Source: Pseudomonas viridiflava
GTDB lineage: Bacteria; Pseudomonadota; Gammaproteobacteria; Pseudomonadales; Pseudomonadaceae
DNA length: 64,000 nucleotides
Direction of reading: 5' to 3'
Assembly: GCF_003702045.1 (NCBI RefSeq)
Contig: NZ_RBTP01000003.1
Span: forward strand, 1 to 64,000
Shown here: piece after piece, positions 1-64,000 of the stretch
Layout of the letters: every line of letters begins with the position of its first letter
Position numbering within the stretch: the first letter of the stretch is position 1
The notes under the pieces: model-generated
The model's input: the letters and a program-made list of their open reading frames with translations, nothing else
Databases searched by the model: none
What the model was told of the DNA's origin: nothing
Translations under genes and position numbers: made by a program

Positions 1-471
1 CAACAGAAGTTTGCACTGATGATCGGCCTGCGGGACGCATCAGACGGGCAGGTCGTATGGCTGACCGTACCGAGCTACACCCTCGGCATGGCGGTCGGTG
101 AGTGGGAGGCGATTCGCGCCTACATGGAAGAAGGCCCCAGCGCACTGCCGTTGCCGATGATGGGCGAGAACATGGAAGAAGGCACCGTCGAGTTCTTCCA
201 CATGTGCCGCAAGGGCTACCGCTACGATCATGGGTATCTACGTTACTTGCTCGGCTTTCTGCTCATCCGGTTCTGCAGCGGCTGGACCCTGCCCTGTCGC
301 ATCGCCGCCTGGGTCGAGCGCCTGCCGAAGAAGGCTTTTCCCAAAGCAGTGCTTGACTGGTCAAAACCCTTACCGCCCGAGCAATGGCAACACCCCAGCG
401 ACGAGCTGATTGAACAGAGCAAGGCGGTGCGCAAGACGCTTCGTAAAGGACTGACGGTGTTCGATCACTTC
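1..471 (+). repeat. Direct repeat, copy 1 (coding)
   Basis: Bases 1-471 match bases 1049-1519 at a constant offset of 1048 bp with only scattered mismatches. The repeat covers the shared C-terminal part of the two tandem genes and stops abruptly just before the divergent tails. The left end cannot be seen because it lies outside the window. Confidence 0.9.
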
Positions 472-510
472 GACTGGGTTGAAAAAAACAAGGTCAGCGA
501 AAATGCCTGA
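1..510 (+). CDS. DUF6708-like membrane protein, C-terminal part (cut by window edge)
   Basis: The start lies before the window; 169 residues are visible. It is the first of two tandem copies. Up to the motif DHF it is almost identical to the end of the next gene, with a few changes (L/F, R/Q, K/E, R/N); the last dozen residues then differ completely. The stretch YLLGFLLIRFCSGWTLPC is hydrophobic and could touch or cross the membrane. The overall pattern resembles the DUF6708 family, which I recall being found near type VI secretion effector genes. That link is from memory and no effector or VgrG gene is visible here. Its stop overlaps the start of the second copy by 8 bp, so the two are probably co-translated. 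Function unknown. Confidence 0.75.
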   Translation, partial: QQKFALMIGLRDASDGQVVWLTVPSYTLGMAVGEWEAIRAYMEEGPSALPLPMMGENMEEGTVEFFHMCRKGYRYDHGYLRYLLGFLLIRFCSGWTLPCRIAAWVERLPKKAFPKAVLDWSKPLPPEQWQHPSDELIEQSKAVRKTLRKGLTVFDHFDWVEKNKVSENA

Positions 511-1579
511 GAACAAGTACGACCGACTGCCAACAGTGGGTGATACAGAAAACGAATCTGGCACTGAGGTTTTCTACCTTGCACCACGACCGGTGCCAAC
601 GGGTTTTGCAGCCTTCAGCTCACGCAGCCTTCATCAGCATGCCAGTGAAGTTTACTTGGACTTTGGACTAAGCTGCGCAACAGTAGAGTTTGCAGTCCGC
701 GTTAGCATTGGTTCCGTAATCTCTATTGTTATTTTCTTTATACTTGCCTCCATAGCACTGGGGATTGATGATCATTTCAGATATGGAGCGCCTGTTTTTG
801 AAATCTTTGTGACTTTGCTTCTGCCAAATTATTATCTCTGGGGGTTCGCGGGTGGTCTGGCACTCATGTATTTCTGCTGCTTCGTCCACGCCGTCTACCC
901 CCACTCCAACATTCCCCCCACCCGCTTCAACCGCCAGCGCCGAGAAGTCGCCTACGTCGCCAAACGCGGCGAACCTGCCCGCTTCATCCCGTGGGAAGAC
1001 GTCATCGCCTGCGTCAGCAGCAGCATGGTCGCGACCGAGTACGGCACTCAACAGAAGTTTGCACTGATGATCGGCCTGCGGGACGCATCAGACGGGCAGG
1101 TCGTATGGCTGACCGTACCGAGCTACACCCTCGGCATGGCGGTCGGTGAGTGGGAGGCAATTCGCGCCTACATGGAAGAAGGCCCCAGCGCACTGCCGTT
1201 GCCGATGATGGGCGAGAACATGGAGGAAGGCACCGTCGAGTTCTTCCACATGTGCCGCAAGGGCTACCGCTACGATCACGGGTATCTACGTTACCTGTTC
1301 GGCTTTCTGCTCATCCAGTTCTGCAGCGGCTGGACCCTGCCCTGTCGCATCGCCGCCTGGGTCGAGCGCCTGCCGAAGAAGGCCTTTCCCAAGGCAGTGC
1401 TCGACTGGTCAAAACCCTTGCCGCCCGAGCAATGGCAACACCCCAGCGACGAGCTGATTGAACAGAGCGAAGCCGTGCGCAAGACCCTCAATAAAGGGCT
1501 GACGGTGTTCGATCATTTCCGTCTTCAGACGGAAAGTGACGAGATCAAACACCTCATCACTGACCCGGAGAATTCGTAA
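503..1579 (+). CDS. DUF6708-like membrane protein, full second copy
   Basis: Protein of 358 residues, starting at the ATG at 503 (MPENKYDRLP), which overlaps the previous stop. An upstream in-frame TTG at 479 is less likely. Residues about 75-95 and 110-140 form two hydrophobic segments, so the N-terminus is probably membrane-anchored. A motif FNRQRREVAYVAKRG and the sequence FIPWEDVIACV follow, then the segment shared with the first copy. The N-terminal part (about 650-850) is visibly richer in A and T than its neighbours, while the shared part is GC-rich. Family assignment (DUF6708) is tentative. Possible roles include immunity to a secreted toxin, but nothing here proves this. Confidence 0.7.
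   Translation: MPENKYDRLPTVGDTENESGTEVFYLAPRPVPTGFAAFSSRSLHQHASEVYLDFGLSCATVEFAVRVSIGSVISIVIFFILASIALGIDDHFRYGAPVFEIFVTLLLPNYYLWGFAGGLALMYFCCFVHAVYPHSNIPPTRFNRQRREVAYVAKRGEPARFIPWEDVIACVSSSMVATEYGTQQKFALMIGLRDASDGQVVWLTVPSYTLGMAVGEWEAIRAYMEEGPSALPLPMMGENMEEGTVEFFHMCRKGYRYDHGYLRYLFGFLLIQFCSGWTLPCRIAAWVERLPKKAFPKAVLDWSKPLPPEQWQHPSDELIEQSEAVRKTLNKGLTVFDHFRLQTESDEIKHLITDPENS
1049..1519 (+). repeat. Direct repeat, copy 2 (coding)
   Basis: Second copy of the repeat at 1-471. Similarity ends at about 1519, after which the gene encodes a tail (RLQTESDEIKHLITDPENS) with no counterpart in copy 1. The near identity at DNA level points to recent duplication or gene conversion. Confidence 0.9.
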
Positions 1580-1682
1580 CAACACATTGCCTCAACGACG
1601 GCAAACGATAATCCCTCTTATTCAAACTGCACGAGGCTGATAAGCTTGCACGCCCTGATTTTCGGCTCTTTGCAGGATGTGT

Positions 1683-3110
1683 ATGGCTACGCGGCTTCGT
1701 CTATCCCTTGCACTGCTCATGACGCTGGTCGTGAGCGGGTGCGATGACGCCCCGCGTTTCACCCACGCCGAACCGGGCGAAGCGCTGTCGGGCGGTAGCG
1801 CGACGGTCAGAAAGAGCGACCAGAATGCGTTTTCGATGCCGTCAGCCAATCTGTCTCCGGTGCGCCGCCTGGATTTCAGCGTGGGTAATAGTTTCTTCCG
1901 CAGCCCTTGGGTCATCGCGCCTTCGACGACGACGGCCCGGGACGGCTTGGGGCCGTTGTTCAATACCAATGCGTGTCAGAACTGCCACATCAAGGACGGC
2001 CGTGGTCACCCGCCTGAAGCCGGTGACACCAACGCTGTGTCGATGCTGGTCAGGTTGTCGATACCCGACAATCCTGAATTCGCCGACCTGATCCGGCGCA
2101 ACGGTGTGTTGCCTGAGCCTGTCTACGGCGGACAACTGCAAGACATGTCCAACCCCGGCGTCGCGCCGGAGGGCAAGGTTCGGGTCGAGTACGACGCGAT
2201 GAGCGTCAAGTTTCGTGACGGCACCGCTGTCGAGTTGCGCCAACCCACGTTGCGTATCACTCAATTGGGCTATGGCCCGCTGCATCCCGATACCCATGTT
2301 TCCGCGCGGATAGCCCCGCCCATGATCGGGCTCGGGCTGCTTGAAGCCATCCCCGACGAAGCGATTCTGGCCAACGCAGACCCGGATGACAAAGACGGTA
2401 ACGGGATTTCGGGGCGCGCCAACTGGGTTTGGGACGATGCACAGCAAAAAGTGGTTATGGGACGCTTCGGTTGGAAGGCTGGACAGCCCAATCTGAATCA
2501 GCAAAACGTGCATGCGTTTTCCGGCGACATGGGATTGACCACCCGCCTGCGCCGCTTCGATGATTGCACCCCCGCTCAGACCGATTGCCTGGCAGCGCCA
2601 AACGGCAACGGCCCGGACGGCGAGCCCGAAGTCAGCGACAATATTTTGCGCCTCGTGGAGTTCTACACGCGTAATCTCGGCGTTCCAGCTCGCCGCAACG
2701 TGGAGGATCCACAGGTACTGGCAGGCAAGAACCTGTTTTTCCAGGCAGGCTGCCAACAATGTCACACGCCGACCTTCAAGACCCGGTCGGATGCTGCAGA
2801 GCCTGAGTTGGCCAATCAGCAGATTCGTCCCTACTCCGACCTGTTACTGCACGACATGGGTGAAGGGCTTGCCGATAATCGTACGGAATTCCAGGCGACC
2901 GGTCGTGAGTGGCGGACCCCGCCGCTCTGGGGGCTGGGTCTGACCGCTGCGGTCAATGGTCATACGCAACTGCTGCACGACGGTCGCGCACGCAATGCCC
3001 TTGAGGCGATACTGTGGCACGGCGGCGAAGCGCAGGCGGCGCAGCGACAGGTTCTGGCATTCAATGCCGAACAGCGCGAGGCACTGTTGGCCTTTCTGAA
3101 TTCATTGTGA
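1683..3110 (+). CDS. Di-heme COG3488 (DUF1111) lipoprotein, predicted thiol oxidoreductase
   Basis: 475 residues from the ATG at 1683 (MATRLRLSLALL); an ATG two codons earlier at 1677 has no room for a ribosome site. A lipoprotein signal ends in the lipobox VVSGC. Two c-type heme motifs are visible, CQNCH near residue 100 and CQQCH near residue 360, with the second in a typical cytochrome fold. The family is known as COG3488 and is usually linked to imelysin genes in iron-uptake clusters. The next two genes are an imelysin and a DUF1513 protein, as expected. In relatives an imelysin-type peptidase gene normally precedes it; here the tandem DUF6708-like genes occupy that side. Enzymatic activity is not established. 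Confidence 0.88.
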   Translation: MATRLRLSLALLMTLVVSGCDDAPRFTHAEPGEALSGGSATVRKSDQNAFSMPSANLSPVRRLDFSVGNSFFRSPWVIAPSTTTARDGLGPLFNTNACQNCHIKDGRGHPPEAGDTNAVSMLVRLSIPDNPEFADLIRRNGVLPEPVYGGQLQDMSNPGVAPEGKVRVEYDAMSVKFRDGTAVELRQPTLRITQLGYGPLHPDTHVSARIAPPMIGLGLLEAIPDEAILANADPDDKDGNGISGRANWVWDDAQQKVVMGRFGWKAGQPNLNQQNVHAFSGDMGLTTRLRRFDDCTPAQTDCLAAPNGNGPDGEPEVSDNILRLVEFYTRNLGVPARRNVEDPQVLAGKNLFFQAGCQQCHTPTFKTRSDAAEPELANQQIRPYSDLLLHDMGEGLADNRTEFQATGREWRTPPLWGLGLTAAVNGHTQLLHDGRARNALEAILWHGGEAQAAQRQVLAFNAEQREALLAFLNSL

Positions 3111-3143
3111 ATCTTTTCCTTTTTCAAGCATAAGGAGCCGGAC

Positions 3144-4208
3144 ATGTTCCGACCCAAGTTGTTGCTGACCAGCCTTGCGGCGCTTGCGTTGGGAGCCTGC
3201 TCGCCAGCCGACCCTCAAGCCGTCACGTCTGCGGCCATCGCCAAACAGGTGATTCTGCCCACCTACAGCCGTTGGGTGGACGCCGACCGTCAATTGGCTA
3301 GCAGCGCGCTGGCGTTCTGTCAGGGCAAGACTGATCTGGCGACGGCGCGCGCCGACTTTCTGAAAGCGCAGAAGTCCTGGGCCGAACTGCAACCGCTGTT
3401 GATCGGGCCGCTGGCCGAGGGCAATCGCGCCTGGCAGGTGCAGTTCTGGCCGGACAAGAAAAATCTGGTAGGGCGTCAGGTGGAACAGCTGGTTACTGCG
3501 CAGCCGCAGATTAACGCCGAAGAGCTGTCCAAGGCCAGCGTCGTGGTACAGGGGTTGTCGGCTTACGAGTACATTTTGTTCGACGCCGAAATCGACATGG
3601 CCAATGCCGAACAAAAAGCCCGTTACTGCCCGCTGCTGATGGCCATCGGTGACCGCCAGAAAACCCTGGCCGAGGAAATCCTCAGCCGCTGGAACAGCAA
3701 CGACGGCATGCTCGCGCAACTCAGTAAATTCCCGAACCAGCGCTACGCCGACTCCCACGAAGCCATTGCCGAGCTGTTGCGGGTTCAAGTAACGGCGCTG
3801 GACAGCCTCAAGAAAAAACTCGGCACTCCACTGGGTCGCCAGAGCAAGGGCCAGCCACAGCCGTTTCAGGCCGACGCGTGGCGCAGCAAATCCTCGCTCA
3901 GCAGCCTGGAAGCCAGTCTGGCCAGCGCAGAAACCGTGTGGGCCGGTGTCGACAACAAGGGCTTGCGTGGCCTGCTGCCCGCCGAGCAGAAACCGCTGGC
4001 TGACAAAATCGATACCGCCTACGCTGCCAGCCGCAAACAGCTGTCGGAGCTCAAACCGCCATTGGCTGATTTGCTGGCCACCGAAGCGGGACGCCAGCAA
4101 CTCAATGCGTTCTACGACAGCCTGAACGTGGTTCATCGCCTGCACGAAGGCGAACTGGCCAAGGCGCTGGGTATTCAGTTGGGTTTCAACGCCAACGACG
4201 GCGATTGA
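3144..4208 (+). CDS. Imelysin family lipoprotein
   Basis: 354 residues with a lipoprotein signal (LLLTSLAALALGAC), so it is predicted to sit in the periplasm attached to a membrane. The helical body has the features of the imelysin/COG3489 family, including two related halves (compare YSRWVDADRQL with the later helices ending FYDSLNVVHRLHEG). It starts 33 bp after the di-heme gene behind an AAGGAG ribosome site and is followed 16 bp later by the DUF1513 gene, so the three form one operon. Imelysin proteins are associated with iron acquisition; the exact ligand is unknown. Confidence 0.87.
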   Translation: MFRPKLLLTSLAALALGACSPADPQAVTSAAIAKQVILPTYSRWVDADRQLASSALAFCQGKTDLATARADFLKAQKSWAELQPLLIGPLAEGNRAWQVQFWPDKKNLVGRQVEQLVTAQPQINAEELSKASVVVQGLSAYEYILFDAEIDMANAEQKARYCPLLMAIGDRQKTLAEEILSRWNSNDGMLAQLSKFPNQRYADSHEAIAELLRVQVTALDSLKKKLGTPLGRQSKGQPQPFQADAWRSKSSLSSLEASLASAETVWAGVDNKGLRGLLPAEQKPLADKIDTAYAASRKQLSELKPPLADLLATEAGRQQLNAFYDSLNVVHRLHEGELAKALGIQLGFNANDGD

Positions 4209-4224
4209 TCAAGAGGTAAGTGTG

Positions 4225-5328
4225 ATGTTTCGACGTCAGATCATGGCCATTGGCAGTCTGTTGTTTAGCGCCTGTACGCTGGGCGGATGGACGCTGTTCA
4301 AGCACAAAGACCAAGGGCCATTGCTGCTCTCTGCCCGAGACGACGCCGAAGGCAGGCACTTCGCCGTGGGTTATCGGCTTGACGGCACGCAAGTGTTCGC
4401 CACCCAGGTGGGCCAGCGCTGCCACGACATCATCAACCACCCTTCCCTCCCGCTGGCGGTGTTCATTGCGCGCCGCCCCGGCACTGAAAGCTACCTGATC
4501 AACCTGAATGACGGCAGTCTGTTGCAGACCATCACCTCACGGCCAGACCGGCACTTCTACGGCCATGCCGTCATCCATCGCGATGGCGAATGGTTGTACG
4601 CCACCGAAAACGACACACGCGACCCCGGTCGCGGGTTGCTGGGCGTGTATCGATTCGTCGATAAGCGACTGGTGCATACAGCGGAGATTCCAACCCACGG
4701 CATTGGCCCGCATCAAGTGTCCTGGATGCCTGACGGAGAAACCCTTGTGGTTGCCAACGGTGGTATCCGTACCGAAGCGGAAAGCCGTGTCGAGATGAAT
4801 CTCGATGCGATGCAACCCAGCCTGGTCCTGATGCAACGCGACGGTACATTGCTGAGCAAGGAAACCCTTACCCAGCAAATGAACAGCGTGCGCCATATGG
4901 GTATCGCCAGCGATGGGACCATCGTCTGCGGCCAGCAATACATGGGCGACTCGCACGAATTGTCCGAGTTGCTGGCCATCAAGCGACCGGGCCAGCCTTT
5001 TCAGCCCTTTCCTGTGGCCGAAGCGCAACTGCGTGCCATGAATCACTACACGGCCAGCGTAGCGGTACACAGTGACCTGCGCCTCGTCGCGCTCACCGCT
5101 CCCAGGGGCAATCGGTTTTTTATCTGGGATCTGGATAGCGGTGCCGTGAAACTGGACGCGCCCTTGCCTGACTGTGCGGGTGTCGGTGCCGTGACCGACG
5201 GTTTTATCGTGACCTCAGGCCAGGGCCGCTGCCGTTTCTACGATTGCCGCAAACCGGAACTGCTGGCCAAACCGCTGGATCTTCCGGCCGGGTTTTGGGA
5301 TAACCATCTGCACCTTGCTCACGCTTAA
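4225..5328 (+). CDS. DUF1513 beta-propeller protein
   Basis: 367 residues starting at the ATG at 4225, behind the site AGAGG; a GTG one codon earlier is less likely. The N-terminus (MFRRQIMAIGSLLFSAC) is a signal sequence with a twin arginine, so export by Sec or Tat is possible. The body has repeated blade-like motifs such as GPHQVSWMPDGETLVVANGG, matching DUF1513/COG3490, a predicted seven-bladed propeller. It closes the COG3488-imelysin-DUF1513 module. Role unknown, probably periplasmic and connected with iron handling. Confidence 0.87.
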   Translation: MFRRQIMAIGSLLFSACTLGGWTLFKHKDQGPLLLSARDDAEGRHFAVGYRLDGTQVFATQVGQRCHDIINHPSLPLAVFIARRPGTESYLINLNDGSLLQTITSRPDRHFYGHAVIHRDGEWLYATENDTRDPGRGLLGVYRFVDKRLVHTAEIPTHGIGPHQVSWMPDGETLVVANGGIRTEAESRVEMNLDAMQPSLVLMQRDGTLLSKETLTQQMNSVRHMGIASDGTIVCGQQYMGDSHELSELLAIKRPGQPFQPFPVAEAQLRAMNHYTASVAVHSDLRLVALTAPRGNRFFIWDLDSGAVKLDAPLPDCAGVGAVTDGFIVTSGQGRCRFYDCRKPELLAKPLDLPAGFWDNHLHLAHA

Positions 5329-5590
5329 CCACCGCATGACGCCCTGTTTTAAGCGTTTCTGACTTGCTGTTATATAAATGGCTGCTAAACATACAAACAG
5401 CTATTTAAACGGCTGGTTATGCCAACTCAGCCAGGTTGAAAGTAGGAAACTTCCTGAAAAAAGTTGAGACCCTTCCGGTTCAATAGTTAGAGCTTTGCAA
5501 AACCTTGCAATACTCAATGAATTTGGAATACTGCGACTCACGCTGTGTTGGCGGAATCGTCCGCTTCAAACCTTCCCAAGGATGTGGAGT

Positions 5591-6742
5591 ATGTTGCGTC
5601 GCCGCATGTTGATCATGCTGGGCGTTGTGTTGCTCGTGGTGCTTGCACTTGCGGGTTACAAAGCCTTTTCCGTTTATCAACAGATTCAGCAGTTCAGTGC
5701 ACCCAAGCCGCCTGTCAGCGTCGCAGTGGTCACGGCGGTCGAGCAGCCGTGGCAAAGTCGGCTGCCCACCATCGGTACGTTGAAAGCGCTTCAAGGTGTA
5801 GACCTGAGCCTGGAAATTGCCGGCACGGTCAAAGCACTGCAGTTCGAATCCGGTCAAAAAGTGCGTGCAGGGCAGCCTTTGCTGCAGTTGGATAGCGACG
5901 TCGAACGGGCGCTGTTGGGCACAGCCGAGGCGGATCTGGGGCTGGCTCAGGTCGAGCATGGACGCGGCAGCAAGCTGGTCGGCGATCAGGCGATTTCCCG
6001 AGGCGACTTTGACAAGCTCGCGGCACAACTGAAGAAAGCCAGCGCCACGGTTGCCCAACTCAAGGCCTCGCTGGCGAAGAAACAGATTCTCGCGCCGTTC
6101 AGCGGCACCATCGGGATTCGACAGGTGGACGTCGGCGACTACTTGGCCAGCGGCACAGTGATTGCGACGTTGCAGGACCTGAGCAGCCTGTACGTCGACT
6201 TTTATGTGCCAGAACAGGCCGTGCCGAAGCTTGCCGTCGCGCAGCGTGTGCAAGTCAGTGTGTCCGCGTATCCGGGCCAGTCGTTCGATGCAATGGTCAG
6301 CGCGATCAACCCCAAGGTCGATGAAACCACACGCAATATTCTGATCAGGGCCACCCTCCCAAACCCCGAGAACACATTGTTGCCCGGCATGTTTGCCGAC
6401 CTTCAGGTCATTCTGCCCGGCGCGCCTAGCCAGATCGTGGTTCCGGAAAGCGCGATCACTTACACCTTGTACGGCAACTCTGTGTATGTGGTGGTCCCCA
6501 AACGAACCGAGAAAGGCGAGCCCGAAAAGAATGCGCAGGGCGAACAGCAACTCATGGTAGAGCGCCGCTTTGTCGATACGGGCGAACATCGCGCAGGCAA
6601 GGTGGTGATCCGCAAGGGCATCAAGGCAGGCGATCAAGTAGTCAGCGGCGGTCAGTTGAAGCTGGCGAACGGTGCGCACGTTGCGGTCACACCGGATGCC
6701 ACTCAGTCCGGCGACGCCAAAAGCCCAACACGCGCGGACTGA
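5591..6742 (+). CDS. RND efflux periplasmic adaptor (MexV-like by position)
   Basis: 383 residues from the ATG at 5591, which has AAGGA eight bases upstream; longer starts in the same frame lack a ribosome site. An N-terminal membrane anchor (MLIMLGVVLLVVLALAGY) is followed by the biotinyl-lipoyl-like half motifs (GTVKALQFESGQKVRAGQPL and APFSGTIGIRQVDVGDYL), a helical hairpin and the beta-barrel region. It joins the inner-membrane pump encoded 13 bp downstream to an outer-membrane channel. By gene order it corresponds to PA4374 (mexV) of P. aeruginosa. No outer-membrane factor or local regulator gene is adjacent. Confidence 0.92.
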   Translation: MLRRRMLIMLGVVLLVVLALAGYKAFSVYQQIQQFSAPKPPVSVAVVTAVEQPWQSRLPTIGTLKALQGVDLSLEIAGTVKALQFESGQKVRAGQPLLQLDSDVERALLGTAEADLGLAQVEHGRGSKLVGDQAISRGDFDKLAAQLKKASATVAQLKASLAKKQILAPFSGTIGIRQVDVGDYLASGTVIATLQDLSSLYVDFYVPEQAVPKLAVAQRVQVSVSAYPGQSFDAMVSAINPKVDETTRNILIRATLPNPENTLLPGMFADLQVILPGAPSQIVVPESAITYTLYGNSVYVVVPKRTEKGEPEKNAQGEQQLMVERRFVDTGEHRAGKVVIRKGIKAGDQVVSGGQLKLANGAHVAVTPDATQSGDAKSPTRAD

Positions 6743-6755
6743 TCAGGGAACCCTC

Positions 6756-9700
6756 ATGGCCTTTACCGACCCGTTCATTCGCCGTCCGGTGCTTGCAACC
6801 GTCATCAGCCTGTTGATTGTGCTGCTGGGTGTTCAAGCGTTCAGCAAGCTGATCATTCGTCAGTATCCGCAGATGGAAAATGCCCTGATCACGGTGACCA
6901 CCGCTTATCCCGGGGCCAACGCGGAAACCATACAGGGCTATATCACGCAGCCGTTGCAGCAGAGTCTGGCCAGCGCCGAGGGGATCGACTACATGACGTC
7001 GGTCAGTCGCCAGAACTTCTCGATCATTTCCATCTATGCACGAATAGGCGCCGACAGCGACCGGCTGTTCACCGAGTTGCTCGCCAAGGCCAACGAGGTC
7101 AAGAACAAGCTGCCCCAGGACGCTGAAGACCCGGTATTGAGCAAGGAAGCGGCAGATGCTTCCGCGCTGATGTACATCAGCTTCTACAGTTCGGAGCTGA
7201 ACAACCCACAGATTACCGACTACCTGTCCCGGGTGATCCAGCCCAAGCTGGCGACGCTGCCGGGCATGGCCGAGGCTGAAATCCTCGGCAATCAAGTGTT
7301 CGCGATGCGTCTCTGGCTGGACCCGGTAAGACTCGCCGGCTTTGGCCTGACAGCCGCCGATGTCACCGACGCGGTACGTCGCTACAACTTTTTGTCTGCA
7401 GCGGGTGAGATCAAGGGCGAATACGTGGTCACCAGCATCAACGCGACCACCGAACTGAAGTCGGCCGAAGCCTTCGCGGCCATCCCGCTGAAAACCGACG
7501 GCGACAGCCGGGTCCTGCTGGGCGATGTGGCCCGGGTCGAAATGGGCGCAGAAAACTACAATTCGGTCAGCTCGTTCGACGGTATCCCTTCGGTATACAT
7601 CGGCATCAAAGGCACGCCGAGCGCCAACCCGCTGGACGTCATCAAGGAGGTGCGCCGCATCATGCCGGAGCTGGAAAGCCAGCTACCGCCCAGCCTCAAA
7701 GTATCCATCGCTTATGACGCCACACTGTTCATCCAGGCATCGATTCATGAAGTCGTCAAGACGCTGGTCGAAGCCGTACTGATCGTGATTGTGGTGGTCT
7801 TCCTGTTTCTCGGCGCGCTGCGCTCGGTGCTGATTCCGGTCATCACCATTCCCCTTTCGATGATCGGCGTGCTGTTCTTCATGCAGTTGATGGGCTACTC
7901 GATCAACCTGCTGACACTGCTGGCGATGGTACTGGCCATCGGTCTGGTGGTGGACGATGCGATTGTGGTGGTCGAAAACATCCATCGGCACATAGAGGAA
8001 GGCAAGACGCCCTTCGACGCCGCCCTTGAAGGTGCCCGCGAGATCGCCATGCCCGTGGTGTCGATGACTATCACCCTGGCAGCGGTTTACGCGCCCATCG
8101 GCTTTCTGGAAGGGCTGACGGGCGCACTGTTCAAGGAGTTCGCCCTCACTCTGGCCGGCGCGGTGGTCATTTCCGGCATTGTGGCCCTGACGCTCTCGCC
8201 CATGATGTGTGCCCTGCTCTTGCGTCATGACCAGAACCCCAGCGGGCTGTCACACAAGCTCGACCATCTTTTCGGCGCGCTCAAAGTGCGTTATCAACGC
8301 GTACTGCATGCCACGCTGGACACGCGGCCGGTGGTTTTCGTCTTCGCCATCATTGTGTTGTGCCTGATCCCGATCCTGCTCACCTTCACCAAATCGGAGC
8401 TGGCACCGGATGAGGACCAAGGCATCATTTTCATGATGGCCACCTCGCCTCAACCCACTAATCTGAATTACATCAACACCTATACGGATCAGTTCGTGAA
8501 ACTGTTTCGCGAGTTTCCCGAGTACTACTCATCGTTCCAGATCAACGGGTTCAATGGCGTGCAAACCGGCGTGGGGGGTTTTCTGCTCAAACCCTGGAAT
8601 GAGCGCAGCCGGACGCAGATGGAGATCCTCCCGCACGTCCAGGCCAGGCTGGCTGACATCCCCGGTCTGCAGATCTTCGGTTTCAACTTGCCGTCGCTTC
8701 CCGGCACTGGCGAAGGCCTGCCGTTCCAGTTCGTGATCAACACCCCGAACGACTACGCGGCACTGCTGGAAGTGGCCGAACGGATCAAGACCCGCGCCAC
8801 GGAGTCCGGTAAATTCGCGTTCATGGACATCGACCTGGCCTTCGACAAGCCGGAAGTGGTCGTCGACATTGATCGCGCCAAGGCGGCTCAGATGGGTGTC
8901 TCCATGCAGGACCTGGGCGGGACGCTGGCGACCCTGCTGGCCGAGGCAGAGATCAACCGGTTTACCCTCGAGGGCCGCAGCTACAAGGTGATCGCGCAGG
9001 TGGAGCGGCCCTATCGCGACAATCCGGGGTGGCTGAACAACTATTACGTCAAGAACAGCGAAGGCAAGTTGCTGGCGCTGTCGACGCTGATTACGGTCAC
9101 TGATCGGGCACGACCGCGACAATTGAATCAATTCCAGCAGTTGAACTCAGCCATCATTCAGGGCTTTCCCATCGTCAGCATGGGCGAAGCGCTCGATACG
9201 GTCCGGCAGATTGCCAATGAAGAGGCACCGGAAGGTTTCGCCTACGACTACGCAGGCGCTTCGCGGCAATATGTGCAGGAAGGCAGCGCCCTGTGGGTAA
9301 CGTTCGCGTTGGCGCTGGCGATCATCTTTCTGGTGCTGGCCGCACAGTTTGAAAGTTTCCGTGATCCGCTGGTCATTCTAGTGACGGTCCCACTGTCGAT
9401 CTGCGGTGCCTTGATTCCGCTGTTTCTGGGGTTGTCGAGCATGAACATCTACACCCAGGTGGGACTGGTGACCTTGATCGGTCTGATCAGCAAGCACGGC
9501 ATTCTGATCGTCGAGTTCGCCAACCAATTGCGCCGCGACAAAGGGTTGTCGGCAAGAGAGGCGGTTGAGGAAGCGGCGGCGACTCGCCTGCGTCCGGTCC
9601 TGATGACTACGGCCGCAATGGTATTCGGCATGGTGCCTTTGATAGTGGCAACCGGCGCCGGAGCGGTCAGCCGTTTCGATATCGGCACTGTAATCGCGAC

Positions 9701-9800
9701 GGGGATGTCAGTCGGCACCCTGTTCACGCTTATCGTACTGCCGTGCGTCTATACGCTGCTGGCAACACCCGACAAAGCATTCATAAAGGTTCAGGGCTGA
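6756..9800 (+). CDS. RND multidrug efflux permease (MexW-like by position)
   Basis: 1014 residues, the usual size for an HAE1-type RND pump, from the ATG at 6756 (MAFTDPFIRRPVLA) with a GGGAA site. Twelve membrane segments in two halves are visible, with large periplasmic loops between. The fourth segment carries the adjacent aspartates (LAIGLVVDDAIVVVENIHRH) that carry protons in this family. It follows the adaptor with 13 bp between them, so they form one operon. By gene order it corresponds to PA4375 (mexW). Substrates cannot be read from sequence. Confidence 0.93.
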   Translation: MAFTDPFIRRPVLATVISLLIVLLGVQAFSKLIIRQYPQMENALITVTTAYPGANAETIQGYITQPLQQSLASAEGIDYMTSVSRQNFSIISIYARIGADSDRLFTELLAKANEVKNKLPQDAEDPVLSKEAADASALMYISFYSSELNNPQITDYLSRVIQPKLATLPGMAEAEILGNQVFAMRLWLDPVRLAGFGLTAADVTDAVRRYNFLSAAGEIKGEYVVTSINATTELKSAEAFAAIPLKTDGDSRVLLGDVARVEMGAENYNSVSSFDGIPSVYIGIKGTPSANPLDVIKEVRRIMPELESQLPPSLKVSIAYDATLFIQASIHEVVKTLVEAVLIVIVVVFLFLGALRSVLIPVITIPLSMIGVLFFMQLMGYSINLLTLLAMVLAIGLVVDDAIVVVENIHRHIEEGKTPFDAALEGAREIAMPVVSMTITLAAVYAPIGFLEGLTGALFKEFALTLAGAVVISGIVALTLSPMMCALLLRHDQNPSGLSHKLDHLFGALKVRYQRVLHATLDTRPVVFVFAIIVLCLIPILLTFTKSELAPDEDQGIIFMMATSPQPTNLNYINTYTDQFVKLFREFPEYYSSFQINGFNGVQTGVGGFLLKPWNERSRTQMEILPHVQARLADIPGLQIFGFNLPSLPGTGEGLPFQFVINTPNDYAALLEVAERIKTRATESGKFAFMDIDLAFDKPEVVVDIDRAKAAQMGVSMQDLGGTLATLLAEAEINRFTLEGRSYKVIAQVERPYRDNPGWLNNYYVKNSEGKLLALSTLITVTDRARPRQLNQFQQLNSAIIQGFPIVSMGEALDTVRQIANEEAPEGFAYDYAGASRQYVQEGSALWVTFALALAIIFLVLAAQFESFRDPLVILVTVPLSICGALIPLFLGLSSMNIYTQVGLVTLIGLISKHGILIVEFANQLRRDKGLSAREAVEEAAATRLRPVLMTTAAMVFGMVPLIVATGAGAVSRFDIGTVIATGMSVGTLFTLIVLPCVYTLLATPDKAFIKVQG

Positions 9801-9828
9801 TGCTTGCAGAATGATCCTTGCCCAACAA

Positions 9829-9852
9829 AAAAGGCCCCGACAGGGGCCTTTA
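9829..9852. terminator. Bidirectional terminator between pump and warB-like gene
   Basis: An 8-bp stem AAGGCCCC/GGGGCCTT with a GACA loop sits between two convergent genes. The minus-strand side is followed by a run of T; the plus-strand side is followed by TTTAAG. Confidence 0.85.
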
Positions 9853-9867
9853 AGATCAACGATGTGT

Positions 9868-10095
9868 TCAATTTTTCGATCCCGTGCCTTGGGCCAGGCT
9901 GTACATCAGGAGCAGCAGGTCGTGATCGGGCTTCACTGCCGCCTCACTTTTCGCCACACGGGGCAAAGGGCAATGCCCTTCACCATGCTGGGCACTAAGA
10001 ATCTTGGTGCCCGGTTGTTCAAGCGCTGCCATAGCGACTGTTGCCGTCGCCAGCGCCGCAAACACGAACAAACCTCTAGCCATTTCGAGCTTCAT
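9868..10095 (-). CDS. Small exported protein, third gene of ColR-type operon
   Basis: 75 residues with a signal peptide (GLFVFAALATATVAMA) and a short mature part containing one cysteine (GEGHCPLP). The ATG overlaps the stop of the inaA-like gene by 4 bp (ATGA), so translation is probably coupled. Its position matches PA4377 and the last gene of the P. putida PP0903-PP0905 operon, reported as part of the ColR regulon. Probably periplasmic and connected with envelope maintenance; biochemical role unknown. Confidence 0.8.
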   Translation of the reverse strand: MKLEMARGLFVFAALATATVAMAALEQPGTKILSAQHGEGHCPLPRVAKSEAAVKPDHDLLLLMYSLAQGTGSKN

Positions 10096-10811
10096 GACTC
10101 TAAACCTTTGATAGAGCTGCCAAACGCCGCTTGATAAAAGTAGACCAATTTCTGCCAGTCTGCGGGGCTGAATGACGAATGGCGTTTTAGCTGCTTCATG
10201 TCATGTTGCGCAGCACCGTAAGCCGTCCAGCGGCGACGGCCCTTTTCGAGATCAAGCAGCGCGACTTCGGCCTTGGCGCTGGCACCCTCGCCCGTGACCC
10301 GGACAAAAATGTGCTTGCTATAGAGGCAACTGTGTTGCCAGCGCCCCAAATGCATGCGCGCCAGCGTTGTGCCCATTTCGCTGAGCATCTGCTCGTACAA
10401 CAGCTCGCCGTAACGTTCGCGTCCGCCGCTGGCGACCCACTTGTCGAACTCTTCGAACCCCTCCAGGGCAACGGTCACCAGCAGTGCCCGCCACTCATTC
10501 TCGGTGCGTTCAGCCCCACAGAACACGATCTTCGGCACCGGCACACCGATTTTGCTCAGGCCTTCAAGGGCGTCACGCTCGCGCAGGACCGTGGGGCGTC
10601 CGAGCGGGTGCAACCAACTGCGGTAAATATGACCCGTCTGACGTTTGCTATAGAGCGTTTGCCCATCCTCGGTAAAAACCCTTTGCACGCCACTTTCGCC
10701 GCCACGACGCACGTTCGGCTCTTCAACCCACTCGCCGCGTTGGCTCCAAAAATGGCTGAATCCGTGTTTTCCCGGATTCACAACTGGTTCTTTCAAGGAC
10801 TGCAAACCCAT
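10092..10811 (-). CDS. inaA: InaA-family lipopolysaccharide kinase-like protein
   Basis: 239 residues with a kinase-like fold: a nucleotide-binding start (RVFTEDGQTLYSKRQTGH), a helix region, a catalytic-type motif HLGRWQHSCLYSKHIFV and the late aspartate in VALLDLEKGRRR. These are the hallmarks of the InaA/WaaP/RdoA group that phosphorylates lipopolysaccharide core sugars. It is not the ice-nucleation gene of the same name. It lies 4 bp after the methyltransferase gene and overlaps the small exported protein. The operon has a ColR-like box upstream, which supports a role in outer-membrane upkeep. Confidence 0.85.
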   Translation of the reverse strand: MGLQSLKEPVVNPGKHGFSHFWSQRGEWVEEPNVRRGGESGVQRVFTEDGQTLYSKRQTGHIYRSWLHPLGRPTVLRERDALEGLSKIGVPVPKIVFCGAERTENEWRALLVTVALEGFEEFDKWVASGGRERYGELLYEQMLSEMGTTLARMHLGRWQHSCLYSKHIFVRVTGEGASAKAEVALLDLEKGRRRWTAYGAAQHDMKQLKRHSSFSPADWQKLVYFYQAAFGSSIKGLES

Positions 10812-10815
10812 CTAC

Positions 10816-11496
10816 TCACCTTTTACGTAATACATAGACTCGCCACATGGCGTACATCGGCAGGAAATCCATTCGCTTTTGAATGCGAAAACCTGCCTCT
10901 TCAAATTCTGCTTCTGCAGTCGCTACCGGTAACACAAAACGATTCTGGTAACTTTCCTGCCCATTTTCCTGATGGCGCTGGCGCTCAAGCTTTCGGCGCT
11001 TCCAGGCTTTGAAGTTGCCATCCACCCACAACGAGATAATCACACTGTCACGGGTGACACGCTGAAACTCACGCAATAGAGCCATACGATCACTGGCTTG
11101 ACCGACATGGTGCAGCAGGCGCATGCAGAAGATGCTGTCGACGGCATTGTCGGAAAGATTGATCGCAAAGGCAGATGTCTGCAAGGGTTGTACCCGTTTC
11201 ACGACATCGGCCGGTTGAGACTCGCATGCAATCCGCAGCATGTCGGCGGAGTTGTCCGCGCCAATGATCGAACGGTTCGGTTTTTCGGCCAACAGCGGCC
11301 AGAAGCGACCCGCCCCGCACGGCAGATCCAACACAAGTCCCGGGTCTCCGACCATGTGCAAAGCCTTTCGTGCCAACTGTTCATCACGGTGGTGAGACAG
11401 TTTGCGCCAGAGACCGTCCTGATGCTTTTCGAGGTACTGGCGGGCATGGTCTTTGTCGTACTTACGGGAAAACTCGAGTTCTATGCGGTCGCTCAT
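10816..11496 (-). CDS. SAM-dependent class I methyltransferase (WarA-like)
   Basis: 226 residues from the ATG at 11496, which has AGGAG eight bases upstream; ten extra N-terminal codons are possible but lack a site. The glycine-rich SAM motif LDLPCGAGRFWPLLAE lies near residue 70, followed by the acidic GADNS and the later motif DSIFCMRLLHHV. It begins an operon with the InaA-like kinase and a small exported protein. In P. putida the matching gene is in the ColR regulon, and a ColR-like box lies 68 bp upstream here. The substrate is unknown; a lipopolysaccharide or envelope role is inferred. Confidence 0.86.
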   Translation of the reverse strand: MSDRIELEFSRKYDKDHARQYLEKHQDGLWRKLSHHRDEQLARKALHMVGDPGLVLDLPCGAGRFWPLLAEKPNRSIIGADNSADMLRIACESQPADVVKRVQPLQTSAFAINLSDNAVDSIFCMRLLHHVGQASDRMALLREFQRVTRDSVIISLWVDGNFKAWKRRKLERQRHQENGQESYQNRFVLPVATAEAEFEEAGFRIQKRMDFLPMYAMWRVYVLRKR

Positions 11497-11563
11497 GAGA
11501 GCATCTCCTGACGATAATGGCGACAAATTAGTCAGATCGCCGTCGTCGTCAGGTCATCTCAAT

Positions 11564-11579
11564 GTGAAAAAAACGTCAC
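11564..11579 (-). promoter_or_regulatory. Putative ColR binding site upstream of methyltransferase-inaA operon
   Basis: On the minus strand this reads GTGACGTTTTTTTCAC. It matches 15 of 16 positions of the ColR consensus I recall from P. putida, YYNASNNYTTTTTCAC. No strong -10 box follows at the spacing seen upstream of the PAP2 gene (only TTGAGA), so the promoter is likely weak without activator. Confidence 0.6.
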
Positions 11580-11681
11580 ATAACGCCACCAAGTGTTTCG
11601 AGAAATTTCAGAGACTTAGACGCGGCTTGTCGTCGCCACATCCGTATGACGACGGTTTCCAAGCGTATTACCGTCTGTCGC

Positions 11682-12971
11682 TCAAGGCTTGGGAACGTTC
11701 AGCGCGACCTTGAACCGGCAACCGTGAGGCTCCATCGGCGTCAGGCTCACGCTCCACCCCTGATTGGCGCAGATGCGCTGAACCAGCGACAGGCCCAGGC
11801 CCAAACCCTCGCCCCTCTGCTCGTTGCCGCGCACGAAGGGTTCGAACATGGCCTCGCGTTTTTCTTCAGGAATACCGACGCCGCTGTCTTCAACGACAAA
11901 GCTTTCAGCCTGCAGCGTCAGCGTGATGAAACCATGATCGGTGTAGTGCAGCGCATTGCGCAGCAGGTTGCCCATCACCGCGTGCAGGAACGTGGCGTTG
12001 TAGCGAATCTCGGAAACCTGCCCGTCCGGCGGCGGGTTGTACGTCAGCTTGAGCCCTTTGCCCTCGATAGGGTCACGCCATTGCGAGATGAGCTGTTCAG
12101 CAACGCCCACCAATGTCGCCTTGGGTGTCATGGCCGGGTCTTCGCGCTGGGTACGGGCGAGCATGAGGAACGTCTGCACCAGGTCTCGCATCTCCTCACA
12201 GGCGCGCCCGATGCGCTCTACCTGCCGGCGTGCGCGCTGGTCGAGCGCCGGATTTTCGAGCAATAGCTCACAGGAACTGGCCAACACCATCAACGGTGTG
12301 CGCAGCTCATGGCTGACATCACTGGTGAACATCCGCTCGCGAATCAACGCCTGCCGCAAACGGCCCAGCGTGGCATCGAAGGCCACTGCCAGCTCACCCA
12401 CTTCGTCAGCGGCATAGTCAGGTGCCAAAGGGGGGGCAAGGCCCAATAGCTGATCCCGGTGGCGAACCTGTCTGGCCAGACGTACAACCGGCGCCATCAC
12501 GCGGCGAGCCAATACCCAGCCCAGAAACACTGCCAGCGCCAGCGCCATCACGAACCCGACCAGCACCACGGCAAACAACACCCGCTCGCGCTCTTCGAAA
12601 TCGCTCTGATCCTGCAGCAGCGCGTAGTGTCGACCGTCGACCACTTCAATCATGGCGTGGTAAGACAACGGCCCGCGAAACACCTCATGGAAGCCCGGCT
12701 CCAGATGCCGCAGGTCCTTGGGCAGATCGAAATCGCCAGGGCCATTGGTAAAGTAGAACAGCTGGTCAGGTTTGGGTCGGTGGCTCCAGTCGCTCACGCT
12801 GTCCATGAGCATGAGGCGATTGAGGTCACCCCCCAGGCCCGCAGAGATCAGTTTTTCTTCAACCAGGTGGACGGTGGAAATGATGCCGATTGCAAAGGAT
12901 CCGGCGACCAGCGCACTCATCAGTGCAAACGCAATGATGATCCGCTGGGCAAGGCTCTGTTTAAACTCCAT
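11682..12971 (-). CDS. colS: ColS sensor histidine kinase
   Basis: 429 residues from the ATG at 12971, which overlaps the end of colR by 11 bp. Two membrane segments (IIIAFALMSALVAGSFAIGI near the start and VLFAVVLVGFVMALALAVFL) enclose a periplasmic region of about 110 residues. A HAMP-type linker follows, then the phosphorylated-histidine box FTSDVSHELRTPLMVLAS and an ATPase domain with N box (NLLRNALHYTDHG) and GLGLGLSLV. It pairs with ColR next door. ColS is reported to respond to excess zinc and iron and to guard membrane function in pseudomonads; the input here is inferred. Confidence 0.92.
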   Translation of the reverse strand: MEFKQSLAQRIIIAFALMSALVAGSFAIGIISTVHLVEEKLISAGLGGDLNRLMLMDSVSDWSHRPKPDQLFYFTNGPGDFDLPKDLRHLEPGFHEVFRGPLSYHAMIEVVDGRHYALLQDQSDFEERERVLFAVVLVGFVMALALAVFLGWVLARRVMAPVVRLARQVRHRDQLLGLAPPLAPDYAADEVGELAVAFDATLGRLRQALIRERMFTSDVSHELRTPLMVLASSCELLLENPALDQRARRQVERIGRACEEMRDLVQTFLMLARTQREDPAMTPKATLVGVAEQLISQWRDPIEGKGLKLTYNPPPDGQVSEIRYNATFLHAVMGNLLRNALHYTDHGFITLTLQAESFVVEDSGVGIPEEKREAMFEPFVRGNEQRGEGLGLGLSLVQRICANQGWSVSLTPMEPHGCRFKVALNVPKP

Positions 12972-13644
12972 CCCGGCCCTCGGCCAAGCGGTAGCCCACA
13001 CCATGCACGGTTTGCAGCAACGGCTTGGAAAACGGTTTGTCGATCACTTGACGCAATTGGTGCACATGGCTGCGCAGGCTGTCGCTGTCAGGGCAGTCAT
13101 CGCCCCACAGCGCTTCTTCGAGAATTTCACGGCGTAACACATGCGGGCTCTTCTGCATCAGTACGGCAAGCAGCTTGAGGCCGACCGGGTTGAGTTTGAG
13201 CATGCGTCCTTCACGCGTCACTTCCAGGGTGTCCAGGTCGTAGATGAGATCGGACACCTGCAGCGTACGACGCCCTCCGCCCTGAGCGCGACGCAACACC
13301 GCCTCGATACGCGCCGCCAATTCAGACAGGGCGAATGGCTTGAGCAGGTAGTCATCGGCGCCCGAGCGGAAACCCTGCAAGCGGTCGTCCAGTTGGTCGC
13401 GGGCGGTCAGCATGATCACCGGCGTGTCGCGCCGAGCGTCTTCGCGCAGGCGTTTGCACAAGGTATAACCATCGATGCCGGGCAACATGATATCCAGCAC
13501 GATCAGGTCGTAATGCTCGGTGGCAGCCAGATGCAGTCCTGAGAGGCCATCCTGTGCGCAATCGACGGTATAGCCTTTCATGCCCAGGTAGTCGGCCATG
13601 TTTGCCAGGATATCGCGGTTGTCTTCAACCAGAAGAATTCGCAT
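12961..13644 (-). CDS. colR: ColR response regulator (OmpR family)
   Basis: 227 residues: a receiver domain with phospho-acceptor Asp51 (LIVLDIMLPGIDGY) and the conserved lysine in DDYLLKPF, then a winged-helix DNA-binding domain with PHVLRREILEEALWGDD and SLRSHVHQLRQVID. It is the partner of ColS, translated from the same transcript. Two sites resembling the ColR consensus lie in this window, one upstream of the divergent PAP2 gene and one upstream of the methyltransferase-inaA operon. Confidence 0.93.
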   Translation of the reverse strand: MRILLVEDNRDILANMADYLGMKGYTVDCAQDGLSGLHLAATEHYDLIVLDIMLPGIDGYTLCKRLREDARRDTPVIMLTARDQLDDRLQGFRSGADDYLLKPFALSELAARIEAVLRRAQGGGRRTLQVSDLIYDLDTLEVTREGRMLKLNPVGLKLLAVLMQKSPHVLRREILEEALWGDDCPDSDSLRSHVHQLRQVIDKPFSKPLLQTVHGVGYRLAEGRDGV

Positions 13645-13718
13645 GGAGCACTCTCATATGCAGTTTGGGCTGGCGCAGCTTAAGACGAAGTGGGCGTGAG
13701 GGCCAGCGCCGAGATGGA

Positions 13719-13741
13719 CTAACGATTTTTTCATCTATAAT
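13719..13741 (+). promoter_or_regulatory. Putative ColR box with overlapping promoter for the PAP2 gene
   Basis: Bases 13719-13734 read CTAACGATTTTTTCAT, matching 15 of 16 positions of the recalled ColR consensus. One base later a perfect -10 box TATAAT occupies 13736-13741. The box therefore covers the -35 position, as expected for an activator that replaces the -35 element. Transcription would start near 13748, about 75 bp before the PAP2 start codon. Confidence 0.68.
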
Positions 13742-13822
13742 TCACAATCCACATGACACACTCCGAAACAATTTGCCGTGCGTTCAAGACTGCGGCCTAT
13801 GTTCCCTCGATCTGGATTTGCC

Positions 13823-14554
13823 ATGTTGAAAGACGCATCCCCTCCTCATTCCCGCCCGCTCAACTTCTGGATATGCCTGGGCTTGCCTGCCCTCACCGCG
13901 CTGATACTGGTCCTGCTGGAACTGACCCCGGTGGACATGGACATTGCCAAGCTGGCCTTCGATCCCGCAAGCGGCGCGTTCATCGGCAGACACAGCTACT
14001 TCCTGGAGGATGTGCTTCACGATCGCGCCAAGCAGGTGGTGATGGTCATTGGGGTCGTGGCGATGATCAGCTTCGCAGCCTCGTTCAAGGTCGAGCGCCT
14101 GATACCCTGGCGTCGAGAACTGGGGTGTCTGGTGCTGTCGATGGCCCTCGCCACCGGTTTCGTGACACCGCTCAAAGTGGCGACCTCCGTGCAGTGCCCG
14201 TGGAGCCTGACCGAGTTTGGCGGAAAGGAAACCTACAGCGAACTGCTCAGTCCGCGCCCGGCCACAGACAAGCCCGGCCGTTGCTGGCCTGGCGGTCATG
14301 CCGCAACCGGCTTTACCCTGTTCGCGCTGTTCTTCATGTTCCGCGACCGCAAACCAAAGCTGGCCAAAGCCGGGCTGATAGCGGCGTTCAGTCTGGGAAC
14401 GATCTTTTCCATAGGACGCATGCTTCAGGGTGCACACTTTCTGTCGCACAACCTCTGGACGGCGGTGTTCTGCTGGTTGATTTGTCTGGGGGTTTATTAC
14501 TTCATTCTGTACAGGCCTGAGCGCCGCGAAGCGGCAGTCCAGCTCTCGCGCTGA
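13823..14554 (+). CDS. PAP2 family membrane phosphatase
   Basis: 243 residues from the ATG at 13823 (MLKDASPPHSRP); a GTG at 13778 would add 15 residues. Several membrane segments are visible (FWICLGLPALTALILVLLEL, VVMVIGVVAMISFAASF and later ones). The phosphatase motifs are present: GRCWPGGHAATGF and the final SIGRMLQGAHFLSHNLWTAV, giving the two catalytic histidines. Members remove phosphate from lipids such as undecaprenyl pyrophosphate or modify lipid A. The gene is divergent from colR with a ColR-like box at its promoter, so it is a probable ColR target. Confidence 0.87.
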   Translation: MLKDASPPHSRPLNFWICLGLPALTALILVLLELTPVDMDIAKLAFDPASGAFIGRHSYFLEDVLHDRAKQVVMVIGVVAMISFAASFKVERLIPWRRELGCLVLSMALATGFVTPLKVATSVQCPWSLTEFGGKETYSELLSPRPATDKPGRCWPGGHAATGFTLFALFFMFRDRKPKLAKAGLIAAFSLGTIFSIGRMLQGAHFLSHNLWTAVFCWLICLGVYYFILYRPERREAAVQLSR

Positions 14555-14673
14555 CCTTTCAACAACATACTCAGGTTATCTGATGCCTCAGTACGCCAGC
14601 TGAGCCGGGACCGCAACCGGAGCGAAGGAGCGTGCTTACTTGGCTCACCGAGCCCGCAATCTGTGCCATTTGC

Positions 14674-14717
14674 GACGCGGAGCGTCACGGGATGCATGCC
14701 CACGCGCAGCGATGGGC
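14674..14717. repeat. REP-like palindromic element
   Basis: Two neighbouring imperfect palindromes, GACGC-GGA-GCGTC at 14674-14686 and GCCCA..TGGGC at 14698-14717, with ATGCAT between. They resemble the common intergenic repeat of P. syringae genomes whose arms read like GACGCGGAGCGTC and CCCACGC..GCGTGGG. The second palindrome is degenerate. The rest of the gene-free stretch 14555-14770 shows nothing else. Confidence 0.55.
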
Positions 14718-14772
14718 ACGACCAGTGCAGAGGTTGTGTACAACAATGAGCCTCGACCTACAGATAAGCCCA

Positions 14773-14805
14773 TAAAAAAACCCCGCACAAGGCGGGGTTC
14801 TTTAT
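14773..14805 (-). terminator. Terminator of groESL
   Basis: Stem AACCCCGC/GCGGGGTT with a 5-base loop, nested in a longer A-rich/T-rich pairing (CCATAAA with TTTATGG). On the minus strand the stem is followed by a T run, directly after groEL. Confidence 0.9.
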
Positions 14806-14832
14806 GGGTGTCGCTTAAGGGGTAAAGCCGGC

Positions 14833-16512
<1,680 letters not shown>

Positions 16513-16525
16513 TCAGCGCGAGCAC

Positions 16526-16819
16526 TCAGCCTTCGATAACAGCAAGAATCTCGTTCTCGCTCATCACCAGCAGGTCTTCGCCGTCTACTTTCACAGTGTT
16601 GCTGCCGGAATAAGGGCCGAACACCACCTTGTCACCCACTTTCACGGCCAGCGCACGTACTTCACCGTTGTCCAGCACACGGCCGGTACCTACAGCGACG
16701 ATCTCGCCACGGTTTGGCTTTTCGGCAGCCGAACCTGGCAGAACGATACCGCCAGCAGTTTTGGTTTCTTCTTCGCTGCGACGGATTACGACGCGGTCAT
16801 GCAGAGGACGAAGCTTCAT
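16526..16819 (-). CDS. groES: Co-chaperonin GroES
   Basis: 97 residues, full length, beginning [14 protein letters not shown] and containing the mobile loop region [16 protein letters not shown] that contacts GroEL. First gene of the groESL operon; a heat-shock type promoter candidate lies about 140 bp upstream. Forms the lid of the GroEL chamber. Confidence 0.99.
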
Positions 16820-16960
16820 TGTCGATCTCCTGATTATGGTTGTTGAGCGTCCGGTGAATGCACCGGCCTGTTATAAACGCCGGACTTGCCGGTTACGGTT
16901 CGACGTGCGAACCGCAGAATACGGTCTGGCGTTCAAGCCAGAAACCTTGCGGTGACCCAT

Positions 16961-16988
16961 ACATAAGGGCGCACAAGGCTATTACAAG
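16961..16988 (-). promoter_or_regulatory. Candidate sigma-32 heat-shock promoter for groESL
   Basis: On the minus strand CTTGTAA (16982-16988) and CCCTTATGT (16961-16969) are 12 bp apart. Counted from CTTGTA, the gap is 13 bp, as in the E. coli groE promoter. The downstream TATGGGTCACC also resembles the E. coli start region. Matches to the CTTGAA/CCCCAT consensus are imperfect. Confidence 0.5.
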
Positions 16989-17032
16989 GCTTGGGCAAGA
17001 AAATTTTTTGCAGTCGGGCTTGCTGACAAAAC

Positions 17033-17056
17033 GAAAGCGGCACCCGAAGGTGCCGC
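17033..17056 (-). terminator. Terminator of fxsA
   Basis: Perfect 8-bp stem GCGGCACC/GGTGCCGC with a CGAA loop. On the minus strand it is followed by TTTCGTTTT, immediately after the fxsA stop. Confidence 0.82.
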
Positions 17057-17074
17057 GCAAAGAGGTCAGGCGAA

Positions 17075-17569
17075 TCACTTGTCTCGGTGTTCGAACTCGC
17101 CTTCGATCACATCAGGCTCGCGGGTCGGCTGATGGATCGCGTGGGGACGGCTGCTGGCCGTTTCCTGGTGGGCGCGAGTTTGCAAATCGTCGGCAAAGGC
17201 ACGCTGACGCATGGCCTGAGCCTCGGCACGATCTCGTACCTTGTTGATTAACAACCGGCGAGTGAAGGGCAACAGGCAGATCACGCCCAGAATGTCACTG
17301 ATGAAGCCAGGCAGCAGGAGCAGGCCACCGCCTACTGCAATCATCAGGCCTTCGAGCATCTGCTGCGCAGGCAGCTCACCACGCGCCAGGCTTTCGCGCG
17401 CTCGCAGTGCCGTCGCAAAACCCGCCACACGCATGACAAAAAGGCCCAGCATCGAGGTGGCCAGGACCAATAGGAATGTCCAAAGGAAACCAATGGACAT
17501 GCCGACCCGAACCAGAAGAAACAGTTCGAGTACCGGAAAGAGTAAGAACATCAGAAAAAAAACACGCAT
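17075..17569 (-). CDS. fxsA: FxsA family inner-membrane protein
   Basis: 164 residues from the ATG at 17569 (a TTG one codon earlier is in frame). Two or three membrane segments occupy the first half (FFLMFLLFPVLELFLLV, FLWTFLLVLATSMLGLFVM) plus a glycine-rich segment MIAVGGGLLLLPGFISDILG typical of the family, then a charged tail. E. coli FxsA limits exclusion of phage T7 by the F plasmid; the normal role is unknown. It sits upstream of groESL as in relatives, with its own terminator. Confidence 0.88.
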   Translation of the reverse strand: MRVFFLMFLLFPVLELFLLVRVGMSIGFLWTFLLVLATSMLGLFVMRVAGFATALRARESLARGELPAQQMLEGLMIAVGGGLLLLPGFISDILGVICLLPFTRRLLINKVRDRAEAQAMRQRAFADDLQTRAHQETASSRPHAIHQPTREPDVIEGEFEHRDK

Positions 17570-17936
17570 CAAATCAGTTCCTCAGCGCAAGAGTGCCTTG
17601 CAAGTAGACCGTATGTGATGTCAGAAAGTCGTTAATTCAAGCGCCCGCCCCTTCGATCACAGGTCATTTTTAAACACGAGCCAGCTGAATCAGGGCTTAA
17701 CGCACGTGTTTCCGTGTATTTCAGAGGCTGCAAAAATGAGCCCGCGATGCCGGTCGTTACTCAAACGAGCCACCACGGCCAAGCCATTCGCTTTCGCCTT
17801 ATGCCACCTCATAACCCGTGCGTGGAGTTGAAGACGCACGCGGTGAAACAGCCTATAACGTGCTCTGGCAATGGCATCTGAACGCGTATCGCGGCTTCGA
17901 TGCCATGAAGACGAACAATACTGATTGGGCAAACAC
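17570..17936. other. Gene-free stretch between divergent fxsA and SDR gene
   Basis: About 370 bp with no convincing coding sequence; the overlapping open frames have no family features. It must hold the promoters of the two divergent genes, but I cannot single out convincing -35/-10 pairs. No hairpins or repeats stand out. Confidence 0.6.
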
Positions 17937-18695
17937 ATGGAATTGAAAGACAAGCTGATCATCGTAACCGGCGGCGGCCAGGGCCTGGGTCGAGCGATGG
18001 CCGAATATCTGGCTGGCAAGGGCGCCAATCTGGCATTGCTGGACCTGAACCAAGAGAAACTCGACCAGGCCGTTGCGGCGTGCGAGGCACTGGGTGTGAA
18101 GGCCCGGGCCTATCAGTGCAACGTCGCCGCTGAAGATCAGGTCGTGGATACCGTGAACAAAGTCGCTGAAGACTTCGGCACCCTTCATGGCCTGATCAAC
18201 AACGCAGGCATCCTGCGCGACGGCATGCTGGTCAAGGTAAAAGATGGCGTCATGACCAAGCTCAGCCTGGCGCAGTGGCAGTCGGTCATTGACGTTAACC
18301 TGACCGGCGTTTTTCTCTGCACCCGCGAAGTGGCTGCGAAAATGATCGAGCAGAAGAGCCAGGGCGCGATCATCAATATTTCGTCGATTTCACGGGCAGG
18401 CAATATCGGGCAGACCAACTACTCGGCAGCCAAGGCCGGTGTCGCGGCAGCCACCGTGACATGGGCGAAAGAGTTGGCGCGCTACGGTATTCGTGTCGCA
18501 GGCGTTGCTCCGGGCTTTATCGAAACCGAAATGACCGGCGGCATGAGGCCAGAAGCACTGGAAAAAATGACGTCGGCCATTCCGCTCAAGCGCATGGGCA
18601 AGCCGGACGAGATCGCTCATTCCGTAGCATATATTCTGGAAAATGATTATTTCAGCGGGCGCATCCTGGAGCTGGATGGCGCAATGCGAATGTAA
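17937..18695 (+). CDS. SDR family oxidoreductase, FabG-like
   Basis: 252 residues from the ATG at 17937 ([20 protein letters not shown]). It has the Rossmann motif TGGGQGLG, the NNAG motif, the catalytic serine in [10 protein letters not shown] and YSAAK, and a C-terminal end LELDGAMRM of the FabG type. The upstream four codons could be included, and the ribosome site is weak (GGGC). Such enzymes reduce 3-oxoacyl thioesters or related ketones with NADPH. It corresponds to PA4389 by position. The real substrate is not known. Confidence 0.9.
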
Positions 18696-18752
18696 GACGT
18701 GAGAGCAATGGTCAGCGACGCGCTCTGATGAGTACGTCGCATGACCCTTGCC

Positions 18753-19760
18753 TTACCAGGCGACGCCGAAGCCTGCGGTGTAACGAGTCTTGTCGACATC
18801 GCCATTGCTGGAGCCGCTGATGACGTCCTTCTCGGCTTTGAGGTTGAGCGAAGCCCATTCGGTGACTTTATAGCGCAGCCCCGCCTCGACATCCAGAGAG
18901 TAATCGGCAACGCCACTCAACGGCTTGCCCAGCTCGCCGTTGGTGAAGAACTCGACTTTCTTGCCGATCAGGTAGCGGTTGTAGTCCCAAGTACCAGCGA
19001 CCGAGTAGAAGTTTTCCTTCTCGTCGTTGGAAAATTCGAAATCCGTACGGTTGAGCAGCGCTCCGACCTTGAACGCACCCAGTTCGTCATCCCAGAACTG
19101 ATAACCAGGACCGGTACCCACGACACGCTGACGGGACAAGTCTTCGATCTTGTCGCGCTTGTAAGTCACGCGTGCATCCCAGAAGAATTTGTCGGTCAGG
19201 AAGCGGTCGATGGAGTACTCGGCGCTCCAGTTGTCGGTGCCGACCACGTCGTCTGTCGTTTCGCGGTTGTACTCGCCTCTGGCGTTATGACGCCATTGGC
19301 CATGACGCGCCGACGTCTTAAACGCGACGTTGTAATCATTGGTGTCGTTTTCAGCTTGCTGGAAATCCAGCGCGGCATCGATGTTGCCCTTCCAGACCAG
19401 ATCGGTGATGACCGGCTTGGGCTTGATGATCTGCTGGATGCTCGCCAGTTCGACCGTCTTGGGTGCATCGCCATTGGCCAGCACCACCTTGCCGTCATCG
19501 GACGCTTTGAGCGATTTGGCGACTTCACCGGTGTACTGATCCTGTTTGACCAGCAAGGGCTGATCACTTTCCAGGGTCTTGACCTGTTTCCAGTCGAGCG
19601 GAATGGCGCCACCGTATGCGGTCTGAAGCAGCAACTTGCCGCCGTCGAAAACCTTGATGGTCCCGGTCAATCTATCGCCGTTCTTCAGCCAGACGGTGTC
19701 GGCAAGCAAGGGAGTGGAAGCTGTGGTGATGGCAAGGCACAGAAGAGTTCTGGACAACAT
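18753..19760 (-). CDS. DUF481 outer-membrane barrel protein
   Basis: 335 residues with a signal peptide (LLCLAITTASTPLLA). An N-terminal module (VWLKNGDRLTGTIKVFDGG) is followed by strands with alternating aromatic residues ending RYTAGFGVAW; a terminal aromatic residue is the outer-membrane sorting mark. These features match the DUF481/YdiY family. It is convergent with the SDR gene and divergent from the alkyltransferase-like gene. Function unknown, perhaps a stress-related surface protein. Confidence 0.87.
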   Translation of the reverse strand: MLSRTLLCLAITTASTPLLADTVWLKNGDRLTGTIKVFDGGKLLLQTAYGGAIPLDWKQVKTLESDQPLLVKQDQYTGEVAKSLKASDDGKVVLANGDAPKTVELASIQQIIKPKPVITDLVWKGNIDAALDFQQAENDTNDYNVAFKTSARHGQWRHNARGEYNRETTDDVVGTDNWSAEYSIDRFLTDKFFWDARVTYKRDKIEDLSRQRVVGTGPGYQFWDDELGAFKVGALLNRTDFEFSNDEKENFYSVAGTWDYNRYLIGKKVEFFTNGELGKPLSGVADYSLDVEAGLRYKVTEWASLNLKAEKDVISGSSNGDVDKTRYTAGFGVAW

Positions 19761-19921
19761 AAGCGACTACTAGGCTCTAGTTTGGCGGGAAATCGGGCAT
19801 CATCCCGCTGAAAAGACGTCAAGGCAATCCAAGGACCCCTGAATACAGCAATCAAAGACCGTAAGATCCGTCCGTAGTTCCAGGAAACGACAATCAATCT
19901 CGTCTTATACAGGGTAAACAT

Positions 19922-20290
19922 GTGATCGACCCGGTTTCAGCGAAAAACGACCCCTGCGGTCTTTCACCCGCCGACGTACGGCGTACGGCGCTTTATCTGA
20001 CACTCGGTCAGGTGCCGGAGGGCAAGGTTGTGAGTTACGGGCAACTGGCGGAACTGGCAGGCTTGGGGCGCGCCGCACGCTGGGTAGGCCGCACGCTGAG
20101 CCAGTTGCCCAAGGGCTCTTCCCTGCCCTGGCACCGCGTCATTGCCGCTGGCGGCAAGCTCAGCCTGCCCGTTGGCAGCCCTTCAGGTGACGAACAGCGC
20201 GCCCGTTTGCGCGCCGAAGGCCTTACCATTCTGAACAATCGGGTGGATATGCAGCGTCATGGCTGGCGCCCTATGTCGTTCAACGGTTAG
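19922..20290 (+). CDS. Alkyltransferase-like (ATL) DNA damage recognition protein
   Basis: 122 residues, GTG start at 19922 with AGGG seven bases upstream; the ATG two bases earlier runs into a stop. It has the MGMT-type DNA-binding fold (VVSYGQLAELAGLGRAARWVG), but the active-site PCHR of repair enzymes is PWHR (residues 64-67). The cysteine that takes the alkyl group is therefore absent. ATL proteins such as E. coli YbaZ bind O6-alkylguanine and pass it to nucleotide excision repair. It precedes ampG by about 40 bp. Confidence 0.9.
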   Translation: MIDPVSAKNDPCGLSPADVRRTALYLTLGQVPEGKVVSYGQLAELAGLGRAARWVGRTLSQLPKGSSLPWHRVIAAGGKLSLPVGSPSGDEQRARLRAEGLTILNNRVDMQRHGWRPMSFNG

Positions 20291-20332
20291 AGTGCGCCCT
20301 TTGTTTTCGTAACCTGAGGCAGATTCCAGCCC

Positions 20333-21883
20333 ATGCCCCGTAAAACCTGGCGCGCCGCGCTCGCCGCATATGCCAGCCCATCGACTTTTGTGTTGCTGCT
20401 GCTCGGATTCGCTGCGGGCATGCCTTACATGCTGGTCTTTTCAACGTTATCGGTATGGTTGCGCGAGGCAGGTGTCGCTCGCGAAACCATTGGCTATGCC
20501 AGTCTTATCGGTCTTGCCTACGCGTTCAAATGGGTCTGGTCCCCGCTGCTCGACCAATGGCGCCTGCCGTTACTCGGAAAACTGGGCCGTCGGCGCTCTT
20601 GGCTCGTGCTGTCTCAGAGCCTTGTATTGCTGGGTCTCATCGGCATGGGTTTTTGTGATCCGCAACAGCACCTGTCCTGGTTGATTGCCATCGCGGTTAT
20701 CGTCGCGTTCGCATCTGCAACACAAGACATCGCCATCGACGCCTATCGCCTGGAAATCGCCCACGACACCCAGCAAGCGGCCTTGGCGGCCAGCTACATG
20801 TCTGGCTATCGCGTTGCCGCGCTGCTGGCGACCGCAGGTGCGCTGTATTTCGCCGAAGGCTTCGGCTCCACAGGTTTTGCTTACAAGCACTCGGCATGGA
20901 CCGGCACCTACGTGCTGTTCGGCCTGTTGATGCTTCCCGCACTCATCACCACACTGGTCATGCGCGAGCCGCCAGTGCCGCTGCGTACACAACTGTCGGC
21001 AGCGCGCTACGGCTTCACGCACCAACTGGCCTCGGTATTCGTGCTGATTGTGTTGCTGGTGTCCGTCCCTGCCATGTTCACCCAGCTTTACAACACCGAC
21101 TTCGCCAGCGTGCTGTTCGAAGACACGAGCTGGATGGACCTGCTGCTGGAAGACCGTGCCTTCCTACGCTCGATTCTCTACACCCTGCTCACCATCGGCT
21201 GCCTGTCTTCGATGGGCCGCCGCGGCCTGGCACCGGTGCTGACGCCGATCAACGACTTCATCATGCGCTACCGCTGGCAAGCGTTGCTGCTGCTGGGCCT
21301 GATTGCGACCTACCGGATGTCGGACACGGTGATGGGCGTCATGGCCAACGTGTTTTACATCGATCAGGGCTTCACCAAGGACCAGATCGCCAGCGTCAGC
21401 AAGATTTTCGGCCTGGTCATGACCTTGCTGGGCGCAGGCGTCGGCGGCCTGTTGATCGTGCGCTTCGGCATCATGCCGATCCTGTTCATCGGCGGCTTGA
21501 CCTCAGCGTCAACCAATATCCTGTTTCTGCTGCTGGCAGACATGGGGCCCAACATCAAAATGCTGATCCTGACCATCTCGCTGGACAACCTCAGCTCCGG
21601 CCTCGCAACGTCTGCGTTCGTGGCCTACCTGTCGAGTCTGACCAACCTCAAGTTCTCAGCCACCCAGTACGCCCTGCTTAGCTCGATCATGCTGCTGCTG
21701 CCACGCCTGATCGGCGGCTACTCGGGCGTGATGGTCGAGAAGTTCGGCTACCACAACTTCTTCCTGATCACGGCACTGCTCGGCGTACCGACCCTGATCA
21801 TGATCATCCTGCAGTGGAGCAAAGAGGCTCGTATTGCGAAGGTTGAAGAGCCGGTCGAGGGTTCGGGTATCGAGAAGCCGTGA
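20333..21883 (+). CDS. ampG: AmpG muropeptide permease
   Basis: 516 residues with about 12-14 membrane segments of the major facilitator type, starting MPRKTWRAALAAYASPSTFV. Typical AmpG sequence is seen in LLLGFAAGMPYMLVFSTLSVW and ATQDIAIDAYRLEI. It brings anhydro-muropeptides into the cytoplasm for wall recycling and so affects AmpR/AmpC beta-lactamase induction. The window has no ampC or ampR. Homologues differ in length at the C-terminus. Confidence 0.93.
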   Translation: MPRKTWRAALAAYASPSTFVLLLLGFAAGMPYMLVFSTLSVWLREAGVARETIGYASLIGLAYAFKWVWSPLLDQWRLPLLGKLGRRRSWLVLSQSLVLLGLIGMGFCDPQQHLSWLIAIAVIVAFASATQDIAIDAYRLEIAHDTQQAALAASYMSGYRVAALLATAGALYFAEGFGSTGFAYKHSAWTGTYVLFGLLMLPALITTLVMREPPVPLRTQLSAARYGFTHQLASVFVLIVLLVSVPAMFTQLYNTDFASVLFEDTSWMDLLLEDRAFLRSILYTLLTIGCLSSMGRRGLAPVLTPINDFIMRYRWQALLLLGLIATYRMSDTVMGVMANVFYIDQGFTKDQIASVSKIFGLVMTLLGAGVGGLLIVRFGIMPILFIGGLTSASTNILFLLLADMGPNIKMLILTISLDNLSSGLATSAFVAYLSSLTNLKFSATQYALLSSIMLLLPRLIGGYSGVMVEKFGYHNFFLITALLGVPTLIMIILQWSKEARIAKVEEPVEGSGIEKP

Positions 21884-21955
21884 TCACTACAAGGTTCTGT
21901 AATAACACCCAGCAGGCGAATAAGCCTGCGCCCCTTTGAACAGAAAGGAACGGAA

Positions 21956-22267
21956 GTGAACACCGCAAAAAAACCAAGCTTCAATCAATACCTGATGCTT
22001 GCCCTGATCGGGCTGGGCATCTGGATCCCTGTGATTTGGACCGCGCTGGCGTATGCCGCCTCAAGCGCCGCCGAGCCGATGACGGTTGGCAGTGCCGTCG
22101 TCCTGCTGGGCCAGCTTGAGATCTTCGCAATCATTTTTCTGATCATTTATGCGTTCTGCTTCAAGCCGTGGAGGCTCTCCACAGCGCTGCGCTTCGGTTT
22201 TTTCCTGAATGTGCTGGGCGCTGGCATCGCGGCGGTCGGTATCGTTGTGGCGCTGGCCAATCTGTAA
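21956..22267 (+). CDS. Small membrane protein of unknown function
   Basis: 103 residues from a GTG start with an AAAGGAA ribosome site. Three hydrophobic segments are visible (LMLALIGLGIWIPVIWTALAY, IFAIIFLIIYAFCF and FFLNVLGAGIAAVGIVVALA), so it is an inner-membrane protein. It follows ampG by 72 bp and precedes a strong terminator, so it may share ampG's transcript. I do not recognise the family. Confidence 0.8.
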   Translation: MNTAKKPSFNQYLMLALIGLGIWIPVIWTALAYAASSAAEPMTVGSAVVLLGQLEIFAIIFLIIYAFCFKPWRLSTALRFGFFLNVLGAGIAAVGIVVALANL

Positions 22268-22282
22268 CGAATCCCGCCCATT

Positions 22283-22316
22283 AAAAAGCCCTGGCTCGTG
22301 AGAGTCAGGGCTTTTT
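22283..22316. terminator. Bidirectional terminator
   Basis: An 11-bp stem AAAAAGCCCTG/CAGGGCTTTTT separates two convergent genes and works on both strands because A and T runs flank it. Confidence 0.93.
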
Positions 22317-22347
22317 CGTTTGTCACGCCGCAGCAGCAGCCGAAAGA

Positions 22348-23178
22348 CTACTCCTGAACGACACGCATCATCCGCTGGGGAGCCGGGATGTCGATGCCTG
22401 CGTCTTTCAGGCGATCACGCGCTTCGATGTTGAACAGCGACACCAAGTCGCCAAAGTCACCGGTCTTGGTCCAGACCCGCAACGACAGGGTAATGGCGTT
22501 CTCGCCCAGCGCTGCAACCACAGCTTGCGGAGCCGGATCTTCGAGTACGCGAGGGTCTTTGGCCATGTCCAGCAGGACTTGCAAGGCTTGCTTGAGGTCC
22601 GCGTCGTGGCTGACACCGATATCGAACACGACCTTGCGGGTCGGCTGGCGATTGGTATTGGTGATGATGCCGTTGGACAGGTTGCCATTGGGCATGATCA
22701 CGGTCCGGTTGTCGCCGGTCCGCAGCACGGTGTGGAAGATCTGAATGCTATCGACCGTGCCTGCCACGCCCTGCGCTTCAATCCAGTCACCGATGCGGAA
22801 CGGGCGAAACAGCAGAATCAGCACGCCGCCTGCGAAGTTCGCCAGACTGCCCTGCAACGCCAGACCGATTGCCAGACCGGCAGCACCGATGGCCGCGACG
22901 AATGAAGTGGTTTCGACGCCGATCATCGACGCGACACTGACCACCAGCAGTATCTTCAGAATAATGTTGGCCAGGCTGCTGACGAAACCCTGCAATGCCA
23001 GGTCCGCGTGACGCAGTGCCAGCAATGCGCCAAGCTTGCCGGTCAATCTGTTGATCAACCACCAGCCGATACACAGGGTCACCAGGGCCAGAAGCAGGCG
23101 GCTGCTGTACTGCATGATCATCGGAATCCAGGCCTGCGACGCTTGCCACAGGTGACCGACTTCTGCGTTTAAATCCAT
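22348..23178 (-). CDS. Small-conductance mechanosensitive channel (MscS family)
   Basis: 276 residues, close to E. coli MscS. Three N-terminal membrane segments end in the pore helix with alternating glycine and alanine (FVAAIGAAGLAIGLALQGSL), followed by the MscS signature FRIGDWIEAQGVAGTVDSI and the beta domain (NRTVIMPNGNLSNGIITN). It opens when membrane tension rises and releases solutes after osmotic downshock. Confidence 0.94.
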   Translation of the reverse strand: MDLNAEVGHLWQASQAWIPMIMQYSSRLLLALVTLCIGWWLINRLTGKLGALLALRHADLALQGFVSSLANIILKILLVVSVASMIGVETTSFVAAIGAAGLAIGLALQGSLANFAGGVLILLFRPFRIGDWIEAQGVAGTVDSIQIFHTVLRTGDNRTVIMPNGNLSNGIITNTNRQPTRKVVFDIGVSHDADLKQALQVLLDMAKDPRVLEDPAPQAVVAALGENAITLSLRVWTKTGDFGDLVSLFNIEARDRLKDAGIDIPAPQRMMRVVQE

Positions 23179-23297
23179 CTTTCTCTCCTTAACCTGACGA
23201 ACTGGCGTCGATGGACAGCGATGGCTGTCGTTTCAATGCACAGGGCGATTCGGACTGGCAGGAGAACCCACGGTTCCCCGGCACGTATTGCAAATCG

Positions 23298-23777
23298 TCA
23301 GTCACGGAAATTGTTGAATTGCAGCGGCATGCCCGAATCGTAGGCGCGCAGCGCTGCGATGGCTTCTTGCAGGTCGTCACGCTTCTTGCCCGTCACGCGT
23401 ACCTGCTCGCCCTGGATGGCGGCCTGAACCTTGAGCTTGGCTTCCTTGATGTGAGCGACGATCTTCTTCGCCAGCTCTTTATCGATGCCTTCACGCAGCA
23501 CGACTTCCTGCTTCATCAGCTTGCCGGAGGCGTAGGCGTCCTTGATCTCAAGGCACTTGGCGTCGATCTTGCGTTTGACCAATGCCAGCTTGAGGATCTC
23601 GATCATCGCTTCAAGTTGAAAGTCTGCTTCGGCGGTGAGGCTGACGGTCAATTCCTTGAACTCGAATGTCCCTTTACCTTTCAGGTCGTAGCGACGATCC
23701 AGTTCTTTGATGGCGTTGTCGACGGCATTCGTGACTTCGTGTTTATCCAATTCGGACACTACGTCGAACGAGGGCAT
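23298..23777 (-). CDS. yajQ: YajQ family nucleotide-binding protein
   Basis: 159 residues from the ATG at 23777 ([19 protein letters not shown]), the usual family start. The two ferredoxin-like halves are recognisable, with [20 protein letters not shown] in the first and [19 protein letters not shown] near the end. YajQ-type proteins have been reported to bind cyclic di-GMP and act as effectors in Xanthomonas and relatives, and to bind RNA or nucleotides. The ligand here is not shown by sequence. Confidence 0.93.
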
Positions 23778-23903
23778 GTATGTTCTCCAATTGAACGGCG
23801 CGCACGGCAATCAACGGCGCGCATGACTTGACGGTATGAAAGAACGCTCATTATAACGAGACTTTTCCGGCCTTCACTGTGAGCCTTTCATGTCGAATAC
23901 TGA

Positions 23904-24869
<966 letters not shown>

Positions 24870-24913
24870 CCCGCGCTACCCTGCTTGCTCCACCTGCCAT
24901 TGCGACCTGCCCC

Positions 24914-26950
24914 ATGCCTTTGCGCCAACGCCTGGAAAACCTGCCTGTCGGCCAGAAGCTGCTCGCCGCCCTGCTGGTCTTGATGACCACCGTGCTGCTG
25001 GTGGCCAATCTGACCTTCATCAGCGCGGCCTACTACATCTCTCAGGAAGCAATGGCCCCGCAGGCGTTGCAGACCATTGGCCGCCTGATCAGCAGTGCCA
25101 ACCTCAACGAAAATGCGCTGAACTCGCCCAACGACGCGCGCGCATTGCTGAGGGAGCTGAAAAGCTACGGCCCGTTGCGGGCAGCGGCGATCTACGACAA
25201 CGACGGCGAACGACTGGGACAGGTTCAGCAAGGCGAAAGCCTCGAATTGCCTCATCACTTCAAAGACCTTGAAAGCTGGCGCCTGACCGAGTTTCGCAGC
25301 ACGCAGGTCATCACCGTACCCAAGGGTGAACAGCCTCCGGGGCATCTGCTGCTAGTCGCCAGCAGTGAGTTGCCGCCAGCCTTCTACACCGGCACATTGA
25401 CTGCCAGCCTCGGGATTCTGGTGTTCAGTGTGCTGTTGTGGCTGGTTGTGGCGCGGCAGATTCGTCGCCTGATCACCGAGCCCATTTATCAGTTGGAAGA
25501 ACTTTCACGGCAGGTGACGCGCGAAGAAAACTACGCCTTGCGCGCCGAGCCCGGCAATGAGGACGAAATTGGCAGCCTCGCTGAGGCGTTCAACACCATG
25601 CTGTCGCGCATCGAAGCCCGCGAACAGCAGCTCAAGCGCGCCCGTGACGACTCTCAGGAAGCCTACGATCAGGCGCAGGGTCTGGCTGAGGAAACCCGGC
25701 ATACCAATCGCAAGCTGGAGCTGGAAGTGCAGGTGCGCAGCAAGATCGAAAAGAAGCTCACCGGTTTTCAGAATTACCTCAACAGCATCATCGATTCGAT
25801 GCCGTCGGCCATGATTGCGCTGGACGAACAGCTTTACGTCACCCAGTGGAATCAGGAAGCCAGCGCCTTGTCGGGCACCACGCTGGATGAGGCCATGAAT
25901 CAACCGATCTTCATAGCCTTCGAACCGATGCGCTCGTTCCTGCCGCAGATCAAGCACACGGTAGAACGACACAGCGTCACCAAGATCGAGCGCGTGACCT
26001 GGATCAAGAACGACGAGCCACGCCATTATGCGCTGACGTTCTACCCGCTGACTGGCGATGCGGGCCGGGGTGTGGTGATTCGTATCGACGACATCACACA
26101 GCGGATCTCGCTGGAAGAAATGATGGTGCAGTCGGAAAAAATGCTCTCCGTTGGCGGCCTCGCGGCTGGCATGGCGCACGAAATCAACAACCCGCTGGGC
26201 GCGATCCTGCATAACGTGCAGAACATCCGGCGGCGCCTGTCGCCAGACCTGCCGAAGAACCTTGAACAGGCCGAAGCTGACGGTATTGACCTGGAGGTCG
26301 TGAACAACTACCTGGCCAGTCGCGAAGTGCCGCAATTGCTCGACGGTATTCAGCAAGCTGGCGCACGGGCGGCGAAAATTGTCAGCCACATGCTCAACTT
26401 CAGCCGCCTGAGCAATCGTCAGCTCTCGCCATGCGACCTGCCTGCATTGATTGATCAGGCCGTGGAAATCGCCAGCAACGATTTCGACCTGACCATCGGT
26501 TTCGACTTCAAGGGCCAGCACATCATCCGTCAGTTCGACCCGGAGCTGGGGCCTGTGCCGTGCATCGCCAACGAACTGGAACAAGTGCTGCTGAACCTGC
26601 TGAAAAACGCTGCGCAAGCCATTCACCAGCGGCCTGACGGCGAAGATCAGGGGCGCATCACTCTGCGCACCCGGCTCAACCCACCGTGGGCCGAGATTCA
26701 GGTAGAAGACAACGGCGTCGGCATGTCCGAAAGCGTGCGCAAGCGCACCTTCGAACCTTTTTTCACCACCAAGGAGATCGGCCAGGGCACCGGACTGGGC
26801 CTGTCGGTGTCGTACTTCATCATTACCAACAACCACAAGGGCCAGATGGAAGTGCAATCGTCCGTCGGCACTGGCACCTGTTTCACCTTGCGCCTGCCGC
26901 TGATCGCCAATCAGGTGAACGTGCAGCAACAGGTTATTTCCAAGCCATGA
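24914..26950 (+). CDS. Membrane sensor histidine kinase (HAMP-PAS-HisKA-ATPase)
   Basis: 678 residues. Membrane segments at about 15-40 and 165-185 flank a periplasmic region of about 125 residues. A HAMP domain (about 180-235), a coiled-coil (ARDDSQEAYDQAQGLAEE), a PAS domain (about 285-395) and a kinase core follow. His422 lies in GMAHEINNPLGAIL; the ATP site has NLLKNAAQAI, DNGVG and GTGLGLSVS. The group is that of PA4398, reported to affect swarming and biofilms in P. aeruginosa. No response regulator lies beside it, so its partner is encoded elsewhere. Confidence 0.91.
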   Translation: MPLRQRLENLPVGQKLLAALLVLMTTVLLVANLTFISAAYYISQEAMAPQALQTIGRLISSANLNENALNSPNDARALLRELKSYGPLRAAAIYDNDGERLGQVQQGESLELPHHFKDLESWRLTEFRSTQVITVPKGEQPPGHLLLVASSELPPAFYTGTLTASLGILVFSVLLWLVVARQIRRLITEPIYQLEELSRQVTREENYALRAEPGNEDEIGSLAEAFNTMLSRIEAREQQLKRARDDSQEAYDQAQGLAEETRHTNRKLELEVQVRSKIEKKLTGFQNYLNSIIDSMPSAMIALDEQLYVTQWNQEASALSGTTLDEAMNQPIFIAFEPMRSFLPQIKHTVERHSVTKIERVTWIKNDEPRHYALTFYPLTGDAGRGVVIRIDDITQRISLEEMMVQSEKMLSVGGLAAGMAHEINNPLGAILHNVQNIRRRLSPDLPKNLEQAEADGIDLEVVNNYLASREVPQLLDGIQQAGARAAKIVSHMLNFSRLSNRQLSPCDLPALIDQAVEIASNDFDLTIGFDFKGQHIIRQFDPELGPVPCIANELEQVLLNLLKNAAQAIHQRPDGEDQGRITLRTRLNPPWAEIQVEDNGVGMSESVRKRTFEPFFTTKEIGQGTGLGLSVSYFIITNNHKGQMEVQSSVGTGTCFTLRLPLIANQVNVQQQVISKP

Positions 26951-26965
26951 CCAGGAGCCACTGAA

Positions 26966-27544
26966 ATGGGCTTTCGTTTGTCGAAGATCTACACACGTAC
27001 CGGGGACACCGGGGAAACCGGGCTGGGTGACGGCCGTCGCGTCTCCAAGGACCATCCGCGCGTCGAGGCCATTGGTGAAGTCGACACCCTGAACAGTCAG
27101 TTGGGCCTGCTGCTGGCCGGACTCATAGAGCTGGCACCTAATGTTTCCGGGCTCAACGAAGTGATCGAGGTTCTGGCGCCCTGTCAGCATCGACTGTTCG
27201 ACCTCGGCGGCGAACTGGCCATGCCGAGCTACAAGGCGCTGAACAGCGCAGAGGTCGATCGCCTTGAAGCAGCGATCGACGTCTGGAACGAGGAATTGGG
27301 GCCGCTGGAAAACTTCATCCTGCCCGGCGGTTCAGCGCTGATTGCACAGGCTCATGTGTGCCGCAGCCTGGCGCGCAGTGCCGAGCGCCGCTGCCAGCAT
27401 CTGAATGCGGTGGAACCGCTGGAAGGATCTGGTCTGGCGTACATCAACAGATTGTCCGACCTGCTGTTCGTCGCCGCACGGATCATTGCCCGGCGACAAG
27501 GCATCGCCGAGATCCTGTGGCAGCCTGCGCCGAAGCCGGAGTAA
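26966..27544 (+). CDS. ATP:cob(I)alamin adenosyltransferase (PduO type)
   Basis: 192 residues with the PduO-type start KIYTRTGDTGETGLGDGRR that binds ATP, the motif GEVDTLNSQLGLLLA, and the later ARSAERRC and INRLSDLLFVAAR segments that hold the active-site arginines. It turns corrinoids into adenosylcobalamin. The ATG at 26966 has a CCAGGAG site, 13 bp after the kinase stop, so the two genes may be co-transcribed. Confidence 0.93.
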   Translation: MGFRLSKIYTRTGDTGETGLGDGRRVSKDHPRVEAIGEVDTLNSQLGLLLAGLIELAPNVSGLNEVIEVLAPCQHRLFDLGGELAMPSYKALNSAEVDRLEAAIDVWNEELGPLENFILPGGSALIAQAHVCRSLARSAERRCQHLNAVEPLEGSGLAYINRLSDLLFVAARIIARRQGIAEILWQPAPKPE

Positions 27545-27585
27545 GGCTGCCTGGCAAGTTTGCCAGTGCATTTATCGAAGTGTGT

Positions 27586-27624
27586 CGCTTGAAATGCAGT
27601 CTTCGTGGACAAGTCCACTCCCAC
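27586..27624 (+). repeat. REP element 1
   Basis: REP-type arm CTTCGTGGACAAGTCCACTC at 27601-27620, preceded by CGCTTGAAATGCAGT, which is repeated before REP element 3. Imperfect palindrome GTGGACAAGTCCAC at its heart. Confidence 0.85.
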
Positions 27625-27639
27625 GCACGCAATTCAACA

Positions 27640-27663
27640 GTGGGAACGGACGTGTCCACGAAG
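27640..27663 (-). repeat. REP element 2 (inverted)
   Basis: Inverted partner of element 1, with arm GTGGGAACGGACGTGTCCAC read on the plus strand. Together with element 1 it forms a REPIN-like inverted pair separated by 15 bp. Confidence 0.85.
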
Positions 27664-27689
27664 GGCTGTTACAACCAATCGAAATGCGA

Positions 27690-27727
27690 CGCTTGAAATA
27701 CAGTCTTCGTGGACAAGTCCACTCCCA
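27690..27727 (+). repeat. REP element 3
   Basis: Direct copy of element 1 at an offset of 104 bp, differing in the base pair G/A in the leading CGCTTGAAATACAGT. Three REP copies lie in a 140-bp gap between convergent genes, which shows nothing else. Confidence 0.85.
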
Positions 27728-27743
27728 ACGGGTCTAGCATGAC

Positions 27744-28691
27744 TCAGAGCGCTTCAGGCCAAAACGCACGGATCCCTGCAACGCCCTGAGCGCCGCTTTC
27801 CCACGCTTTTTGCCTTTCGGCAGGCCCTACGCCCCCTAGCAGGTAAACAGGCTTGCTGAAGCCTGTGATCAGCTGCGTAGCCTGCTCCCAGCCCAGCGGG
27901 GCAGCACCAGGATGGGTCAACGTCGGCTGAACCGGCGACAGGGTGACGAAATCCACGCCCATCTGTTCCGCCAGCGCCAGTTCTTCGGCGTTGTGGCACG
28001 AAGCGGCCAGCCAGCGATCTTCCGGAAAAGGCCGTCCACGGCTCGCGTATTTACGCAACTGCTCAGCGGTCAGGTGCCAGCCGGCAGACGGGAAGTCTCC
28101 CAGCCATTCCAGCGGCCCTTTGAGCATCAGTTGCGCCTTGCCTGCGCACAGACCCGCAGCGTCAACCGCCATGTCGCGGTACTTGGGGTCATAGCCACCA
28201 GGGGCGCGCAACTGGACCAGTTTGATGCCGCCAGCAATGGCTTTCTGAATCCCCCTCAGGACCTCGATATTGTCCAGTCCTTCCGGGGTGATCAAGTACT
28301 CGCCCGGCAGACGTGCCGCAGCGACGATTGGTCGGTTGGCAGCCGGAAAGTCGTAGTTGGCCAGCTCGCGTGAACTCGCCCACACCAGCGGCTGCCCTTC
28401 GACACCCTGTGGCTCGCCGGTGAACGCCGAGACTTCCCACACATCCAGCAGCACGTGCTTGTCCGGGTAGTCATGCTGAATCTTGATCAGTGGACGCGCC
28501 GCTGTGACTACGATGCCCAACTCTTCCAGCAGCTCGCGCCCCAAGGCAGACTCGACCGCTTCGCCCTCCTCGACCTTGCCACCGGGAAACTCCCACAGGC
28601 CGCCCTGATGCTGACTGTCAGACCTTTTGGCGATCAGGATTTTGCCGTCGGCGCCACGAATGACGGCAGCGGCCACGTGAATGCGTTTCAC
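27744..28691 (-). CDS. mutT: Nudix hydrolase fused to ThiE-like domain
   Basis: 315 residues, GTG start at 28691 with GAGGAG nine bases before. Residues about 5-130 form a Nudix domain; the signature GGKVEEGEAVESALGREL plus LEELGI is complete, consistent with hydrolysis of oxidised dGTP as in MutT. Residues about 140-315 resemble thiamine-phosphate synthase (VQLRAPGGYDP, GVDFVTLSPVQPTLTHP, LLGGVGP). This fusion is common in gamma-proteobacteria, and the second half is probably not the main ThiE. It follows the GST gene with only 2 bp between. Confidence 0.9.
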   Translation of the reverse strand: MKRIHVAAAVIRGADGKILIAKRSDSQHQGGLWEFPGGKVEEGEAVESALGRELLEELGIVVTAARPLIKIQHDYPDKHVLLDVWEVSAFTGEPQGVEGQPLVWASSRELANYDFPAANRPIVAAARLPGEYLITPEGLDNIEVLRGIQKAIAGGIKLVQLRAPGGYDPKYRDMAVDAAGLCAGKAQLMLKGPLEWLGDFPSAGWHLTAEQLRKYASRGRPFPEDRWLAASCHNAEELALAEQMGVDFVTLSPVQPTLTHPGAAPLGWEQATQLITGFSKPVYLLGGVGPAERQKAWESGAQGVAGIRAFWPEAL

Positions 28692-28693
28692 GA

Positions 28694-29320
28694 TCAGGAC
28701 TCCTCTAGACCAGCCTGCTGCCAGCGCTGGAAGGCAGGCCATTGGTAGATGGTTTCGATGTAGGCCAGTGCCTCTTCAGGCAACGCCACGCGGTAGGTGC
28801 GCAGACGGATCGCTACCGGCGCAAAGAACGCATCGGCAATGCTCGGACGACCGAACAGGAATGGCCCGGCTTCTTTCGCGGCGCTGCGGCACTCGGCCCA
28901 CAATGCGACGATACGATCAATGTCGGCTTGGGTATCGACCGGAATGACTTCCAGCGCCTGATCCTGGCGCAGGTCCATCGGCATGTTAGAACGCAGGCTC
29001 ATGAAACCGCTGTGCATCTGTGCGCAGGCAGAACGGGCCTGGGCGCGAGCCGCAATATCTCGCGGCCACAGATCGACGTTCGGGAAGCGCTCGACCAGGT
29101 ATTCGCAGATCGCCAGCGAGTCGATGATGGTGCCGTGCTCACACTGCAACGCAGGCACTTTACCGGTGGGCGAATACTTGAGGATGTTGTCGCGGGTGTC
29201 AGGCACGTTCAGGCGGATGACCTGATCGGTGAACGGCGCGCCGGTCATCTCCAGCACCAGCCAGGGGCGCAGCGACCAGGAGGAATAGCGTTTGTCACCG
29301 ATAATTAGGTGCAGGCTCAT
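28694..29320 (-). CDS. Glutathione S-transferase family protein
   Basis: 208 residues from the ATG at 29320 (MSLHLIIGDKRYSSWSLRPW) with a GGAG site. The thioredoxin-like N-terminal half has TGKVPALQCEHGTIIDSLAICEY, with the cis-proline and glutathione-binding serine; the C-terminal half is all-helical. The SSWSLR start suggests a serine-type catalytic site. It is transcribed with mutT. Substrate unknown. Confidence 0.91.
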   Translation of the reverse strand: MSLHLIIGDKRYSSWSLRPWLVLEMTGAPFTDQVIRLNVPDTRDNILKYSPTGKVPALQCEHGTIIDSLAICEYLVERFPNVDLWPRDIAARAQARSACAQMHSGFMSLRSNMPMDLRQDQALEVIPVDTQADIDRIVALWAECRSAAKEAGPFLFGRPSIADAFFAPVAIRLRTYRVALPEEALAYIETIYQWPAFQRWQQAGLEES

Positions 29321-29370
29321 GCTCAACTCCATTGAGTGGCGCGGATGGCTGGCATCCGCGCCGGAATGAA

Positions 29371-30588
29371 TCAGGTGCGGTATTCCGCGTTGATTTTCAC
29401 GTACTCGTGGGACAGGTCGGTGGTCCAGATCGTTTCGCTGCACTCACCACGACCCAGCTCAATGCGGATGGTGATCTCTTCCTCGGCCATGACCGCAGAG
29501 CCCTGCTCCTCAGTGTAGGTCGTGGCGCGGCAGCCTTGGCTGGCAATGCAGACGCCACTCAGGAACACATCGATCCTGCTCACATCCAGGTCAGGCACAC
29601 CTGCGCGGCCAACAGCTGCCAGGATACGACCCCAATTCGGGTCGGAAGCGAACAGCGCGGTTTTGATCAGAGGCGAGTGGGCAACGGCGTAACCGACGTC
29701 CAGGCATTCTTGATGATTGCCCCCGCCGTTCACCTCAACGGTGACGAACTTGGTTGCGCCTTCGCCGTCGCGCACGATGGCCTGCGCCACTTCCATGCAG
29801 ACGTCGAACACGGCTTTCTTCAGCGCATCGAACAGCGGACCTTTCGCTTCGGTGACTTCAGGCACATTGGCCTGACCGGTGGCGATCAGCATGCAGCAGT
29901 CGTTGGTCGAGGTGTCGCCATCGATGGTGATGCGGTTGAACGATTTGTTGGCACCGTCGCGGATCAGGTCTTGCAATACGCTCTGGGACACTTTGGCGTC
30001 GGTCGCGATGTAACCCAGCATGGTGGCCATGTTCGGACGAATCATGCCCGCGCCCTTGCTGATGCCGGTCACCGTGATGGTCACGCCATCGTGCTGGAAC
30101 TGACGGCTCGCGCCTTTGGGCAACGTGTCGGTGGTCATGATGCCGGTCGCCGCAGCCGCCCAGTTATCCACAGACAGGTCATCAAGGGCCGCTTGCAGCG
30201 CGCCTTCGATTTTTTCCACAGGCAACGGCTCACCGATCACGCCAGTGGAGTAAGGCAGCACGGCAGAGGCGTCGACACCCGTCAGTTCGGCAAGCTTTTC
30301 GCAGGTGCGACGCGCTGCGGCCAAGCCAGGTTCGCCAGTACCGGCGTTGGCATTACCGGTGTTGGTCAGCAGATAACGTACCGCGCCCTGAACACGCTGC
30401 CTGGCCAGAATGACTGGCGCGGCGCAGAACGCATTCAGCGTGAACACACCGGCAACGCTTGAGCCTTCGGCGCAGCGCATGACCACAACATCCTTGCGAC
30501 CCGGGCGTTTGATGCCGGCAGAAGAGATGCCAAGTTCAAAACCGGGAACCGGGTGCAGCGTAGGCAACGGACCAAGACCAACAGCCAT
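29371..30588 (-). CDS. argJ: Glutamate N-acetyltransferase / amino-acid acetyltransferase ArgJ
   Basis: 405 residues from the ATG at 30588 ([20 protein letters not shown]) behind AGGAGC. It has the autocleavage motif [10 protein letters not shown] near residue 190, where cutting before Thr makes alpha and beta chains, and [14 protein letters not shown] in the alpha part. It recycles the acetyl group from N-acetylornithine to glutamate in arginine synthesis; pseudomonad forms can also start the cycle. Ends [13 protein letters not shown], typical of the family. Confidence 0.97.
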
Positions 30589-30642
30589 CGGGGTGCTCCT
30601 CAAGGAGTGTGTGCGCCGTCCACAACGGTACGGCCGTCAATG

Positions 30643-30676
30643 AAAAAACGCCGCGACGGGCAAGCCGGTCGCGGCG
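30643..30676 (-). terminator. Terminator of secA
   Basis: A 9-bp stem CGCCGCGAC/GTCGCGGCG with a 10-base loop lies just after the secA stop. On the minus strand it is followed by TTTTTTCA. Confidence 0.9.
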
Positions 30677-30697
30677 CGGTATTACAGTGTCAATGCC

Positions 30698-33436
30698 TTA
30701 GTTGATCTGGCCGTGACAGTGCTTGAATTTTTTACCCGAACCACACCAGCACAGCTCGTTGCGACCCAGTTTCTGGTCATTGCGAACGGGTGTCGATGCC
30801 ACGGCAACGGGCTCGCCTTCCTCCTCGATCAGCGCAGGCTGGTCGATTCCAGGGGCTTCGGCGTGTTCGAACTGCATGCGCTTGGCCAACTCCTCGGCTT
30901 CCTGACGCTGACGCGCCTCTTCTTCCTCGGGGTCTTCGCGGCGCACCTGAACGTGCGACAGAACGCGAATGGTGTCGCGCTTGATCGAGTCCAGCAGTTC
31001 CTGGAACAGGGTGAACGACTCGCGCTTGTATTCCTGCTTCGGGTTCTTCTGAGCGTAACCGCGCAGGTGGATACCGTGACGCAGGTGATCCATCGTCGAA
31101 AGGTGGTCTTTCCACAGGTCGTCCAGGACGCGCAACAGAATCTGCTTCTCGAAGGAGCGCAGCGCTTCGGCACTGGCCTGATCTTCCTTCTCGTTATACG
31201 CGACCAACAACTGCTCCATGATTTTGGTGCGCAGGCTGTCTTCGTGCAGGTGATCGTCTTCGTCGAGCCACTGTTGAATCGGCAGTTTTACCGCGAAGTC
31301 GGTATTCAGTGCAGCTTCAAGGCCAGGTACATCCCACTGCTCAGGCAGCGATTGCGGCGGAATGTGCTGGCTGATGAGGTTGTTGAGCACTTCAGCGCGG
31401 AAGTCCGCGATGGTGTCACCGATGTTTTCGGCGGCCAGCAAGGTGTTGCGCATGTGATAAATCACTTTGCGCTGCTCGTTGGCCACGTCATCGAATTCCA
31501 GCAACTGCTTACGGATGTCGAAGTTACGACCTTCCACTTTGCGCTGCGCTTTTTCGATGGCGTTGGTCACCATGCGGTGTTCGATGGCTTCGCCGGACTG
31601 CATCCCCAGCGCCTTCATGAAGTTCTTCACCCGGTCAGAGGCGAAGATGCGCATCAGGCTGTCTTCCAGCGACAGGTAGAAACGGCTTGAGCCGGTATCG
31701 CCCTGACGACCGGCACGACCACGCAGCTGGTTGTCGATACGGCGCGATTCGTGGCGCTCGGACGCGATCACATGCAGGCCGCCGGCTTCGATCACCTGCT
31801 GATGGCGTTTCTGCCAATCAGCCTTAATCTGCGCGATCTGCTCAGGGGTCGGGTCTTCGAGGTTGGCAACTTCAACTTCCCAGTTGCCACCCAGCAGAAT
31901 GTCGGTACCACGACCCGCCATGTTGGTAGCGATGGTCAATGCGCCCGGACGACCGGCCTGGGCGATGATTTCCGCTTCCTTCTCGTGGAATTTGGCGTTC
32001 AGAACCTTGTGGTCGATGCCTTCCGCGTTAAGCAGACGAGACATGTGTTCGGAGGTTTCGATAGTTGCCGTACCGACCAGCACCGGACGGTTCTCCGCCA
32101 GACAGGCCTTGATATCGGTCACGATGGCGGCGTACTTCTCTTCCGCCGTCAAATAGACGAGGTCGTTGAAGTCCTTGCGCGCCAGCGGCTTGTTCGGCGG
32201 AATGACCATCACGGCCAAATTGTAGATCTGGTGGAACTCGAACGCTTCGGTATCGGCTGTACCGGTCATGCCGGACAGTTTGTTGTACAGACGGAAGTAG
32301 TTCTGGAACGTGGTCGACGCCAGGGTTTGGCTTTCGGCCTGAATGTTCAGGTTTTCCTTGGCCTCGATGGCCTGGTGCAGGCCTTCGGACAGGCGACGGC
32401 CCGGCATGGTACGACCGGTGTGTTCGTCGACCAGCAGTACCTGACCGTCCTGGACGATGTACTCAACGTTGCGGTTGAACAGCTTGTGCGCACGCAGACC
32501 GGCGTAAACGTGGGTCAGCAGGCCCAGGTTGTGTGCCGAATACAGGCTCTCGCCCTCAGCCAGCAGGCCGACTTCAGTGAGCATCTCTTCGATGAACTGG
32601 TGACCGGCTTCGTTGAGTTCGACCTGACGGGTCTTCTCGTCGACGGTGAAGTGACCGGCCTTGGTAACCTGACCTTCCACTTCCTCGATGTGTTGCTCGA
32701 GCTTGGGGATCAGCCGGTTGATTTCGGTGTACAGCTTGGAGCTGTCTTCAGCCTGACCGGAGATGATCAGCGGCGTACGCGCTTCGTCGATCAGGATGGA
32801 GTCGACTTCGTCGATCACGGCAAAATTGAGTTCGCGCTGGAACTTGTCGTCCATGCTGAACGCCATGTTGTCGCGCAGATAGTCGAAGCCGTATTCGTTG
32901 TTGGTGCCGTACGTGATATCAGCGGCGTAGGCTGCGCGCTTTTCTTCCGGCGGCTGGAATGGCGTAACGATGCCTACGGTCAGGCCGAGGAATTCGTAAA
33001 GCGGGCGCATCCAGTTGGCGTCGCGGCGTGCCAGGTAGTCGTTCACGGTTACGACGTGAACGCCCTTGCCCGACAGCGCATTGAGGTAGACCGCCAGGGT
33101 ACCGACGAGGGTTTTACCTTCACCGGTACGCATCTCTGCGATCTGACCTTCGTGCAGGGTCATGCCGCCGATCAACTGAACATCGAAGTGGCGCATGCCC
33201 ATGACACGCTTGCCCGCTTCACGCGCGACAGCGAACGCTTCAGGCAGCAGTTGATCGAGGGTCTCGCCTTTGGCTATGCGGGCCTTGAACTCTTCGGTCT
33301 TGGCGCGCAATTGCTCGTCCGAAAGGGCCACCATTTGCTCTTCGAAGGCATTGACGAGTTGAACCGTCTTGAGCATGCGTTTGACTTCACGCTCGTTCTT
33401 GCTTCCAAAAAGTTTTTTTAACAAAGGCGCAAACAT
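30698..33436 (-). CDS. secA: Preprotein translocase ATPase SecA
   Basis: 912 residues from the ATG at 33436 ([20 protein letters not shown]). Walker A ([15 protein letters not shown]) and the [15 protein letters not shown] region are intact, with helicase motifs [17 protein letters not shown] later. The C-terminal zinc-binding SEC-C motif [14 protein letters not shown] that meets SecB is present. It drives export of unfolded proteins through SecYEG. No secM-like leader gene is visible upstream. Confidence 0.99.
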
Positions 33437-33741
33437 ATCGACAGGATCTTCCACACATAGGAATGGAGGGCGGCCCCGTGAGTCGCCCGTGCAGCCCTGA
33501 TGGCTGCATGCGAACGAGCATTCTACCCGGAAACGATGGTGAGGAAAGTGGCGTTATTCCACGATGCTGGCACAGCGCTGTGACGGGGCAGGTTTACAAT
33601 GGGGCCATTTTCAAGCACTTCAACCCATAATCAGGGGAAGTTACTCATTGATTTGCATATGAAAGCACGGAAACGACTTCGAAAGCAGCCGTAACAATGC
33701 TTTCTGTTAAGATGAGGACCTTGTCACACAGGCATATTTCC
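33437..33741. other. Gene-free stretch between divergent secA and dciA
   Basis: About 300 bp without a coding sequence. The minus strand, the secA leader, contains a hairpin (GCAGCC-CTGAT-GGCTGC on plus). A TAAGAT near 33712 could be the -10 box of dciA, with no good -35. No SecM-type arrest peptide is seen. Confidence 0.5.
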
Positions 33742-34197
33742 ATGGCTTTTCGTCCTCTGAATGCTCGCGCCCCCTCGGTTCTGCTGCGCGAAGCCAAGCC
33801 CTTGAAGGCTATTTTCAGGCACGCCGAACGCCTGAGTCACTTGCAGCGCCTGCTCGAAAGCCAGCTGCAGCCGGCCGCACGCGAGCATTGCCGTGTGGCC
33901 TCCTGGCGCGAGGGGAACCTGCTGCTGATCGTGACGGACGGCCATTGGGCCACCCGCCTACGCTATCAACAGAAGCGATTGCACCGACAACTCATCGCTT
34001 TCGATGAGTTCATCAACCTGACCCGTATTCAGTTCAGAGTCCAGCCGCCGGATGCGCCCCGCGGTGCAGCCACGCATACCATTGATCTGTCCACGGTAGC
34101 GGCCGAAAACATCCAGGCCACCGCCGAAGGCATCACCGACCCCAAATTGCGTGCGGCGCTGGAGCGCTTGGCGAGCCATGCCAAAGATCGCAAATAA
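33742..34197 (+). CDS. dciA: DciA/DUF721 family helicase loader
   Basis: 151 residues from the ATG at 33742 (MAFRPLNARAPSVLLREAKP). The DUF721 core is seen in REHCRVASWREGNLLLIVTD and the later LTRIQFRVQPPD. DciA is the replicative helicase (DnaB) loader in bacteria without DnaC, and often sits next to secA. Because pseudomonads lack DnaC this is a likely role; it rests on family and position, not on experiment. Confidence 0.82.
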   Translation: MAFRPLNARAPSVLLREAKPLKAIFRHAERLSHLQRLLESQLQPAAREHCRVASWREGNLLLIVTDGHWATRLRYQQKRLHRQLIAFDEFINLTRIQFRVQPPDAPRGAATHTIDLSTVAAENIQATAEGITDPKLRAALERLASHAKDRK

Positions 34198-34231
34198 ACT
34201 GCCTGCTGCGCCCGCCTTTGGCCAGCCCCAT

Positions 34232-34262
34232 AAAAAAAGGCCACCCGAGGGCAGCCTTTAAA
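34232..34262. terminator. Terminator between dciA and lpxC
   Basis: Stem AAAGGC/GCCTTT with an internal CCC..GGG, between convergent genes. It is followed by seven T on the minus strand (lpxC side), less clearly on the plus strand. Confidence 0.75.
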
Positions 34263-34290
34263 GAACAAAAGGAAAGAGAGTAAAGCTTGC

Positions 34291-35202
34291 TTACACGGCC
34301 GCGACAGGGCGCATGTAAGAAATAGGTGCCGTACTGGCATCCTCGAAGGTCACCACTTCCCAGGCGTCTGTCTGCTCGATCAATGCGCGCAGAAGACGAT
34401 TGTTCAGTGCATGCCCCGACTTGAAGCCCTTGAACTCACCGATCAGGCTATTGCCCAGCAGGTAGAGGTCACCGATGGCATCCAGGATTTTATGTTTGAC
34501 GAATTCGTCCTCGTACCGCAGGCCGTCTTCGTTCAATACGCCATCCTTGTCGACCACGATGGCGTTTTCCACACTGCCGCCGAGCGCGAGGTTGTGCTTG
34601 CGCAGGTACTCGATATCGCTCATGAACCCGAAGGTCCTGGCACGGCTGACTTCTTTCACGAAAGAAGTGCTGGAAAAGTCCACGCTTGCACTTTGGGTGC
34701 GGTCACGGAAGACGGGGTGATCGAAATCGATCTCGAAACTGACCTTGAACCCTTCGAAAGGCACGAAAGTAGCGCGTTTACCGCCCTCTTCCACTGTGAC
34801 TTCCCGCAGGATCCGGATGAATTTCTTCGGCGCGTCCTGTTCTTCAAGACCTGCCGATTGAATCAGGAATACGAAAGGGCCTGCGCTGCCGTCCATGATA
34901 GGAACTTCGGAGGCAGAGAGCTCGACGTAGGCGTTATCGATGCCAAGGCCAGCCATGGCCGAAAGCAGGTGTTCCACCGTGTCGACTTTGACATCACCAT
35001 TGACCAGTGTGGTCGACAGCGTGGTGTCACCGACGTTTTCCGCACGCGCAGGGATCTGCACGACAGGATCAAGGTCGGCTCGGCAGAAAACAATGCCGGT
35101 ATTCACAGGTGCGGGCTTGAGGGTCAGGTAAACCTTCTCCCCGGAGTGCAGGCCTACACCTGTGGCACGGATAATATTTTTCAGGGTGCGTTGTTTAATC
35201 AT
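34291..35202 (-). CDS. lpxC: UDP-3-O-acyl-N-acetylglucosamine deacetylase LpxC
   Basis: 303 residues, the usual length. Zinc-binding parts are present: [15 protein letters not shown] near residue 78 and [15 protein letters not shown] plus SGHALNN later. It removes the acetyl group from lipid A precursor, the first committed step. It sits downstream of ftsZ with a gap of about 110 bp that may hold its own promoter. Confidence 0.98.
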
Positions 35203-35314
35203 GGCATGGGCCGCTTCAGCGCAAGTTGCGAACTGGTATCAACAAAGGCTGGCGATGATAGCAGACCATGCCTTTGCTGAACACCAATCACCCTAATACC
35301 CCTGATACATTTCA

Positions 35315-36502
35315 TCAATCGGCCTGACGACGAAGGAAAGCCGGGATGTCCAGGTAGTCCAGATCATCGTTAGGGTTCATCTTCGCTGCTGCGGTGGCGC
35401 CTGCGTGTGCCTGATTGCGCATCACGGTAGGACGGTCCAGATCGCGGTAGTTGACCGAAGGCGCTTCCTGACGGGCCGCTGGCTGAGCCGAAGCCTGCTG
35501 AGTGGTCTGCAGGGTGTTGTCGATCACCTTCACAGGCTTCTCGATTTTCGCGCCCAGACCGGTCGCAACCACGGTGACGTGCAACTCGTCACGCATGTCC
35601 GGATCGATAACGGTACCGACCTTGACCATCGCGTGCTCGGAAGCGAACGCTTCAATGATGCTACCCACGTCCGAGTACTCACCCAGCGACAGGTCGGGAC
35701 CGGCTGTGATGTTGACCAGGATGCCGCGAGCGCCCTGCAGGTTGACGTCTTCGAGCAGCGGGTTACGGATGGCTGCCTCAGTCGCTTCACGTGCACGGTT
35801 AGGACCGCTGGCGCAGCCAGTGCCCATCATCGCCATACCCATTTCGCTCATCACGGTACGTACGTCGGCGAAGTCGACGTTGATCATGCCCGGACGCTTG
35901 ATGATGTCGGAGATACCGCGAACGGCACCGGCCAGTACATCGTCCGCCTTGGCGAAAGCCGACAGCAGGCTGGCGTCCTTACCGAGGATGGTCAGCAGCT
36001 TCTCGTTGGGGATGGTGATCAACGAGTCGACGCTTTCGGACAGCATGCGGATGCCTTCATCGGCGATCTGCATACGCTTGCGGCCTTCGAACGGGAACGG
36101 ACGGGTCACGACTGCGACCGTCAGAATGCCCATTTCCTTGGCCACTTCAGCAATGATCGGCGCTGCACCAGTACCGGTACCGCCGCCCATGCCGGTGGTG
36201 ATGAACACCATGTTGGTGCCTTGCAGGACTTCTGCAATGCGCTCACGGTCTTCCAGTGCGGCCTGACGACCGACTTCAGGGTTGGCGCCAGCGCCAAGAC
36301 CTTTGGTCACGCCTGTGCCCAATTGCAGAATGGTGCGCGCGCCGATGTTTTTCAGCGCTTGAGCATCGGTGTTGGCGCAGATGAATTCCACGCCTTCGAT
36401 GTTGCTCTTGACCATGTGATTGACAGCGTTACCGCCACCACCGCCTACACCGATGACCTTGATTACCGGGCTCTGCGGGACGTTGTCTACGAGTTCGAAC
36501 AT
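35315..36502 (-). CDS. ftsZ: Cell division protein FtsZ
   Basis: 395 residues. The GTP-binding signature GGGTGTGA is present, as is the catalytic T7 loop region (NVDFADVRTVMSEMG). The linker is rich in Gln and Ala and the final segment (DDLDYLDIPAFLRRQAD) is the conserved tip that binds FtsA and ZipA. It polymerises into the division ring. It lies 70 bp after ftsA in the cluster. Confidence 0.99.
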   Translation of the reverse strand: MFELVDNVPQSPVIKVIGVGGGGGNAVNHMVKSNIEGVEFICANTDAQALKNIGARTILQLGTGVTKGLGAGANPEVGRQAALEDRERIAEVLQGTNMVFITTGMGGGTGTGAAPIIAEVAKEMGILTVAVVTRPFPFEGRKRMQIADEGIRMLSESVDSLITIPNEKLLTILGKDASLLSAFAKADDVLAGAVRGISDIIKRPGMINVDFADVRTVMSEMGMAMMGTGCASGPNRAREATEAAIRNPLLEDVNLQGARGILVNITAGPDLSLGEYSDVGSIIEAFASEHAMVKVGTVIDPDMRDELHVTVVATGLGAKIEKPVKVIDNTLQTTQQASAQPAARQEAPSVNYRDLDRPTVMRNQAHAGATAAAKMNPNDDLDYLDIPAFLRRQAD

Positions 36503-36572
36503 TTTCTCTCTCCTTCCGCTCTCTAGTTAGTTTGCCTACTGCCTACCGCTATTGCTTTTGAAACGTTAAATC

Positions 36573-37829
36573 TTAAAAATTGCCCTGGACCCAACGCTTG
36601 ATACGCTCAAGCACCGGGGCCTTGGGTTCGTCGCCGTAACTGCTGTTGCCGACAATCCCCGACAGCGAAATGCCATCGGATTGTTTTTGCAGCCCGTACA
36701 GCAACAGGCCTACGCCTGTGGAGTAGATCGGGTTGCGCACGACATCAGCGAGCCCTTTGACGCTATGCGGAACGCCCAGGCGCACCGGCATGTGGAAGAT
36801 TTCCTCGGCAAGTTCCACCGCACCTTCCATTTTCGACGTACCACCGGTCAGCACGATGCCGGCCGGGATCAGGTCTTCATAACCGCTGCGACGCAGCTCG
36901 GCCTGAATCAGGGTGAACAGCTCGTCGTAACGAGGCTCCACCACTTCGGCCAGGGCCTGGCGCGACAGCTCGCGAGGTGGACGGTCGCCCACGCTCGGTA
37001 CTTTGATGGTTTCGCCAGCACCGGCCAGTTTGGCCAGGGCGCAGGCATAACGAATCTTGATTTCTTCGGCGTACTGGGTCGGTGTACGCAACGCCATCGC
37101 GATGTCGTTGGTCACCTGATCACCGGCAATCGGGATCACCGCGGTGTGCCGGATCGCGCCTTCGGTGAAGATCGCGATGTCGGTGGTGCCGCCGCCGATG
37201 TCCACCAGGCAGACGCCCAGCTCTTTCTCATCGTCGGTCAGGACCGAATAGGCCGAGGCCAGTTGCTCCAGAATGATGTCGTCGACTTCCAGACCGCAGC
37301 GACGCACGCATTTCTCGATGTTCTGCGCAGCGTTCACTGCACAGGTCACGACATGCACCTTGGCTTCCAGACGTACGCCCGACATGCCCAGCGGCTCACG
37401 AACGCCTTCCTGGTTGTCGATCACGTAGTCCTGAGGCAGCGTGTGCAGCACGCGCTGGTCGGCAGGGATGGCAACGGCCTGTGCAGCGTCGAGCACGCGC
37501 TCCAGGTCCGCAGAGCTGACTTCACGATCGCGGATGGCCACGATGCCGTGGGAGTTCAGGCTGCGGATGTGGTTGCCCGCAACACCAACGAACGCCGAGT
37601 GAATGCGGCAGCCAGCCATCAGCTGAGCCTCTTCCACGGCGCGCTGGATCGACTGCACGGTCGACTCGATATTCACCACCACGCCCTTCTTGAGGCCGCG
37701 GGAGGGATGGGTACCGATGCCCACGATTTCCAGCGAGCCATCGGCCGCGACTTCGCCTACCAGGGCCACCACCTTGGAGGTCCCGATATCCAGCCCGACG
37801 ATCATTTTGCCGCTTTGCACATTTGCCAT
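36573..37829 (-). CDS. ftsA: Cell division protein FtsA
   Basis: 418 residues from the ATG at 37829 (MANVQSGKMIVGLDIGTSKV). Actin-type phosphate loops are visible (GLDIGTSKVVALVGE and CLVDIGGGTTDIAIF). The end ERIKRWVQGNF forms the membrane-binding amphipathic helix. It anchors FtsZ to the membrane. Confidence 0.98.
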   Translation of the reverse strand: MANVQSGKMIVGLDIGTSKVVALVGEVAADGSLEIVGIGTHPSRGLKKGVVVNIESTVQSIQRAVEEAQLMAGCRIHSAFVGVAGNHIRSLNSHGIVAIRDREVSSADLERVLDAAQAVAIPADQRVLHTLPQDYVIDNQEGVREPLGMSGVRLEAKVHVVTCAVNAAQNIEKCVRRCGLEVDDIILEQLASAYSVLTDDEKELGVCLVDIGGGTTDIAIFTEGAIRHTAVIPIAGDQVTNDIAMALRTPTQYAEEIKIRYACALAKLAGAGETIKVPSVGDRPPRELSRQALAEVVEPRYDELFTLIQAELRRSGYEDLIPAGIVLTGGTSKMEGAVELAEEIFHMPVRLGVPHSVKGLADVVRNPIYSTGVGLLLYGLQKQSDGISLSGIVGNSSYGDEPKAPVLERIKRWVQGNF

Positions 37830-37843
37830 GGTCCTGCCTCTTA

Positions 37844-38707
37844 TCAATTCTTCGCGACGGCGGGTTTGTCCGTCGTCGGCGCTGCCTGTTCACGCCAGCC
37901 AACCGCAAGGCCGTTGGCGTAACGCAGGTCGATGCGCGCAATATTCGTGATTTGGTCTTTAAGCGTTTTGTCGTAAATCGCGATGAAGCGGCGCATTTTT
38001 TCGACGAGATGGTCGCGTCCCAGCAACAACTCGATACCCGGCCCAGCACTACCGGCGCCTGTTGTCAGGAACCAGCTGCCACGCTCGCGCAATTCCAGGC
38101 GCACGATGGAGAAGCCCATTGGGCGCAACATCTGACTCAACACCTGGTACTGCTGCATCACCTGCTGCTGGGCCCGCTGTGGGCCGAACAACTGGGGAAG
38201 ATGTTCATAATTGGACAGTTCACGCGGCGTGAAAGCCTGCCCCTGGTTGTTCAACAGCGCCTCATCACCCCAACGGGCGACCGGCAACTGCTCTTCCAGG
38301 CGAATCACTACCTGGTCCGGCCACACGCGCCTGACTTCGGCGTGTGCAATCCAGGGCATCTGCTCAAGCTCGGTGCGCATGGCGGCAAGGTCGATCTTGA
38401 AGAAGCTCGACGCCACGAACGGTGCAATCCGCTGCTGCACGGCCTGCTGACTGATGTAGCTCAGATCACCCTGCACGTTGATGCGGGTAATCGGGCGGTC
38501 GGCGTACGGCATGATGCGCAGCGCGGCTTCATAAGTGCCAAACCCCAGGACCACCAGCATCACAGGCCAGAACAGACGCTTCAGAAAACCGAAGCTCGGC
38601 TTGGGCATGCGCGCAGACAGCGGCTCCTTGGCCACCATCCGGCTGGCGCCACGAGGCACAGGCTTGCGACTGGAGGCGGGTGGCTGATGGCGTGCCGAAG
38701 CGTTCAT
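37844..38707 (-). CDS. ftsQ: Cell division protein FtsQ
   Basis: 287 residues: a basic cytoplasmic tail, one membrane segment ([19 protein letters not shown]), then a POTRA domain ([18 protein letters not shown]) and the beta domain. It joins FtsB and FtsL in the divisome. Its ATG lies 3 bp after the ddlB stop. Confidence 0.96.
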
Positions 38708-38710
38708 GCC

Positions 38711-41119
<2,409 letters not shown>

Positions 41120-41127
<8 letters not shown>

Positions 41128-42190
41128 TGGCCACCTCCACACAGACATCGACCACGGTGTTGGTTGCATCGGGCTTGGCCAGGCGACGTGCCGTGCGGGC
41201 CATGCTGTTCAATTGTTCGGGTTGCATCAAAACCTCTTTCAGGCGTGCAGCCATCTCGGCTACGCCGGTTGTCGCTTGCGGCATGACGAAGGCTGCGCCT
41301 TCGCGGGCCAGATAGTCAGCGTTACGTGACTGATGGTCATCGATCGCATGGGGCAACGGGATCAGCAGCGACGGCAGACCGGCGGCCGCCAGTTCGCTGA
41401 CGGTCAGTGCGCCTGCGCGGCAGACCACCAGATCGGCCCAGCTATACGCTTGAGCCATGTTCTGGATAAACGGCGCCACTTGCGCCTCGACGCCCACGTT
41501 GCGATAACGCTCGGCGGTAATTTCGTCGTGATTCTTGCCCGCCTGGTGGAACACTTCAGGACGGATATCCACAGGCAGTTGCGCCAGTGCTTCGGGCAGC
41601 AATTTGTTCAGCGGCTCGGCACCCAGGCTGCCGCCCAGCACCAGAAGACGCGCCTTGCGACCGGCCAGGGCCTGACGCGGCGTTTCAAGGAACAGCTCGA
41701 CACGCACCGGATTGCCGGTGGTGCGGCGCTTGCTCGACGTCGCGAACGTGTTCGGAAATGCTTCGCACACGCGGCTGGCGAACGAGGCCAGGCTGCGATT
41801 TGCAGTCCCTGCGACAGCGTTCTGCTCGTGGATGATCAACGGCACACCCGCCAGCTTCGCCGCCAGACCACCAGGGCCTGTGACATAGCCGCCGAATCCG
41901 ACCACGCAGACTGGCTTGAGCTCGCGCACAACCTTACGCGCCTGCATCAATGCTTTGAGCAGCATCAACGGCGCCTTGAGCAGGGACAAACGGCCCTTGC
42001 CGCGCAAACCGGTGACATTAATCAAGTGCAGCGTCAAACCGGCCTGAGGCACCAGTTCGTTCTCGATGCCGCGTGGCGTGCCTAACCAATGAACCTTGTA
42101 GCCACGCGCCTGGAATTCGTGCGCACAGGCCAGCGCCGGGAACACATGCCCGCCGGTCCCGCCCGCCATGATCAGCACATTAGCGTCCAT
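41120..42190 (-). CDS. murG: Lipid II synthase MurG
   Basis: 356 residues from the ATG at 42190 ([20 protein letters not shown]). The glycine-rich loop GGTGGH and the donor-binding [20 protein letters not shown] are typical of GT28 transferases. It adds N-acetylglucosamine to lipid I. It overlaps the end of ftsW by 11 bp. Confidence 0.98.
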
Positions 42191-43394
42191 GAGGCGTCTC
42201 CTCGGCGAAGTCGCTCTCTTTGAACTCGGCCTCTTCACTGCCCATGTTGTTGCGCGATTCCCATTCGATGCGCAGCAGCAGGCCCAGGCTGGCACAGCAG
42301 ATCACCAGCGAGCTGCCGCCATAGCTGAGGAACGGCAGGGTCAGGCCCTTGGTCGGCAGCAGGCCCACGTTCACACCGATGTTGATCAGGAACTGGCCGA
42401 TCCACAGGAACGAAAGGCCGTAGGCCACATAAGCGCCGAAGAACTGTTTGGCTCTTTCTGCCCACATGCCGATGTACATGCCGCGAATACTGACGAACAG
42501 GAACAGCGCGACGGTGAGCAGCGAACCGACGACGCCCAGTTCCTCAGCGAGCACAGAGAACACGAAGTCCGTATGCGCTTCCGGCAGATAGAATTGTTTC
42601 TGGACACTGTTGCCCAGACCGACACCGAACCATTCGCCACGACCAAAGGCGATCAGCGCCTGGGTCAACTGGTAACCGGAACCGAACTGGTCGGCCCACG
42701 GGTCGGTGAAGTTGGTCAGACGCGCCATCCGGTAAGGCTGGGCTTGAACCAGCACCACCACCGAGGCGACCGCCAGCACGACCATCAGCGAGAAGCGGAA
42801 CAGCCCCACGCCGCCAAGAAACAGCATCGCGGCGGCTGCGCCCATCATCACGACGGTGGCACCGAAGTCAGGCTCCATCAGCAGCAGGCCCGCCATAGGC
42901 AGCAGCACGATGAACGGTTTAAAGAAGCCCATCCAGCTTTCACGCACTTCCTGTTGGCGACGAATCAGGTAGCCGGCCAGAAAGATCACCACGAACACCT
43001 TGGCGATTTCGGACGGCTGCACGTTGAACGCGCCGAAGCCAATCCAGCGCATCGACCCGTTGACCTCTCGGCCGATGCCCGGCACCAGCACCAGCAGCAA
43101 CAAGCCGAACGCACCGATCAGCATCAGCCAGCCCAGACGTTGCCAGGTGGCGACCGGAATCATCATGGTCACGCCACACGCGCCCAGGCCGATCAACAGG
43201 TACACCAAGTGGCGCGTCATCATGTACAGCGTGTTGCCCGACTGCACGGCGGCCACTTCCGACGATGCGGACGTAATCATCACCAGACCCAGGCCCAGCA
43301 ACGCAAGACAACCCACCAGCATCGGGAAGTCGAGGTCGATGCCCCGTCCGCTGATCAGGGGCGATGGATACGGCTTGATCACACCGAAGATCAT
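42180..43394 (-). CDS. ftsW: Lipid II polymerase FtsW
   Basis: 404 residues from the ATG at 43394, which overlaps the murD stop (ATGA); a GTG at 43403 is possible. It has about ten membrane segments and the SEDS-family sequence KGLTLPFLSYGGSSLV. It polymerises glycan strands at the septum with FtsI. Confidence 0.97.
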   Translation of the reverse strand: MIFGVIKPYPSPLISGRGIDLDFPMLVGCLALLGLGLVMITSASSEVAAVQSGNTLYMMTRHLVYLLIGLGACGVTMMIPVATWQRLGWLMLIGAFGLLLLVLVPGIGREVNGSMRWIGFGAFNVQPSEIAKVFVVIFLAGYLIRRQQEVRESWMGFFKPFIVLLPMAGLLLMEPDFGATVVMMGAAAAMLFLGGVGLFRFSLMVVLAVASVVVLVQAQPYRMARLTNFTDPWADQFGSGYQLTQALIAFGRGEWFGVGLGNSVQKQFYLPEAHTDFVFSVLAEELGVVGSLLTVALFLFVSIRGMYIGMWAERAKQFFGAYVAYGLSFLWIGQFLINIGVNVGLLPTKGLTLPFLSYGGSSLVICCASLGLLLRIEWESRNNMGSEEAEFKESDFAEETPHGR

Positions 43395-44737
43395 GACAAG
43401 CACTCCACTGCCTGCGCGAACACTCGTCCGCGCTCTTCATAATTCTTGAACATGTCCAGGCTCGCGCAGGCTGGGGACAGCAATACTGCATCGCCGCTTT
43501 GCGCCAGCTCGGCGCTGCGTTCAACCGCGGCCTGCAGCGTGTCGACACGCACCAGCGGCACAGCATCGCCCAGCGCCTCGGCGAGCCGTCCGGCGTCACG
43601 TCCCAGCAGCACGACGCTGCGGCAATGCGCAGCAACCGCTGTACGCAGGCCACTGAAATCGGCGCCCTTGCCGTCGCCACCGGCGATCAGCACAAGCTTG
43701 CCCGGAATATCTGCACCCAGGCCTTCGATAGCGGCTAGGGCAGCGCCCACGTTGGTGGCTTTGGAATCGTTGTAGTAATGAACGCCGTTCAGCTCACGGA
43801 CCCACTGACAGCGATGCTCCAGGCCCGTGAACTGACGCAAGGCCGACAACATGGCGTCGAACGGCAGACCGACCGCATGGCCCAGCGCCAATGCTGCCAG
43901 CGCGTTGGCCTGATTGTGGGCACCGCGCATTTTCAGGTCGCGTACCGGCATCAGGTTGTCGAACTGGAAGGCCAGGTATTTTTCGCCGTTCTCTTCGCGC
44001 AGGCCGAAGCCGTGGAAGTCCGGTTTGTTCAAACCAAACGTCCAGCACGGCAGACCCTCGCCAATCAAAGGACGGGACAGCGCGTCCTGACGGTTGACCA
44101 CCACCTGCCGCGCGCCCCGGAAAATCCGGTGCTTGGCCAGGTGATAGGCAGGCAGACCGCTATAACGGTCCATGTGGTCTTCGCTGATGTTCAGCACGGT
44201 GGCCACTTCAGCGTTGAGCTGATCGGTGGTTTCCAACTGAAAGCTGGACAGCTCCATCACGTACAGCTCGACGTCATCGCTGAGCAGATCCAGCGCTGGC
44301 GTACCCAGATTGCCGCCCACTGCGACGCGCTTGCCTGCCGCTACGGCCATTTCGCCCACCAGCGTGGTCACCGTGCTTTTCGCATTGGAACCGGTGATGG
44401 CGATGATCGGCGCTTTTGCGTAACGCGCGAACAATTCGATATCGCCTGCCATCTTCACGCCACGCGTCTGAGCCTGTTGCAAGGCAGGGGTCGCAAGGGC
44501 AAGGCCGGGGCTGACGTACAGTTCGTCGGCACGGCAGAGGAATTCCACGTCCAGCTCGCCACAACGCACTTCCACCTGCGGGTAATCCCGACGCAAGGTC
44601 GCCAGTTCCGGCGGATTCTCCCGCGTGTCGGCCACAGCAAAGGACACGCCCCGGCTCGCCAGAAAGCGAACCAGGGACATGCCGCTTTTGCCTAGACCCA
44701 CGACAATGCGGAAGCGGTCGGAAACGATCAGGGACAC
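43391..44737 (-). CDS. murD: UDP-N-acetylmuramoylalanine-D-glutamate ligase MurD
   Basis: 448 residues, GTG start (MSLIVSDRFRIVVGLGKSGM). The P-loop reads TGSNAKSTVTTL, with Ala where most Mur ligases have Gly before Lys; Pseudomonas MurD may share this. Later motifs YNDSKATN and ELSSFQLE are typical. It adds D-glutamate. It lies 5 bp after the mraY stop. Confidence 0.97.
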   Translation of the reverse strand: MSLIVSDRFRIVVGLGKSGMSLVRFLASRGVSFAVADTRENPPELATLRRDYPQVEVRCGELDVEFLCRADELYVSPGLALATPALQQAQTRGVKMAGDIELFARYAKAPIIAITGSNAKSTVTTLVGEMAVAAGKRVAVGGNLGTPALDLLSDDVELYVMELSSFQLETTDQLNAEVATVLNISEDHMDRYSGLPAYHLAKHRIFRGARQVVVNRQDALSRPLIGEGLPCWTFGLNKPDFHGFGLREENGEKYLAFQFDNLMPVRDLKMRGAHNQANALAALALGHAVGLPFDAMLSALRQFTGLEHRCQWVRELNGVHYYNDSKATNVGAALAAIEGLGADIPGKLVLIAGGDGKGADFSGLRTAVAAHCRSVVLLGRDAGRLAEALGDAVPLVRVDTLQAAVERSAELAQSGDAVLLSPACASLDMFKNYEERGRVFAQAVECLS

Positions 44738-44742
44738 TCGCG

Positions 44743-45825
44743 TTACCTCAGTTTCAGCGTGGCAAGGCCGATCAGCACCAGAATCACGGTGATAATCCAG
44801 AAACGGACGATCACGCGTGGCTCGGGCCAGCCTTTGAGTTCAAAGTGATGATGAATGGGCGCCATGCGGAAAACCCGGCGACCGGTCAGTTTGAAAGACG
44901 CAACCTGAATGACCACTGAAAGGGTTTCCATCACGAACACGCCGCCCATGATGAACAAAACCATTTCCTGACGAACGATCACGGCCATCGTGCCCAGCGC
45001 CGCGCCGAGCGCCAATGCACCGACGTCACCCATAAAGACCTGGGCCGGATACGTGTTGAACCAGAGGAACCCCAGCCCTGCCCCGATCAGTGCCCCGGAG
45101 AACACAATCAGCTCGCCCGCCCCCGGTACGTAGGGAATCAGCAGGTATTCGGCAAATTTCACGTTGCCCGAGAGGTAGCAGAAGATGCCCAGCGCGCCCC
45201 CGACCATCACGGTCGGCATGATCGCCAGGCCGTCCAGGCCGTCAGTCAGGTTGACTGCGTTGCTGGAGCCGACGATCACGAAATACGTCAGCACCACAAA
45301 GCCGATGCCCAACGGGATACGGACATCCTTGAGCATCGGTACGATCAGTGTGGTTTCAGTCGCCGACGGCGCGGTCGTGTACAGGAAGATCGCCGCGCAC
45401 AGGCCGAACACCGACTGCCAGAAATACTTCCAGCGGCTTGGCAGACCACGCGAGTTCTTCTCGATCACCTTGCGGTAGTCATCGACCCAGCCGATGGCAC
45501 CAAACAGCAGCGTGACGAGCAGTACAACCCACACATAACGGTTGCTCAAGTCAGCCCACAGCAAAGTGCTGATACCGATGGAGGAAAGAATCAGCGCGCC
45601 GCCCATCGTTGGCGTGCCCGATTTGGACAGGTGCGACTGCGGACCGTCGTTACGCACGGACTGGCCAATCTGACGCATCTGCAGGGTACGAATCATCCAC
45701 GGGCCCAGGCACAGCGAAAGGGTCAACGCCGTAAGCACGCCAAGGATCCCGCGCAATGACAAGTACTGAAAGACTGCGAAGCCTTTGTAGAACTGTTGTA
45801 AGAACTCAGCCAACAGCAGCAGCAT
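44743..45825 (-). CDS. mraY: Phospho-MurNAc-pentapeptide transferase MraY
   Basis: 360 residues, ATG at 45825 sharing one base with the murF stop (TGATG); a TTG one codon earlier is ignored. About ten membrane segments, with [14 protein letters not shown]-type aspartates ([16 protein letters not shown]) and the motif [11 protein letters not shown]. It makes lipid I on undecaprenyl phosphate. Confidence 0.98.
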
Positions 45826-47195
45826 CAATGTTTCTCCAGGCTAGAACCGCACAAAGCAGCCACGACGTTTTCCATCGCGGCACTACGCGAGCCCTTGATC
45901 AATAAAGTGGTGTTTTTGTCTTGCTCAGCGCCGAGCGCTTCGATCAGCTCGGCCTGAGTGATGAAATGGCGTGCGTGCGGACCAAACGCGCTGACTGCGT
46001 GCGTCATCAAAGGGCCGACAGCGTACAAAGCCGAAACCTTGCCTGCAGCGTAAGCGCCCACATCGTGATGGCCCTGCTCTGCCCATTCGCCCAGCTCGCC
46101 AATGTCGCCCAGCACCAGAACGGTTCGTCCGGCAAAGCTGGTCAACAGGTCAACCGCTGCGTTCACGGACGAGGGGTTGGCGTTGTAGGTGTCGTCAATC
46201 ACGCGCATGCCATTGCTGGCAATGTGCGGCACAGCGCGGCCCTTGACCGGCTGTACGTTGTTCAGGCCTTCGACGATACCGTCCAGACTGACACCCAGTG
46301 CGCAGCCTGCAGCGGCGGCGGCCAGGGCGTTCGCCACGTTGTGCGTGCCCAACAGATTCAGCTGGACCTGCGCAGAACCCTGCGGGCTGTGCAGCGTGAA
46401 GCCCGGGCATCCGCGCTCGTCGCGATGCACATCGCTGGCATGCAGGTCCGCCGCTTCGTTATTCAGTGCAAACGTCAGGACCTTCCGATCACCGGCACGC
46501 TGGCGCCAGATCGGGAAAGCCTTGTCGTCCAGATTCAGCACGGCAACGCCACTGGCAGAGAGGCCGTCAATGATTTCGCCTTTGGCTTCGACGATGCGCT
46601 CAGGACCGCCGAACTCGCCCACATGCGCGGTACCCGCATTGGTCAGCACGGCAACATGAGGCTGGGTAAGGCTCACGGTGTAAGCAATTTCGCCAACACG
46701 GGACGCGCCCAGCTCGATAACGGCCGAGGTGTATTCAGGCGCCAGCTCAAGCAGCGTCAACGGCGCACCGAGATCGTTATTCAAGTTGCCACGGGTCGCG
46801 AGAACGGGACCGCGCGTGCGCAGAATGCTGGCGAGCATTTCCTTGACCGTGGTTTTGCCACTTGAACCTGTGACGGCCGCAACCGGACGGTCAACAAACG
46901 CATTGCGGTTGAGCGCCCCCAGTTGCCCCAGCGCCTTGCGGGTATCCAGCACAACCAGTTGCGCAAGGCTCGCGCCCGGCACTTCACGCTCGACCAGTGC
47001 ACCAACGGCCCCCTTGGCCGCGACCTGATCAAGGTATTCGTGACCATCGAAACGCGGGCCAGTCAACGCAACAAACAACTGGCCAGGCACGATGGCGCGG
47101 CTGTCGGTGCTCACGCCGTCAAAACTGCAATCGCTGCTCACCAGACGGGCGTCGAGCGGTGCAACCAGTTCACTGAATGTCAGAGGCTTAAGCAT
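45825..47195 (-). CDS. murF: UDP-MurNAc-tripeptide-D-Ala-D-Ala ligase MurF
   Basis: 456 residues from the ATG at 47195 ([19 protein letters not shown]). P-loop [13 protein letters not shown], motif [11 protein letters not shown], and [11 protein letters not shown] are those of MurF. It adds D-Ala-D-Ala to the stem. It overlaps murE by 8 bp. Confidence 0.98.
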
Positions 47196-48650
47196 GCGCA
47201 GGCTCCCAGGCAGACAGGGCCTTGGCGGCCTCATCGAGGTCGGAGAACGCGTGGCGCTGGCCGTCGATTTCCTGATAGTCCTCGTGACCTTTGCCGGCCA
47301 GCATGACAACGTCGTCGGCCTTGGCACTGGCAATCAATTGCGCGATGGCCTGACCGCGACCTTCCACAAACATCACGTTATCCGCCGCAACGAAGCCGGC
47401 ACGGATGTCATCGAAAATCTGCGCAGGCGCTTCTGTGCGGGGATTATCGTCGGTCACGAGTACGCCGTCGGCCAGACGCTCGACCACTTCGGCCATCAGC
47501 GGACGCTTGCCACGATCACGATCACCGCCACAGCCGAACAGGCACAGCAATCGGCCCTTGGCGTGCGGGCGCAAGGCTTCGAGTACTTTTTCCAGCGCGT
47601 CTGGCGTATGGGCGTAATCGACCACGACCAGTGGTTTGTCAGCACCACCCAGACGCTGCATGCGCCCGACCGGACCTTCGAGTTTCGGCAGCACTTTGAG
47701 AATTTCGTCCAGCGCGTAATCCAGCCCCAGCAAGGCACCGACCGCAGCCAGCACGTTACTCAGGTTGAAGCGACCCAACAGGCTGCTGCGCAGGAAGTGC
47801 TGACCTTGCGGGGTGACCAGCGTGGCGCGTACGCCATCGTCGTCGAATTTGGCATCGCGGCAATACAGATAAGCCGAGCTGTCGAGCAGGCTGTACGTGA
47901 TCAGCCGTGATTCATGCTTGTGGGTCGCCAGCTCGCAGCCAAACTCGTCATCCAGATTGATGACACGGCAGCGCAAATCAGGCCAGGCGAACAGCTTGGC
48001 CTTGGCCGCGCCGTAAGCTTCCATCGTTCCGTGGTAATCCAGATGGTCGCGGGACAGATTGGTCAGCACAGCGACATCGAAGGCCAGCGCAGTCGCTCGG
48101 CCCTGGTCGAGGCCATGAGACGACACTTCCATCGCCACAGCACGGGCACCGGCCTTTCTCAGGTCAGTGAGCGTCGCCTGAACGGCAATCGGGTCCGGCG
48201 TGGTATGACGTCCACTTTGCAGTGCGCCATAGAAACCGGTGCCCAGGGTGCCGACGATGCCGCAATGCTGGCCCAGCAAGTCCAGCGCCTGTGCCACCAG
48301 TTGGGTGACGCTGGTCTTGCCGTTGGTGCCTGTCACGCCGACCAGGTTCAGGCTGCGGCTGGAGTCCCCATAAAAACGACCTGCGATGGCGGACAGTTGT
48401 GCAGCCAGGCCCTTGACCGGGATCAATGGCACGTCGGTGATCGGCAACACGGTCGAGCCTTCGGCTTCGTACGCAACAGCCGCCGCGCCACGCTTGAGCG
48501 CATCGGCGATGTGCGCACGGCCATCGACCTTGAGGCCGGGTATCGCCAGAAACAGGTCACCCGGACGCACATTACGGCTGTCCAGGGTCAATTCGCGAAT
48601 CAGTGCATCGCGATCGGTTTGGGCAAAAAGCTTGCTCAGATTAAAGGCCA

Positions 48651-48651
<1 letters not shown>
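47188..48651 (-). CDS. murE: UDP-MurNAc-L-Ala-D-Glu meso-diaminopimelate ligase MurE
   Basis: 487 residues. P-loop GVTGTNGKTSVTQLV; the motif DDNPRTEAP is the mark of meso-diaminopimelate users as opposed to lysine users. Its ATG shares one base with the ftsI stop (TAATG). Confidence 0.98.
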
Positions 48652-50667
<2,016 letters not shown>

Positions 50668-50671
<4 letters not shown>

Positions 50672-51615
50672 CTGAGCTTCTCCGCTACACGCATGACAGC
50701 GCTGCGCGAGCGTGGATTGGCCTTGGTTTCATCGTCGGATGCAAATTGAGCCTTGCCGTGAATCTTGATCTTCGGCTCGAACGCCTTGTACTGGATCGGC
50801 AGGTTGCGGGGCATGTTGTCGGCTTCGCCCTTGGCGAGCTTGCGCATGAACAATTTGACGATCCGGTCTTCCAGCGAATGAAAGCTGATCACGACCAGAC
50901 GACCGCCAATTTCCAGTGCATCCAGCGCAGCTTCGAGGCCAGCTTCAAGGTCGCCCAGTTCGTTGTTGACGTGGATACGCAGACCTTGAAAGGCCCGCGT
51001 CGCAGGATTCTTGCCTTTTTCCCAGGCGGGGTTGGCGACCTTGAGGACTTCTGCCAGATCGGCAGTTCGCTCGAAAGGCTGGATTTCGCGGCGCTGCACG
51101 ACTGCGTTGGCCATGCGCTTGGCGAAACGCTCTTCACCGTACTCTTTGAAGACTCGGGCAATTTCCTCGGCTGGCGCCGTGGCGATGAACTCGGCCGCAC
51201 TCACGCCACGCGTCGGATCCATGCGCATGTCCAGCGGGCCGTCGTTCATGAAACTGAAACCGCGCTCAGGGTCGTCAAGCTGTGGAGAAGACACACCCAG
51301 GTCCAGCAGGATGCCACTCACTTTTCCCGCCAGGCCCCGTTCTTGAGCCTCCGAGCCCAATTCGGCAAAGCTGCGCTGCACAATGACAAAGCGGCCGTCT
51401 TCGGCCGCTAGCGTTTGCCCCGTGGCAATCGCTTGAGGATCCTTGTCAAACCCGAGTAACCGGCCATTAGGGCCAAGGTGACTGAGAATAAGCCGACTAT
51501 GACCGCCACGCCCGAACGTTCCGTCCATATAGCAGCCATCCGCGCGCAACGCGAGAGCCTCCACGGCTTCTTCGAGCAGTACGGTGATGTGGGTAAAGCC
51601 GCTATTCATAGTCAC
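50668..51615 (-). CDS. rsmH: 16S rRNA (cytosine-1402-N4) methyltransferase RsmH
   Basis: 315 residues if the GTG at 51615 is used, which overlaps the mraZ stop (GTGA); an ATG at 51609 is the alternative. SAM-binding motif [14 protein letters not shown], and [20 protein letters not shown] are those of MraW. It methylates C1402 of 16S rRNA. Confidence 0.96.
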
Positions 51616-52067
51616 AGGATCAGGTCACGTAATTCATCAGGCATCGCGCCAGGTTGTTGAATGGCAGCAAGGTCCGCATCAGCAAGAGCGTTCCAGGCGT
51701 CCTCGTCCCACAGTTGAAACTTGTTGAGTTGCCCCACGAGCATCACGCGCTTATCCAACTTGGCATATTCACGAAGGCGCGGAGGAACCAGAAAACGCCC
51801 GCTGCCATCAAGCTCCAGATCGACTGCATTACCAATCAAAAGCCGCTGCAAACGGCGGTTTTCTTCACGAAACGTAGCCAGCTCACGAAGTTTGGCTTCA
51901 ATCAGTTCCCACTCGGACAGCGGATAAAGACACAAGCAGGGGTCAACGGCATCTATGGTCACGATCAATTGCCCCGCGCTACGCGAATCCAACTCGTCAC
52001 GGTACCGACTCGGCATAGCGAGACGGCCCTTGGCATCGAGATTGATCGCGTTGGCACCACGGAACAC
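51612..52067 (-). CDS. mraZ: Transcriptional regulator MraZ
   Basis: 151 residues from a GTG at 52067 with GGAG nine bases upstream ([20 protein letters not shown]). An upstream in-frame TTG at 52082 is rejected because the ribosome site overlaps it. Two AbrB-like halves carry the DxxxR signature: [11 protein letters not shown] and [11 protein letters not shown]. MraZ binds TGGGN repeats and represses its own cluster in E. coli; three such repeats lie just upstream. Confidence 0.97.
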
Positions 52068-52106
52068 AGGCGCATTCTCCAAATATTAGCTTTTTGCGCT
52101 CAAAAA

Positions 52107-52131
52107 ACCCACTTCGTGCCACTTTCTGCCA
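52107..52131 (-). promoter_or_regulatory. MraZ operator: three direct repeats
   Basis: On the minus strand TGGCA (52127-52131), TGGCA (52117-52121) and TGGGT (52107-52111) repeat every 10 bp, each preceded by AG. The spacing and sequence match the MraZ box described in E. coli (TGGGN with 5-bp gaps). They lie just downstream of the predicted start of transcription. Confidence 0.82.
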
Positions 52132-52140
52132 CTTGCGCAC

Positions 52141-52170
52141 ACTATAGGAATGCGCCTGCCACACCGTCAA
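52141..52170 (-). promoter_or_regulatory. Promoter of the dcw cluster (Pmra)
   Basis: On the minus strand TTGACG (52165-52170), an 18-bp spacer and TATAGT (52141-52146). Transcription would start near 52134, right before the MraZ repeats. A fourth TGGCA (52157-52161) lies in the spacer, 30 bp from the nearest repeat and so in phase. Confidence 0.8.
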
Positions 52171-52377
52171 GGAGCGCTCTCAAGGAAAAGCCTTACATTT
52201 CGCAGATTTAGGAGTGGTATTGGAGGGTTTGACGCAAATCGAAGAAGGTTCTGACGGACAAATTCAATTCAACTCAATCCGCTAGGGTTTGAAGTTAAAG
52301 TGATTTGTGAAGTGTAAGATTTTTTTGGTATTACGAAGGGGTTTTGCTGCTTAAAAGCGAGGGGATGAAAAAGGTGG
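52171..52377. other. Intergenic stretch between dcw promoter and rnpB
   Basis: About 200 bp, A/T-rich in part, with no gene. It should contain the 3' end processing or termination site of rnpB (T-rich minus-strand stretch near 52365-52372), but I see no clear hairpin. Confidence 0.5.
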
Positions 52378-52731
52378 AGAGTCGATCTGTAAGCCGGGTT
52401 CTGTCGAGGACAGTCATTCCTCTACGACGGCCATCACTGGACGTCTTTAGCAACCTACCCGGTTCCAGCGCGGGCCACGCCTAGGAACCCTATTTGGTCT
52501 TGCTCCGAGTGGGGTTTACCTTGCCACGAACTGTTGCCAGACGTGCGGTGCGCTCTTACCGCACCTTTTCACCCTTACCGGCACCGAAGTGCTTAGGCGG
52601 TTATTTTCTGTGGCACTTTCCGTAGGCTCGCGCCTCCCAGGTGTTACCTGGCACTCCGCCCTATGGAGCCCGGACTTTCCTCCCCCCTTTGTTGCGGAAC
52701 AACAAAAGGCAGCGACTGTCCAATCGACTCT
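52378..52731 (-). ncRNA. rnpB: RNase P RNA (class A)
   Basis: On the minus strand the RNA begins AGAGTCGATTGGACAGTCGC and ends with the complementary GGCTTACAGATCGACTCT, the usual P1 pairing. The interior holds conserved features such as GAGGAAAGTCCGGGCTCC and the region near CCGGGTAGGTTGC. Length is about 354 bases, as expected for pseudomonads. It is the catalytic part of RNase P, which matures tRNA 5' ends. Confidence 0.97.
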
Positions 52732-52740
52732 CCGCCGACA

Positions 52741-52769
52741 AGGTTAGCGGCACACGCCATCGAGAACAA
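52741..52769 (-). promoter_or_regulatory. Promoter of rnpB
   Basis: On the minus strand TTGTTC (52764-52769), a 17-bp spacer and TAACCT (52741-52746), ending about 9 bp before the RNA's 5' end. A palindrome CAAGCTTTAAAAGCTTG overlaps the -35 side. Confidence 0.65.
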
Positions 52770-52819
52770 GCTTTAAAAGCTTGGGCGGCTTGTGTGAGCC
52801 TTTGAAAAACAGGCACTTC

Positions 52820-53689
52820 TCACTCTTGCTGCTTGTCCAGCGCCACCTGATAAAGCAGGTTCTTGCGCACCCCTGTTATCTGCGCAGCCAGCGCAGCCGC
52901 ACGTTTGAGCGGCATTTCCTCAAGCAACAGGTCCAGAATCCTGCGAGCCTCGGCACCGATGACATCCTCATCCTCAGGTGGCGTCCAGCCTGCGACCAAG
53001 ACCACGCATTCGCCACGCTGCTGATTACTGTCCGACTCGACAAAAGCGCGCAGCTCGCCCAAGGGAAGACCTTTGAGCGTTTCGAAAGTTTTGGTTATTT
53101 CACGCGCCAGCAATGCAGGACGCTCCGCGCCGAACACCAGTTCCATGTCCTGCAGGCATTCAAGAATACGGTGCGGCGCCTCATAGAAGATCAGCGTGCG
53201 CGGCTCTTCCTTGACCTGCTCAAGCCGGGCTCTTCGCCCCACCGCTTTTGTAGGCAGAAAGCCCTCGAAGATAAACCGGTCCGAAGGAAGCCCCGCTGCC
53301 GATAACGCAGCGATCAACGCACAGGCACCGGGTACAGGAACCACCGGCACACCGGCTGCGCGTGCCTGGCGCACCAAGTGGTAACCGGGATCGGAAATCA
53401 GCGGCGTGCCTGCGTCGGAGATCAGCGCGACGTCATCCCCGGCCAGCAGACGAGTGATAAAGCGGCTACCCTCATCACGCTCATTGTGTTCATGGCACGC
53501 CGCCAATGGTGTCGATATGCCAAAGTGCTGCATCAAACGCGACGAGTGCCGTGTATCTTCTGCGGCAATCAATGCAACCTCGCGCAGCACCTTCAATGCG
53601 CGCACGCTCATGTCATCCAGATTGCCGATAGGCGTAGCCACCACATAAAGCGAGCCAGTGGTGGAATTCGAAGCAACCGGGACAGTCAA
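52820..53689 (-). CDS. rsmI: 16S rRNA (cytidine-1402-2'-O) methyltransferase RsmI
   Basis: 289 residues. The only start fitting the ribosome site GAGG is TTG at 53689. It has VATPIGNLDDMSVRAL, EDTRHSSRLMQHFGI and SDAGTPLISDPGYHLV, all typical of the family. It adds a 2'-O-methyl group to C1402, the same base modified by RsmH a little further on. It is divergent from lpoA. Confidence 0.95.
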   Translation of the reverse strand: MTVPVASNSTTGSLYVVATPIGNLDDMSVRALKVLREVALIAAEDTRHSSRLMQHFGISTPLAACHEHNERDEGSRFITRLLAGDDVALISDAGTPLISDPGYHLVRQARAAGVPVVPVPGACALIAALSAAGLPSDRFIFEGFLPTKAVGRRARLEQVKEEPRTLIFYEAPHRILECLQDMELVFGAERPALLAREITKTFETLKGLPLGELRAFVESDSNQQRGECVVLVAGWTPPEDEDVIGAEARRILDLLLEEMPLKRAAALAAQITGVRKNLLYQVALDKQQE

Positions 53690-53959
53690 AGCGCAAACCT
53701 CATGTTCATTAACGTGATGTGAATAAAACCAGCATTGTACAGGCTACGGCCCGAATCATTGGCCTGGGCATCAGGGAAGCTTAAAAAGGAATAAAAAGCA
53801 TGGTAATTCTTCAGCGCCGCACACCGCGGCAAGCTGTAATAGAAAGAATTGTCCGATAGAAGACACTATCACAATCAATATCACACCTTCGAAGTCGCGC
53901 CCCGGCCAGTGCTTGGGTACAATTCCCCGTTAATTCGCTTGAGTATCAGGAACACATCA

Positions 53960-55774
53960 ATGATCGCTTGTCTGCGGCTGTTCTCTGCCCTCTGCCTCGC
54001 TGCCCTTCTTGCAGCCTGTGCCAGCTCGCCCTCGTCCAGCCTTGGCGAGCTTCCTCGCACTCCTGATGCCAGCATTGAGCAATTGCTCGATCAGGCCTCG
54101 GCTGCCAAAACACCTGAACAGGCCGCCACATTGCGCCTGAGCGCCGCCGACCTGGCCAACCGCCAGAACGATGCGGGTCGCGCTGCGCAGATTCTTGCCC
54201 AGGTGCAGATGGATCAACTCAAGCCCGGCCTGCAGGTCTTCGCCAGCACGCTGTCCGCCGAACTGGCGATGGGCCGTAACCAGCCCAAGGCCGCCCTGAC
54301 CGCCCTGAACCACCCAAGCATGCAACGCCTGGGCGAGCTCTCGGTCGAGCAGCAGGTGCGCACCCACATGGTCAAGGCCCGCGCCCTGGAAGCTGACGGC
54401 CAGATCCTGCCCGCTGCCAACGAGCGCGTCTTCGCAGGTCCGCTGCTGAAAGATGCCGACGCCGCTGCCAACAACGATGCCATCTGGAAACTGGTGTCCT
54501 CGCTGCCCGCCGAACAACTGCAGGCCAACGCGAGCGGCGACATGGGTGGCTGGCTGAGCCTTGCGCGCTCGGTGAAAGGTGCAGGCACGCTGGAACAGCA
54601 GCAGGCCGCCATCGACACTTGGAAAGCCCAGAACCCGCAGCACCCTGCTGCACTGCAACTGCCAACGACGCTTGCCCAACTGCGCGCCCTGACCAGCGAA
54701 CCGCTGACCAAGATCGCCCTGTTGCTGCCACAGGACGGCCAACTGGCTGCAGTTGCCAAGGCGCTGCGTGAAGGCTTTATGGCCGCTCACTATCAGGCCC
54801 AGCAGGCAGGTCAGAACCCTCCTGCCATCCAGGTTTTCGACAGCTCGCGCCTGACTTCGATGGACGAATTCTATCGTCAGGCCCAGGCGGCCGGTGTGCA
54901 GTTGGTGGTCGGTCCGCTGGAGAAAAATCTGGTTAAGCAATTGAACAGCCGTGAGCAACTGCCTATCACGACCCTGGCGCTCAACTACAGCGATGCGGGC
55001 AACGAAGGCCCTCCACAGTTGTTCCAGTTCGGCCTCGCCGCAGAAGATGAAGCACGCGAAGTCGCACGTCGTGCCTGGGCGGATGGCAAGCGCAGCGCTG
55101 TTGCAATGGTGCCGAAAGGCGAATGGGGCGACCGCGTACTGGATGCTTTCCGTAAAAGCTGGCAGGCCAAGGGCGGCACCCTGATCGCCGCCGAACATGT
55201 CGACCAACCGGTTGAGCTGGCCCAGCAGGTTGCCGACCTGTTCCAGTTGCGCAAAAGTGAAGGCCGCGCCCAACGCCTGCAAAGCACTGTCGGCACCGAT
55301 GTGTCGGCACAGCCGAGCCGTCGCCAGGACATCGACTTCATGTTTCTGGCGGCCACCCCTCAGCAGGCCCAACAGATCAAACCCACAATGGTGTTCCAGT
55401 ACGCCGGTGACGTTCCCGTCTACGCCACGTCGCACCTGTTCACCAACAGCAATGATCACGCCCAGTACATGGACCTGAACGGTGTGCGCTTCTGCGAAAC
55501 ACCTTGGCTGCTCGATGCAAACGACCCTCTGCGCCAGCAAGTGACCGCTCAATGGCCACAGGCCGCAGGCAGCCTGGGCCGCCTGTACGCGATGGGCATT
55601 GACGCTTACCGCCTGGCACCGCGTCTGGGCCAGCTCAAGACCATGCCCGACAGCCGCATCGACGGGTTGTCCGGCAGCCTGAGCATGAACCCCGGTCGTC
55701 GCGTTGAGCGCCAACTGCCGTGGGCAGAGTTCGTGGACGGCAAAATTCAGCGCCTCCCGGACACAGCACCTTGA
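53960..55774 (+). CDS. lpoA: Penicillin-binding protein activator LpoA
   Basis: 604 residues from the ATG at 53960 (MIACLRLFSALCLAALLAAC), a lipoprotein signal with lipobox LAAC. The N-terminal half is TPR-like and helical; the C-terminal half has a periplasmic-binding fold (KIALLLPQDGQLAAVAKALR, LVVGPLEKNLVKQL). It activates PBP1a from the outer membrane. First gene of the lpoA-yraN-gmhA-dolP group. Confidence 0.93.
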   Translation: MIACLRLFSALCLAALLAACASSPSSSLGELPRTPDASIEQLLDQASAAKTPEQAATLRLSAADLANRQNDAGRAAQILAQVQMDQLKPGLQVFASTLSAELAMGRNQPKAALTALNHPSMQRLGELSVEQQVRTHMVKARALEADGQILPAANERVFAGPLLKDADAAANNDAIWKLVSSLPAEQLQANASGDMGGWLSLARSVKGAGTLEQQQAAIDTWKAQNPQHPAALQLPTTLAQLRALTSEPLTKIALLLPQDGQLAAVAKALREGFMAAHYQAQQAGQNPPAIQVFDSSRLTSMDEFYRQAQAAGVQLVVGPLEKNLVKQLNSREQLPITTLALNYSDAGNEGPPQLFQFGLAAEDEAREVARRAWADGKRSAVAMVPKGEWGDRVLDAFRKSWQAKGGTLIAAEHVDQPVELAQQVADLFQLRKSEGRAQRLQSTVGTDVSAQPSRRQDIDFMFLAATPQQAQQIKPTMVFQYAGDVPVYATSHLFTNSNDHAQYMDLNGVRFCETPWLLDANDPLRQQVTAQWPQAAGSLGRLYAMGIDAYRLAPRLGQLKTMPDSRIDGLSGSLSMNPGRRVERQLPWAEFVDGKIQRLPDTAP

Positions 55775-56145
55775 TTGAACGCAACACCCGGCAACAAGCA
55801 GGGCGCGAGGCCGAAGCCTACGCCCTGCAGCATCTACAACAGCAGGGCCTGCGCCTGATTGCACAGAATTGGTTATGCAAACGTGGCGAGCTTGATCTAG
55901 TCATGCTCGACGGCGATACAGTAGTATTCGTCGAAGTTCGCTACCGCCGCCATTCCGGCTGGGGTGGCGCGGTGGAAAGTGTCGATTTTCGCAAGCAGGC
56001 GAAGCTCGTCACCGCTGCACAGCTTTTCCTGCAACAAGAGTCAGACTGGGCCCGCTATCCTTGTCGTTTCGACGTGATTGCGGTTGAAGGGGCACCGGGC
56101 AACGCGGCGCCTTTGAACTGGATCAAGAACGCTTTCGACAGCTGA
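55771..56145 (+). CDS. yraN: YraN family endonuclease-like protein
   Basis: 124 residues if the TTG at 55771 is used, which overlaps the lpoA stop (TTGA). It has the family motifs GREAEAYALQHLQQQG, NWLCKRGELDLVMLDGDTVVFVEVRYR and the AAQLFL region; the GELDLV..VFVEV pattern resembles the PD-(D/E)XK nuclease core. Role in DNA metabolism is suspected but unproven. Confidence 0.88.
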   Translation: MIERNTRQQAGREAEAYALQHLQQQGLRLIAQNWLCKRGELDLVMLDGDTVVFVEVRYRRHSGWGGAVESVDFRKQAKLVTAAQLFLQQESDWARYPCRFDVIAVEGAPGNAAPLNWIKNAFDS

Positions 56146-56167
56146 CAGGCACGCAGCACAGTCATGA

Positions 56168-57435
<1,268 letters not shown>

Positions 57436-57454
57436 CAGCCAGACGGCAGACATG

Positions 57455-57486
57455 AAAAAGGCGATCCTTGCGGATCGCCTTTTTTT
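57455..57486. terminator. Bidirectional terminator between dolP and sspB
   Basis: Stem AAAGGCGATCC/GGATCGCCTTT with a TTGC loop and T runs on both strands. The sspB stop codon lies in the T run. Confidence 0.95.
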
Positions 57487-57901
57487 ATTTCACCACTTTA
57501 AGGCTTGGCCTGCCTGTCGGACGAGGCGGCTCGCTGTCCGGCGGCGTATCGTCGCCGTCATCCAGCTCGATCTCTTCATCCTCTTCCAGAGAGGGCTCCA
57601 GATCGAAAACCATACCCTGCCCATTCTCGCGGGCATAGATTCCAAGAATCGCGGCGACAGGGACGTAAAGCGTATGCGGCACACCGCCGAAGCGGCCTTC
57701 AAAACTGACTGCTTCGTTGTCCATGTGCAGGTGACGCACTGCACTTGGCGAAACGTTCAGGACAATCTGTCCATCGTTGGCAAACCCCTGAGGGACCTGC
57801 ACGGACGGGTACTCCGCATTGACCAGCACATGCGGGGTGCAATCGTTATCGACGATCCACTCATAAAGAGCACGAACCAGATAAGGGCGACTGGAGTTCA
57901 T
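57485..57901 (-). CDS. sspB: ClpXP adaptor SspB
   Basis: 138 residues from the ATG at 57901 (MNSSRPYLVRALYEWIVDN). The substrate-binding domain is typical (VLNVSPSAVRHLHMDNEAVS); an acidic linker (EDEEIELDDGDD) leads to the ClpX-binding tail RPSLKVVK. It delivers ssrA-tagged proteins to ClpXP. It lies 17 bp after sspA. Confidence 0.96.
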   Translation of the reverse strand: MNSSRPYLVRALYEWIVDNDCTPHVLVNAEYPSVQVPQGFANDGQIVLNVSPSAVRHLHMDNEAVSFEGRFGGVPHTLYVPVAAILGIYARENGQGMVFDLEPSLEEDEEIELDDGDDTPPDSEPPRPTGRPSLKVVK

Positions 57902-57918
57902 CAACGGCTCCTTAAGCC

Positions 57919-58536
57919 TTAGCGCATTTCACGTTCGGCAGCAGACAGACTTGCCTGAAAAGCCTCACGCGCAAATTGGCGCTCCATGTAATCAAGCAGC
58001 GGCTTGGCAGGCCGCGGCAATTCGATACCCAGAATCGGCAGACGCCAGAGTATGGGCAGTAGACAGCAATCGACAAGACTTTGCTCGTCACTCAGAAAAA
58101 AAGCTTTTTCCGCAAACAACGGCGAAACGCCAGTCAGGCTTTCACGCAATTCCTTGCGCGCTTGCACGCGGGCCGCCTCCTTGCTACGTGTATCCAGAAT
58201 CAGATCCACCAGTGCGCACCAGTCCCGCTGTATCCGATGGATCAACAAACGACTGTTGGCACGCGCTACCGGATAGACAGGCAACAAGGGCGGATGCGGA
58301 TAGCGCTCGTCCAGATACTCCATCACGACCGTGGACTCGTATAACGCCAGGTCGCGGTCGACCAGCGTCGGGACGCTGCCGTACGGGTTCACTTCAATCA
58401 GTTGCGGCGGAAGACGTCCCGCGACAACATCAATGATCTCAGCGCTGACACTTTTCTCGGCGAGCACGATGCGCACACGATGGGAATAGTGGTCGGCGGG
58501 GTCGGAGTAACAGGCCAACCGGTTGGTCACGCCCAT
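57919..58536 (-). CDS. sspA: Stringent starvation protein SspA
   Basis: 205 residues of the GST fold without clear catalytic features, beginning [19 protein letters not shown]. The conserved surface residues [19 protein letters not shown] bind RNA polymerase. It is a transcription co-regulator in stationary phase. sspA-sspB is one operon. Confidence 0.96.
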
Positions 58537-58758
58537 GGCGATCCTCCTCGCTTGTTAAAAATGATCGGACAGACAAACGATGCACCCAAGGGGCGCCTCA
58601 GCAGCGAGCGCGACGGGGCAGGCGTTCGCTGCGGGCGACACGATAGCTCATTTACGCCCACTAAATTCTGTAATCTTGCGCCGCTAAGCTGTTCGCCGCG
58701 CATTTGACCGACATGGCGGCCGCAATGGCGCATTTTTGTAATGCTGGCATGACAACGC

Positions 58759-59538
58759 CTAATGAACGTCCTTCCAATATTCGCGCTTGAGCAGGTAGAC
58801 AAAGATCAGCAGGAAAGCCAGGTACAGCAATACATAGGTGCCGATGCGCTGATGACGTAGCTTGACCGGATTGGCGGAATAGTCGAGGAACGTCACCAGA
58901 TTCCTGATTTTTTCATCGAACTGCTCAGGGGTCAGGCTGCCTGAGCGGGGGACGATGGTCAGTTGATCGCACGCCTCGCGAGTGAGCGGCGTTCCGGTTA
59001 ACGGATCGAAACGCTTCTTGCCGCCCTCCTCGACCTGCACCTGCTTGCAGCCGAGCACCTGACGCCCTTGCAAGCTTACGAGCACATTCGGCATGCCTAC
59101 ATTGGGGAAGACCTTGTTATTAACGCCCCAGGGCCTCGACGGATCCTCGTAGAATGAACGCAGGTAGCCATAGAGCCAATCGTTACCCCGCACCCGCGCC
59201 ACGAGGGTCAGGTCAGGCGGCGCAGTGCCAAACCAGGCTTTTGCGTCCGCAGGGCGCATACCGGTCTCCATGTGATCCCCGATCTTGGCGCCCGTAAATA
59301 CCAGCTTTTCAAGCATCACATCGTGGGGGATCCCAAGGTCATCGGCTACGCGTTCGTAACGCTGATACTTGGCGCTGTGACAGCCCATGCAGTAATTGAC
59401 GAATGTGCGCGCACCGTCCTGCAACGCAGCCTTGTCGGAAACGTCGATATCCACACGCTCAAGCGATGATCCGCCCTCTGCCCCGAACACGAGCGTCGGC
59501 AGCGCCACGAGCATCAACACAGTTAGAAGCTTTCTCAT
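58759..59538 (-). CDS. petC: Cytochrome c1
   Basis: 259 residues with a signal peptide (LLTVLMLVALPTLVFGAE) and the heme motif CMGCH. Later methionine motifs (TGMRP, GMPNVL) are candidates for the sixth heme ligand, and a C-terminal anchor YVLLYLAFLLIFVYLLKREY fixes it to the membrane. Part of the bc1 complex. ATG shares one base with the petB stop. Confidence 0.97.
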   Translation of the reverse strand: MRKLLTVLMLVALPTLVFGAEGGSSLERVDIDVSDKAALQDGARTFVNYCMGCHSAKYQRYERVADDLGIPHDVMLEKLVFTGAKIGDHMETGMRPADAKAWFGTAPPDLTLVARVRGNDWLYGYLRSFYEDPSRPWGVNNKVFPNVGMPNVLVSLQGRQVLGCKQVQVEEGGKKRFDPLTGTPLTREACDQLTIVPRSGSLTPEQFDEKIRNLVTFLDYSANPVKLRHQRIGTYVLLYLAFLLIFVYLLKREYWKDVH

Positions 59539-60749
59539 CACCCCGTCACTCTCTCCGGAACCGGCCGCGTGCGTTCCAGCCGGGTATAGAACGGCATCAG
59601 CAGGAAATACGCGAAGTACAGACAGGCACCTATCCTCGCCACTACCGTACCGCCCGGCGTTGGAGGCTGAACACCCAGGTAGCCGAGCGTCACGAATGAC
59701 ACGCAGAACAGAATCAGCGCCACCCGACTGATCCAGCCCTTGTAACGCATGGACCTGACCGGGCTGCGATCCAGCCACGGCAGCACGAACAACACCGCGA
59801 TGGCCGCGCCCATCGCCATGACACCCATCAGCTTGTCCGGCACCGCGCGCAAGATTGCGTAGAACGGCGTGAAGTACCAGACAGGCGCAATGTGCTCGGG
59901 CGTCTTGAACGGGTTGGCTGGCTCAAAATTCGGCTTTTCCAGAAAGTAGCCGCCCATCTCGGGGAAAAAGAACACGACGGTGCAAAAAACGAACAGAAAC
60001 ACCACAACCCCCACCAGATCCTTGAGGGTGAAGTACGGATGGAAAGGAATGCCATCCAGAGGCTTGCCGTTTTCATCCTTATGTTTCTTGATATCAATGC
60101 CGTCAGGATTGTTCGAGCCCACCTCATGCAGCGCGAGAATATGCAGCACCACCAACCCGAGAATTACGATGGGCAACGCCACTACATGCAGGGCAAAGAA
60201 GCGGTTAAGCGTGATGCCGGATACCAGGTAATCGCCACGAATCCACTGAGTCAGGTCTTCGCCGATCACAGGAATCGCCCCGAATAGCGAGATGATGACC
60301 TGCGCCCCCCAATAGGACATTTGCCCCCAGGGCAGCAGATAACCCATGAACGCTTCCGCCATCAAACTCAGGTAGATCAACATGCCGAAGATCCAGACCA
60401 GCTCCCGCGGCTTTTGGTAAGACCCGTAGAGCAAGCCGCGAAACATGTGCATATACACCACGATGAAGAAGGCTGAAGCGCCTGTCGAATGCAGCAGCCG
60501 CAGGATGGCCCCGTACTCGACGTCGCGCATGATGTATTCGATCGAAGCGAACGCACCTTCTGCCGTCGGCGTGTAACTCATCGTCAGCCAGATGCCGGTC
60601 AATATCTGATTGACCAGTACCAGCAGGGCCAACGAGCCAAAGAAGTAGAGAAAATTGAAATTGCGCGGGACGTAATATTTGCTGAGGTGGTCTTCCCACA
60701 TGCGTGTGGCGGGAAAGCGTGCATCTATCCAGTCCATCAGCCTGCCCAT
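59538..60749 (-). CDS. petB: Cytochrome b of the bc1 complex
   Basis: 403 residues with eight or more membrane segments. Heme-ligand histidines (HSTGASAFFIVVYMHMFRGL and RFFALHVVALPIVILGLVVLH) and the quinol-site motif PEW-type sequence (here HIAPVWYFTPFY) are present. It directly follows petA with no gap. Confidence 0.98.
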   Translation of the reverse strand: MGRLMDWIDARFPATRMWEDHLSKYYVPRNFNFLYFFGSLALLVLVNQILTGIWLTMSYTPTAEGAFASIEYIMRDVEYGAILRLLHSTGASAFFIVVYMHMFRGLLYGSYQKPRELVWIFGMLIYLSLMAEAFMGYLLPWGQMSYWGAQVIISLFGAIPVIGEDLTQWIRGDYLVSGITLNRFFALHVVALPIVILGLVVLHILALHEVGSNNPDGIDIKKHKDENGKPLDGIPFHPYFTLKDLVGVVVFLFVFCTVVFFFPEMGGYFLEKPNFEPANPFKTPEHIAPVWYFTPFYAILRAVPDKLMGVMAMGAAIAVLFVLPWLDRSPVRSMRYKGWISRVALILFCVSFVTLGYLGVQPPTPGGTVVARIGACLYFAYFLLMPFYTRLERTRPVPERVTG

Positions 60750-61343
60750 CTATGCACCCTCCTGATCGACGCCAATGACAATGACCGTGTCCGACTCGTA
60801 GGAATACGGAGGTACAGGCAGATTCAGCGGGGCAGGTTGCGATGCATATACCCGACCGGCCAGATCGTAATGAGAGCCGTGACAAGGACAGAAATAGCCG
60901 CCCACCCAATCTTTTCCAAGGTCGGCGGGAGCCACTTCAGGACGAAAGGTCGGTGAACAACCCAGGTGCGTACAGATACCGACCAGCAGCACGATATCCG
61001 GTTTGATCGAGCGCAGCGCCCGATCCACATAGCCTGGCTGAACGGAGGCCCTGGATTCAGGGTCGGACAGCTTCCCGGTCAGCCTGGAAAGCTTGTCGAG
61101 AATCTCCGGACCACGCCTGAGAATGAACACCGGCTGACCGCGCCACTCGGCGACCATCTGCTGACCCGGCTCGATCTTGCCGATATTGACCTTGACCGGC
61201 GCACCCGCCGCCCTGGCCTTGGCACTGGGCGACCACGACCCTACGAATGGGACAGCCGCCCCCACCGCGCCCGCCGCAGCGACCACAGACGTTGCCGTCA
61301 CCAGAAAGCGACGCCGGCCAGCATTCACGCCGTCATTGCTCAT
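60750..61343 (-). CDS. petA: Rieske iron-sulfur protein
   Basis: 197 residues with a twin-arginine signal (GRRRFLVTATSVVAAAGAV) and the two cluster motifs CTHLGCSP and CPCHGSHYD. First gene of petABC, the quinol:cytochrome c reductase. Confidence 0.98.
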   Translation of the reverse strand: MSNDGVNAGRRRFLVTATSVVAAAGAVGAAVPFVGSWSPSAKARAAGAPVKVNIGKIEPGQQMVAEWRGQPVFILRRGPEILDKLSRLTGKLSDPESRASVQPGYVDRALRSIKPDIVLLVGICTHLGCSPTFRPEVAPADLGKDWVGGYFCPCHGSHYDLAGRVYASQPAPLNLPVPPYSYESDTVIVIGVDQEGA

Positions 61344-61525
61344 CCCCGCCTTCTCCCATCAGCTATCGTCCTGCCGAATCAGACGCTCGCCTGATAAAAA
61401 TTAGCCGTTAAAAGGGCTCTCGGAGGGTAAATAATCCCCCTTGACGCCACATGGTCAATCATCAGTGAAGCTCTTGTAAACCGTGCCTTACAGCCGCGCC
61501 TTACCCTGCAAAAAAACTGACGCCC

Positions 61526-61565
61526 ATAAAAAAACGCCCAACTCGATAAACGAGGTGGGCGTTCT
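61526..61565 (-). terminator. Terminator of rplM-rpsI
   Basis: Stem AACGCCCA/TGGGCGTT, with a smaller TCG/CGA inside, right after the rpsI stop; on the minus strand a T run follows. Confidence 0.9.
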
Positions 61566-61583
61566 TTTTGAACGAAGTGCGAA

Positions 61584-61976
61584 TTAACGCTTCGAGTACT
61601 GCGGACGCTTACGCGCTTTACGCAGACCGACTTTCTTACGTTCAACTTCACGAGCATCGCGAGTCACGAAGCCTGCTTTACGCAGCGCGCCACGCAGAGT
61701 TTCGTCGTACTGCATCAGGGCGCGAGTGATACCGTGGCGGATTGCGCCAGCTTGACCACTTACACCGCCACCGATAACGGTGACATAGATGTCGAACTTT
61801 TCAACTGTCTCGGTCAGTTCCAGCGGCTGACGAACTACCATGCGGGCAGTTTCGCGACCGAAGAACGAGTCCAGAGTGCGGTTGTTGATCGAGATGTTAC
61901 CAGTGCCCGGACGCAGGAAAACGCGTGCGGTTGCGGTCTTGCGACGGCCAGTGCCGTAATTTTGAGTCGCCGACAT
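61584..61976 (-). CDS. rpsI: Ribosomal protein S9
   Basis: 130 residues, ending [14 protein letters not shown], whose basic tail reaches the ribosomal P site; begins [20 protein letters not shown]. It lies 14 bp after rplM. Confidence 0.99.
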
Positions 61977-61990
61977 AATGAACTATTCCG

Positions 61991-62419
61991 TTAAAACTTC
62001 AGTTCTTGGGGCTGCTGAGCAGTATGAGGGTGTACAGCGCCCGCATAGACTTTCAGCTTACGATACATGTCGCGACCCAACGGGTTCTTAGGCAGCATGC
62101 CTTTAACCGCGGTCTCGATCACGCGCTCAGGAGCTTTGTCGATCAGCTTTTCGAAGTTGATCGACTTGATCCCGCCCGGAAAACCGGAGTGTGAGTAGTA
62201 GATCTTGTCGGTAGTCTTGGCACCGGTAACGCGGATCTGCTCGGCATTGATGACGACGATGTAGTCGCCGGTATCAACGTGCGGAGTGTATTCCGGCTTG
62301 TGCTTGCCACGCAGACGGCTCGCGATTTCGGTGGCCAGACGACCCAGGGTCTGACCAGCAGCGTCGACGACGAACCAGTCGCGCTTAACTGTTTCCGGTT
62401 TAGCAGTAAAAGTTTTCAT
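61991..62419 (-). CDS. rplM: Ribosomal protein L13
   Basis: 142 residues, full length, with [19 protein letters not shown] and [19 protein letters not shown] typical of L13. First gene of the rplM-rpsI operon. Confidence 0.99.
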
Positions 62420-62460
62420 TCTTTATAGCCTCAGGGGCCGCCCTGAAAATGAGACGGCGG

Positions 62461-62489
62461 ATCTTACTGAATAGTGCGTACTTTGACAA
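62461..62489 (-). promoter_or_regulatory. Promoter of rplM-rpsI
   Basis: On the minus strand TTGTCA (62484-62489), a 17-bp spacer and TAAGAT (62461-62466), about 40 bp before the rplM start. Confidence 0.7.
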
Positions 62490-62812
62490 GTCAAAGGCAG
62501 CCGGAAACAGACGCTATCGGGGGCTCGGGTCAGCGCGTCCGTTATACGGCAAGATTCTTCGGCAGACGGCGCATCACTTCCACTGCAAAGAGCTGGCGGA
62601 TTATACAGGCTCGAAAAATAACCTCAACCGGATTTTTCGTTCACGTTCTGTTTATTGCCCCCGACCGCTGCGATGGAGGATATTTGCGTCCGCAATTGCA
62701 GCGTCTCAAGGGGCGCAACCCTGACAGCGGCGACGCCTGACTGGACATGCCCGAGAAAAAATAAGACGATCCAGCCGTTGATTGACCATTTACCCATATA
62801 AGAATAAAGATT
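62490..62812. other. Gene-free stretch upstream of the AraC-type gene
   Basis: About 320 bp without a convincing gene. A TATAAG near 62797 could be the -10 box of the regulator gene, but I see no matching -35 and only a weak ribosome site. No repeats. Confidence 0.5.
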
Positions 62813-63808
62813 ATGCCAACCCAACATTCCGCCCCGCTGCGGCGCGTCAGCATTCTGGCCACCGATAAAGTCTTCGCATCGACCCTGATGCAGGCCAAGG
62901 ATTTTTTCCATCTGGCCAGCCTCAGGTACAGCAAGCAGCTGGGGCACGGTCTGATCCCCGCTTTCGAAATACGCCTGGTCAGCCCGGACGGACAGCCGGT
63001 CGGCAGCTTCAGCGACGTCACCCTGCCGGTAGACGGTGGTCTGTGTCAGAGCGACATCATCGTGATTCCAGCTTTCTGGGACGACTTCGACGCCCTCTGC
63101 CAACGCTATCCACAGGTCCTGCCGTGGCTGCGCGAACAGCACGCACAAGGCGCAGTTCTGTGCGCAGAGGCCACGGGCGTGTTCTGGCTGGCCGAGGCAG
63201 GACTGCTCGACGGCAAGGAGGCAACCACCTACTGGCGATTCTTTAACCAGTTTGCCGAACGCTACCCGAACGTGTTGCTCAATCATGAAAAACACCTGAC
63301 CGACGCCGACAACCTTTATTGCGCAGGCGGCACGACGTCTGCCTGCGATCTGTACATTTACCTGATCGAACGGTTTTGCGGGGCGAACGTCGCACAGGGC
63401 GTAGCCCGCGACATCCTTTATGAGGTGCGTCGCACCTACTCGCCGGGACGGATCGGCTTTGGCGGACAAAAGCTGCATCAGGACGTGATCATCCTGCAGA
63501 TCCAGCACTGGCTGGAGGAGCACTTTGCGGACAAATTCCGCTTTGAAGACGTCGCCCGGGAACACGGTATGAGCATTCGCAATTTCATGCGCCGCTTTCA
63601 GACTGCAACCGGCGACAAGCCGCTGCATTACCTGCAACGGCTACGCATCGAAACCGCCAAGGGGCTGCTCTCCGGCTCGCGAAAAAGCATCAAGACCATC
63701 AGTTACGAGGTCGGTTACGACGACGCCAGTTTCTTTGCACGCCTGTTTCGCCAGCACACCGAGCTTTCGCCGAACCAGTATCGCCAGCAGTTTCAGCAGG
63801 CCGCCTGA
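62813..63808 (+). CDS. AraC-family regulator with DJ-1/PfpI-like N-terminal domain
   Basis: 331 residues. The N-terminal half (about 10-190) resembles the DJ-1/PfpI fold (RRVSILATDKVFASTLMQAK, CAEATGVFWLAEAGLL). The C-terminal part (about 225-325) has two AraC helix-turn-helix units (EDVAREHGMSIRNFMRRFQ and ISYEVGYDDASFFARLFRQH). This GlxA-type group includes regulators of amino-acid and betaine use. The target is unknown. Confidence 0.88.
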   Translation: MPTQHSAPLRRVSILATDKVFASTLMQAKDFFHLASLRYSKQLGHGLIPAFEIRLVSPDGQPVGSFSDVTLPVDGGLCQSDIIVIPAFWDDFDALCQRYPQVLPWLREQHAQGAVLCAEATGVFWLAEAGLLDGKEATTYWRFFNQFAERYPNVLLNHEKHLTDADNLYCAGGTTSACDLYIYLIERFCGANVAQGVARDILYEVRRTYSPGRIGFGGQKLHQDVIILQIQHWLEEHFADKFRFEDVAREHGMSIRNFMRRFQTATGDKPLHYLQRLRIETAKGLLSGSRKSIKTISYEVGYDDASFFARLFRQHTELSPNQYRQQFQQAA

Positions 63809-63836
63809 CCGGTTCAAACAGACCGTACGCAAAACG

Positions 63837-63863
63837 AAAAAGGCCTGCAATGCAGGCCTTTTT
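63837..63863. terminator. Bidirectional terminator between regulator and zapE
   Basis: Near-perfect palindrome AGGCCTGCA-A-TGCAGGCCT flanked by an A run and a T run, between convergent genes. Confidence 0.9.
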
Positions 63864-63883
63864 CAATTTCATTTAATGCGCCA

Positions 63884-64000
63884 TCAGGGCTTGTGCGCCC
63901 GCGATAGAAACTCGTGGGACTGCATTTCCAACAGACGGCTCAGGGTGCGCTGGAATTCGAACATCAGTCGGCCGCCGGTGTACAAATCCTTCAACTCGAC
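63884..64000 (-). CDS. zapE: Probable ZapE (AFG1-type ATPase), C-terminal end
   Basis: Only the last 38 residues are in the window, ending FEFQRTLSRLLEMQSHEF and LSRAHKP. The pattern fits the end of ZapE, the division-associated ATPase, and the position near rplM-rpsI agrees with pseudomonad gene order as I recall it. The rest lies beyond the right edge. Confidence 0.7.
   Translation of the reverse strand, partial: VELKDLYTGGRLMFEFQRTLSRLLEMQSHEFLSRAHKP

Follow-up and report, generated by a model that had tools for sequence, protein, structure and literature searches.

ColR operators described in Pseudomonas

The closest described relative of the site presented here is the operator between PP0900 and colR (PP0901) of Pseudomonas putida, where Kivistik et al. 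reported in 2009 a ColR footprint and activation of PP0900 by this regulator, with no clear effect on colR itself in the accessible part of that paper (PMC2689224). The published ColR core is a 16-bp motif, (T/C)(T/C)NA(C/G)NN(T/C)TTTTT(C/G)AC, described there as two direct repeats, and the same text mentions, without data, extra and less conserved ColR boxes at PP0900/0901 and at two other promoters, and predicts a ColR box at the colR/PP0900 region of P. fluorescens (PMC2689224). Further targets in P. putida, again from the accessible text of PMC2689224, are the methyltransferase gene PP0903, activated by ColR, and PP1636 (dgkA), activated and gel-shifted, not footprinted; the orthologues of dgkA and PagL both figure there as ColR targets. 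In this line, later work from 2014 showed that zinc induces PP0900 and that both colR and colS are required, that ColS senses metal through an ExxE motif, that the promoter of the PP0900/colR region reading towards colR shows no metal response, and that disruption of PP0900 alone leaves the zinc and iron MIC unchanged (PMC4074579, portions accessible). The accessible sections of a third article make no mention of PAP2 (PMC8876380), and, as for the spacing of ColR arrays, the titles of the open-licence literature on ColR sites or ColRS offered nothing beyond PMC2689224. The ColR regulon governs metal tolerance and envelope modification.

Here we examine a window of 64,000 nucleotides of Pseudomonas viridiflava (contig NZ_RBTP01000003.1, positions 1 to 64,000). 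The link between ColR and PAP2 was already established in P. putida, and the window therefore mainly extends it to another species: we find a known ColR target whose predicted operator is conserved and longer than the published core. Our own basis is sequence, conservation and spacing in relatives, whereas binding and activation are those of the P. putida orthologue.

The colR-PAP2 locus

On the minus strand of the window we find the genes of an inaA-like kinase, a methyltransferase, colS and colR, followed on the plus strand by PAP2 and then by groEL/groES (Table 1), the same arrangement as described for PP0900-PP0904 of P. putida in the accessible text of PMC2689224. Both the ColR box and a TATAAT hexamer lie between the divergent starts of colR and PAP2. 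The ColR protein of the window is identical at 227 of 227 positions to that of another P. viridiflava locus (L001), and at 219 of 227 (93 of 100 in the DNA-binding part) to the ColR of L052, a locus with a PAP2 promoter almost the same as the printed PP0900 sequence. ColS retains the periplasmic FEERE motif, to which metal sensing is ascribed in PMC4074579. ColR and ColS are thus both present with their DNA-binding and sensing parts conserved, as expected for a direct ColR target. The closest named relatives of the PAP2 protein, at 90%, belong to P. viridiflava and P. alliivorans, a comparison from which very near records may be missing. The inaA-like kinase scored 174.7 bits with the NCBIfam model InaA, under its cut-off of 235.

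Table 1. Genes and predicted regulatory elements of the colR-PAP2 region in the window
Feature	Coordinates	Strand	Remarks
inaA-like lipopolysaccharide kinase gene	10092..10811	-	Pfam Kdo, 197.2 bits
Methyltransferase gene, PP0903-like	10816..11496	-	Methyltransf_25; start set at ATG 11496, AGGAG upstream
Second predicted ColR promoter, before methyltransferase/inaA	11525..11579	-	Same layout in relatives
Second promoter, -10 TAATTT	11530-11525	-	
Second promoter, degenerate half-site ACGAC	11546-11542	-	
Second promoter, half-site	11557-11553	-	
Second promoter, box	11579-11564	-	
colS sensor kinase gene	11682..13004	-	HAMP, HisKA, HATPase_c
colR response regulator gene	12961..13644	-	Response_reg and Trans_reg_C; divergent from PAP2, start at 13644
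Predicted ColR box CTAACGATTTTTTCAT	13719-13734	+	15/16 versus published core
ColR half-site 1, CTAAC	13719..13723	+	
ColR half-site 2 with T-tract, TTCAT	13730..13734	+	TTCAC in nearly all relatives
TATAAT	13736..13741	+	Within the 6 bases separating half-site 2 from half-site 3
ColR half-site 3, TTCAC	13741..13745	+	11 bp after half-site 2; outside published 16-bp core
Possible ColR half-site 4, ATGAC	13753..13757	+	Weak; 12 bp after half-site 3
Candidate ColR-dependent -10 region AACAATTT	13767..13774	+	Weak, shifted by about 1 base
-10 candidate AACAAT	13767-13772	+	At +33, not exactly +34
-10 candidate CAATTT	13769-13774	+	At +35, not exactly +34
PAP2 superfamily phosphatase gene	13823..14554	+	PP0900 orthologue by synteny; ATG at 13823; Pfam PF01569, 77.1 bits (cut-off 27.2)
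groEL/groES			Beyond PAP2; named from sequence

A conserved row of half-sites before PAP2

The orthologous region was compared in 110 loci, 80 named and 30 from sampled genomes (one being the window itself), with some species present twice. Eleven loci were dropped, seven without a recognisable colR and four with a best box at 3 mismatches, leaving 99. A ColR box with at most 2 mismatches was present in 99 of the 103 loci with a recognisable colR, versus 2 of 103 when the other strand of that stretch was read, and among the 99 the mismatches numbered 0 in 42 loci, 1 in 48 and 2 in 9. The site before the orthologous gene is therefore conserved, as a direct ColR target would lead one to expect. 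In a non-redundant set of 61 rows (<80% identical), the conserved columns were those of the box, a TTCAC at +7 to +11 relative to the core, an A at +21 and, from +34 to +39, a hexamer resembling a -10.

The first-pass annotation had reported a 15 of 16 match to the ColR consensus at this place, which we confirm; the single mismatch is the last base, a T where all 7 footprinted sites of P. putida and 58 of the 61 rows have C. Box positions b12 to b15 were identical in 61/61. The proposal that PAP2 is a direct target of ColR is also well supported, the orthologue PP0900 having a footprint, a colR effect and a zinc response. Motif statistics were rejected as evidence for the box, one-mismatch boxes being no commoner than matches to the reversed pattern (162 versus 219 in the window genome); within the window, 4 matches with at most 1 mismatch to the core were found versus 1.67 expected, and 6 of 100 shuffles also reached 4. 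The box is judged real because of its position and conservation, not because of motif statistics.

A closer view of the alignment points to a row of direct half-sites longer than the core. Strict nTnAC motifs occur 11 bp apart at b1, b12 and +7 (half-sites 1 to 3) in 89%, 95% and 95% of the 61 rows, and at the other offsets from -44 to +69 no position exceeded 15%. By column, the TTCAC of half-site 3 was kept in 60, 58, 53, 60 and 60 of 61 rows, with the strict motif in 58 (it is absent from L003, L012 and L077). The columns of half-site 4 keep the A at +21 in 53/61 rows and the C at +22 in 39/61, the strict motif before PAP2 occurring in 4/61 rows at +18 and 6/61 at +19, and the copy in the window lies one base further downstream than is usual in the genus. 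An array of four half-sites for PAP2 was dropped on the count of 4/61, versus 12/30 before the methyltransferase gene.

The same spacing is found around the published footprinted sites of P. putida. In all 7, whether activated or repressed, the core is preceded (5 sites) or followed (2 sites) by a further YYNAS at a distance of exactly 11 bp, with 0 or 1 of 7 at any other distance from 5 to 17; none of 20000 shuffles of the flanks reached 7 (maximum 4), for a pattern that was picked after viewing the sites. The PP0900/colR operator shares with the window the gene pair, the position between divergent genes and the core, and the third TTCAC can be read in its printed 50-base sequence as well (PMC2689224, accessible text). 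The window departs from that operator in a core that ends in T and not C, in the TATAAT within the gap, and in a half-site 4 and a -10 region shifted by about 1 base.

As the site is placed between divergent genes, it might be thought to serve the autoregulation of colR and not PAP2. We consider this very improbable, since the array points to PAP2, with the conserved -10 on the same strand, and the colR direction in P. putida did not respond to metal, nor clearly to ColR, in the accessible texts (PMC2689224, PMC4074579); on these published data, colR autoregulation was rejected.

A separate observation concerns three P. cichorii/capsici-type loci (L012, L015 and L193), which keep the core before PAP2 but have no half-site 3, nor a clear -10 where one is usually found; the box there may therefore work differently or not at all.

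The TATAAT within the array

A perfect TATAAT does begin one base after the box, as the first-pass annotation stated. Its further claim that the box covers the -35 position of this hexamer is wrong: with a 17-base spacer the -35 would be GATGGA at 13713-13718, immediately before the box, whose centre would then fall near -21, within the spacer. No sigma-70-type promoter was found by a consensus scan of 13400-14100. An exact TATAAT at this place occurs in 1 of the 99 loci, the window's own, and columns +2 to +6 under it carry 0.03-0.40 bits in the 61 rows, too little for a conserved -10; the last T owes its conservation to half-site 3, which starts with it.

These data bear on the earlier reading of box and hexamer as a fused direct-activation architecture, in which ColR on 13719-13734 would activate from the TATAAT one base downstream. 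The two elements adjoin as described, but the hexamer lies in the gap between two half-sites and has no -35 partner, ColR would occupy the -35/-10 spacer, and the exact hexamer is found in the window only. Moreover, the -10 of the other ColR promoters (methyltransferase and dgkA) starts at +12, +23 or +34 relative to the box, as against +2 for TATAAT. We regard such a mode of activation as improbable. The column conservation, together with the spacing in other promoters, led us to reject TATAAT as a conserved -10; it is probably incidental to ColR activation and not the -10 that ColR works with.

The downstream -10 region and the P. syringae lineage

The usual -10 of the PAP2 promoters is located about 33 bp downstream of the TATAAT site: an nAnAnT occupies +34 to +39 in 49/61 rows, and the A, A and T at its places 2, 4 and 6 are found singly in 55, 55 and 57 of the 61. 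The window is among the 12 rows without it, and the candidates that it offers (Table 1) are weak, AACAAT having a hexamer score of 4.2 versus 10.6 for TATAAT. A start near 13780 would centre the published core near -54 and put half-site 3 near -39 to -35, which is the usual place for an activator of the OmpR/PhoB type.

Altogether, the site probably serves the PP0900-type PAP2 gene as its conserved ColR operator, with the array feeding the downstream -10. Phosphorylated ColR would bind head-to-tail on the row of nTnAC motifs, one every 11 bp, over 13719-13745 and perhaps as far as 13757, so that the published 16-bp core would represent the first two half-sites only. The promoter-proximal half-sites would stand near the -35 region of the weak -10 at 13767-13774, where ColR may recruit RNA polymerase and so replace a good -35. 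ColS would sense an excess of zinc or iron, and PAP2 would thus be switched on; the TATAAT, lying between two half-sites, would be covered once ColR is bound. The start site, the oligomer state, the hexamer used in the window and the PAP2 substrate are what we infer in this model. Against it stand the last base of the core, off consensus, the weakness of the downstream -10, the rarity of a strict half-site 4, the P. cichorii/capsici-type loci described above, and the P. syringae relatives considered next.

A different reading takes the TATAAT as a second or relocated promoter of the P. syringae lineage, either independent of ColR or blocked by it, with the box in its spacer. TATnAT occupies this position in 10 of 15 distinct P. 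syringae/viridiflava-type promoters, and most P. syringae relatives combine it with a downstream -10 that has lost its final T. TATnAT is found in 8 of the 9 promoters with a low downstream -10 (best score <=0.3) versus 2 of the 6 that keep it (L006 and the window), an association of about 0.05, one-sided and calculated by hand, that ignores relatedness and for which both the group and the cut-off were set after looking. The far higher score of TATAAT in the window points the same way, and the C just before it would presumably suit the stationary-phase sigma factor too. On the other hand, the genus shows no conservation in columns +2 to +6, the -35 partner is missing, and the nearest relatives of the window have CAGAAT and TAGAAT at this place. 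TATnAT is absent from six further distinct rows (the P. cichorii/capsici-type L012, L015, L016 and L193, together with L017 and L075), and L012, L015 and L193 have no clear downstream -10 either. Related genomes may, in addition, count as few events, and the TATnAT pattern of the lineage could reflect one or a few ancestral ones. A relocated or second promoter is thus possible, on the unlikely side.

More specifically, the PAP2 promoter of the P. syringae lineage might be moving, with the ancestral -10 fed by ColR in decay, a new TATnAT arising about 33 bp upstream inside the array, and the window genome, which carries both elements, as an intermediate, which is a tentative picture that we hold to be unlikely. 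If true, a promoter moved in this way would turn a zinc-activated gene into one that is basally expressed and either repressed by ColR or only modulated by it.

Other ColR promoters and the spacing of the -10

The preferred reading of an array feeding a downstream -10 can be compared with other ColR promoters. The counterpart of the PP0903 operator lies inside the window, before the methyltransferase and inaA genes (Table 1), and has half-sites every 11 bp and, in most rows, the same -10 offset as PAP2; it differs in its -10, which is a TAnnnT (TAATTT in the window) versus the usual nAnAnT of PAP2. This promoter was located by its distance from colR in 66 loci (38 were incomplete and 7 had no colR), with the first core position relaxed and 18 rows with at least 2 mismatches left out; five of those 18 (L056, L066, L072, L074 and L079) showed no recognisable array in the stretch searched. 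In the 30 non-redundant rows, nTnAC was present at +7 in 30 and at +18 in 12, and TAnnnT was found at +34 in 24 and 11 bp closer, at +23, in 6. These six (L021, L022, L026, L027, L035 and L067) offer a natural test of helical phasing.

For dgkA, named from sequence, 30 loci were taken from 40 genomes, all 40 with a match; one missing start and one box with 2 mismatches reduced them to 28, of which 17 were non-redundant. These promoters have two half-sites, and their -10 TAnnnT occupies +12 to +17 in 17/17. With dgkA at +12, the methyltransferase gene at +23 or +34 and PAP2 at +34, the -10 therefore steps by 11 bp from the core. A TAnnnT at +34 occurs in 0 of the 61 PAP2 rows, and PAP2 therefore shares with the methyltransferase promoter the offset, not the hexamer; on the same count, a strict rule nTnAC-N11-TAnnnT for all three promoters was dropped.

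Such a spacing, with rows of at least three half-sites every 11 bp in most of the promoters examined and a -10 at +12, +23 or +34, may be new for ColR. As a proposal, requiring an array with a phased -10 might sharpen the prediction of the ColR regulon. Within the OmpR/PhoB family, PhoB-type tandem-repeat sites are likewise made of direct repeats every 11 bp before a weak promoter; the sequence of their repeat differs from that of the ColR array.

Elsewhere in the window genome, other likely ColR sites are a perfect core, TTCACGCTTTTTTGAC, before a dgkA-like gene and, close to a PagL-like gene, a core with one mismatch (L114 and L130, position 1500, minus strand), where the gene names are those that we take from the sequences. 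Further perfect cores, CTAACAATTTTTTCAC and CTGACGATTTTTTCAC, occur in AT-rich, intergenic-looking DNA (L113 and L116, position 1500).

The PAP2 protein and variants of the locus

A match to PAP2 was obtained in 233 of 298 sampled Pseudomonas genomes. Compared with the textbook motifs of the PAP2 family, the protein of the window carries a Cys where the first motif has Arg and a His where the third has Asp. The motifs of this type, Kx6CPW, PGGHA and GRx5HF(F/L)SH, are common to 68 of 80 PAP2 relatives, the other 12 falling outside the search pattern. As these motifs depart from the textbook ones, no substrate should be assumed. The earlier statement that the enzyme acts on envelope lipids holds as a fair reading of the PAP2 family, whereas the substrate itself is one that we only infer. 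The protein scored 81.6 bits with the NCBIfam lipid A phosphatase model NF028538, whose equivalog cut-off is 275, and reached none of the thresholds that NCBIfam sets for lipid A phosphatases. The single PDB match, 7rdr (E 4.7e-8 over 50 residues of a repeat protein), was judged uninformative.

Some variation is found in the layout of the locus. In 11 of the 76 named loci where colR was found, the distance between colR and PAP2 is 2.1-2.3 kb, and the two loci of this kind that were opened (L029:2468-4417 and L077:2502-4496) have a gene for a sulfatase-fold protein as the first below the ColR array and PAP2 as the second. The relatives that the L029 protein has in the window genome are all distant (~30%). 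Both sulfatase-fold proteins carry Pfam Sulfatase and resemble lipoteichoic acid synthases, and the nearest solved chains of the one from L029 are 3lxq and LTA synthases.
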